Source of the DNA: a virus
Reading direction: 5' to 3' (one strand)
Virus record (IMG/VR): IMGVR_UViG_3300021961_000372
Location: 1 to 32,031 of that record
Length of the DNA stretch: 32,031 nt
The notes under the pieces are model-generated. The model searched no databases and was not told the origin of the DNA. It saw only the letters and a list, made by a program, of their open reading frames with translations. Position 1 is the stretch's first letter; the number at the start of each line of letters is the position of its first letter. Both the position numbers and the translations under genes were made by a program. Shown in pieces: positions 1 through 32,031 of this stretch.

Positions 1-39
1 GCGCGAACTACCTGCGGGGCAAATCCATCAAAAGAACCT

Positions 40-79
40 AATATATTGATATATACATATCCATGTATTGAGATGTATG
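40..79. repeat. AT-rich tandem 8-bp array (left copy)
   Basis: Five successive octamers (AATATATT, GATATATA, CATATCCA, TGTATTGA, GATGTATG) share a rough N-ATAT-NNN pattern with an 8-bp step. ATACAT-ATCC-ATGTAT forms a dyad inside it. A clearer array of the same type lies at 1957-2004, so the two flank the small leftward operon. Role unknown; it could be an operator or a DNA-unwinding element. The repeat is degenerate. Confidence 0.45.
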
Positions 80-129
80 GCGGGCGCGGCCGTTTCCCAT
101 TGGCCTGAAAATCGAGTGCCGCGCGGCAA

Positions 130-197
130 GCAAAAGAAAACCCCGCGCGGGGCGGGGCGGGCATAGGGCAAAAGAAAAGCCCCGCGCGGGGCGGGGC
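130..197. repeat. Duplicated GC-rich hairpin element
   Basis: A 29-30 bp element is present twice (130-158 and 168-197), 38 bp apart. Each copy starts GCAAAAGAAAA and contains the perfect 12-bp palindrome CCCCGCGCGGGG followed by CGGGGC. The copies differ by one inserted G. The pair lies directly downstream of the last gene of the leftward operon, so tandem terminators are the simplest reading. Confidence 0.7.
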
Positions 198-201
198 TTT
201 T
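175..201 (-). terminator. Rho-independent terminator of the small leftward operon
   Basis: AAAAGCCCC (175-183) pairs with GGGGCTTTT (193-201) around a GC-rich loop, giving a 9-bp stem. On the minus strand the stem ends in TTTT, then C, then TTTT. It begins 3 bases after the stop of the 21-codon gene at 205. The symmetric A and T tails mean it could work in both directions. Confidence 0.6.
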
Positions 202-204
202 ATG

Positions 205-270
205 TTATAGCGTTGCCATTAGGAAAAGCATGATGCAAAGCGCTATCACGCGGATTTGTGTCTCAGACAT
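205..270 (-). CDS. 21-aa hydrophobic membrane peptide
   Basis: This very short frame encodes a peptide that starts MSETQIRV and continues as one hydrophobic stretch (IALCIMLFLMATL), which would make a single membrane helix. Its ATG lies inside the last codons of the upstream 70-aa gene, an overlap of 8 bases, which suggests translational coupling. A GGAGGG sequence lies just upstream. It is the last gene before the hairpin terminator. Peptides of this kind in phage early operons can act on host membrane proteins, but nothing here shows the target. It could be a chance frame; position and coupling favour a real gene. Confidence 0.45.
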   Translation of the reverse strand: MSETQIRVIALCIMLFLMATL

Positions 271-475
271 TTGGAAAGCCCCCTTCAACTATCTTTTGCG
301 CCCGCTCTTTTGCCGCTAGAACGCGCGTCAGTGTCATGCCGCTATTGGCAATGGTTTCTGCTATCTCGATGCATTGCGCGGCTTTGATTTCATCCGATGC
401 GGTAATGGCAAGCGCTAAAGCAAGCGCAAGCGCGGCATCTTTATCGTTTGCCAGGGTTTGCGATATTATGTCCAT
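263..475 (-). CDS. Hypothetical 70-aa protein, Ala-rich helical
   Basis: I do not recognise this gene. The 70-residue product is alanine-rich and probably all helical, with an ALALALALA stretch near residues 15-23 and a charged C-terminal half. It starts 2 bases after the stop of the gp88-like gene and overlaps the next membrane-peptide frame, so it sits inside a tightly packed leftward operon. No clear Shine-Dalgarno precedes the ATG, which fits translation by re-initiation. No membrane segment or motif is visible. Confidence 0.55.
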   Translation of the reverse strand: MDIISQTLANDKDAALALALALAITASDEIKAAQCIEIAETIANSGMTLTRVLAAKERAQKIVEGGFPNV

Positions 476-477
476 TC

Positions 478-1434
478 TTAAGCCCCCATGCGCTCGAGCA
501 TTTTAGCAGCTGCCGGGCATTGCGCGGCAAGCTTTGCGGCGTTGCCGCGTTTTTTTGTTCCGTGATCTGGAATGATCACGTCGGGCATCCGCTGCCCCTT
601 GCCGCCCGCGCCGGAACAAGCGCCGCAATCGATACATGATGTTTTCCGCCCCGTAAATTTTTCGAAATCACCGGACGCCGGGCATAGCATTGCGCCCGAT
701 ACAACAGCCCCCGCCTTTACATCCGCCCGCGATTTGACCGCCCCATGCGGCACAACATAGAAGGCCCGAAAACCCGCGTCACGCGCCGCGCCTAGGTCAG
801 CGGCGTTGTCGCAGGACGCCATAACAAGGTCACGCATTCGATGCGCGTTGCGCTTAAACCCGTGGAAAGCGCTCTTCCATCCGTGGCTATATCCCGTACG
901 TCCAGCGGCAAGAGACAAAAACGCCGCCCAAATTTCCGGCGGGCAAGCCGCAGGATCACCATACGATCCGGCGCGAATATTGCGCCCCGCGCCTAGGCGG
1001 GCAATCCATGCTGCCGGAAAATCAATTCCCGCGACGGGATATGCGCCGCGATAAACGCCGCCTAGCGTTGCCGCTGGGGCTTGATACTCGCGAACGTAAC
1101 AGCTGCCTTTTTCATATTGCCCCGATGCGGCGTTAAATTGCCATGCGTGCGGGCAATCCCCGCAAATCGATTTAGCGCCGGTTGATTTGAGCCATTCAAC
1201 TATTTTTGCTGGGCGATTTCCGTTAACGTCAATCCCGGCGGCAAGCGGATCGGGCAAGATCCAAGTTTGCACCATTGCCCCGGTCTTTTCGTTGCCGCTA
1301 TCGTCGGCAAATCGATTTGCTACCAGTACAATTTCCGCCCCGTCAATTGCGCTTGCGCCGCGCCATAGAATAACGCCAGGAATTTTTCCGGACGTTAGCG
1401 CGGCGTTGAATTTGTTGAAATCGGTGTATTGCAT
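478..1434 (-). CDS. gp88-like cysteine-rich phage/plasmid protein
   Basis: The 318-aa product resembles the phage and plasmid proteins annotated gp88-like or DUF7227. The parts that point there are an N-terminal CGDCPH cluster followed by GSCYV (about residues 94-114), the central RAGSYGDPAA and TGYSHGW motifs, MASCDN, and a C-terminal CIDCGAC cluster. The spaced cysteines suggest a metal or iron-sulphur site. The biochemical role of the family is not established to my knowledge, so no reaction is assigned. The ATG is preceded by AAGGAAG. It is the largest gene of the leftward mini-operon. Confidence 0.7.
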   Translation of the reverse strand: MQYTDFNKFNAALTSGKIPGVILWRGASAIDGAEIVLVANRFADDSGNEKTGAMVQTWILPDPLAAGIDVNGNRPAKIVEWLKSTGAKSICGDCPHAWQFNAASGQYEKGSCYVREYQAPAATLGGVYRGAYPVAGIDFPAAWIARLGAGRNIRAGSYGDPAACPPEIWAAFLSLAAGRTGYSHGWKSAFHGFKRNAHRMRDLVMASCDNAADLGAARDAGFRAFYVVPHGAVKSRADVKAGAVVSGAMLCPASGDFEKFTGRKTSCIDCGACSGAGGKGQRMPDVIIPDHGTKKRGNAAKLAAQCPAAAKMLERMGA

Positions 1435-1497
1435 TTTTGCTTCCTTATATAGGCGGGGCGCATTGCCCCTAATTTGGCGTTTATTTTGCCACGACCT

Positions 1498-1635
1498 TCA
1501 TTCAATTGGAATGATGATACATTGAAAGCCTACGGCGACTCGATCTTTGGCAAAATTTTTGGCGTCCTGATAATCGTCGAATATTTCTTCGAATTCATAT
1601 CCAACCATGTTGAACACAACTTTCCATAGTTTCAT
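1498..1635 (-). CDS. Small acidic 45-aa protein
   Basis: The product starts MKLWKVVFN and ends in a hydrophobic IIIPIE tail. It is not recognised. The start is chosen because AGGAG lies 8 bases upstream of the ATG and because the ATG overlaps the stop of the preceding small gene as ATGA, the same coupling seen throughout this genome. Longer upstream frames would run through the neighbouring gene. The size and mixed aromatic/acidic content resemble phage early proteins that bind host factors, but there is no motif to say more. Confidence 0.55.
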   Translation of the reverse strand: MKLWKVVFNMVGYEFEEIFDDYQDAKNFAKDRVAVGFQCIIIPIE

Positions 1636-1796
1636 TCCCCGCACTCCTCTTTTGATTGGTACCAATAGCCGCCATATCCTTTGACCATAACGCCCGCGCC
1701 GCAATCGTTCATCCATAGATCAACGCGCGGCATTGCCCAAGCCGCGCCATATAGTAGCGCGACCACTCCCAAAATTGAGATATATTCTTTGACCAT
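1632..1796 (-). CDS. Small membrane protein, 54 aa
   Basis: The product starts MVKEYISILG and has one hydrophobic segment (about residues 6-22, ILGVVALLYGAAWAM) followed by a tail with two cysteines and GGYWYQSKEECGE. This suggests an N-terminal membrane anchor or uncleaved signal with a small exported domain. AAAGGA sits 8 bases upstream of the ATG, and a promoter-like pair lies about 45 bases upstream, so this should be the first gene of the operon. Its stop overlaps the start of the 45-aa gene as ATGA. Function unknown. Confidence 0.55.
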   Translation of the reverse strand: MVKEYISILGVVALLYGAAWAMPRVDLWMNDCGAGVMVKGYGGYWYQSKEECGE

Positions 1797-1839
1797 TTTG
1801 CTTTCCTTTCATGCCAGAGCGCCATGCCCCGATAGAGAT

Positions 1840-1867
1840 AGAATAGGGCAACCGCCCTACAACGCAA
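1840..1867 (-). promoter_or_regulatory. Candidate sigma-70-like promoter for the small leftward operon
   Basis: On the minus strand TTGCGT is followed after 16 bases by TATTCT, and the first gene of the operon starts about 44 bases downstream. The hexamers match the consensus at four positions each. Just upstream is a tandem AAGAAAACGC pair (1869-1890), which adds an A-rich tract. Confidence 0.4.
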
Positions 1868-1956
1868 CAAGAAAACGCAAGAAAACGCAAAAAAATCACG
1901 GCTTTACGCCGCGTTGCAGAATAGCCCATTTCTGCGATGCAGCATTAAAACATCTG

Positions 1957-2004
1957 CATATTCACATATGGACATATTGGGATATGGGCATATCAAAAAT
2001 ATTT
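1957..2004. repeat. AT-rich tandem 8-bp array (right copy)
   Basis: Six octamers follow one another with no gap: CATATTCA, CATATGGA, CATATTGG, GATATGGG, CATATCAA, AAATATTT. Two are parts of dyads: CATATG-GA-CATATT (1965-1978) and GATATG-GG-CATATC (1981-1994), with centres 16 bp apart. The array lies between the leftward mini-operon and the 23-bp array at 2030. The whole 1797-2187 interval is non-coding and holds this array, the promoter at 1840 and the 23-mers. Confidence 0.65.
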
Positions 2005-2029
2005 CAATGCCGGCATGAGAAAAAAATGA

Positions 2030-2190
2030 ACCCCCTCCGTGGAAAAAGTTCACCCCCCTCCGTGGAAAAAGTTCAGCACCCTGCGTGGAAAAAGTTCAGC
2101 ACCCTGCGTGGAAAAAGTTCACCACCCTGCGTGGAAAAAGTTCAGCACCCTGCGTGGAAAAAGTTCACCACCCTGCGTGGAAAAAGTTCA
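2030..2190. repeat. 23-bp tandem repeat array, 7 units, iteron-like
   Basis: Seven contiguous 23-bp units start at 2030, 2053, 2076, 2099, 2122, 2145 and 2168. All share GTGGAAAAAGTTCA; the variable part is CCACCCTGC, GCACCCTGC or CCCCCCTCC. On the minus strand each unit begins TGAACTTTTTCCACG, and the first TGA is the stop codon of the 244-aa gene. TTTTCCACG matches the relaxed DnaA box TTWTNCACA at eight of nine positions. There are no spacers, so it is not a CRISPR array. The period, tandem order and core fit replication iterons; a role in regulation is possible. Confidence 0.9.
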
Positions 2191-2922
2191 GAGCCGCATG
2201 GTCTTGTATGCTTCTTTAAGCCGGAACTTCATCCTGCCAGGGAAGAATGACATGGCATTGCGGCGCAATGGCTCTTCAAACTTATAGATTGGTCTATATG
2301 AAACACCATGATCGAGAAACTGGAATACTCGGACAACTTTCCTCTTCCCAACCTTCTTGTTGATACCGCCGACCTTCCCGTCTCGCGGCTCAACAAGATA
2401 GTATGGCGATCCTTTAGCCGCGAACTTCGCTTCAGCCCGTTCAAACTGGCTGGCGACTCTTGTGCTGGGCCTGTTCGGCATTGTCCCGCCAACACCAGCT
2501 ATTGCCTCCATCACACGCGCAGTGCTGATGGCGCCACTTGCCATAGTGCTATGCCTCGTCGGCATGACAGTGTTTATGATGCCGGCATATGGAAGATTAT
2601 ACATCATCATAGTCTCGATGGCTTTGCGCGGGCGGATTCCACCTGACTTCTGCGCCTCAAGATAGTGCTTGCCTGCGGGCTTCTCTTTCCTAAGCACAGA
2701 CATTGAGAGCCGGGCCTTGTTGGCTGGCTTCACATAAAAAGCGTTCATGGTGTAAGGCACAGGCTTGTCGAATGTCTTACGCATATTCTGCTTGTTCACG
2801 ATCAGGAGCAACTTGCCAACGTCATTCAGCGCCTGGCTGGCGGCAAACGGAATCTGCTTGTGGATGGCCCGCTGCAACTTGTTGCTTATCACCCTGGCGC
2901 TTCCAGTAACCGTAGCCCGCAT
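2188..2922 (-). CDS. Conserved phage protein, probable virion-associated (244 aa)
   Basis: The product is basic and looks like a family of about 200-250 aa phage proteins with an N-terminal PFAASQALNDVGK segment, then KTFDKPVPYTMNAFYV and VKPANKARL. These are often found near structural genes, but no enzymatic motif is visible and the exact role is unknown to me. Its place is odd: it lies in the replication region, away from the head and tail operon, with 23-bp repeats on both sides (2030-2190 and 2931-2976). The stop codon is part of the first downstream repeat. The repeats could mark it as an exchangeable cassette. Confidence 0.7.
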   Translation of the reverse strand: MRATVTGSARVISNKLQRAIHKQIPFAASQALNDVGKLLLIVNKQNMRKTFDKPVPYTMNAFYVKPANKARLSMSVLRKEKPAGKHYLEAQKSGGIRPRKAIETMMMYNLPYAGIINTVMPTRHSTMASGAISTARVMEAIAGVGGTMPNRPSTRVASQFERAEAKFAAKGSPYYLVEPRDGKVGGINKKVGKRKVVRVFQFLDHGVSYRPIYKFEEPLRRNAMSFFPGRMKFRLKEAYKTMRL

Positions 2923-2930
2923 AATTTAGT

Positions 2931-2976
2931 CACCCCTGCGTGGAAAAAGTTCACCACCCTGCGTGGAAAAAGTTCA
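2931..2976. repeat. Two further 23-bp repeat units
   Basis: Units at 2931-2953 and 2954-2976 match the 2030-2190 array (GTGGAAAAAGTTCA core, CCACCCTGC or CACCCCTGC prefix). On the minus strand the first TGA again forms the stop codon of the gene just upstream (57-aa gene, stop 2974-2976). The 244-aa gene therefore lies between two clusters of the same repeat in the same orientation. Confidence 0.9.
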
Positions 2977-3147
2977 GTGCAGCGTCCTGCTGCCGTCCTT
3001 CATGGCCTCGATGACGCTCGTTAGGACCATCGTTAGAGCGACCAGCATGGTGGCGATGTCGGTATGCCCCTCGTCCAGCCTTTCGCCGATATACTCCAGC
3101 AGGAGGTCGGCCTCGTCCATCGTCTCATCAACATCATCTTCGTCCAT
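2974..3147 (-). CDS. Small acidic protein, 57 aa
   Basis: The product starts MDEDDVDETMDEADLL and continues with a mixed helical stretch (IATMLVALTMVLTSVIEAM) that could be an amphipathic or weakly membrane-seeking helix. It is not recognised. The frame lies between the 55-aa gene and the repeat pair, with GGCGGC upstream of the ATG rather than a strong ribosome site. The acidic N-terminus is like DNA-mimic or SSB-tail-like peptides, but that is only composition. The stop codon is donated by the 23-bp repeat. Confidence 0.5.
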   Translation of the reverse strand: MDEDDVDETMDEADLLLEYIGERLDEGHTDIATMLVALTMVLTSVIEAMKDGSRTLH

Positions 3148-3161
3148 GCCGCCATCCTACA

Positions 3162-3329
3162 TTATTTGCGGCGAGCCGCCAACTTCTCTAGCTCATACTT
3201 CCTCTGTAGTATCAGGCCACGCTCCTCGTCTGTCCAGCGCGGCAATGTCGGAAGATACCGCCGCCGATTGGCAAAACCCTCTAACTCCTCCAGCGTCTCA
3301 ACCTTCTTCAACTTCTCTTCCAGCGTCAT
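3162..3329 (-). CDS. Small charged helical protein, 55 aa
   Basis: The product starts MTLEEKLKKVETLEELE and is rich in Lys, Arg and Glu, with a predicted helix at each end and a central YLPTLPRWTDEER loop. It is not recognised. GGAGG lies 6 bases upstream of the ATG, which makes the start secure. It follows the hairpin cluster downstream of the primase-helicase gene, and its leader contains that structure, so its translation may depend on the fold. Confidence 0.6.
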   Translation of the reverse strand: MTLEEKLKKVETLEELEGFANRRRYLPTLPRWTDEERGLILQRKYELEKLAARRK

Positions 3330-3362
3330 CTAATCCTCCGTGTGGGTCGGGTCATACGTCAG

Positions 3363-3442
3363 GCGGGACACCGGGACACCCCTATAGGGGTGTGTCCCGT
3401 CCCGTCCCGCTACTGACCCCGGGACTGTCCCGGGACTGTCCC
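3363..3442. repeat. GGGAC/GTCCC dyads and large hairpin
   Basis: Two abutting 11-bp dyads, GGGAC-T-GTCCC, occupy 3421-3431 and 3432-3442. Next to them (3363-3410) lies a long imperfect hairpin built from GCGGGAC, CGGGACA and CCCCTA arms around the central CCCTATAGGG. The repeat theme GCGGGACA continues into the last codons of the primase-helicase gene. The span fills the gap between that gene and the 55-aa gene. It may be a transcript end, an origin structure or a protein-binding site. Confidence 0.75.
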
Positions 3443-3444
3443 GC

Positions 3445-5274
3445 CTATGTCCCGCTGTCCCGCTTGTCATAAATGATTGAATTGTCTACATTTATTAGCC
3501 CCTTGCGGACAAGGCCAGCACTCGCACGGCTGAATACTTTGCGACGTGCATCATTGCTGGTGTCTGTCAACTTTGAGTAGAAAGTGTCCCGGCAAACCTC
3601 CTGATCGACGGCATCTCGACCCGCCCGAACCTCGTCGAACGCCATCATAAAGATGACCTCATAGTCGGTCAGCTTGGCGCCACCGGACTTGCGATTGATA
3701 ACATCAATCTCCCGCAGCTTGACGCTCGTTGACTCCTCAAGGTCAGCCCCGATCAGCTTCACCTCGTCGTGTGTGAATGCCATCACAGGCGGCGTCTCTG
3801 CGTCCTTCATCTTGGTCCATGTGACGTGCAGTTCAATTGGCTTGCCCTCCACGCTGACCTTCTCCACGCGAAACTCGCAGTCAACTGCGCCTAGCAATGC
3901 CGACGAGCCACGCGCCCGCTCCTGATTGCCATGTCCAGTGTGGTGGACCGCCAGAATGGTGCAGTCGTAATCCTCTCGGATTTCGTCGATCACACGGATC
4001 GCACCGCCCATCTCCTTGGTGCTATTCTCGTCAGCCGCGCCCATAGCCCTTGCCAGCGTGTCAATAACAATCAGCGCTGGCTCACCATATTCATCCACCA
4101 TTCGGTCGATGGTGTCCCGCATTTCCTCGACGCTGGCTTCGTCTGTGATGATGATGCCACGGCTGGACTTGAAAAATGGCACCCCAGCAAAACTATCTAT
4201 TTTGCCGTCCTTCCAAGCTGCCGCCCGCCGAGCGAAGCCGCTGTGGCCCTCACCCGCCAGATAGAATACCGGCCCTTGCGCGACCTGCTTTCCGTGGAAG
4301 TCATGCCCTGTGGCCACGCACATGGCCATATCGAGGGCTAGGAAGGTCTTACCAGCGCCCGGCGAACCAAAGCACACCGCGAACGTCTGCTTCTCTAGCA
4401 GCCCCTCCACGAGCCATTCTGGCGCCTTGAAGTCAATGCTGCCAATCGGCACGAACAGTTCCTTCTTGACGCGCACTTTGGATAGCTGCTTGGCGACAGA
4501 AGCCTGCCCCTCAGCCAGCATGACATCATTCCAGTCAGCCCCAGCCTTGCGAGGCGCACGGTAAGGTAAGCCAGTATCCCGCGCCGCCTTGATGCCGGGG
4601 TCGTCATTATCTGCCGCGACAACAAACTTCACATCAGGCTTATGTTCTGTTAAAATACGCGCCACTTTGGGCAGGTTACTGGCCGAGAAGGCGCAGACGC
4701 ACGGACGCCCCGTAGAAATGGCCACAGAAGCCGATGTCGCCCAGCCCTCTGCCAGATACACGGTGCCTTTGACTTCGCCCCCAAGGACGCAGAAAGCCTC
4801 GCTGGTGGTGCTTCCAGACGCGAACTTCTTGTCGCCGTCCTTGTCGATGGTCTGCATCCCAGTGCGAACCAGCTTGCCGTCTTGCAGGTTATACATGGGT
4901 ATATACAGGATGCCGTCCTGATCGAGCTTGGCGCCGAGCGGTGTCACGCCCTTGCGGCTCGGATAGTCGCTGTATTCAATCTTGAAGTCATGCAAGCTGT
5001 CTGTCCTCGTATATGTCGCCTCGCGCTCCGATGCCTCTGGAATGACGCGATCACGCCGCATCGCATCCATTATTGCCGGAAAATCGCCGCACTGGCGGCA
5101 ATGTGCGCCAAGCTCGCCATTATCTTTTGGCGCGATCCAGAAGCGATCCTTGCCGCCGCAATTCGGGCAGGCGCCGTGAAACTCTTTGCCAATGCGCTTT
5201 AGATTGTATTGCGCGATCACATTCGCTGAATAGTCGCCCCAATATATTGTTGGGTATTTACTATCTGCGCCCAT
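3445..5274 (-). CDS. DNA primase-helicase (zinc ribbon, Toprim, RecA-like ATPase)
   Basis: The 609-aa product joins primer synthesis and DNA unwinding, as in gp4-type and RepA-type replication proteins. A zinc ribbon is seen at CPNC (36-39) and CRQC (59-62). A Toprim-like domain follows, with YLAEGWATS (173-181) and AADNDD (220-225). The C-terminal RecA-like ATPase has Walker A GSPGAGKT (303-310), Walker B LIVID (401-405) and VHHTGHG (443-449). It acts at the phage fork with the ssDNA-binding protein encoded upstream. GGGGAG precedes the ATG. The final codons are built from the GCGGGACA repeat, suggesting the end of the frame is shaped by the repeat cluster. Confidence 0.93.
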   Translation of the reverse strand: MGADSKYPTIYWGDYSANVIAQYNLKRIGKEFHGACPNCGGKDRFWIAPKDNGELGAHCRQCGDFPAIMDAMRRDRVIPEASEREATYTRTDSLHDFKIEYSDYPSRKGVTPLGAKLDQDGILYIPMYNLQDGKLVRTGMQTIDKDGDKKFASGSTTSEAFCVLGGEVKGTVYLAEGWATSASVAISTGRPCVCAFSASNLPKVARILTEHKPDVKFVVAADNDDPGIKAARDTGLPYRAPRKAGADWNDVMLAEGQASVAKQLSKVRVKKELFVPIGSIDFKAPEWLVEGLLEKQTFAVCFGSPGAGKTFLALDMAMCVATGHDFHGKQVAQGPVFYLAGEGHSGFARRAAAWKDGKIDSFAGVPFFKSSRGIIITDEASVEEMRDTIDRMVDEYGEPALIVIDTLARAMGAADENSTKEMGGAIRVIDEIREDYDCTILAVHHTGHGNQERARGSSALLGAVDCEFRVEKVSVEGKPIELHVTWTKMKDAETPPVMAFTHDEVKLIGADLEESTSVKLREIDVINRKSGGAKLTDYEVIFMMAFDEVRAGRDAVDQEVCRDTFYSKLTDTSNDARRKVFSRASAGLVRKGLINVDNSIIYDKRDSGT

Positions 5275-5301
5275 ATGTGGTAATCTCCCCGTGATGTTGG
5301 G

Positions 5302-5382
5302 CTAGTCCTCAAACCGCCTCGATGTCCTGTTTGCCAATACTGGCCCGCTCCCGTATCTCCCCGGAAGCGGGCCTTTTTTCAT
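5302..5382 (-). CDS. Possible 26-aa basic peptide
   Basis: The frame starts with an ATG that overlaps the stop of the ssDNA-binding gene as TAATG and encodes MKKGPLPGRYGSGP followed by a short basic tail. The coupling is typical for this genome, but the coding part also forms the hairpin at 5342-5373, so composition may come from the structure. No homology is recognised. Low confidence. Confidence 0.25.
   Translation of the reverse strand: MKKGPLPGRYGSGPVLANRTSRRFED
5342..5379 (+). terminator. Rho-independent terminator facing rightward
   Basis: GGCCCGCT (5342-5349) pairs with AGCGGGCC (5366-5373) and extends inward past a mismatch with CCG/CGG. Six T residues follow directly on the plus strand. 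The genes on both sides are read leftward, so the terminator would stop antisense transcripts. On the minus strand the stem has no T tract. Confidence 0.6.
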
Positions 5383-6053
5383 TAGAACGGGATTTCGTCA
5401 TCCAGATCGAATGTGGATGCCTTGGGCTTCTCCTTCACCGGAGGCAGTCCGAACGGGTCATCATCCCCGAACGGGTCAGCGGCTGGCTTTGCGGCGGCGG
5501 TCTTATTCTCGACCTCAAAGCCCTCAATCACGAAATCGTTGTCGTCCTGACCATAGACAGCCTTAGTCACCTGCATCTTGTCAAGCAGCAGCGAAATGCC
5601 GCCGTTGCCGTCAGGATCTGTGACTGGGTAGGCGATGACGACAGCATGGCCGACGCTGCCCGAGTATAGCTTTCGGTCTTCCAGCGCCTGCTTGTTGCCA
5701 TCGACGAGCAGTGGTGGCTGATTGATTTCACCTTTCGCGGACATTGCCCGCTTCTTGGCGGTGAATGTCACGATGCCATCATCGCCCTTCTTCATGCCGA
5801 AGACCTTGCTGAACTGTGCAAGGCGGCTATTGCGGCTCTGGCAGTCCTTGTAGTGGGCTACAAGATCAGCGTGGACGGCTTTGGCATCCTCAACGGATAG
5901 CTGAAGGCCGACCGAGTATGCGGCGCCCTGGGCGCTTGCAGAGCATGGCTCAGACCGCTTTTCTTGGCTGTTGTAGCGGTATGGTTGATCCAGCTTTGGC
6001 CATGCGAGCAGGGCGTTGCGGATTACGATTTTCTTGAAGTCTGGGTTTGCCAT
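5382..6053 (-). CDS. Single-stranded DNA-binding protein, DUF2815/gp2.5-like
   Basis: The 223-aa product matches the phage DUF2815 family, which binds ssDNA in replication and recombination. Visible signs are the N-terminal KKIVIRNALLAWPKL, the conserved central part with KKRAMSAKGEINQPPL, and a long acidic, proline-rich C-terminal tail ending DLDDEIPF. That end resembles the acidic tip that SSB proteins use to recruit partners. AAAGGAG lies 8 bases upstream of the ATG. The gene sits between the ExoVIII-like nuclease and the primase-helicase, which are its likely partners. Confidence 0.85.
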   Translation of the reverse strand: MANPDFKKIVIRNALLAWPKLDQPYRYNSQEKRSEPCSASAQGAAYSVGLQLSVEDAKAVHADLVAHYKDCQSRNSRLAQFSKVFGMKKGDDGIVTFTAKKRAMSAKGEINQPPLLVDGNKQALEDRKLYSGSVGHAVVIAYPVTDPDGNGGISLLLDKMQVTKAVYGQDDNDFVIEGFEVENKTAAAKPAADPFGDDDPFGLPPVKEKPKASTFDLDDEIPF

Positions 6054-6092
6054 TGGTTTACTCCTTTTGGCGTAGTTGTGTGAGGTTCCGCC

Positions 6093-6869
6093 TCACTCGG
6101 ACTTGAGCCAGGATGGCGGGTAGACCATTGTGATCGAACCCCATCCAGTCTCGAATTTGTTGTGCGTTTCGGCTTCAGCGATCTGACGCAAGCCACGCAT
6201 CATGTCAATCTGCGCCAGTTCCAGCGCCTCGCTCGACATAACGTGCATATGGGCGGCGTAAGGTGCGCCATTCTCCACAGCCATGAAGCCGAAGTTCCTG
6301 ACCTCCCAGCCGCATAGCTCGGACACATAAATGTAGAAAGCCGCCTGCACGTCATAGCGGTAATTGTAGATTTGCCGGTTGAAGCCAGAAGGCGATGCGT
6401 CAACGGTGGTCTTTAGGTCGGCCATCGCAGCCTTCTCTGGGCTGTAAATATCTGGCCGGCACCGCAGCTTCAGGTCTGTCTCGGGGCAAACCGCAAACAA
6501 CGAATGCTCTATCTTGGTGTCTTTCGAGTCAAGGAACGACCGGCAGGTCGGGTCGGCCCTGACAGCATCTGCAATCTCCAGAGCGGCCATGTATTCGCCC
6601 TCTGGCAGCAGCAGCTTGCCCAATGCCTTGGCTTCGTCCTCGGCGTCCTTCCAAGCATTACCACGGCGCGTCTCAGGCCCGCAGATGACGGACTTGCCGC
6701 CCTCCAGAACCATGTCATGCACAGCAGAGCCGAGCGCCATTGAGGCCGTCTCTTTGAACTTCTTGTTCTTCCAGTGGAAGATACTCGATGTAATGACGGC
6801 CTTCACGTCAGACGAAGATATGGCATCGCTGGCGTGATACTGTTCGTTTGTTAGATCAGCGCGGATCAT
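6093..6869 (-). CDS. RecE/ExoVIII-like PD-(D/E)XK exonuclease
   Basis: The 258-aa product looks like the phage exodeoxyribonuclease VIII-type nuclease (PDDEXK-like, DUF3799). The N-terminal YHASDAISSSDVK and the GSAVHDMVLEG motif (47-57, with H51) are typical; the catalytic core follows as RPD (138-140) and DLKTT (151-155), then a QAAFYIY helix. Such enzymes degrade one strand from DNA ends to load a recombinase or annealing protein. It sits next to the ssDNA-binding protein gene and overlaps the upstream nuclease-like gene by 14 bases, making a recombination cassette. Confidence 0.85.
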   Translation of the reverse strand: MIRADLTNEQYHASDAISSSDVKAVITSSIFHWKNKKFKETASMALGSAVHDMVLEGGKSVICGPETRRGNAWKDAEDEAKALGKLLLPEGEYMAALEIADAVRADPTCRSFLDSKDTKIEHSLFAVCPETDLKLRCRPDIYSPEKAAMADLKTTVDASPSGFNRQIYNYRYDVQAAFYIYVSELCGWEVRNFGFMAVENGAPYAAHMHVMSSEALELAQIDMMRGLRQIAEAETHNKFETGWGSITMVYPPSWLKSE

Positions 6870-7407
6870 TTAGACCTCCCTTTTGCACATTCAACCTGTC
6901 CTTGACTGATGCGGACCAAAGCTGGCTCAAGTCAGACAATTCATCTTGGCTCACCGATAAGGACTTGCCCTTGCCAATGTCGAACTCAACGCAGCGCTCA
7001 AGGTACACCTTCTTTGAGATGCAACCGACGACCCGCAACACATTGAGCTGGTCGGTAGCAGTCACCAGCACAGCCACAGGCGCCTTAAACGCATCCGCAT
7101 CTAGGAATAAGAGCTTCCCATGCTGATGGAAGGTCGCCTTCACGTCAATACCGATGTTGCCAAGCCAGATGTCAACGCCAGCATCGAAGCCCATAAGGCG
7201 CGGATCGTAGTCTACTTGAAATATCTTCGAGACGGCCATCTCCGCGCAGACGCCGAGATACTCTAGCTCCTGCGGCGTCCTGTCATCACGGGTCTTGGCG
7301 ACCAAGCCGGAAAGGCGGGCCAACTGGTATCTCAGGTTGGCGCCCTGCCTTGCGACATACATTTCTGGCTCGGTCAACTCGACCAGGATGGGGGTTGGCT
7401 GGGTCAT
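6856..7407 (-). CDS. Putative PD-(D/E)XK nuclease-fold protein (183 aa)
   Basis: The product is not assigned to a named family, but the order E56 (GVCAEMAVSKIF), D79 (DAGVDIW) and IDVKAT (87-92, D88 and K90) fits the PD-(D/E)XK nuclease fold. The rest is mixed helix and strand with no membrane segment. It lies between the ExoVIII-like gene and the resolvase-like gene, overlapping both by a few bases, which suggests coordinated expression and a role in DNA processing. It might lack activity if D79 is not placed correctly. Confidence 0.65.
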   Translation of the reverse strand: MTQPTPILVELTEPEMYVARQGANLRYQLARLSGLVAKTRDDRTPQELEYLGVCAEMAVSKIFQVDYDPRLMGFDAGVDIWLGNIGIDVKATFHQHGKLLFLDADAFKAPVAVLVTATDQLNVLRVVGCISKKVYLERCVEFDIGKGKSLSVSQDELSDLSQLWSASVKDRLNVQKGGLNDPR

Positions 7408-7808
7408 TTGTTCATCAACTCCCGCGCCAAGTAGCAGAACCCCTCAATGGAAAATTCCACCAAATACCTGCCATCATCCTGGTCGCCGTAGAGCTTGGCG
7501 ATAGCTTCCAGCGAAACTACGCAGCGCGGCTCACGGCGGTCGAACTTGTAAATGACGCAGGGCATCTTTCCGATAGCCAGCGCGGCCTTCTCTGACTGCG
7601 CCCACCATTCTGGCTTCATGCCAGTTCCGCTCGCATAGTGCTTGGCTTCTATGCTGAACGGGAATGCGTCATTGTCTGGAATCAGATCGCCGCCAGCGGC
7701 AGTCCGATATTGCTCTAGGTTCCGCTCAAAGCGGACGCCCAATTCTGCCTCAAGTATCTTGGCCAGCTTGCGCTCCCATGTAGCGCCCTTGGCTCTTCCG
7801 TTGGTCAT
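7404..7808 (-). CDS. Hjc-like Holliday-junction resolvase family protein
   Basis: The 134-aa product has the compact layout of Hjc-type and related phage nucleases: GATWERKLAKIL at the N-terminus (E12), then RTAAGGDLI (D41) and the FSIEAKHY strand (E54, K56). These residues fit the PD-(D/E)XK catalytic set. The expected job is resolving branched DNA before packaging or trimming recombination intermediates. The ATG at 7808 overlaps the stop of the upstream gene as TGATG; a TTG one codon earlier is less likely. It overlaps the next gene by 4 bases. Confidence 0.75.
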   Translation of the reverse strand: MTNGRAKGATWERKLAKILEAELGVRFERNLEQYRTAAGGDLIPDNDAFPFSIEAKHYASGTGMKPEWWAQSEKAALAIGKMPCVIYKFDRREPRCVVSLEAIAKLYGDQDDGRYLVEFSIEGFCYLARELMNK

Positions 7809-7969
7809 CAATCCGCCCTCGGCTGGTATATGCGGATCCTGTGTTCTTCCATCTGCTTGATTAGGGCCATCCGAGTGTAAGCCGCCACAGTAAGCCCAAG
7901 GCGCTCTGCGGCTACCTCTGCGGCTGCGGCCACATCCTCTGGCACCTTCATTCTTATTTCACGCATCAT
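7808..7969 (-). CDS. Small ribbon-helix-helix-like protein (53 aa)
   Basis: The product starts MMREIRMKVPEDV, a short strand, followed by two helices (AAAAEVAAERLGLTVAAYTRMAL and on). That order, with a polar strand then an Ala-rich helix, GLT turn and second helix, resembles Arc/MetJ-type ribbon-helix-helix DNA-binding proteins. It is the first gene of the leftward replication operon. AGGAGG stands 5 bases upstream of the ATG, the strongest site in this operon. It could repress the divergent promoter region beside it; this is inference from position. Confidence 0.65.
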   Translation of the reverse strand: MMREIRMKVPEDVAAAAEVAAERLGLTVAAYTRMALIKQMEEHRIRIYQPRAD

Positions 7970-7994
7970 TGACGCCTCCTCTTCAGTGCGGTGG

Positions 7995-8022
7995 AGTATA
8001 GGTGGAAAAAAAATGTAGGCAA
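7995..8022 (-). promoter_or_regulatory. Leftward early promoter
   Basis: On the minus strand TTGCCT (8017-8022) is followed after 16 bases by TATACT (7995-8000). The RHH-like gene starts 26 bases downstream of the -10. A run of eight T residues lies in the spacer on that strand. This would drive the replication operon 7969 to 2188. Confidence 0.55.
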
Positions 8023-8037
8023 GGTGTATTTTGTGTA

Positions 8038-8066
8038 TTGACGGGTTAGGGCCGCTGCCCTTATGT
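8038..8066 (+). promoter_or_regulatory. Rightward early promoter
   Basis: TTGACG (8038-8043) and TTATGT (8061-8066) are separated by 17 bases. The first rightward gene starts at 8113. Two copies of GTGTATT (8024-8030 and 8033-8039) 9 bp apart touch the -35 and could be a regulator site. The leftward promoter is back to back with this one. Confidence 0.55.
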
Positions 8067-8112
8067 CTTGGTTATCGGGACACGATGTTCCGCTCAAACA
8101 TGGAGAAATAAA

Positions 8113-8856
8113 ATGGCAACTCAGAAAATCGAGACTATCCAAATCACCCCGCTCACTCAGAGCGAGGCCAAACTCACCATCATCGGCAACACGCCGCTTT
8201 ACTTCAATGCGATGTCGGCAAAGGCCCAGCGCACCCTTCTCGTTGGCGGCGGGAAGAAGACTGCGGCAGAGCGCCGCGAACTGAAGCACAACCCGGAGCA
8301 GGAGTTCCGCGACAGCATCTATAAGCTGCCAGCGGGTGACACGCTTCTCGCCTTTCCTGCGGCGGGCATCAAGCAAGCTATGGCTACTGCTGCGCTGGAA
8401 ACTGCCGGCATTAAGAAGACCGAGGTTCAGCGCCTGATCTTCCTGCCGCAAGAGAAGGTTCATGTGTGGGGCGAACCATTGCTCAAGATGGACATCGTTC
8501 GATCTGCCGACATGAATCGGACGCCGGATGTTCGCACTCGCGCGTTTTTGCCAGAGTGGTGTGCCGAAGTGACGATCCGCTTTATGACGCCAAACTTCTC
8601 GCTGCACGGGATTGTATCGCTGCTGGCAAATGCTGGTGCCATTGTTGGGATTGGCGATTTCCGGCAGGAGAAAGGGCGCGGCGGTTTTGGCACCTTTACC
8701 GTGTCGCCAGATGGCAGCGATGAACGGATCGCTGAAATCAAGCGGCAAGGCCGGATGGTTCAGATGGCCGCAATGCACAACCCACGGCCAGCAGATGAAG
8801 AAACTGCTGAACTGATGGCGTTTATGACTGAAGAACGCCTGCTCCGCGCAAGCTAA
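8113..8856 (+). CDS. Conserved phage protein with RAMP-like glycine-rich C-terminus (247 aa)
   Basis: I recognise this as a protein found in several phage and prophage early regions but know no proven function. Visible features are an N-terminal NTPLYFNAMS strand, a KTAAERRELKH helix, a central LLAFPAAGIKQAM segment, the RTPDVRTRAFLP motif (about 138-149) and a C-terminal GIGDFRQEKGRGGFGTF loop. The glycine-rich loop recalls those of RAMP/Cas6-type RNA-binding folds; this is only a resemblance. The ATG at 8113 is chosen because GGAGAA lies 6 bases upstream. It is the first rightward gene, directly followed by the UUCG hairpin and the pentamer array. Confidence 0.75.
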   Translation: MATQKIETIQITPLTQSEAKLTIIGNTPLYFNAMSAKAQRTLLVGGGKKTAAERRELKHNPEQEFRDSIYKLPAGDTLLAFPAAGIKQAMATAALETAGIKKTEVQRLIFLPQEKVHVWGEPLLKMDIVRSADMNRTPDVRTRAFLPEWCAEVTIRFMTPNFSLHGIVSLLANAGAIVGIGDFRQEKGRGGFGTFTVSPDGSDERIAEIKRQGRMVQMAAMHNPRPADEETAELMAFMTEERLLRAS

Positions 8857-8863
8857 TGAGTTT

Positions 8864-8885
8864 GCCCTCGCCTTCGGGCGGGGGC
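8864..8885 (+). terminator. UUCG-tetraloop hairpin after the first rightward gene
   Basis: GCCCTCGCC (8864-8872) pairs with GGCGGGGGC (8877-8885), including one G-U pair, around a TTCG loop closed by C-G. This is an unusually stable RNA hairpin. Only two T residues follow, so it may pause, protect a 3' end or attenuate rather than stop transcription fully. Its 3' arm merges into the pentamer array. Confidence 0.5.
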
Positions 8886-8890
8886 TTGGC

Positions 8891-9149
8891 GGTCGCGGCG
8901 AGGCTGGGCTGGGCGAGGCGCGGCTGGGTCAGGCCAGGCGGTCAAGGCTGGGTGTGACTGGGTTAGGACAGGTCAGGCAAGGCGGTCAAGGTCCGGCTGG
9001 GTACGTCGGGGCTAGGCTTGGCACGGCACGGCTGGGCAAGGCGGTCGGGGCGCGCTTGGGCTGGGTTAGGCACGGCTGGGCAAGGCAAGGCGGTCACGGC
9101 GCGGCTGGGCAAGGCAAGGCTCGGCGTGGCGGGGCTAGGCGGTCACAGG
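8891..9149 (+). repeat. Hierarchical NNGGC pentamer array with GGTCR punctuation
   Basis: The 309-bp gap 8857-9165 is mostly this array. Five blocks begin at 8891, 8940, 8984, 9043 and 9092 with GGTCA or GGTCG, then a 4-base NGG(C/T) step or close variant, then 8, 7, 10, 8 and 8 pentamers. 31 of 41 pentamers read NNGGC exactly; others are mostly TGGGT. A sixth GGTCA closes the array at 9141-9145. Distances between GGTC marks are 49, 44, 59, 49 and 49, all one short of a multiple of five. All plus frames stay open because few stops can form; I do not call them genes. Confidence 0.92.
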
Positions 9150-9165
9150 ACAAATGGAGAATCAC

Positions 9166-9684
9166 ATGAACTTCACGAAGAAAATGAAACAGCAGATCAT
9201 TGACGGCTATATGGCTGCTACTGGTAGAAATATGTATGTGCCTGGCGAGTTTGTTTCATGGCTGAGTGGTCAGCCAGAACATCCAGCCTACGCTGTATTC
9301 TTTTCGATCAGCGACGAGGAAGCCGCTCACAAGCACCGCGAACACATGGCTAGAGAATGGGCCAGTGGCTTGCGATTTGTTGTGAAGAGTATTGAGGTGC
9401 AACCCGCATCGAAAATGGCCTTCACAGTGCAAGCACCGCTTATGATTTCGCCAATCTCGCAGCGCAAGAGCGGCGGTGGTTATGTTTACTTCGATATAGA
9501 TGACGACAGCCATATGGCCAGTTTTCGCAAGGAAGCCGCTGATGCGCTCGCGGCATTTGTGCGGAGATACGAACTTGCCTTAGTCAATTCGGGCGCGAAT
9601 ATAGATAGCCTGCGGGACGCCATTGAAGCGCTGCAATCAGAGCATATGGAGGAATTGGAATATGACGCTCAAGCCAATGAATAA
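9166..9684 (+). CDS. Hypothetical phage protein (172 aa)
   Basis: I do not recognise this product. It starts MNFTKKMKQQIIDGYMAATG and looks globular, with mixed charged helices, a GGGYVYFDIDDDSH strand region in the middle and an acidic, helical C-terminus. No catalytic motif or membrane segment is visible. The ATG at 9166 has GGAGAA 5 bases upstream and follows the pentamer array directly, so the array forms the leader of this gene if transcription reads through. It overlaps the next gene by 23 bases. Confidence 0.75.
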   Translation: MNFTKKMKQQIIDGYMAATGRNMYVPGEFVSWLSGQPEHPAYAVFFSISDEEAAHKHREHMAREWASGLRFVVKSIEVQPASKMAFTVQAPLMISPISQRKSGGGYVYFDIDDDSHMASFRKEAADALAAFVRRYELALVNSGANIDSLRDAIEALQSEHMEELEYDAQANE

Positions 9685-9883
9685 AGCAAAGGCAGACCAC
9701 ATCGCTGGGCTTCAGGCGTACATCCACAGCAAGCAACGCGAAATCGACGGTCTAATCCGCGACTACGGGCATGGCGTCCGGCCCTCGTGGGTGTCAACGG
9801 ACCTTGCTCTGGCGGGTGAGGCCATCGCCAGATGCGAGCGCAAAATCAAAGAAGTCATAGAGGACGAAAATTATGGACTATAG
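9662..9883 (+). CDS. Small hypothetical protein (73 aa)
   Basis: The product starts MTLKPMNKAKADHIAGLQAYI and is predicted to be helical, with IHSKQREIDGLIRDYG and a second helix near the C-terminus (AIARCERKIKEVIEDE). It may be a small coiled-coil protein. The chosen ATG has GGAGG 11 bases upstream inside the previous gene; an upstream extension would fall wholly within that gene. It overlaps the XRE gene by 11 bases. No function can be assigned. Confidence 0.65.
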   Translation: MTLKPMNKAKADHIAGLQAYIHSKQREIDGLIRDYGHGVRPSWVSTDLALAGEAIARCERKIKEVIEDENYGL

Positions 9884-10127
9884 AGACATCAAACTGGCGC
9901 GGCAGGCATTGGGCCTGTCGCTGTCAGAGTTCGCGGATATGTTGGACACCGATCCGACAACCACACGGAGGATGGAGATGGCTCCGCACAACTCAACAGC
10001 CCGTCAGCCAGCGCCGCGCATGGTGCGGCTGATCCAAGCCTACCTCGATGGCTACAGGCCGGCTGACTGGCCGATTGACATTGAGGAGGATGGGTTTGTC
10101 ACGGTTTATCCGGGGGTGCGGCAGTGA
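9873..10127 (+). CDS. XRE-type helix-turn-helix regulator (84 aa)
   Basis: The N-terminal 50 residues form a Cro/CI-type HTH: KLARQALGLSLSEFADML then DTDPTTTRRMEMAP. The following PAPRMVRLIQAYLDGYRPADWP segment is typical of small XRE proteins in alphaproteobacteria and their phages. It would bind an operator as a dimer; the divergent promoters near 8000 are the obvious candidate target but nothing proves it. It is translationally linked to neighbours by short overlaps on both sides. It lacks the long C-terminal domain of a CI-like repressor. Confidence 0.8.
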   Translation: MDYRDIKLARQALGLSLSEFADMLDTDPTTTRRMEMAPHNSTARQPAPRMVRLIQAYLDGYRPADWPIDIEEDGFVTVYPGVRQ

Positions 10128-10477
10128 AGCGCGATCAAGTCTACGAGCTAATGGCGCAGGGAATGAGCGTCAGGGAAGTGGCAGGGGCGATGGGCCTGAC
10201 AACCCACGCCGTCCACCATCATGTGAAGTCGCTGCGAGAAAATCCAAAGGGGCGCGACACAAGCGTTCTGCGCCGCAGACAAGTGAATCTGCCGTATGTT
10301 GCCAAAGTAGAGATGCGCCACGCCAAGCTGGTGTGGGGGCAGTCGTCCGACTTCTTTAACGCGCTTGGGTCGGAACGCATCCTGCGTAAGCTGATTGATG
10401 ATTGCCCTGCCGGCATGAATGTTTGCGAATGGATCGCCGCCTTTGTTGTGGACGCCTATGCGGAGGAAGAGAAATGA
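10124..10477 (+). CDS. Helix-turn-helix protein (117 aa)
   Basis: The start is a GTG that overlaps the stop of the XRE gene as GTGA. Residues 1-40 form a resolvase/LuxR-like HTH: YELMAQGMSVREVAGAMG, then LTTHAVHHHVKSL as the recognition helix. The C-terminal two thirds are unassigned, with a helical FFNALGSERILRKLID part and an acidic end. It is probably a regulator or DNA-binding accessory protein expressed with the XRE protein. It overlaps the next gene by 4 bases. Confidence 0.7.
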   Translation: MKRDQVYELMAQGMSVREVAGAMGLTTHAVHHHVKSLRENPKGRDTSVLRRRQVNLPYVAKVEMRHAKLVWGQSSDFFNALGSERILRKLIDDCPAGMNVCEWIAAFVVDAYAEEEK

Positions 10478-10920
10478 CCCACGATGTAAATCGGTGGCAC
10501 AGCAGCCCACATAGCAAGCTGCGGAATAGCGGCGATACCGTATACCGCCACCAGTTCAGAGTGGTTGAGTTGCTGACATCATTCTGGCCGGACGCGCCAA
10601 AGGCAGCGGTGGAATACGCCGCCAGCCACGATGAGCAGGAAGCTCAGATGGGTGACATCCCATCCCCCGAAAAGCAGCAGTGGAGCGAAGAGCTACGAAG
10701 CCTATACGCGGCCCGTGAGGCCGAGGTTCGGGCGCAGATGGGCCTGCCTAGCTGCCCGCCCCACTGGGAGGCTCAGGTGGCCTTCTGTGACCGCCTCGAT
10801 GCCTACAGATGGGCAACTAGGCATTGCCCGTCAGTGCTGCATGAAAGAGAATTTATGATGATGCGAAACAGGCTGGTATGCGAAGCCGCTTTGTTTGAAT
10901 TGGGAGATATAGGGCTATGA
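10474..10920 (+). CDS. Hypothetical protein (148 aa)
   Basis: The product starts MTHDVNRWHSSPHSK. It is rich in Ala, Glu and Arg with mostly helical character and shows no motif I recognise. The ATG at 10474 is chosen because GGAGGAAGA lies just upstream and because it overlaps the previous stop as ATGA; an upstream in-frame ATG at 10402 would overlap the previous gene by 76 bases. It overlaps the next gene by 4 bases. Confidence 0.65.
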   Translation: MTHDVNRWHSSPHSKLRNSGDTVYRHQFRVVELLTSFWPDAPKAAVEYAASHDEQEAQMGDIPSPEKQQWSEELRSLYAAREAEVRAQMGLPSCPPHWEAQVAFCDRLDAYRWATRHCPSVLHEREFMMMRNRLVCEAALFELGDIGL

Positions 10921-11117
10921 CTTTCCTAGCATTCATTGTCTACACAGTAATCGGCCACGCCGACATTGCTTTCGTCACCCGCGATCCAGTTGAATGCACC
11001 AGAGAGGCGCTGGCGACTGGCATTGAGTGGTTCGCGCAGCATGGCGTCCAGGTTATGGCGCAGTGTAACTACACCCGAGCGCCAGCCACGTCGATCAGAC
11101 CAAAGGCACGGCCATGA
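10917..11117 (+). CDS. Small exported or membrane-anchored protein (66 aa)
   Basis: The N-terminus MTFLAFIVYTVIGHADIAF is hydrophobic for about 15 residues and could be a signal sequence or a membrane anchor; the rest is polar with two cysteines (VECTREAL and MAQCNY). A possible cleavage lies after GHA. The start overlaps the preceding stop and the end overlaps the next start, both as ATGA. Function unknown. Confidence 0.6.
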   Translation: MTFLAFIVYTVIGHADIAFVTRDPVECTREALATGIEWFAQHGVQVMAQCNYTRAPATSIRPKARP

Positions 11118-11278
11118 CTAACCAGACCTATTGGGTAGTCCGCCTTGAGGTGCTTTCGTTTGACACAAAGGAAGAGGCTGACTCCTTCCGAGACAAGATG
11201 GAGGACGTGCTTATGGCTATGCCGGGGAGCGAGGCACTTACGTTCGTCACTAAAGTGACGGCGGAAACCGATGAATGA
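11114..11278 (+). CDS. Small alpha/beta protein (54 aa)
   Basis: The product starts MTNQTYWVVRLEVLS and continues with a charged helix (TKEEADSFRDKMEDVL) and a C-terminal strand (ALTFVTKVTAE), a beta-alpha-beta order like a small ferredoxin-like domain. It is too short for a secure family call. ATGA overlaps at both ends place it firmly inside the rightward operon. Confidence 0.6.
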   Translation: MTNQTYWVVRLEVLSFDTKEEADSFRDKMEDVLMAMPGSEALTFVTKVTAETDE

Positions 11279-11457
11279 CCTACGAAGAGCAATACGCCAA
11301 GGCGCTGGCCAAGCTGGCCGAGAAGGAAAGCGAGCTAATGCGACGGAGGTTCGGCAACCGCATGGAGACGGCGGCTGATAACGCGCGATACAAGGTTGGT
11401 GGCGCGAAAGGTGCCGCCGTCAAGAACGAAAGATATGCCAAGCAAAAGGAGGATTAA
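11275..11457 (+). CDS. Small helical basic protein (60 aa)
   Basis: The product starts MTYEEQYAKALAKLAEKESEL and is almost entirely charged helix, with RRRFGNRMETAADNARYK in the middle and KNERYAKQKED at the end. It might bind nucleic acid through the basic central part, but no family is recognised. It overlaps the previous stop as ATGA. Its last codons supply the AAAGGAGG ribosome site of the next gene. Confidence 0.6.
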   Translation: MTYEEQYAKALAKLAEKESELMRRRFGNRMETAADNARYKVGGAKGAAVKNERYAKQKED

Positions 11458-11459
11458 CT

Positions 11460-11600
11460 ATGCAAAAGGAGGCAATGCTTCGATTGCGCCGGAAGTTAGA
11501 AGTGATGCTGATTGAGGCAAAACGCCAGACTGGATCCAGCAAGTATGACATTGAGGAGTGCCTAGCCCTCCTCGGAATAATTGAAAGGGGAAAAGAATGA
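11460..11600 (+). CDS. Small helical protein (46 aa)
   Basis: The product starts MQKEAMLRLRRKLEVMLIEAK and is probably two helices joined near TGSSKYD. It is not recognised. The ATG has GGAGG 7 bases upstream, and the stop overlaps the start of the DUF6378-like gene as ATGA. The strong ribosome site and coupling make it a better call than its length alone would allow. Confidence 0.6.
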   Translation: MQKEAMLRLRRKLEVMLIEAKRQTGSSKYDIEECLALLGIIERGKE

Positions 11601-11914
11601 ACCGCTCCGAAATTCTCGACACAGCAAAGCTGTATATCACAAAGGATCGAGCAGCTACTCACGGCAGTGATGCCGAAGACAGCTTCTCAACAATCGCGGC
11701 CTTCTGGGCGGCTTACCTCAACAGGCCGATTTATGCGGAAGATGTCTGCATAATGATGTGCCTGCTCAAAATAGCCCGCTTCAAGAACAACCCCGCCCAC
11801 ATCGACAACAGCGTCGATCTTTGCGGCTATTCAGCCTTGGCCGGCGAAATCGCATCCCTAGCGGACAAGGTTGCGGCTGAGGAGCTTACCAAAGAAGAAC
11901 CCCCGGCAACTTAA
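11597..11914 (+). CDS. DUF6378 / MazG-like protein (105 aa)
   Basis: The product matches the phage DUF6378 family: RAATHGSDAEDSFSTIAAFWAAYL (residues about 18-41), then AEDVCIMMCLLKIARFKNN and DNSVDLCGYSAL. This helical core is related to MazG-type nucleotide pyrophosphohydrolases. MazG proteins hydrolyse NTPs or ppGpp-like alarmones; the exact substrate of this family is not known to me. It closes the rightward gene string and is followed at once by a hairpin. Confidence 0.8.
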   Translation: MNRSEILDTAKLYITKDRAATHGSDAEDSFSTIAAFWAAYLNRPIYAEDVCIMMCLLKIARFKNNPAHIDNSVDLCGYSALAGEIASLADKVAAEELTKEEPPAT

Positions 11915-11923
11915 TGCCGGGGG
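11900..11923 (+). terminator. Stem-loop at the end of the DUF6378-like gene
   Basis: CCCCCGGCA (11900-11908) pairs perfectly with TGCCGGGGG (11915-11923) around ACTTAA, which holds the gene's stop codon. No T tract follows, so it is more likely a transcript-stabilising or partial terminator structure. Confidence 0.45.
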
Positions 11924-11963
11924 CAGCTTGGCGGGAGCGTGATTGCTCGTCTTGGGAGGAAGA

Positions 11964-11999
11964 ATGACCGCCGAGCTATCTCTGTTGGGCGCATGGTAG
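11964..11999 (+). CDS. Possible 11-aa leader peptide
   Basis: An ATG with GGAGGA 2-7 bases upstream opens an 11-codon frame, MTAELSLLGAW, that ends at TAG. It lies between the stem-loop at 11900 and the nuclease gene at 12080. It could be a leader peptide or a chance frame with a good ribosome site. No partner structure was found. Confidence 0.2.
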   Translation: MTAELSLLGAW

Positions 12000-12079
12000 C
12001 ATCTTCCAATGCCTTATTCTAGTATGATTGATTTCCTGCTGGAATTGTGCGAACCTTTGCGAAATCAAAGGGATGCGCC

Positions 12080-12463
12080 ATGCACCTTAATCACGCGACG
12101 GGCCGACAGGGCGAGTTTCTGGCCAGCTTCATCCTGGAGCAGAACGGCGTTGAGGTGCATCACGTCAACCGCAACGGCGCCGATCTATGGTGCAAGCTGC
12201 CATCGGGCCAGATAGTGCCGATCGAGGTCAAGACATCAGCCCGCCCCGTCCTAGACAACAGCAAGAACACGCGGCGGTATCATTTCAACACGCCCCGGCG
12301 CAATGATATTGACGCTTGGTTTTACTGCTTCGTAGCAATGGACAAGGGCTTGCTGTGGCTTAGACCCACCGAGGAAATTACGGTGGGTACGTTAAGCATA
12401 CGCGAGTTTGAGTTTACAGAAGAACTACAGACGGCGAGCATTGCCAACCTGCTGACCTACTGA
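12080..12463 (+). CDS. PD-(D/E)XK endonuclease-like protein (127 aa)
   Basis: The product shows the PD-(D/E)XK set in a compact form: GRQGEFLASFIL (E12), NRNGADLW (D35) and VPIEVKTS (E49, K51). It resembles the small PDDEXK endonucleases found next to phage genes. The ATG at 12080 with AAAGGGA upstream is preferred to a GTG at 12047. It is the last rightward gene; its stop overlaps the stop of the convergent endolysin gene by 7 bases. Substrate unknown: recombination, host DNA breakdown or homing-like roles are all open. Confidence 0.75.
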   Translation: MHLNHATGRQGEFLASFILEQNGVEVHHVNRNGADLWCKLPSGQIVPIEVKTSARPVLDNSKNTRRYHFNTPRRNDIDAWFYCFVAMDKGLLWLRPTEEITVGTLSIREFEFTEELQTASIANLLTY

Positions 12464-13086
12464 AGCCAGCCATATATCTTGACCGTCTCATGCTTGCGCT
12501 CATCTAGGCCAGTGTAGCCGCCATTCACCCTCTTTGTGATGCGTTTAATGGTATCTTCATTGACGCCTTCGTCAGCAATCAGAAACAGCCCGTTTGCTTC
12601 GAAGAAGTATATCGCGCTTTCCATCGCAAACTCTGTGGCGATTGGTGAAGGATCGTCAACCAAGCTGTCGCGGCCAATATGTTGAGCGAAGGCGCGGACG
12701 TTATCCTTGCCAGTCAACTGGATGAAGCCCTTGCCAGCAAATTTCGACCCATCGTGAGGCTCGGTATTGCCCATCCGCCCGCCGTAGACTTTATCTGCTA
12801 GAGCTTGAGGATTCATGGCGTAAGGCGCTGCATCCGCTACGGTCTTGAACCGCGATGGCCACACGCGGCACATCGTCTCTGCCTTGTAGTTCAGATTTTC
12901 TTCGCTGATCTGGAAGCCGCCACTTTCGTGCGCGGCTTGGCCGAGCAAGTGAGCGCCACGTTCCGGCGTCCATCCGTAGTGCTTGCAGATTGCCCGCGCC
13001 GTGTTCGGGCCGAAAGCTCCGTCAGCGGCCACGCCGATCTTCTCTTGCAGCAACTTGAGGGCCAGTCCCTTCTTAGCCATTTTCAT
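12457..13086 (-). CDS. Endolysin, glycoside hydrolase family 19 type
   Basis: The 209-aa product joins a short N-terminal peptidoglycan-binding-like repeat (IGVAADGAFGPNTARAI, 17-33) to a GH19 chitinase/lysozyme domain. The family marks are AAHESGGF with the catalytic E54, SEENLNYKA shortly after, and GKGFIQLTGKDN. It cuts the glycan chains of the cell wall at the end of infection. No signal peptide is visible, so it needs the holin encoded just upstream. It starts in an ATGA overlap with that gene and is the last late gene. Confidence 0.92.
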   Translation of the reverse strand: MKMAKKGLALKLLQEKIGVAADGAFGPNTARAICKHYGWTPERGAHLLGQAAHESGGFQISEENLNYKAETMCRVWPSRFKTVADAAPYAMNPQALADKVYGGRMGNTEPHDGSKFAGKGFIQLTGKDNVRAFAQHIGRDSLVDDPSPIATEFAMESAIYFFEANGLFLIADEGVNEDTIKRITKRVNGGYTGLDERKHETVKIYGWLQ

Positions 13087-13535
13087 GCCTTTCCCATAAA
13101 TTTGCTGACGGCACGATTGCCGAACCAGAACGATATGATTGCGGCGAACAGCGCCTCTGTCTCAGGGTCAAACATCAGATCGACAGCATCCATCCAGTTT
13201 CCACCTTCGCTCATAACCTTCACCATGACGACCCACTTTGTCGCCATGAAAAGAGCAAAAAACAGATAGGTGATAACAGGTCGGACAGTTGCGGCCAGTG
13301 CTGCTGCGAATCCGCGAGAAGGGTTAGCATAATTGTAGATCGCCTTCGTTTCTTCTATCTCTGCCTTCTTATCCAAAACCCTGAGTTCAAGATCAACGCC
13401 TTGGGCCTTTAATTCGCCCATCAGCCGCATTTCCTCGATTTTGTTTTTGTGTTCCTGCCGCTGCTGGAAGAAGCCCAACACCTGCGGTAGAAAGGAAGTG
13501 CCAAAGCCGAGCAGGCTACCCAGAAGGGCTATCAT
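13083..13535 (-). CDS. Holin, GTA_holin_3TM-like (150 aa)
   Basis: The product looks like the three-transmembrane holin family first named for gene transfer agent release (PF11351-type). It has a hydrophobic N-terminus (MIALLGSLLGFGTSFLPQVL), a charged coiled-coil middle (about 27-70), ATVRPVITYLFFALFMATKW and a final FAAIISFWFGNRA segment. It would open the inner membrane for the endolysin encoded next. Gene order membrane protein, holin, endolysin with ATGA overlaps supports a lysis cassette. Confidence 0.85.
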   Translation of the reverse strand: MIALLGSLLGFGTSFLPQVLGFFQQRQEHKNKIEEMRLMGELKAQGVDLELRVLDKKAEIEETKAIYNYANPSRGFAAALAATVRPVITYLFFALFMATKWVVMVKVMSEGGNWMDAVDLMFDPETEALFAAIISFWFGNRAVSKFMGKA

Positions 13536-13834
13536 TTCCCCGCCTCCATTGCGTTGAAGCCGAAGTAGGCGGCAGTGACGCCAGAGACGGCGACAACGTA
13601 GACGGTGGCGATGTCTGCGATCAGGCCAGCAGCGTCAGACAGCCCGAAAAGCGATGCCGCCAGAATGGCAAACGGGTAAAGCACCATGCCAGACAGGGCG
13701 AACCACGTCATCTGCCGCTGCGCGTCACGCTTGGCGTCTGCATCTTCCATCTTGCGGCGGCGGTCTTCCAGCATAATCTCCCGCTCCTCTGGGTCGATCA
13801 CGCCGTTACCGTTAAAGTCATATTCATTCGTCAT
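13532..13834 (-). CDS. Membrane protein with N-terminal EF-hand-like loop (100 aa)
   Basis: The N-terminus carries DFNGNGVIDPEE (residues 6-17), which fits the canonical EF-hand loop at positions 1, 3, 5, 6, 8 and 12. A charged linker (EREIMLEDRRRKMEDADAKR) follows, then two hydrophobic segments (WFALSGMVLYPFAILAASLFGL and IATVYVVAVSGVTAAYFGF). Similar DFNGNG-type membrane proteins occur in marine phages. Placed next to the holin, it may be a second holin, an antiholin or a calcium-responsive lysis factor; this is inference. Confidence 0.75.
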   Translation of the reverse strand: MTNEYDFNGNGVIDPEEREIMLEDRRRKMEDADAKRDAQRQMTWFALSGMVLYPFAILAASLFGLSDAAGLIADIATVYVVAVSGVTAAYFGFNAMEAGK

Positions 13835-14247
13835 AGCGGCTTCTCCAGTTCATCTATTGCGTCCCAGACGCTATCAATGTCAGCCTGTAGTCGTTCTAGC
13901 CTATCACCAATACTATTCGTGATAATCGTAGACTTTTCGACCTGAGAGCGCAAATCTAATAGCGCCCGCTGCTGCTCAAGGATCGTGGCCATGTTGGTGC
14001 TGATTGCGCTGAGTTGCGATTGCAGGTTGGCGACATTGTTATCGCCAATGGTCTGCTCAAGCGCCTGCACTCGGCTGGCGACGCCAAGCACCTCCTCAAC
14101 CGCATATTCGGTGTCCCAGAAGCGGTTGACCACATCGTAGCCGTAGTAAATGCCGCCAGCCAATCCCGACACAAGTGGCGCGGCAAACAGCATATGCGAC
14201 GCCTTGAATGTGTAGCCGCCGACGCGGAGTTCGGTGTCATCCGCCAT
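13831..14247 (-). CDS. Membrane-anchored coiled-coil protein (138 aa)
   Basis: After a short polar N-terminus (MADDTELRVGGYTFK), one hydrophobic stretch (about 19-38, LFAAPLVSGLAGGIYYG) is followed by a long predicted coiled coil from residue 48 to the end. This is a one-pass membrane protein with an extended helix, like an inner-membrane spanin subunit or a membrane-associated tail accessory protein. It overlaps the EF-hand gene by 4 bases and the secreted-protein gene by 11, placing it in the lysis end of the late operon. Not recognised by family. Confidence 0.6.
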   Translation of the reverse strand: MADDTELRVGGYTFKASHMLFAAPLVSGLAGGIYYGYDVVNRFWDTEYAVEEVLGVASRVQALEQTIGDNNVANLQSQLSAISTNMATILEQQRALLDLRSQVEKSTIITNSIGDRLERLQADIDSVWDAIDELEKPL

Positions 14248-15013
14248 AATACACGCCAGCCCCGTAGACTTCCTCTGCGGTCTTGAAGTTCTGTTGCAAA
14301 TAGCCCTGGAAGCCAGCCGACATTGCTTGGCCCGAGTCGTTCATGAAGTGCATCCAGAGCAGGTCTTGCGTGGCATCATAAGTTACGCTGGTGTAGGCCG
14401 CGACGGTAACATTATTGCTTGAAGCCCACTGGTCTGTGACGGACGTGATGCCAGTGTTGAGCGAGGCCGAGAGATACGCGGCGGCTTCCTGAGCGTATTG
14501 CTCGACCTGCCCGACCGCCTCGTTGTAGTTGTCCACGTCCACTTGCTCGATGGTCATATCCACCGCCTCAAGGATTTGCTGCGCCTCTATTTGCTCTTCG
14601 GGAGAGCCGCCCGCAGCGTCTTCAGCCATTTCCGCAACTGCGCCAACGGTGGCGAAGACCAGAGTTGCGTCCACCAAGTTGTCAATCGCAGCCGATAGGT
14701 TGTCCATAGCGGCATCATGTTGATCCTCCAGCATCATCTGAGTCGTATAATAGCTTGTCTCCAAGACGAGCGCGTAGGCGTCGTTGTAGGCGTCAACCAT
14801 CTGCGCGTCGATTTCTGCCTGCGTGACGGAGCCGTCAGCCACGATGCCGCCGACGCCTGCGTAGTAACTAGCCCCCGCCGCCAGCGTCTGTGACAGGTTG
14901 ATCTGGTTCATTATCTGGTTGGCCGCGTCCGCCAGTGCGGCATAGGTCGCTTCCTGCGCTGTTGCACCTGAACCGCTCAGACAAAGTAGGCCGATCATCA
15001 TTCGTTTGAACAT
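14237..15013 (-). CDS. Secreted Ala-rich helical protein (258 aa)
   Basis: The ATG at 15013 starts MFKRMMIGLLCLSGSGATAQ, a good signal peptide with a cleavage site after ATA. An upstream in-frame start at 15070 would bury that signal and is rejected. The mature protein is acidic, rich in Ala, Gln and Asp, and probably helical, with FVFATVGAVAEM-type hydrophobic patches and YYAGVGG and GVYYGG motifs. Function unknown; export to the periplasm or virion attachment are possible. Its first 146 bases overlap the end of the upstream secreted-protein gene in another frame. Confidence 0.65.
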   Translation of the reverse strand: MFKRMMIGLLCLSGSGATAQEATYAALADAANQIMNQINLSQTLAAGASYYAGVGGIVADGSVTQAEIDAQMVDAYNDAYALVLETSYYTTQMMLEDQHDAAMDNLSAAIDNLVDATLVFATVGAVAEMAEDAAGGSPEEQIEAQQILEAVDMTIEQVDVDNYNEAVGQVEQYAQEAAAYLSASLNTGITSVTDQWASSNNVTVAAYTSVTYDATQDLLWMHFMNDSGQAMSAGFQGYLQQNFKTAEEVYGAGVYYGG

Positions 15014-15605
15014 CTGCCAAGTCCCTTCCGATGGCCAGCAACGTATTCCAGAATGCCATATCATTAGCATAAAACGGGATATAGATAAACGGCTTCGCCC
15101 GCATCTTCTCGTATGCGGCCCTGCCGATCAGAAGCTGGCCCGTGTCCACGTCCATGATTGGGCAGGGCGTATTTGCCAGCGCCATCGCCTTGAACACCTG
15201 CCCGCTCGGCTCTTGGCACAGGACGCTGATGCCAGCGACTTGCAAGCCAAGCCCGCCGACAGCCTGCGGAGTGCCGAGCAGGCGGGCATTCTTCCGCGTG
15301 TTGCAGGCTGGATCTTGCTCCATCTCGCCCTTGGCTATGCCGAAGAGGCTGACTTGGATGCCGCTTGTCGATGGGATGAGGCAGCTATCACTGCCCTGGC
15401 TCATCATGGTCGGAGCCATTGCTGACGGCACTGGATTGCTCAGAGCGCCCTGCGGGCCATTGTAGGTTGTGCTGCTTGAATTGCTGACGTTGTTGCTGTC
15501 AACATTTGCGCCCGCACCTATGTTGGTGTTGAGGTCGCCTGTGATGTCCTGCGCCGCGACTGGCAGCGCAAGGGCAATCAGTAGAGTAGCAAGGCTGACT
15601 CGCAT
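14868..15605 (-). CDS. Secreted cysteine-containing phage protein (245 aa)
   Basis: The ATG at 15605 gives MRVSLATLLIALALPVAAQD, a clear signal peptide. The mature part has an Asn/Ser-rich N-terminal stretch, SAMAPTMMSQGSDSC, and several cysteines (NTRKN..., ISVLCQEPSGQ, NTPCPIMD). It resembles secreted hypothetical proteins of marine T4-like phages that have the same MSQ-SDxC and CQxP pattern. Role unknown. The last 48 codons lie over the signal-peptide region of the downstream gene in a different frame, an unusually long overlap. Confidence 0.65.
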   Translation of the reverse strand: MRVSLATLLIALALPVAAQDITGDLNTNIGAGANVDSNNVSNSSSTTYNGPQGALSNPVPSAMAPTMMSQGSDSCLIPSTSGIQVSLFGIAKGEMEQDPACNTRKNARLLGTPQAVGGLGLQVAGISVLCQEPSGQVFKAMALANTPCPIMDVDTGQLLIGRAAYEKMRAKPFIYIPFYANDMAFWNTLLAIGRDLADVQTNDDRPTLSERFRCNSAGSDLCRTGGRGQPDNEPDQPVTDAGGGG

Positions 15606-15817
15606 CCCATACCTACCGCTTCTCTGACGTTTCTGCTGCCGCACATCATCGCCAAGCCAGCGTCAGGAAAGCCCATCTCAGCCAGCGTCTTGGCGTCAAG
15701 ATTGCGCTCGCAGGCCTTATCGCCGAGGCAGACGGACGGGTAGGATATAGGCGTCGGCGTGTTAATCTCAGCACAGGCTGTCATAAGGATAAGCGCCGAT
15801 GACAGAGCGTATCTCAC
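15578..15817 (-). CDS. Small lipoprotein, possible outer-membrane spanin (79 aa)
   Basis: The GTG start overlaps the stop of the upstream membrane gene as GTGA. The product begins MRYALSSALILMTAC, a signal sequence ending in a lipobox-like MTAC, so Cys15 should be lipidated. The mature part is small, with a Pro/Thr stretch (NTPTPISYP) and four more cysteines. Paired with the one-pass coiled-coil protein just upstream, it fits a two-gene spanin arrangement. A general virion-associated lipoprotein is the alternative. Confidence 0.6.
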   Translation of the reverse strand: MRYALSSALILMTACAEINTPTPISYPSVCLGDKACERNLDAKTLAEMGFPDAGLAMMCGSRNVREAVGMGCESALLLY

Positions 15818-16038
15818 TTCCGCAACGCCTCTTCAATGCCGTCGAGTTTTTCGAAGACACGCTTGAAGTTGTCTCGCATCTCCTTGAACTCGCGGTCGTG
15901 CGCCTCCTTGGTTGCGTTGGCCTGCGCCTTCAGCACTTCAAGATCCGTGTGGTGAGCCTGCACCTTAGAGTATAGCATATACACAAAACCGCCAACGGGC
16001 AGGACGATATACTGGAGGATCATATCAAGGGCTTCCAT
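15814..16038 (-). CDS. One-pass coiled-coil membrane protein, possible inner-membrane spanin (74 aa)
   Basis: The ATG at 16038 is chosen because GGAGAA lies 7 bases upstream; a TTG at 16062 is weaker. Residues 7-24 (ILQYIVLPVGGFVYMLYS) form a membrane segment near the N-terminus, and the rest (HHTDLEVLKAQANATKE to the end) is a charged coiled coil. This is the shape of an i-spanin. The lipoprotein gene directly follows with a GTGA overlap. It lies about 2 kb upstream of the endolysin rather than next to it, which is unusual for spanins. Confidence 0.6.
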   Translation of the reverse strand: MEALDMILQYIVLPVGGFVYMLYSKVQAHHTDLEVLKAQANATKEAHDREFKEMRDNFKRVFEKLDGIEEALRK

Positions 16039-16058
16039 TCGGTCTTCTCCGGCGGCGA

Positions 16059-16382
16059 TCAAGTAATATCGTCAGTAATCTCAACGCGGATGTAGCCGTC
16101 ATTTGGGAAAGTCTCTACATTGCCGCCGGTATATGTCACCTCGAACTCGGCCTGATATGCGCCGACTGTATCAGTGTCTTCCTCTGACCAGGAATACTGC
16201 ACAATGCCGCCCGCTGGGGCGATGACGGTGCCAGCGGCATCCACTTTGACCGTAGTGGATCCGATTGGCCTCATGTGGAAGCGCACCGTTGCGCCGTCTA
16301 GATTGATGACATCCCCATCGCCATCCCGCAGCGTTGCCCGGATGGCCGGGGATGTGTCGTTTTGTTTGATGTAGAATGTCAT
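16059..16382 (-). CDS. BppU-like baseplate/tail domain protein (107 aa)
   Basis: The product starts MTFYIKQNDTSPAIRATL and has the strand-rich pattern of the BppU N-terminal domain (DUF2479-like): DGDVINLDGATVRFHMRP in the first half and EFEVTYTGGNVETFPNDGYIRVEI at the end. Such domains sit at the tail tip and anchor receptor-binding parts. The ATG at 16382 overlaps the stop of the repeat protein as TGATG. The location after the fibre genes supports a tail role. Confidence 0.8.
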   Translation of the reverse strand: MTFYIKQNDTSPAIRATLRDGDGDVINLDGATVRFHMRPIGSTTVKVDAAGTVIAPAGGIVQYSWSEEDTDTVGAYQAEFEVTYTGGNVETFPNDGYIRVEITDDIT

Positions 16383-17770
16383 CACGCCGCCTCATTCATT
16401 TCCTGATGCAGAATAGCAGATGTAAATGTATCCATCAATTCTACCTCATTTGGATCATGCACGGTAACGCTATTTGCCCGCCAAGATGCCTCTACAGAGT
16501 TTGGCAGACCTGTTGTCACAGTGATGGATGCCTGCGCGGTGGTGTATTCGTATCGAGGAACATAGAGGCGGGCGGTGCGGCCAGTCAGCACAAAGCTGCC
16601 AGCATCAATGCGCTCCAGTATGCCTTCAGTGATCGCTTGCCCAGCAAGCACAAAGCTGCCAGCCTGAATGCGCTCGACCAGATCCTCGGATATGTCTTGT
16701 CCGTTCAGCGTGAAGATGCCTGCATCAGCCCGCTCGACAATATCCTCGGTCGCCGGCTTGGTCGTGATCGTGAAGTATCCAACGCCAGCGACCTCAAGGA
16801 TGCCCTCAGTGATCGCCTGCCCAGCAAGTGCAAAGCTACCAGCGCCAGCCGCATCGGACACGCCCTTAGAGGCGCCAAAGCCAGTCAGGCTGAATGCTGC
16901 ATCATCGAGCCGCTCCGAGATACCCTCGGCTATGTCCCTCCCAGTTAGCGCAAAGCTGCCAGCGTCAATGCCCTCAAGGACACCTTCGTTTATATCCTGA
17001 CCGTTGAGCGCCACAGACCCTGGCTCAAGAGCCTCAGACACGCCTTTGGCGGCTTCTTGGCCGGCAAGGCTGAAGGAGATTACCTGTGCGCTCTCAGAGA
17101 CGGACTTCGCGGCTGACTGGCCGCTAACCGCGAACGAACCGAGGTAGATTACGTTCGATATGCCCTTGGCCGCATCTTGGCCCGTCACAGCGAACGAACC
17201 CGCCGCAGCGCTCTCTAGGATGCCCTCGGTGATCGCCTGCCCGGCAAGGGCGAAGCTGCCTGCATCTGCCGACTCGCTGACCGCCTCCGCAATATCAACG
17301 CCGTTGAATACGATTGATCCGTGGCTGATAGATTCCGATATTGCCTTGTATGCCGCCTGCCCGCTCAGAGCAAAGCTGCCGCTGCTGATTGATTCCAGCA
17401 GCGCCTCATTGACCGCTTGGCCCTCCAGCGCAAATGCGCCAGCGCTTGCCGCCTCCAGGATGCCCTCGGTAATGGCCTGCCCAGCAAGCGCAAAGCTGCC
17501 TGCATCGACGCGCTCAAGGACGCCCTCAGTGGTGGATTGCCCCGAAAGCACCACCGACGCAAAGCTGGCGGACTCGCTAAGTTTCTTGCCCGCCGATTGC
17601 CCCGCAAGGGAAAGGCTCAGATGGTCTGCCGTAAGCCTTCTGTTGATTTGCAGGCCGGCTGTCTGCGTGTTTACGCTGAACGAACCAGCAGCACAGGCAA
17701 GCTCATACTGGACAGCGCCCTGGCCGTCATCTGCGAGCGGTGCGGCTGAGAGTGGGGCGAATCCTAGCAA
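16382..17770 (-). CDS. GSFALxGQ repeat protein, probable tail or virion protein (462 aa)
   Basis: A TTG start with GGAG 8 bases upstream opens the frame (MLGFAPLSAAPLADDG); no nearer ATG exists. From residue 51 to 390 the protein is 17 exact-length 20-residue repeats, typified by GSFALAGQAITEGILE plus four variable residues, with no insertion or gap. The last 65 residues (VPRYEYTTAQASITVTT...) are different and probably strand-rich. Proteins with GSFAL-type repeats are known in alphaproteobacterial and marine phages and are thought to belong to the tail. A regular 20-residue repeat could make a solenoid. The downstream partner is the BppU-like protein. Confidence 0.8.
   Translation of the reverse strand: MLGFAPLSAAPLADDGQGAVQYELACAAGSFSVNTQTAGLQINRRLTADHLSLSLAGQSAGKKLSESASFASVVLSGQSTTEGVLERVDAGSFALAGQAITEGILEAASAGAFALEGQAVNEALLESISSGSFALSGQAAYKAISESISHGSIVFNGVDIAEAVSESADAGSFALAGQAITEGILESAAAGSFAVTGQDAAKGISNVIYLGSFAVSGQSAAKSVSESAQVISFSLAGQEAAKGVSEALEPGSVALNGQDINEGVLEGIDAGSFALTGRDIAEGISERLDDAAFSLTGFGASKGVSDAAGAGSFALAGQAITEGILEVAGVGYFTITTKPATEDIVERADAGIFTLNGQDISEDLVERIQAGSFVLAGQAITEGILERIDAGSFVLTGRTARLYVPRYEYTTAQASITVTTGLPNSVEASWRANSVTVHDPNEVELMDTFTSAILHQEMNEAA
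16601..17620 (-). repeat. 17 tandem 60-bp coding repeats
   Basis: Residues 51-390 of the repeat protein are encoded by 17 units of exactly 60 bp. The units with GSFALAGQAITEGILE (residues 91-106, 171-186, 311-326; GSFV at 371) are nearly the same at the DNA level, so recombination could change the copy number. Confidence 0.85.
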
Positions 17771-17775
17771 CTAAG

Positions 17776-18177
17776 TTACTCCGGTTTATTCGGCCAAGTG
17801 ATGTCGTTCGGAAAGCCAGCCTGCTGCGGAACGTCAAGAAGGGCTTGGCGGTAGGTAGCCCACTCCACCTGCTTCTCTGGCGTCAATGCAGCCCAACGAA
17901 GGGCATTACCAGCAATAGCATCAACCTCTGTAACCAACTTGAACTCACGTTCAGCACGAACCTGAGAAGCAACGATGGCATCAAGTTCAGCTTGTGTCGG
18001 CGGGACATATGCAGCCACATCTCCATTCTCAGCCATAGCGGCGAGAAGATCGTCGTTGTTGACTGTCATATCAGTGTCTGCCGGATCAAGCGTGTAGGGT
18101 ATCCAGCCGTGGATATGATGCTCAATTTCGCAGTCAATGCGGGTAGCGTCGATGTATCTTGCATTGCGATAGTTCAT
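17776..18177 (-). CDS. Tail-fibre assembly/chaperone-like protein (133 aa)
   Basis: The product starts [20 protein letters not shown]. Its C-terminal half has the pattern of phage tail-fibre-linked proteins and chaperones: VTEVDAIAGNALRWAALTPEKQ followed by WATYRQALLDVPQ and GFPNDITWP. The ATG at 18177 overlaps the stop of the fibre gene as TGATG; an upstream extension to 18255 would run deep into that gene and lacks support. It lies directly after the large fibre gene, which fits a folding helper, but a virion component is also possible. Confidence 0.7.
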   Translation of the reverse strand: MNYRNARYIDATRIDCEIEHHIHGWIPYTLDPADTDMTVNNDDLLAAMAENGDVAAYVPPTQAELDAIVASQVRAEREFKLVTEVDAIAGNALRWAALTPEKQVEWATYRQALLDVPQQAGFPNDITWPNKPE

Positions 18178-20135
18178 CACGAAATCCTTACGAATACAGT
18201 TCCACGAGTAAAGTTGCTGGTTGATGCATAAGTTACCGCACCCAGTGCTTTCCAAGTCCCACTTAATGCACCCGAACCCGTTGCGATTGCGCTCCCGTTG
18301 GCATTTCCCACAGAGTTATCTGCAACACTTGTGTTGGCGTAGGCGCCCCCTGGTATCAGGCTTGACCCTGCGACATTTGTATTGGCCGACAATGATATAG
18401 CGCCCCTGTAGATCAGAAAGGCATACGTTCCAACGGCACCGTATGACAGGCCAGCAGTGGCCGCAAGAACTTGTGAGGTTACTAAGCTGGTCGCGCTGAG
18501 TTCGCCAGTAACCACAACGCCACCAGTTGTCGTGTTCAACTTCTCGGCACCCGCATGGTAAAGGCGTGTCTCACCACCATCAATGAACTGAATGTGCCAC
18601 GCATTTGATAGGTCGTCGTAGATACCGCCAGTCGTCCCATCACCCATAAAGCTCCACAGGAACTCGTTGGAGGTGTTGCTGATCTGAATGCCGCCCCAAC
18701 CCGCTGTGCTAGAGGTGATCTTCAAAAGGTCAGCACGGTCAGTGGCTTCTGTCAGGGTGACGCCAGCGCCAATGATAACAGAGTTTGTGTCTACAGTCGG
18801 CGCGTATAGTGCGCCAACCACGTTGAAGTTGCTGCCTGAGATTGTGCAGGCAACAGTGCCACCAGTGGTAAAGCCAATCTGATTGGTGCCGCTGCGATAC
18901 ATACCTGTATCAAGGTCAGCAGACCATGTGAAACTGGGGTTAGTCGCACTGTCAGCATCAATACCTTGGAAGCCACCGTTTGTGGTGGAGGTGGCGTTGA
19001 AGGTGGCTGCGTTTAGCGTCCCAGTGACAGTGCCGCCGGACAGGTTCAGCTTTGCATCCAGCGCAGTCTGCAATCCGTCCACGTTGCTGATGATATGGTT
19101 GTGACTGTCGTCAGCCACCGTAACAACAATGGACGTAGTGCCAGAGCCAGTGGCATCGCCAGACAGCGTGATGGTCTGGTTGGCCGTGGTGTCAGGGGGC
19201 GTTGCCCATGTGAACGTCCCATCGCCATCAGAGCGGAGATACTGCGAGGTCGTGCCATTTCCGGTCACGTTCAGCTCGGCGGCTCCAACCACGTTAGCGG
19301 CAAGCTGTGCGTTGATTGAGGTGGTGCCGGAGCCAGTAAGGTCGCCAGACAGCGTGATGGTCTGGTTGCCCGTCAGGTAGCTGCCAGCAGGCTGAATACC
19401 CGCCTCTGCCAGCGTGTTATTCACCCAAGCAGAGCCATCCCACTTTAGCACCTCGCCAGACGTATTGCTGGTGATAGTCGTGTTGGAGAGGCTGTCGAGC
19501 GTGTGGTTGTGGCTGGTTGCCGATTTACCATCCAGCGCAGTCTGTAGCCCGTCCACGTTGGAGATGATGTGGTTATGGCTGTCGTCAGCCACCGTCACGA
19601 CAATGGACGTAGTGCCAGAGCCAGTGGCATCGCCAGATAACGTGATGGTCTGGTTGGCCTGCAAGAACGACGAAGCCTCAATGCCATCAAGCGTATCAGC
19701 ATCCAGCCCAGAGCCAGCGCCATCAACAGTCTTGATTGCAGTCAGGATTTCAGCAGCAGTCTGATCCGCAGTAGCACCTGCCTCAATGCCATCTAGTTTC
19801 GTCTTGTCGCCATCAACAAAAGCCCCTTCAGCGGGCGGCTGCTGGATGTCTTCAGCCGCCGCCGTCACGAAGACAATAGCGCCGCCGGAAAGGTTCAGGA
19901 GCGATCCTGTGGAGCTTTCGTCAAGCGAGCGGGTTAGGGTCGGACCAGTTGACGAATACGTCCCTGATCCGATTTCCCATGCCTGCCCATCTTCAATGGT
20001 GTATCGAACGCTCTGCCCGTTAGTAATGCCAGCGCCGGCAAACGTCTGGAAGCCCTGAGAAGCAGCCCCCAGAGTGATCGTGCCTGTGCCTGTGGTTGTC
20101 GTGCCAACTTTGGCACGGTTGGCAAGCGTAACCAT
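18177..20135 (-). CDS. Tail fibre protein (652 aa)
   Basis: The product starts [20 protein letters not shown] and is rich in Gly, Ser, Thr, Asn and Asp, as tail fibres are. The N-terminal ~110 residues ([23 protein letters not shown]) resemble a virion-attachment domain. The middle carries repeated [18 protein letters not shown] and [19 protein letters not shown] blocks. The C-terminal third (from about residue 400) lacks the repeat and is probably the receptor-binding part. The expected job is host recognition at the cell surface. Confidence 0.85.
19055..19659 (-). repeat. Duplicated 131-bp block inside the tail-fibre gene
   Basis: 19055-19185 and 19529-19659 are near-identical 131-bp blocks, 474 bp apart, that encode the [19 protein letters not shown] and [15 protein letters not shown] parts. 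A shorter third copy of the second motif lies at about 19320-19372. These can recombine to shorten or extend the fibre shaft. Confidence 0.8.
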
Positions 20136-20148
20136 CCGATTTCACCTT

Positions 20149-20586
20149 TTATGCGATTTGCAGAACACCGTTGGCGGCGGAAAAGTCCAGCGTGAAGCTG
20201 TCGCCATCGTTGAGTGTTAGCGACAAGCCGTAGTCATAGTAGCCGATCAGCGGATCGACTGGGGTCGCAACAGTATCGTTGTAAAGGTAGACATACCGGA
20301 ACGGGCCTACATCGCCGCCAGAAGCCGACAGGGTGATGTCAGCGAGGACGAGCTTGTAGGTGCCGCCAGTTTGCGTCGACGACGAAGTAGTCACGTTGCG
20401 CGAAGAGCAGTTGGCGTAGCTGATCTGCGTCACGTTGGCGAGGATGCCATTGCCATCAGTCGCTGGGTTGGTGGCTTCTGAGCCGGGCGCGGTGTTGGAC
20501 AAGGCAACGACAACTTGATCGCTCTCCAAGTCCATATTGTGAACGGCGTTCTTCACGAAGTCGTTCACCTTGTTGAAAGTTGCCAT
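20149..20586 (-). CDS. Conserved phage tail/virion protein (145 aa)
   Basis: The product starts MATFNKVNDFVKNAVHNMDLESD and continues VVVALSNTAPGSE, GILANVTQISYANCSSRNVTTSSS and YKLVLADITLSASGG. This is a well-conserved protein of siphoviruses, usually near the tail-fibre genes, and is strand-rich. Its exact part in the virion is not known to me. GGAGG lies 6 bases upstream of the ATG. The 130-bp gap before it holds a -10-like TATAAT and a palindrome, so it may have its own promoter. Confidence 0.75.
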   Translation of the reverse strand: MATFNKVNDFVKNAVHNMDLESDQVVVALSNTAPGSEATNPATDGNGILANVTQISYANCSSRNVTTSSSTQTGGTYKLVLADITLSASGGDVGPFRYVYLYNDTVATPVDPLIGYYDYGLSLTLNDGDSFTLDFSAANGVLQIA

Positions 20587-20714
20587 TGTGGCCTCCGAGG
20601 GTTTGCGTGCATATGCACGGCGATCATATCATTATAAGTTGGCTTGGTAAACAACGCGAGATTGACGCGGATCGCACCAATCAACAGCTTGGGAAAAGCC
20701 AGCTTGCGCGTCAT
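20565..20714 (-). CDS. Possible small basic protein (49 aa)
   Basis: A frame starting MTRKLAFPKLLIGAIRVNLALF begins 3 bases after the stop of the upstream fibre gene, with GGAGATAGGA in front. It overlaps the start of the 145-aa gene by 22 bases in another frame. The middle coincides with the TATAAT and palindrome, so it competes with a regulatory reading of this gap. Not recognised. Confidence 0.3.
   Translation of the reverse strand: MTRKLAFPKLLIGAIRVNLALFTKPTYNDMIAVHMHANPRRPQWQLSTR
20606..20636 (-). promoter_or_regulatory. Candidate internal late promoter and operator
   Basis: TATAAT is found on the minus strand at 20631-20636. Just downstream is the perfect 14-bp palindrome CGTGCATATGCACG (20606-20619), about where transcription would begin, 20 bases before the 145-aa gene. 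No good -35 is seen at 16-18 bases, so it may need an activator. Confidence 0.35.
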
Positions 20715-20716
20715 TC

Positions 20717-21544
20717 CTATCTCCAGCCTATTGAAATTTTGCCAGCCGAAAAAGTTCCTGTGGCTTTAACTCTAATGCCATCAACTGTGCCGATACCAGT
20801 GACGCTACCACCACCGTTACATTCAGCGACTCCTAACGCAAGTGAATGACTCTGTACCCAAGTATCACTTGCAGCCTTGATAAAGGTCATAATTCCGTGA
20901 ATCGGCCTAGTGGTACTATCATTGTAGATAAACATACCGTCTGTGGCCGAACTTTCGGCGCCCGACGTACCAGAAGATGAGTTGTATCCAGAAGACACAA
21001 CAGAGCCACCAACTCTCAACTGCACTCTGCCCGTGCCTGTATGAGTGAAGTTTATGAAGTAGACGTTAATCTCTGTCGCGGTGCTTGGTATCCCAGTAAA
21101 GTCTACAGTTGACCCGGATGTAGTGTCCTGAGTGGAGGACAGGCTTAAAGCAGGTGACGGTGCCAATGCCAGAATGGCCGATTTCACATTCGCAGGGGAC
21201 ACAAGGCTTTGCGTCGTGCCAGTTCCAGTCTGCCATGTAGCTGTTGATTGATCGCCAAGAAGGCCGGTTTGCGTCCCGCTGGTATTGACAACTTGGGTAT
21301 CATCGAGGATGCGGCCTATGTTTGATGTCTGGTCGATGTATAGCAAATTGCACCAAGCAGAGTTTGCTTCATTACGCTGCTTTAGAATGTTGTTTGTTGT
21401 GTCGTACCAGAGTTGATTGGCAAAGGTCGGTGAAGGCGCAGATCCGCCAGAACTGGTTGATGCCAGCGCCTGTAGCGCGTTATTCAAGTCAGTCCTAGCA
21501 GCGCTTGCTGTCTGGTTGGTAATAGTCATGTCATGCTGCGACAT
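20717..21544 (-). CDS. Tail fibre or minor tail protein (275 aa)
   Basis: The N-terminus MSQHDMTITNQTASAARTDLNNALQALAS followed by NQLWYDTTNNILKQRNEANSAW is a frequent start of siphovirus tail-fibre proteins. The rest is Ser/Thr/Gly-rich with strand character, including VYFINFTHTGTGRVQLRVGG and FSAGKISIGW at the end. It begins one base after the stop of the tip protein gene, the standard order of tip then fibre. A short receptor-binding or linking fibre is likely. Confidence 0.75.
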   Translation of the reverse strand: MSQHDMTITNQTASAARTDLNNALQALASTSSGGSAPSPTFANQLWYDTTNNILKQRNEANSAWCNLLYIDQTSNIGRILDDTQVVNTSGTQTGLLGDQSTATWQTGTGTTQSLVSPANVKSAILALAPSPALSLSSTQDTTSGSTVDFTGIPSTATEINVYFINFTHTGTGRVQLRVGGSVVSSGYNSSSGTSGAESSATDGMFIYNDSTTRPIHGIMTFIKAASDTWVQSHSLALGVAECNGGGSVTGIGTVDGIRVKATGTFSAGKISIGWR

Positions 21545-21545
21545 A

Positions 21546-24161
21546 TCAATACTCCACTGTTGCGGATAGGGTTGTCACATATGGCGTGACGTTAGCGTTT
21601 GTGTTGGAGAATATGGCACGAAACTGCACATATCGCCCAACAATTTCTCCAGACGCATCCGACCAACTACCCCAAGTTGAGGCGTCTTCCGATGCTCTGC
21701 ATTGAACCTGAACCGCAAAGTCTGCGAAGTCAGCAGTTTCATCCGTCCAAGTATCCCAATTATCCGGCCATGTATCCCAGTTACCAGGCAAGTCATCCCA
21801 GTTAATAGAGCCGCCAGAGGCCAAGGCGTGTTTGCGGGTCTGTGCGATATTATAAGATGCGCGAACAGTGCGAGATGTCCCGACATCAAAATAACCAGCA
21901 CCACCGTGGTAAAAATCATACGTCCCGGTAGATCCGGCGCTCGTATAGCTAGTCATATACAAGGCACCGCCAGATGCGGTAAGATTTGTCTTTGTGCCTA
22001 AGAAGGTGGTGCTTTCCGTGTCTGTGTCGGAGACGCCAAGCTGCGGAAGCTCTGATGGGCTGACCACAATGCTTGCAGCGGTATAGCTTTCGTTGCCTGT
22101 TTTGTCGATTGCCGTCAGGAAGAATTTGCCAGCCAGAGCAGGATAGGTGACGCTAGTTGCTGGACGAGCAATCTTGTAGATCACGCGCTGAACGCTGGCA
22201 TCGCCAAACGAAGAAGAGGAGTTTGACGAATACCACAGCGAATAGTGCGACAGGTCCAAATCTGCAACCGCATCCCAGTGCATGAACAATGTGCCGCCAG
22301 ACAGCAAGTGGTCGAAGTTTGTCGGAGCCGCTGGAGGTGTGGTGTCAGCGGTCATATTGATGGTTGATGTGACTTCAGCGCCAGAGAAGCCAAACGCATT
22401 CACTGGTGTAACCTTCACTGTGTAATTGATTGCAGGCTCATCAATCTGCGGAACTTCAATGTCGTTAATCTCAAAGCGAGCAACATCTTGCGCCCCGCCA
22501 GGAAGACGCCCTTGGCCCAAGTTTTTATAGTTTGCGTCTGCTGTCTTTTTGTAGCGAATGCGAACAAAGTCGATCTGCTCAAATGAGGTTGAGGTAACAT
22601 AAATCACCATCGCATTGGTGACGTTTTGATTGACTGCTCTGTATTCCTGAGACAGCGACACGCCGATTGTCGGCACCTCATTGATGGCTGGGAGGTTTGT
22701 GTTGTTGGCAGCAAGCTCACTCTCCTCCGCATCCCAATCGAATGCCGCAGAGCTTGTCTCGCGCAGCGTCATGGAGATACGGATTGCACCGCTGTCACCT
22801 CTGGTCAGCGACCAAGAGCCTACCTCAAATTCCTTATTGGTCCAGCCGTACTCGGCAATCGTCAAGTCAACAATATCACCGACTTCAACGCCAAGCGCGG
22901 TCAGGTCGAAATCTGCCACAAACGTCATCTGCTCGCGGCTGCGGAAGAGCATCTGCTTGGCAACGCGCTGGGCGCGATATGGGTCAGTCAGGAACGTGAA
23001 ACTTACATCGAGCGGATTCTCAATGTTGTTGTCCTCAGCCAAGAATGTGCTGCTAGTGATCGCCGGAAAGTCGGCCTCGACATAATCAGCGGCGGCGTGG
23101 ACAAACTTACCAGTGATGGAATTGTAGTTGTCCCGGCGGGATGCCTTTGTCGGCAACGATATGCTGCTGCGTAGGTTGTCGAGCGTAAATGACTTAACGC
23201 TGGCGGAATAGACGCCAACCTTCAGCTTCCAATCGCCCCCACCGTAAAAAAGAGCGCCATTGCAAGACTTAACTAGGTCTTGCAGGGTTTGACCAACAGG
23301 AACGTCCGAGCGAACAACGCCATTGATCGTATAACGCTTTTGCGTACCACCGACCGCGAGGGGGATATTATCATCGCAATCGTTGGCCGCTGCCGCGAAA
23401 TATGTATCGTCAGTTGAGGTATCATCCAATCCATACGAAGACCGGATGTAGTCCCTGATGACCAGCGCAGCATTTGCTGAAGCAGGATAGACTTGAGCAG
23501 CGCCAGCGGTATTGGCGACCTTCTTGCCGTCCACAACTGCTGTTATGTTGGGGATTCCACCGCTGAAAATTTCTCCGTCATATTCGAAGCGGACGTATAA
23601 ATATGCAATGCCATTGCCGACGAAACTCGACCCAACGGAACCAGTTGTCCCGGAAGTCTCTGAAACAAGATCACTGTCAGCTGTGGTCTGTGTCCCGTTA
23701 TACTTCTTGATTCTGATCTTGCTGGCCCAAGGATCGCTCGTCACAAAGCCGCTACCATCGAGCGCGACGATCTGATCGTTGATATAAATATCCCCAATGC
23801 TCTCAACTGGCGAACCCGCCAGCGTAATTATCATATGTAGATATTTGTTCTGCGTTCCGCTTGCAGACATATAAGTTATGACGCCGCCCTTACGGACACG
23901 GCCATAGACATACTCATGAGGCTCTGCCGCGCCCCGGAAGTTCAGAAGTGAGCCTTGGTTCTGGGCGGCAGACAACTGCTGTTCAGCTAGGGCGTTCAGC
24001 GCGTATGACGTGATCGCTGTGGTTGCCGCGTAGTAGATCACGTTTGCCGCAATATATGCTGCCGTTGAACCACCCAACGCGGAAGCTATGGCAGGCACCA
24101 CAATTTCTGGATGCCTTGGCGCCACATCCCAATCGGCGTGGCGCATCACATTGAATGGCAT
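21546..24161 (-). CDS. gpJ-like tail tip / host-specificity protein (about 871 aa)
   Basis: This large protein occupies the place of lambda gpJ: after the NlpC/P60-like protein, before the fibres. An Ala-rich hydrophobic N-terminal segment is followed by RGAAEPHEYVYGRVRKGGV and the typical tip core (ITLAGSPVESIGDIYIN, NGVVRSDVPVGQTLQDLVKSCNG). FN3-like parts start near residue 580, and a Trp-rich repeat (NWDDLPGNWDTWPDNWDTW) lies near 800. It forms the tail tip and contacts the host. The ATG at 24161 is used; a TTG at 24179 would add six residues. Confidence 0.85.
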   Translation of the reverse strand: MPFNVMRHADWDVAPRHPEIVVPAIASALGGSTAAYIAANVIYYAATTAITSYALNALAEQQLSAAQNQGSLLNFRGAAEPHEYVYGRVRKGGVITYMSASGTQNKYLHMIITLAGSPVESIGDIYINDQIVALDGSGFVTSDPWASKIRIKKYNGTQTTADSDLVSETSGTTGSVGSSFVGNGIAYLYVRFEYDGEIFSGGIPNITAVVDGKKVANTAGAAQVYPASANAALVIRDYIRSSYGLDDTSTDDTYFAAAANDCDDNIPLAVGGTQKRYTINGVVRSDVPVGQTLQDLVKSCNGALFYGGGDWKLKVGVYSASVKSFTLDNLRSSISLPTKASRRDNYNSITGKFVHAAADYVEADFPAITSSTFLAEDNNIENPLDVSFTFLTDPYRAQRVAKQMLFRSREQMTFVADFDLTALGVEVGDIVDLTIAEYGWTNKEFEVGSWSLTRGDSGAIRISMTLRETSSAAFDWDAEESELAANNTNLPAINEVPTIGVSLSQEYRAVNQNVTNAMVIYVTSTSFEQIDFVRIRYKKTADANYKNLGQGRLPGGAQDVARFEINDIEVPQIDEPAINYTVKVTPVNAFGFSGAEVTSTINMTADTTPPAAPTNFDHLLSGGTLFMHWDAVADLDLSHYSLWYSSNSSSSFGDASVQRVIYKIARPATSVTYPALAGKFFLTAIDKTGNESYTAASIVVSPSELPQLGVSDTDTESTTFLGTKTNLTASGGALYMTSYTSAGSTGTYDFYHGGAGYFDVGTSRTVRASYNIAQTRKHALASGGSINWDDLPGNWDTWPDNWDTWTDETADFADFAVQVQCRASEDASTWGSWSDASGEIVGRYVQFRAIFSNTNANVTPYVTTLSATVEY

Positions 24162-24169
24162 TCTTCGCG

Positions 24170-24577
24170 TCACAGCCAAGCCCCTTCGACTTCATTCACA
24201 GATATGTATATCATATCTTCCCCACCAAGAAAAACAGCCGTCACACCGCAAGCTATACCCAGAGCATAGCGAGTAAAGTACGGTCTTGCCATGCTTGAGA
24301 TAACAAGCGCACCCTTCGGTGGAAAGCCGTCAACTGGAGTGAGCTTGGATGTCAGAGCATTGCGAAGGTCAGTGGTGTTATACTTCTCCCACATCCACTT
24401 CGCAAAATCCTTGCGGCCAAGGCTGGCGTATTGACCCATAACATCGTCAGCATAGCCAGAGCCGTGCATCGCCCGCCAAGCCCCGTTGGTAAAGGTCAGG
24501 CAATCATGGACGCCAAGCTCAAATCGCTTCCCGCGCTGGGCATTCAGATATGCTATTAGTCGGCCTTGCGTCCCCAC
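24170..24577 (-). CDS. DUF6950 / NlpC-P60-like tail protein (135 aa)
   Basis: The product shows the phage tail hydrolase-like pattern: RFELGVHDCLTFTNGAW with the possible catalytic Cys near residue 26, then a helical stretch, and GALVISSMARPYFTRYALGIACG. Proteins of this type sit between lambda-L-like and gpJ-like genes and can cut peptidoglycan during DNA entry. The start is a GTG inside the end of the upstream gene. The catalytic His is not securely placed, so activity is not certain. Confidence 0.75.
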   Translation of the reverse strand: MGTQGRLIAYLNAQRGKRFELGVHDCLTFTNGAWRAMHGSGYADDVMGQYASLGRKDFAKWMWEKYNTTDLRNALTSKLTPVDGFPPKGALVISSMARPYFTRYALGIACGVTAVFLGGEDMIYISVNEVEGAWL

Positions 24578-25107
24578 GGCACTTGAACATCCTGAATGGC
24601 GGACACAAAAGAGAAGAATGTGTCTGATGGATAACGCAGCTTGTGATTTTCGTCAGTATAGCGGCGGATCTTGGCCCGCTGTAGGACGACCATCTTGCTC
24701 TCAATCGTCAGAGGAACGCTTACACGATCCGCATCATGGTTGATGGTCATCACATCCATGAAGCCGGAGAAGACCTCAACGACCGCGTTGACGCTGGCTT
24801 CGCCAAGATAGACTTTCGCCACTCGACCTTGATAATTCTCCTGCAATGCAGCGGAAATGATCGTGGACGAGATGCCGGACAGAGTGACAGTGGCTCCAAC
24901 GGAATTTAGGTCTGCAACCTCCTCAAGCCCGCTTATGTTGAGCAGGCTACCGCTCCCTATAAACGTCTGAGAGTTGATAGTCCTATTTCCGTAGCCAGTC
25001 CAAAGCCTGACCGTTCCAGACGGGAATTGCAACTCCACCGCATAATACGGCTGGCACGATGCCGCCGTCAGGGCAGCAAGTAGGCCGCTGTCGATAGTGC
25101 GGCTCAT
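24556..25107 (-). CDS. Minor tail / distal tail protein (183 aa)
   Basis: The product starts MSRTIDSGLLAALTAASCQPYYAVELQF and has GTVRLWTGYGNRTINSQTFIGSGSLLNISGLEEV, the pattern of DUF2163-type and lambda gpL-position tail proteins. The later GFMDVMTINHDADRVSVPLTIESKM strands support it. It should form part of the tail tip ring together with the 205-aa protein. It overlaps the upstream stop as TAATG and the next gene by 22 bases. Confidence 0.75.
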   Translation of the reverse strand: MSRTIDSGLLAALTAASCQPYYAVELQFPSGTVRLWTGYGNRTINSQTFIGSGSLLNISGLEEVADLNSVGATVTLSGISSTIISAALQENYQGRVAKVYLGEASVNAVVEVFSGFMDVMTINHDADRVSVPLTIESKMVVLQRAKIRRYTDENHKLRYPSDTFFSFVSAIQDVQVPWGRKAD

Positions 25108-25724
25108 TACACGACCTCCATCGCGCTGAAGTTAATGCCGTAGATGGACGCCTCGCTGATCGACCACTCGGATGAGTTGCTCGATAAGCGGAAGTTGCCG
25201 ACCGTGTTTGACGTGACGACAGTCGAGTTGTCAGTAGGAGCCGTCCGTATATGCGGCCACAGCGTCAAGGTGGCCTGACCGGATCCGTCAGTGGAGACAT
25301 CCTCCAAGACCTTATGCAGAGTGGCCGACGATGCGGCACCAAGCTGGATGTAATCCCCAGCGCGGAGCCAGTTCGTCACGTCAGCGGTGGCTCCATCTAT
25401 GTTCAAGGTTGCGCCAGTCTGGCTCGCGCCATTAACGAGCGGCGTTCCACCTAGCGTCCCTCTTGCGGTGGCTGCGCTAGGATCGCCCATCAGGAACGTG
25501 CCGTATTGTCCGCGCAGGCTTGTCAACCAGGCAATCCAGACTTCGGCGTCCGCCCGCTTCATTGGCGGCAGGGATACATCCGCTTCCCACATCTGACCTG
25601 CGCTCGCCTGGGCTTGACCAGCAAAGGTGAATGGGCTGCGGTCGTAGGCGACAGCATTTGTAGCCCGCAGCGACACGGAGCGGATGCCTGTGTGCGATGG
25701 CAGGGTTAGCGGGTAGGTCGTCAT
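25107..25724 (-). CDS. Minor tail protein, distal tail-like (205 aa)
   Basis: The product starts MTTYPLTLPSHTGIRSVSLRA and holds a WEADVSLPPMKRADAEVWIAWL segment, GTFLMGDPSAA and a strand-rich C-terminal domain. This is the protein usually found between tape measure and the gpL-like gene in these phages, a distal tail or DUF2460-like position. It overlaps the tape measure stop as ATGA. Structural role in the tail tip is likely; the exact family is not certain. Confidence 0.75.
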   Translation of the reverse strand: MTTYPLTLPSHTGIRSVSLRATNAVAYDRSPFTFAGQAQASAGQMWEADVSLPPMKRADAEVWIAWLTSLRGQYGTFLMGDPSAATARGTLGGTPLVNGASQTGATLNIDGATADVTNWLRAGDYIQLGAASSATLHKVLEDVSTDGSGQATLTLWPHIRTAPTDNSTVVTSNTVGNFRLSSNSSEWSISEASIYGINFSAMEVV

Positions 25725-27685
25725 GCGTAGCCTCTTCCTGTCACGCTGCGGCGCTGTGCATCGAAGACAGCGGCCTTGGTGGTTTCGACAATGCGCGGCA
25801 GCATCGCTTGGATTTCAGCGCGGCTGACGCCATTGCCGAAAGTGTTATTCTGGATGACGGTCACGCCGCCGCCAGAGAGTTGGTCATTCGGGATGACGCT
25901 GGCATTGCGGCTCGGCACGATCAACTCAGGCCCGCGCTCGCCAACCATGTATGGCCTGCCGGCAGTGATTGGTCCGCCCATTGCCTTTGCGCCAAGACCG
26001 ATTGGCCGAGATGGCGGGGCATAGTTGGCACCGCTTCCAGGACCGAACCAAGATCCAGAGACTTGGTTCATACCAAGGAAACTGCTGATCTGCGCGACAA
26101 GTCGCTGCACTACCAAGACGCGATATAGCTCTTTAATTATCTCGGTAGCCATTGCCTTGAACGCTTGCGGCACGGTCTTCGTGCCGTCAACCATTGACAT
26201 GAAGGCATTCTCCATTGAGGAGCGAATGCTATCCTTCAGCGATTGGAAACGGTCTTCGATCTTCTTTACCGAGTCTGCCGCTGCCTTACCAGCATCACCA
26301 GCCGCGCCGCCGAAAAGGTTTATTTCGCTTGTAGCCGATGCAATCGCGGCCTTTAGAGCGTCCCACTTCTCAGTGGAAATATACCCCAAGAACATATCTG
26401 CGTTCTTATGCATTATCCTGGCAACTTCGTTCAGTTCTGCTGCCCTATCGCTGAGTGATGTTGATAGGTTTCCAACAAACGCGGCGCCTGCTTCCTGCCC
26501 TTCGGCAAATGCCCTATTGATACGATCAATAAGAGGCTCAATCTGCGCGGCCTCTCCGACAAAAGTATTAGCCAGAGAAGATTGGAAATCGGCGAATTTA
26601 TCTATGCCAACCCTTTGCAGGAGGTCATCTAGCTTTCCAACAAGAGCATTCAGGCCGTCATCAACAAACTCAAGAGCGCCACGCAGCGCTTCCCTGAATA
26701 CATTCGGGATAAACTCCTTGATAAATTCCCATGCGGCTGCATAAGCCTTAACCGCCCCAGCGGCTGATCCTAGCAAGTTTGAAATCCAAGTCCCCTGAAT
26801 CCACTCAGCTATTGCAGCGAAGACACCAATCGTATCTGCCTTAAACTGAGCAAACCAAGCACCCAAACGGGTGATTATATAATTAATATAGATATTCACA
26901 TTGTTGCCAAACTCTTTGACAACCTCCCAGACCAAGTTGAACGCCTCCCCGAATCCGCCAACAGCCTTTCTCAGCGTCAAAAAGCGCTCAATCAAGTATC
27001 CCAGACCGATGATTATTGCCGCTGGGAGAAATCTAGCCAAGATCATCTGAACGCGAGCAACGGCCACGCCCATCGCATACATTGCGCCCTGAAAAGTGAT
27101 TGTTGACGCAGTGGCGATTGCTATAGAGGCAACATATTTGCCGGCCATGTAGGTCGCAAAAAGACCAGCCGTAATCAATGCGGTGTCAATATTCTGGAGC
27201 ATAATCTGCATTGCGCCAGAGAAATTACCGACCATTGATTTGACCGCGCCAGCCACCGCTGCAAAAGGCTCTTGCAGAACACCAAGTGCTGCGCCCAATT
27301 CGCCAACGCTTGCACCACTTCGGGACGCGGCAATACTAAATGCGGAGAAGATTGCCACGCCAGCACCAAGGATGGCACCAAACGGTCCAAATATGCCGAG
27401 AAGCTGCGAGCCTTGCTGGCCGAAGGCTTGCATCTTGCTTGTGCCGTTTGCGACCTGGACCGCATAGTCACCGATCTGGAAGCCAGCCTGCTGCAATGCA
27501 CCCATTGCAAAGCGCCGAGTGCGGCGCTGGGCATCGCTAACGCTGCCGCCGTATTGATTGACGGCGCGTTGTGAGCGTGTCATCTGCCCTTCCAAGCCTC
27601 TCAGCTTGTTCTGGACTGCCTGTATCGCAGGGATGCCAGTGACGTTGGCGTCAATGCGAAACTCCATATCAGCGTTTCGAGCCAT
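25721..27685 (-). CDS. Tape measure protein (654 aa)
   Basis: The long, mostly helical product with coiled coils (KLRGLEGQMTRSQRAVNQYGG near the N-terminus) and hydrophobic segments (LLGIFGPFGAILGAGVAIFSAF; ITAGLFATYMAGKYVASIAIA) is typical of a tape measure. It sets tail length and may help DNA across the membrane. The C-terminus has the phage-tail motif GGPITAGRPYMVGERGPELIVPS. It follows the chaperone frameshift pair, the classical lambda order, and its start overlaps the end of the chaperone extension by 17 bases. At 654 aa it suggests a tail of about 100 nm if 1.5 A per residue holds. Confidence 0.92.
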   Translation of the reverse strand: MARNADMEFRIDANVTGIPAIQAVQNKLRGLEGQMTRSQRAVNQYGGSVSDAQRRTRRFAMGALQQAGFQIGDYAVQVANGTSKMQAFGQQGSQLLGIFGPFGAILGAGVAIFSAFSIAASRSGASVGELGAALGVLQEPFAAVAGAVKSMVGNFSGAMQIMLQNIDTALITAGLFATYMAGKYVASIAIATASTITFQGAMYAMGVAVARVQMILARFLPAAIIIGLGYLIERFLTLRKAVGGFGEAFNLVWEVVKEFGNNVNIYINYIITRLGAWFAQFKADTIGVFAAIAEWIQGTWISNLLGSAAGAVKAYAAAWEFIKEFIPNVFREALRGALEFVDDGLNALVGKLDDLLQRVGIDKFADFQSSLANTFVGEAAQIEPLIDRINRAFAEGQEAGAAFVGNLSTSLSDRAAELNEVARIMHKNADMFLGYISTEKWDALKAAIASATSEINLFGGAAGDAGKAAADSVKKIEDRFQSLKDSIRSSMENAFMSMVDGTKTVPQAFKAMATEIIKELYRVLVVQRLVAQISSFLGMNQVSGSWFGPGSGANYAPPSRPIGLGAKAMGGPITAGRPYMVGERGPELIVPSRNASVIPNDQLSGGGVTVIQNNTFGNGVSRAEIQAMLPRIVETTKAAVFDAQRRSVTGRGYA

Positions 27686-27827
27686 TTTTCTCCAACTCCT
27701 CTACGATCTTAAAGTAGGCGACCCATTCATTATACTCTCCGAGAGTAATTTCCTCAATCTCTGCGATGGTCTTCCCAAGTCTGTCAGCCAAGGCAATGAG
27801 GTTCATTCTGAATGGGTCGCCCCTTAG
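27669..27827 (-). CDS. gpT-like extension of the tail chaperone by -1 frameshift
   Basis: From the slippery site the -1 frame reads LRGDPFR, then MNLIALADRLGKTIAEIEEI and ends at 27669. This matches the short T part that is fused to the G-like chaperone in lambda-type phages. The fused product would be 165 aa (113 + 7 + 45). An internal ATG at 27806 allows a 45-aa protein, but no good ribosome site precedes it. It overlaps the tape measure start by 17 bases. The arrangement (G, -1 shift, T, tape measure) is a strong context argument. Confidence 0.8.
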   Translation of the reverse strand, partial: LRGDPFRMNLIALADRLGKTIAEIEEITLGEYNEWVAYFKIVEELEKNGSKR

Positions 27828-28165
27828 TTTTTTTCATGCTCCTCAACATCAGTTGAGCCAAGTATAGCACCGAATACCTTGGCGATAATTCCGATAGTCT
27901 CCCCCATCAGAATAGGCTTATCCTCCAACGTAAATACTTTCTCCCCAGCTTCATCCTCAGCCTTGAGGATAATAGTCTCTACCATTGCTGAAAGGGTTGG
28001 CATGGACAGGAAATCTTTATGTTTGCGCTGGATGCGCTCAATATCCCGTGCCGTAACCTCTGAGAAGTAGAGAAGGAGTGGGGCATCATCACCCCACTCC
28101 TCGACTTCAACAGAGCCGCGCTCCCGTTCAGCCCGTTTGGCTGCTATGCGGCTTGCAATGCTCAT
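27824..28165 (-). CDS. Tail assembly chaperone, gpG-like (113 aa)
   Basis: The product starts MSIASRIAAKRAERERGSVEVEEWG and holds SEVTARDIERIQRKH and ILKAEDEAGEKVFTLEDKPIL. It is of the size and position of lambda gpG: between the major tail protein and the tape measure. It coats the tape measure during tail assembly and is absent from the mature tail. Its last codons, GAA AAA AAC TAA, contain the slippery heptamer that gives the longer G-T form. Confidence 0.85.
   Translation of the reverse strand: MSIASRIAAKRAERERGSVEVEEWGDDAPLLLYFSEVTARDIERIQRKHKDFLSMPTLSAMVETIILKAEDEAGEKVFTLEDKPILMGETIGIIAKVFGAILGSTDVEEHEKN
27827..27833 (-). promoter_or_regulatory. Slippery heptamer A_AAA_AAC for -1 frameshifting
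   Basis: On the minus strand the zero frame reads GAA AAA AAC TAA. A AAA AAC is a canonical X_XXY_YYZ -1 site, with the stop codon next to it. The -1 frame continues open for 53 codons. A small GGG-GCGA-CCC hairpin with a GNRA loop lies 4 bases downstream. Confidence 0.85.
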
Positions 28166-28169
28166 ACCA

Positions 28170-28559
28170 TTACACCGTGGTAGTGGTTAGAGCGCCAGAA
28201 CCCTGCACCGAAATGGACATCTCGACCAGACCGTCATGCGACGACGAAATCGAGCGTCCAGTGACGATGGCCGTGCCGGACAGGTAAGTGTCGCCAGCGG
28301 AATCGCCTTCGGGGTAGAGGTTCAGGGTGACTTCAGCGCCGATGGTGAGAGCGCCTTGACCGCTGCTGTCGGTTTCATCCCAAAGGACATCAACCGAACC
28401 GCTGAACGAAGTCAGAGACGACTTGAACGTGCGAGCAGTGTCGCCCATCGTGGTGTCGTCAAGTGTGTCCGCCGTCTCTTCGAGCGAGAAGCTGCGGATT
28501 TCTGCAATAGCGTTGGCACCGACCTTTACGGTTCCTTCGCTTCCAGTGTGTGTAGCCAT
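28170..28559 (-). CDS. Major tail (tube) protein (129 aa)
   Basis: The product starts MATHTGSEGTVKVGANAIAEIRSF and reads on through LDDTTMGDTARTFKSSLTSFSGSVDVLWD, the pattern of small siphovirus tail tube subunits. It is strand-rich with no signal or membrane part. It lies between the tail terminator and the chaperone genes, the standard place. AAGGAGG lies 5 bases upstream of the ATG, one of the strongest ribosome sites in the late region, as expected for a highly made protein. Confidence 0.9.
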   Translation of the reverse strand: MATHTGSEGTVKVGANAIAEIRSFSLEETADTLDDTTMGDTARTFKSSLTSFSGSVDVLWDETDSSGQGALTIGAEVTLNLYPEGDSAGDTYLSGTAIVTGRSISSSHDGLVEMSISVQGSGALTTTTV

Positions 28560-28570
28560 GAGGAGCCTCC

Positions 28571-29017
28571 TTATTTGGCCAGTTCAACGTCCGCAACACT
28601 TGTAACATAGCGAACGTCATACGTTAAGCGGGCAACGCCTGCTGGCTGCTCTGCCTCGCCACTAAATTCTACCTCAGTGGATGTCAAAACGGTATTCTTT
28701 GACAGACCATCAAGATAGAAATTCCCACCGATTGCCTCTTCGACCTGAACGCAAATCGCATCGAGGTCATCATCAAAAGTCTCGGTAGCTCGGACGTAAA
28801 CATCAACACTTATGCTGACGCTACGATCTAGGTTCTTTGTCGAACCCATATTCATAAGCTCGCTGCTCTCCGATACAGTCGTCACGACAAGAGCGGGCAG
28901 CTTGTCTTGTGTCAGGCTATAGATGCGAGAGGCATAGACGCGCCGATTGACCAGCGATACGCCAGCCTTCAGCACATCCACCATCTTGTCTCTTACTTGC
29001 CTGCGGACGTGAGCCAT
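28571..29017 (-). CDS. Tail terminator/completion protein (148 aa)
   Basis: The product starts MAHVRRQVRDKMVDVLKAG and has LPALVVTTVSESSEL, RSVSISVDVYVRATETFDDDLD and a final VARLTYDVRYVTS strand. This matches gpU/gp17-type tail terminator folds in size and in the order of strands and helices. It caps the tail and joins it to the head. It overlaps the previous stop as TAATG and lies directly before the major tail gene. Confidence 0.8.
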   Translation of the reverse strand: MAHVRRQVRDKMVDVLKAGVSLVNRRVYASRIYSLTQDKLPALVVTTVSESSELMNMGSTKNLDRSVSISVDVYVRATETFDDDLDAICVQVEEAIGGNFYLDGLSKNTVLTSTEVEFSGEAEQPAGVARLTYDVRYVTSVADVELAK

Positions 29018-29331
29018 TATTGCTTCTCCAGCATTACAACGGATACGCCAGTGCCATCATGCGTCCACATACGGACGATATACCTAACACCAGAGACAAT
29101 CATCTCGTCCGTCTCGGAGACGTATGGGATGTCCGCCGTGCGGCAAGTAACTCTCGGCTGCTCTTGGCTGACAGGGACAGCCCCGCCCATATCGACGGGG
29201 ACTGTCTCGTTGTCGAAGATGCCGTAAATGGTCGCGTCACCCATTGCTGCTTTGCGGCGATAGGTGATCGCAGTGGCAAATTCATCTACATCAAGGATAG
29301 CCGCGAGGTCACTCGCTATCGGAAGCGCCAT
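29017..29331 (-). CDS. Head-tail joining protein (104 aa)
   Basis: The chosen ATG at 29331 gives MALPIASDLAAILDVDEFATAITYR. The rest is strand-rich, with GVRYIVRMWTHDGTGVSVVMLEK at the end. Small proteins with this start and pattern sit between capsid and tail terminator genes and finish the neck. A longer form from 29364 would begin inside the upstream gene with no good ribosome site. It overlaps the upstream gene by 23 bases. Confidence 0.75.
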   Translation of the reverse strand: MALPIASDLAAILDVDEFATAITYRRKAAMGDATIYGIFDNETVPVDMGGAVPVSQEQPRVTCRTADIPYVSETDEMIVSGVRYIVRMWTHDGTGVSVVMLEKQ

Positions 29332-29560
29332 CTTCTTCTCGCGTCTCCAAGGGCGCCACGTCACTGTCTTCCAGCTTCACGGCGCGGTTTGACTTCTTCA
29401 TGGCGGCAGGCTTCGCAGCCGGCTTCGGTGCATCAGCGACGGACACCCGGCGCATCTGGATGAGGGCATTGCCCTCACTGTCGGTCAACTCAACGACATC
29501 GCCAACATTGCGGCGGGCGCCGCCTGCATTGCACGATTTGAGTACGACATAATGTTTCAT
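29309..29560 (-). CDS. Small head-region protein (83 aa)
   Basis: The ATG at 29560 gives MKHYVVLKSCNAGGARRNVGDVVELTDSEGN. The C-terminus is Ala/Pro/Lys then acidic. This form resembles the small proteins found right after the capsid gene in many siphoviruses, sometimes called head fibre or head-tail connector proteins. GGGAGGG lies 8 bases upstream. A start at 29617 would cross the hairpin at 29585 and is rejected. Its exact role is unknown. Confidence 0.65.
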   Translation of the reverse strand: MKHYVVLKSCNAGGARRNVGDVVELTDSEGNALIQMRRVSVADAPKPAAKPAAMKKSNRAVKLEDSDVAPLETREEDGASDSE

Positions 29561-29584
29561 CTTCTGGCCCTCCCGGTCAGGGGA

Positions 29585-29607
29585 GGGAGAGCCTTTGTGG
29601 CTCTCCC
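29585..29607 (-). terminator. Perfect stem-loop after the capsid gene
   Basis: GGGAGAGCC (29585-29593) and GGCTCTCCC (29599-29607) form a 9-bp stem with a 5-base loop, 10 bases after the capsid stop. No T tract follows. It probably partly stops or stabilises the transcript so that capsid mRNA exceeds the downstream neck genes. Confidence 0.55.
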
Positions 29608-29616
29608 AAGTTAGCA

Positions 29617-31869
29617 TTACGCGCCGTCATTGTTGACTGCAAAGCTGACAGCGTGGCGGACGGCCACATCGCAGGTTTGCAGAGCGACGATGCGAACGGT
29701 GCCGCTGGTCGAGGCGGTGTACGGATCGACAGTAATGTCGAGGCCACCATACATACCAATGAGCAGATCCGCGAAGTTGCCGAAGTAGAGGTCACCAGCG
29801 GTGACTTGGTTCGACACGATTGCGCGGTAGCCATTGATCGTGCCACCCGGCTCAACGACGAACTGGCCCGAGCCGCTGTCTTTCGCGGTGGTCTTCAGCG
29901 CGCCGTACATCGAGGCGGGCAGAATGTAGGCCAGGTTGCCGAGAAGAGCATTGTCTTCAGCAACAGCGGTTTCCATCGCAACAACTTCAGCATAGGTCGG
30001 GTTGACACCAGCGAACGCGGTCGGAGCATTGATGCCCGAGGTGTTCTTGATGCCGGTCGGCTGACCAGCCGAACCCGAACCTTGCAGGCCGCCGTTGTCG
30101 ATAGCCAGAGCAAGACCAGTTGCGAGGTCGTTGCGGATCAGGGCTTCAATGTCCAAGGATGACTGCATCATCATAAGACGAGTGATGTCCGTGAATGCCC
30201 CAAGTGTCCTCGGGGTAAGGCTGGTTTGGCCGAAGGTCGGCTCGCTCTCAGCAGCGGCGCCACCCTCCGACGAAATCCAGCCAGCGGTCGAAGCGGCGGA
30301 TTTGCGCGGGATTTTGACATCGCCTTTGAGGCCGGTCAGCATGGTCGCACCAGCGGCCATAACCGACGAAGCATTGCGAAGGACATCAATGAAGTCACCG
30401 CCACGGTAGGCTTCCGCCACCATCGCGCTGTCGTCAGAGGTGTTCAGATCGCGCTTCGACAGTTTCCAAGAACGCTGAACATCGGACGGGATGTAAAGAC
30501 CTTGGGGGTCAATGCCGTCACGGCGGGCAGCTTCAGCAGCAGCTTCAAACTCGAAAGCGGCGGCTTCTTGGGCCTTGCGGTCCGAGGGGTTGGCCATCGC
30601 ACGAACGGCGTTCATCAGCGAGAATTGACGAACTTCTTTCTTGGTGAGGCCGATGTTGCTGTCGTCGAGCGGCTTGGAGCCGATCACGTCGAGCAGCTTG
30701 CCACGGAACTCAGCAAGCGAGGTGCCATCGCGCAGGGCTTCGTCAGCCATATCGCGCTTGTTGTGCTTGGCGGCGAGACGATAAATCTCGGCAGTCTCTT
30801 TGGCAGCAGTGCGGGCAGCTTCGGCCTTCACCGCTTCCATGTCGATTTTGACTTCTTCAGTCATTTTTCTCTCCATAGTGGGAGTTTCAGTTACTGGTTT
30901 TGCGGGTGAAGTCTCTGCCGCGCGACCAACGCCGACTGTCCTGTCAGCGGGAATCGAGACGACCGATACCTCCATTGGCGACCATGAATTGACCCGGTAG
31001 CTATCCTTGCCTTCACGATCCATTGCGTTGACTGCGTAGCCAACAGAGATGTTAGAACGGATACCGTCCATCACATCAGCGAAGACCTCTTTGGCCAGTC
31101 CGTTTCTCCCGAAACGAACCGTCGCGCGGAGACGCCGCGCCGAGCCATCAAGCTCTACGTTTTCCACCACGCCGATTTGCTGGCGCGGGTCATGGTCCAG
31201 CAGGAGCGGCATCCGACCAGACCTTGCGAAGTCTAGGTCAATGCTGCGAGCGCTGTGGTCCAGAATTTCCTTGCCGAATGAGCGCTCAACCGGCTCTTCG
31301 CTGCTGACAGCGATGCGAACGGTGCGCTTTTCTTCGTCAATGATCTTTGCTTCAGCGCCCATAGAGCGCGTCTTCATTTGCTCACGGCTGAAGCGAGCCT
31401 CATGCTCTTCCGCCTGCGGCTCTTCGACCGAAACCTCATCCTGGCGGACTTCATCGGCCTGAATTTCTTCGGTATGTTCCATAGCTACACCCTCAATATC
31501 TTGGGGCATAGTATCAGAAGTCTCTATATCTTGCATAGAGCGCTCTCCTTCCAGTGATTTGGCGATCTTGCGGCTCCACGAATAGCCAGCGTCTCCGCCC
31601 CAAAGCGCCCAAGCAATGCGACCATTGCTCGGGTAGCCATCTTCACCGGGGCTGAAGCCCTCGGCTTGCTTATCAACCTCGTGACGGCTGAAAAATGAAT
31701 ACATTCTCTTGACGGTTTCTTCCGACAGATTCTTGCCGTTGGTAATATCCCGCGCCCGAGCGATGCCGACCTCTGTGCCGCCACGACCATGCTCGCTGCG
31801 CCAATCGAGGCCGCGCTGTGCCTCAGTCTTCATCGCGTCTGTGGGCTTATACGGCAACAGCGTCTCCAT
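29617..31869 (-). CDS. Prohead protease fused to HK97-type major capsid protein (750 aa)
   Basis: One unbroken frame carries three parts. Residues 1-110 form a domain common in phage portal/protease regions (HGRGGTEVGIARARD, MYSFFSRHEVDK, YPSNGRIAWALWGGD). Residues about 170-320 are an HK97-type (U35) prohead protease: LLLDHDPRQQIG with the likely catalytic H227, NISVGYAV with S276, and MEVSVVSIPAD. From about 335 to the end lies the major capsid protein, starting with a charged helical delta-like part and ending with DVAVRHAVSF. The protease would free and trim the capsid subunits during head maturation. The ATG at 31869 is used; a TTG one codon earlier is possible. Confidence 0.92.
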   Translation of the reverse strand: METLLPYKPTDAMKTEAQRGLDWRSEHGRGGTEVGIARARDITNGKNLSEETVKRMYSFFSRHEVDKQAEGFSPGEDGYPSNGRIAWALWGGDAGYSWSRKIAKSLEGERSMQDIETSDTMPQDIEGVAMEHTEEIQADEVRQDEVSVEEPQAEEHEARFSREQMKTRSMGAEAKIIDEEKRTVRIAVSSEEPVERSFGKEILDHSARSIDLDFARSGRMPLLLDHDPRQQIGVVENVELDGSARRLRATVRFGRNGLAKEVFADVMDGIRSNISVGYAVNAMDREGKDSYRVNSWSPMEVSVVSIPADRTVGVGRAAETSPAKPVTETPTMERKMTEEVKIDMEAVKAEAARTAAKETAEIYRLAAKHNKRDMADEALRDGTSLAEFRGKLLDVIGSKPLDDSNIGLTKKEVRQFSLMNAVRAMANPSDRKAQEAAAFEFEAAAEAARRDGIDPQGLYIPSDVQRSWKLSKRDLNTSDDSAMVAEAYRGGDFIDVLRNASSVMAAGATMLTGLKGDVKIPRKSAASTAGWISSEGGAAAESEPTFGQTSLTPRTLGAFTDITRLMMMQSSLDIEALIRNDLATGLALAIDNGGLQGSGSAGQPTGIKNTSGINAPTAFAGVNPTYAEVVAMETAVAEDNALLGNLAYILPASMYGALKTTAKDSGSGQFVVEPGGTINGYRAIVSNQVTAGDLYFGNFADLLIGMYGGLDITVDPYTASTSGTVRIVALQTCDVAVRHAVSFAVNNDGA

Positions 31870-32031
31870 CAATGTCAGCTTGGACCGGCTGCTTCTCTCC
31901 GAACGGCTCGTAGGCCATTCTTAGGCCATACTGTTCAGCGATCTTCTTATCCTGCTCAATCGCGGCAAACGTATCCTCAGCATCGCGGCCATAGTTGGCG
32001 GCAATGTCGCTATGGCTCAAGATGCCGTTTT
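31847..32031 (-). CDS. Portal protein, C-terminal end (partial)
   Basis: The frame enters from the right edge and ends at 31847. The visible 61 residues include ILSHSDIAANYGRDAEDTF and YGLRMAYEPFG, the usual end of lambda-type portal proteins, which form the 12-part DNA gate of the head. The rest of the gene lies beyond the window. Its last 23 bases overlap the start of the protease-capsid gene. Confidence 0.85.
   Translation of the reverse strand, partial: NGILSHSDIAANYGRDAEDTFAAIEQDKKIAEQYGLRMAYEPFGEKQPVQADIDGDAVAV

Follow-up and report, generated by a model that had tools for sequence, protein, structure and literature searches.

VIPR (Viral Interference Programmable Repeat) was reported in a preprint of April 2026 (PMC13142463) as a system composed of a phage RAMP protein, guide RNAs in which GGY alternates with two further letters (NN), and an accessory gene. 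The protein, which is related to those of CRISPR, reads two letters out of each five in the RNA, and finds and shuts down genes of rival phages (PMC13142463). The NN letters recognise double-stranded DNA, one base being skipped between NN pairs (PMC13142463). The mechanism considered below is taken from this source. The system appeared in print only months ago, and the experiments on it rest on few clades.

The window analysed here (the whole stretch of DNA, 32,031 nucleotides) covers positions 1 to 32,031 of the IMG/VR virus record IMGVR_UViG_3300021961_000372. The phage is of the Roseobacter type; its capsid protein shares 80% identity with its counterpart in Roseobacter phage CRP-811, a phage of similar gene order and size with no detectable vipr gene. 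We consider that positions 8113 to 9684 form a complete VIPR locus (vipr, guide array and accessory gene) whose array carries five guides, and we attribute a probability of about 0.94 to this reading. The features of the locus are the following.

8113 to 8856, plus strand: vipr, predicted RAMP (Cas7/Csm3-like) guide-RNA-binding protein of 247 aa, ATG at 8113; assigned from phrog_4652, profile and fold
8864 to 8885, plus strand: leader hairpin with a 9-bp stem and a UUCG loop, between the vipr stop and the array
8886 to 9144, plus strand: predicted VIPR guide (vrRNA) array, five guides of NNGGY pentamers and six GGTC delimiters; kept in relatives
8891 to 8894, plus strand: GGTC delimiter 1, the first of six
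8895 to 8939, plus strand: guide 1, GC-GA-TG-TG-GA-GC-TG-CA-CA, as read from the array
8944 to 8983, plus strand: guide 2, AA-TG-GT-TG-TA-CA-CA-AA; the most degraded scaffold of the five, exact NNGGC in 3 of 8
8988 to 9042, plus strand: guide 3, AA-CC-TG-AC-GG-TA-TT-AC-AC-TG-AA, as read from the array
9047 to 9091, plus strand: guide 4, GG-GC-TG-TG-TA-AC-TG-AA-AA, as read from the array
9096 to 9140, plus strand: guide 5, AC-GC-TG-AA-AA-TC-GT-GG-TA, as read from the array
8940 to 8943, 8984 to 8987, 9043 to 9046, 9092 to 9095 and 9141 to 9144, plus strand: GGTC delimiters 2 to 6; all six are intact
9166 to 9684, plus strand: candidate vap (VIPR-accessory protein), 172 aa, mostly helical; conserved beside vipr

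The array is intergenic: the vipr stop (8856) is followed by the hairpin, the array and then the candidate vap gene. The locus lies at the start of a rightward early gene block, and PHROGs and Pfam scans identify the neighbouring genes as phage replication and early genes. The mechanical open reading frame of vipr starts earlier, at a TTG (8068).

This is the only array of its type in the record. It was first spotted from the raw sequence alone, in a first-pass annotation that gave the GGTC positions, block lengths of 49, 44, 59, 49 and 49 and a count of 31 exact NNGGC among 41 pentamers; every coordinate was verified. In that parse GG is present in 38/41 pentamers and G at position 3 in 41/41. 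The spacings from one GGTC to the next are all of the form 5n+4 (4 mod 5), which bears out the proposal that each block slips by one base. The most economical parse, however, consists of NNGGC units plus a 4-nt GGTC, so that the slip is the delimiter itself and not a shift within a pentamer. Parsed in this way, 8886 to 9144 holds 46 NNGGC-type pentamers in five blocks of 9, 8, 11, 9 and 9, divided by 4-bp GGTC marks. The order is, as had been claimed, well beyond chance: the array scores 78 compared with a maximum of 12 among 1000 dinucleotide shuffles, and contains 26 GGC-to-GGC steps of 5 bp compared with a maximum of 7. An Rfam scan of the window gave no match. Two other repeats occur in the window, a 23-bp tandem repeat (2033 to 2190; 6.9 copies, 95% identical) that extends to the end of a minor tail protein gene and a 21-bp tandem repeat (21741 to 21804; three copies) within a tail fibre gene.

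The array had also been described as non-coding, which we retain, but the argument that all plus frames stay open carries little weight since stops in NNGGC repeats arise solely via TAGGC. Without TAGGC, an (NNGGC)n stretch has no stop in any frame. In deposited phages VIPR arrays have been called as, overlap or flank hypothetical protein genes (for example, L002 2313 to 2699, Donkeykong gp48; L345 2363 to 2686, UmaThurman gp40; and L346 3001 to 3938).

Pfam has no family for the window Vipr protein, and no PADLOC defence model matches it. A profile built from a 44-member alignment clearly matches one PDB sequence, 36pp 'SUSP1 Vipr protein' (E=2.3e-6), over only about 50 residues. The structure model (mean pLDDT 86, pTM 0.81) has the Csm3/Cas7 fold: its best matches using Foldseek and VIA-align are backbone RAMPs of CRISPR types III and VII (Csm3/Cas7), with Z up to 10.7, and the matches listed are exclusively CRISPR RAMPs. 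A G-rich loop, GIGDFRQEKGRG, is conserved throughout the 44-member alignment and, judged from the sequence, this stretch probably occupies the position of the RAMP G-rich loop. The window protein thus agrees with the RAMP type of Vipr, which has an RRM core and a G-loop.

The gene at 9166 to 9684 has a homologue in 94 of the 95 vipr loci with room for one, and these homologues are on the same strand in 110/110 cases. Of the 36 members of this family, 23 match phrog_15946; the candidate Vap itself has no Pfam family, PDB match or recognised fold. The UUCG hairpin reported ahead of the array is present, and a hairpin of different sequence occupies the equivalent site in nearly every relative examined. 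Across an alignment of 12 sequences, four of its eight pairs are altered on both sides with pairing retained.

At least 281 stretches of IMG/VR viral contigs contain a relative of vipr, and 80 of these loci were retrieved. Most of these carry a same-strand array just downstream of vipr and several have a second array beyond the next gene. We also scanned viral contigs using the DNA pattern alone, blind to the protein. This returned 54 loci, 50 with a genuine array; vipr accompanies 42 of the 50, always on the same strand (42/42), and seven of the eight arrays lacking it are in contigs or loci truncated upstream. None of the 119 pattern loci from bacterial genomes carries vipr (0/119), and the 80 of these that were listed and scored are chance matches, not arrays. 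In deposited Mycobacterium and Gordonia phages array and vipr adjoin at 27 to 30% protein identity. This co-occurrence, both in viral contigs and in deposited phages, indicates that protein and array form one system.

The relatives differ in array size. Two arrays of 2.5 kb with 43 delimiters (L087 2034 to 4501 and L126 6533 to 9000) far exceed that of the window, and L104 has one of 1.4 kb with 22 delimiters. A 1.8-kb array (L131 1317 to 3130) near a remote vipr homologue (26% identity) has AGTC- or CGTC-like delimiters and 43 slips in the parse. In an alphaproteobacterial genome with a vipr homologue (L340 1232 to 1493, genome G314) the pentamer runs are joined by GGACTTCG(A/T)GGC, so that delimiters vary between clades. 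Separately, pieces at least 99% identical to window genes at the protein level occur in other metagenome contigs (L003, L255, L257 and L258), which implies that the phage has been sampled more than once.

The first-pass annotation proposed a check, that related phages keep the 5n+4 spacing while the pentamers vary, and this proved to be so. Among 416 mark-to-mark spacings, 366 are 4 mod 5; a further 35 are 3 mod 5, as expected from two slips with one unrecognised mark between them. In 430 distinct blocks, position 3 is G in 97%, position 4 is G in 86% and position 5 is C or T in 94%, while NN is near uniform over the 16 dinucleotides. Non-GGC cores (GGT, GTC, GGA) are common in the clade. The delimiter is GGTC in 528 cases and GGTT in 69, and the pentamer preceding it ends in C in 99.8%. 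Actinophages and the cyanophage Cy-LDV1 use AGGC/AGGT, with spacings again mostly 4 mod 5. In orthologous blocks, changes per pentamer are 0.008 at position 3 and 0.065 to 0.11 in NN, and are highest (0.138) at position 5. Given how little NN changes between such blocks, guides seem, from these comparisons, to be replaced as whole blocks more than to drift.

To examine the code, sister arrays were read as guides through their NN letters and compared with related phage loci in which arrays were masked. In a target of approximately 2 Mb (both strands counted), nine guides matched at E<0.01 with a skip of one base and none with a skip of zero or two. In a target of 3.8 Mb (n=339), the corresponding numbers were eight with a skip of one, one with zero and two with two, and shuffled guides gave approximately 0.1%. 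Skip rules other than 1 nt and shuffled guides thus match at about the chance rate, while the NN letters of sister arrays of the window's clade match DNA with a 1-nt skip. For example, the L007 guide, TAx GGx ACx TTx GCx GTx GCx GGx, matches the YGTFAVAG motif of rival vipr genes at every letter, and an L077 guide likewise matches a capsid motif exactly. Guides of L077 and L083 match two sites of a major capsid gene, those of L097, L100, L127 and L024 match two sites of a Sak4-like ATPase gene, and one of L073 matches a primase-helicase gene. Except in L101, the skipped base falls at the codon wobble position in all the best sister-guide matches; the L101 guide matches a DUF6378-like gene of L071 with three mismatches and the skip off the wobble position. 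The window also has a DUF6378 gene (11597 to 11914), similar in appearance to this predicted target in L071. Several of the strong pairs are related to one another, which leaves about five or six independent guide-target cases. The target match is not continued by the NN letters on the far side of a delimiter, and a delimiter-bounded block is therefore one guide.

The five guides of the window have no convincing target in the sets searched, which cover few rivals. When viral contigs were searched for exact skip-1 matches to guides 1, 3, 4 and 5, two single matches resulted, each approximately what chance provides for 18 letters: the sole match of guide 1 is of this chance type, as is that of guide 4, at a gene end of an unrelated phage, and guides 3 and 5 have no exact target there. 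Guide 3 with up to two mismatches gave nothing in 395 genomes of one alphaproteobacterial family, and guide 5 with up to three gave nothing in 30 viral records. With mismatches allowed, the guides match at chance level in loci of related phages, among them the Roseobacter phages CRP-811, CRP-406 and CRP-831, apart from the guide 4 match described above. Most sister guides are likewise without a target in the small set searched, and missing targets for the window guides therefore say little.

These results bear on the most serious alternative, that the array of the window phage is decayed or inactive, its guides matching nothing alive and much of the GGC scaffold of block 2 being lost. The lack of targets for all five guides and the 3/8 exact NNGGC of block 2 are what this would predict. 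We nevertheless regard decay as unlikely: vipr and vap are open and conserved, all six delimiters are intact and no pentamer has lost its position-3 G, while GGT, GTC and GGA cores are common in the clade and absence of a target is the usual state of sister guides in so small a set.

The scaffold statistics count against a G-rich DNA or RNA structure, either two-tetrad G-quadruplexes or a stable R-loop priming replication or recombination, as the first-pass annotation had suggested. GG does recur every five bases on the plus strand and the array sits where the rightward gene block starts. However, conservation drops from 97% at the first G to 86% at the second, with GTC, GTT and GAC cores tolerated, the fifth letter is specifically a pyrimidine (94%), the delimiters follow 5n+4, and relatives' arrays of up to 2.5 kb fit badly. 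The linkage to a RAMP gene and the decodable guides add to this, and we judge such a structure very improbable. Roles as a recombination hot spot or packaging mark, put forward at the same time, are unsupported for an array linked to a RAMP protein gene and decodable as guides. Of the roles suggested, only that of an RNA is retained: the array is probably an RNA.

We give equally little credence to pentamer expansion by slippage, or to a mosaic recombination linker at gene borders, with no guide function. Tandem repeats at gene borders and block turnover between relatives would suit either, but slippage predicts identical neighbours and what is seen is a fixed GGY with NN near uniform over 16 dinucleotides; in orthologous blocks position 3 changes at 0.008 per pentamer compared with 0.07 to 0.14 elsewhere, and the excess of targets appears under a skip of one. 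A TRAP-like ring binding 5-nt repeats, a RecT 5-nt filament, chi sites, an antisense rut site and a switch-region-like R-loop were rejected because they explain neither the vipr linkage nor the skip-1 targets.

For the preferred reading, a VIPR locus with five guides, we infer transcription, processing, DNA binding and repression in the window phage, as well as targets of its own guides. The plus strand of the array would be transcribed, and Vipr subunits would coat the RNA, one per pentamer, gripping GGY and leaving NN exposed. Each GGTC-bounded block of 8 to 11 pentamers would be one guide, pairing with 16 to 22 DNA letters spaced NNxNNx with the skipped letter usually the codon wobble base. 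The 4-nt GGTC would disrupt the 5-nt subunit register so that one guide ends and the next starts, and the bound complex would repress the target gene in a rival phage.

With GGTC delimiters, no tails and a leader hairpin, the array may represent a VIPR variant. A fuller version of this idea is tentative, and we would sooner bet against it than for it: the 4-nt register-breaking delimiter (GGTC/GGTT, or AGGC/AGGT in actinophages and the cyanophage) would take over the boundary role of the 3' tail, allowing a single long transcript to load several complexes end to end, the leader hairpin would set the start, and the guides would be directed against core genes (those for capsid, primase and Sak4-like ATPase) and rival vipr.

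The locus belongs to a large marine clade (with a vipr relative in at least 281 stretches of viral contigs) close to cultured Roseobacter phages, and RNA-guided repression of phage by phage could therefore be sought in a system that is both natural and culturable. The 5n+4 rule, which holds in distant phages, provides a simple signal of guide boundaries and an easy pattern for genome-wide searches.

Among known systems, Class 1 CRISPR-Cas (with its Csm3/Cas7 backbone) shares the RAMP fold and G-rich loop, the coating of the guide by multiple subunits, and delimiters around variable units. It differs in its 6-nt period and contiguous guide, where the window has a 5-nt period, a non-contiguous guide and no long repeats; no cas or adaptation genes were seen beside the window array, nor CRISPR repeats with contiguous spacers. 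Mycobacterium phage Donkeykong, Gordonia phages UmaThurman and ODay and cyanophage Cy-LDV1 carry NNGGC pentamers with spacings mostly 4 mod 5, in records not annotated as VIPR, and differ in having AGGC/AGGT in place of GGTC/GGTT. A vipr homologue adjoins the array in the first three; none was found by tblastn in Cy-LDV1. VIPR type II of Escherichia phage SUSP1 (PMC13142463) shares with the window the RAMP protein Vipr, GGY/NN guides, an accessory gene, carriage by a phage and skip-1 reading, the Vipr similarity being remote. As a positive control, the SUSP1 record showed NNGGT runs of 11 to 15 units. The SUSP1 guides, of 11 to 15 units, are separate RNAs with a fixed structured tail, whereas those of the window, of 8 to 11 units, lie end to end with GGTC between them and, unlike SUSP1, a hairpin ahead of the array. 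An invariant structured 3' tail of the SUSP1 type is absent after each window guide, only 4 nt separating one from the next, and sequence beyond the last GGTC mark is not conserved across the clade. The 'staggered arrays with overlapping vrRNAs' mentioned for VIPR (PMC13142463, fig. S18) possibly have the same architecture, since a register slip would stagger the pentamers. The window array is ordinary for its clade, and of a VIPR kind that is already known and very new.
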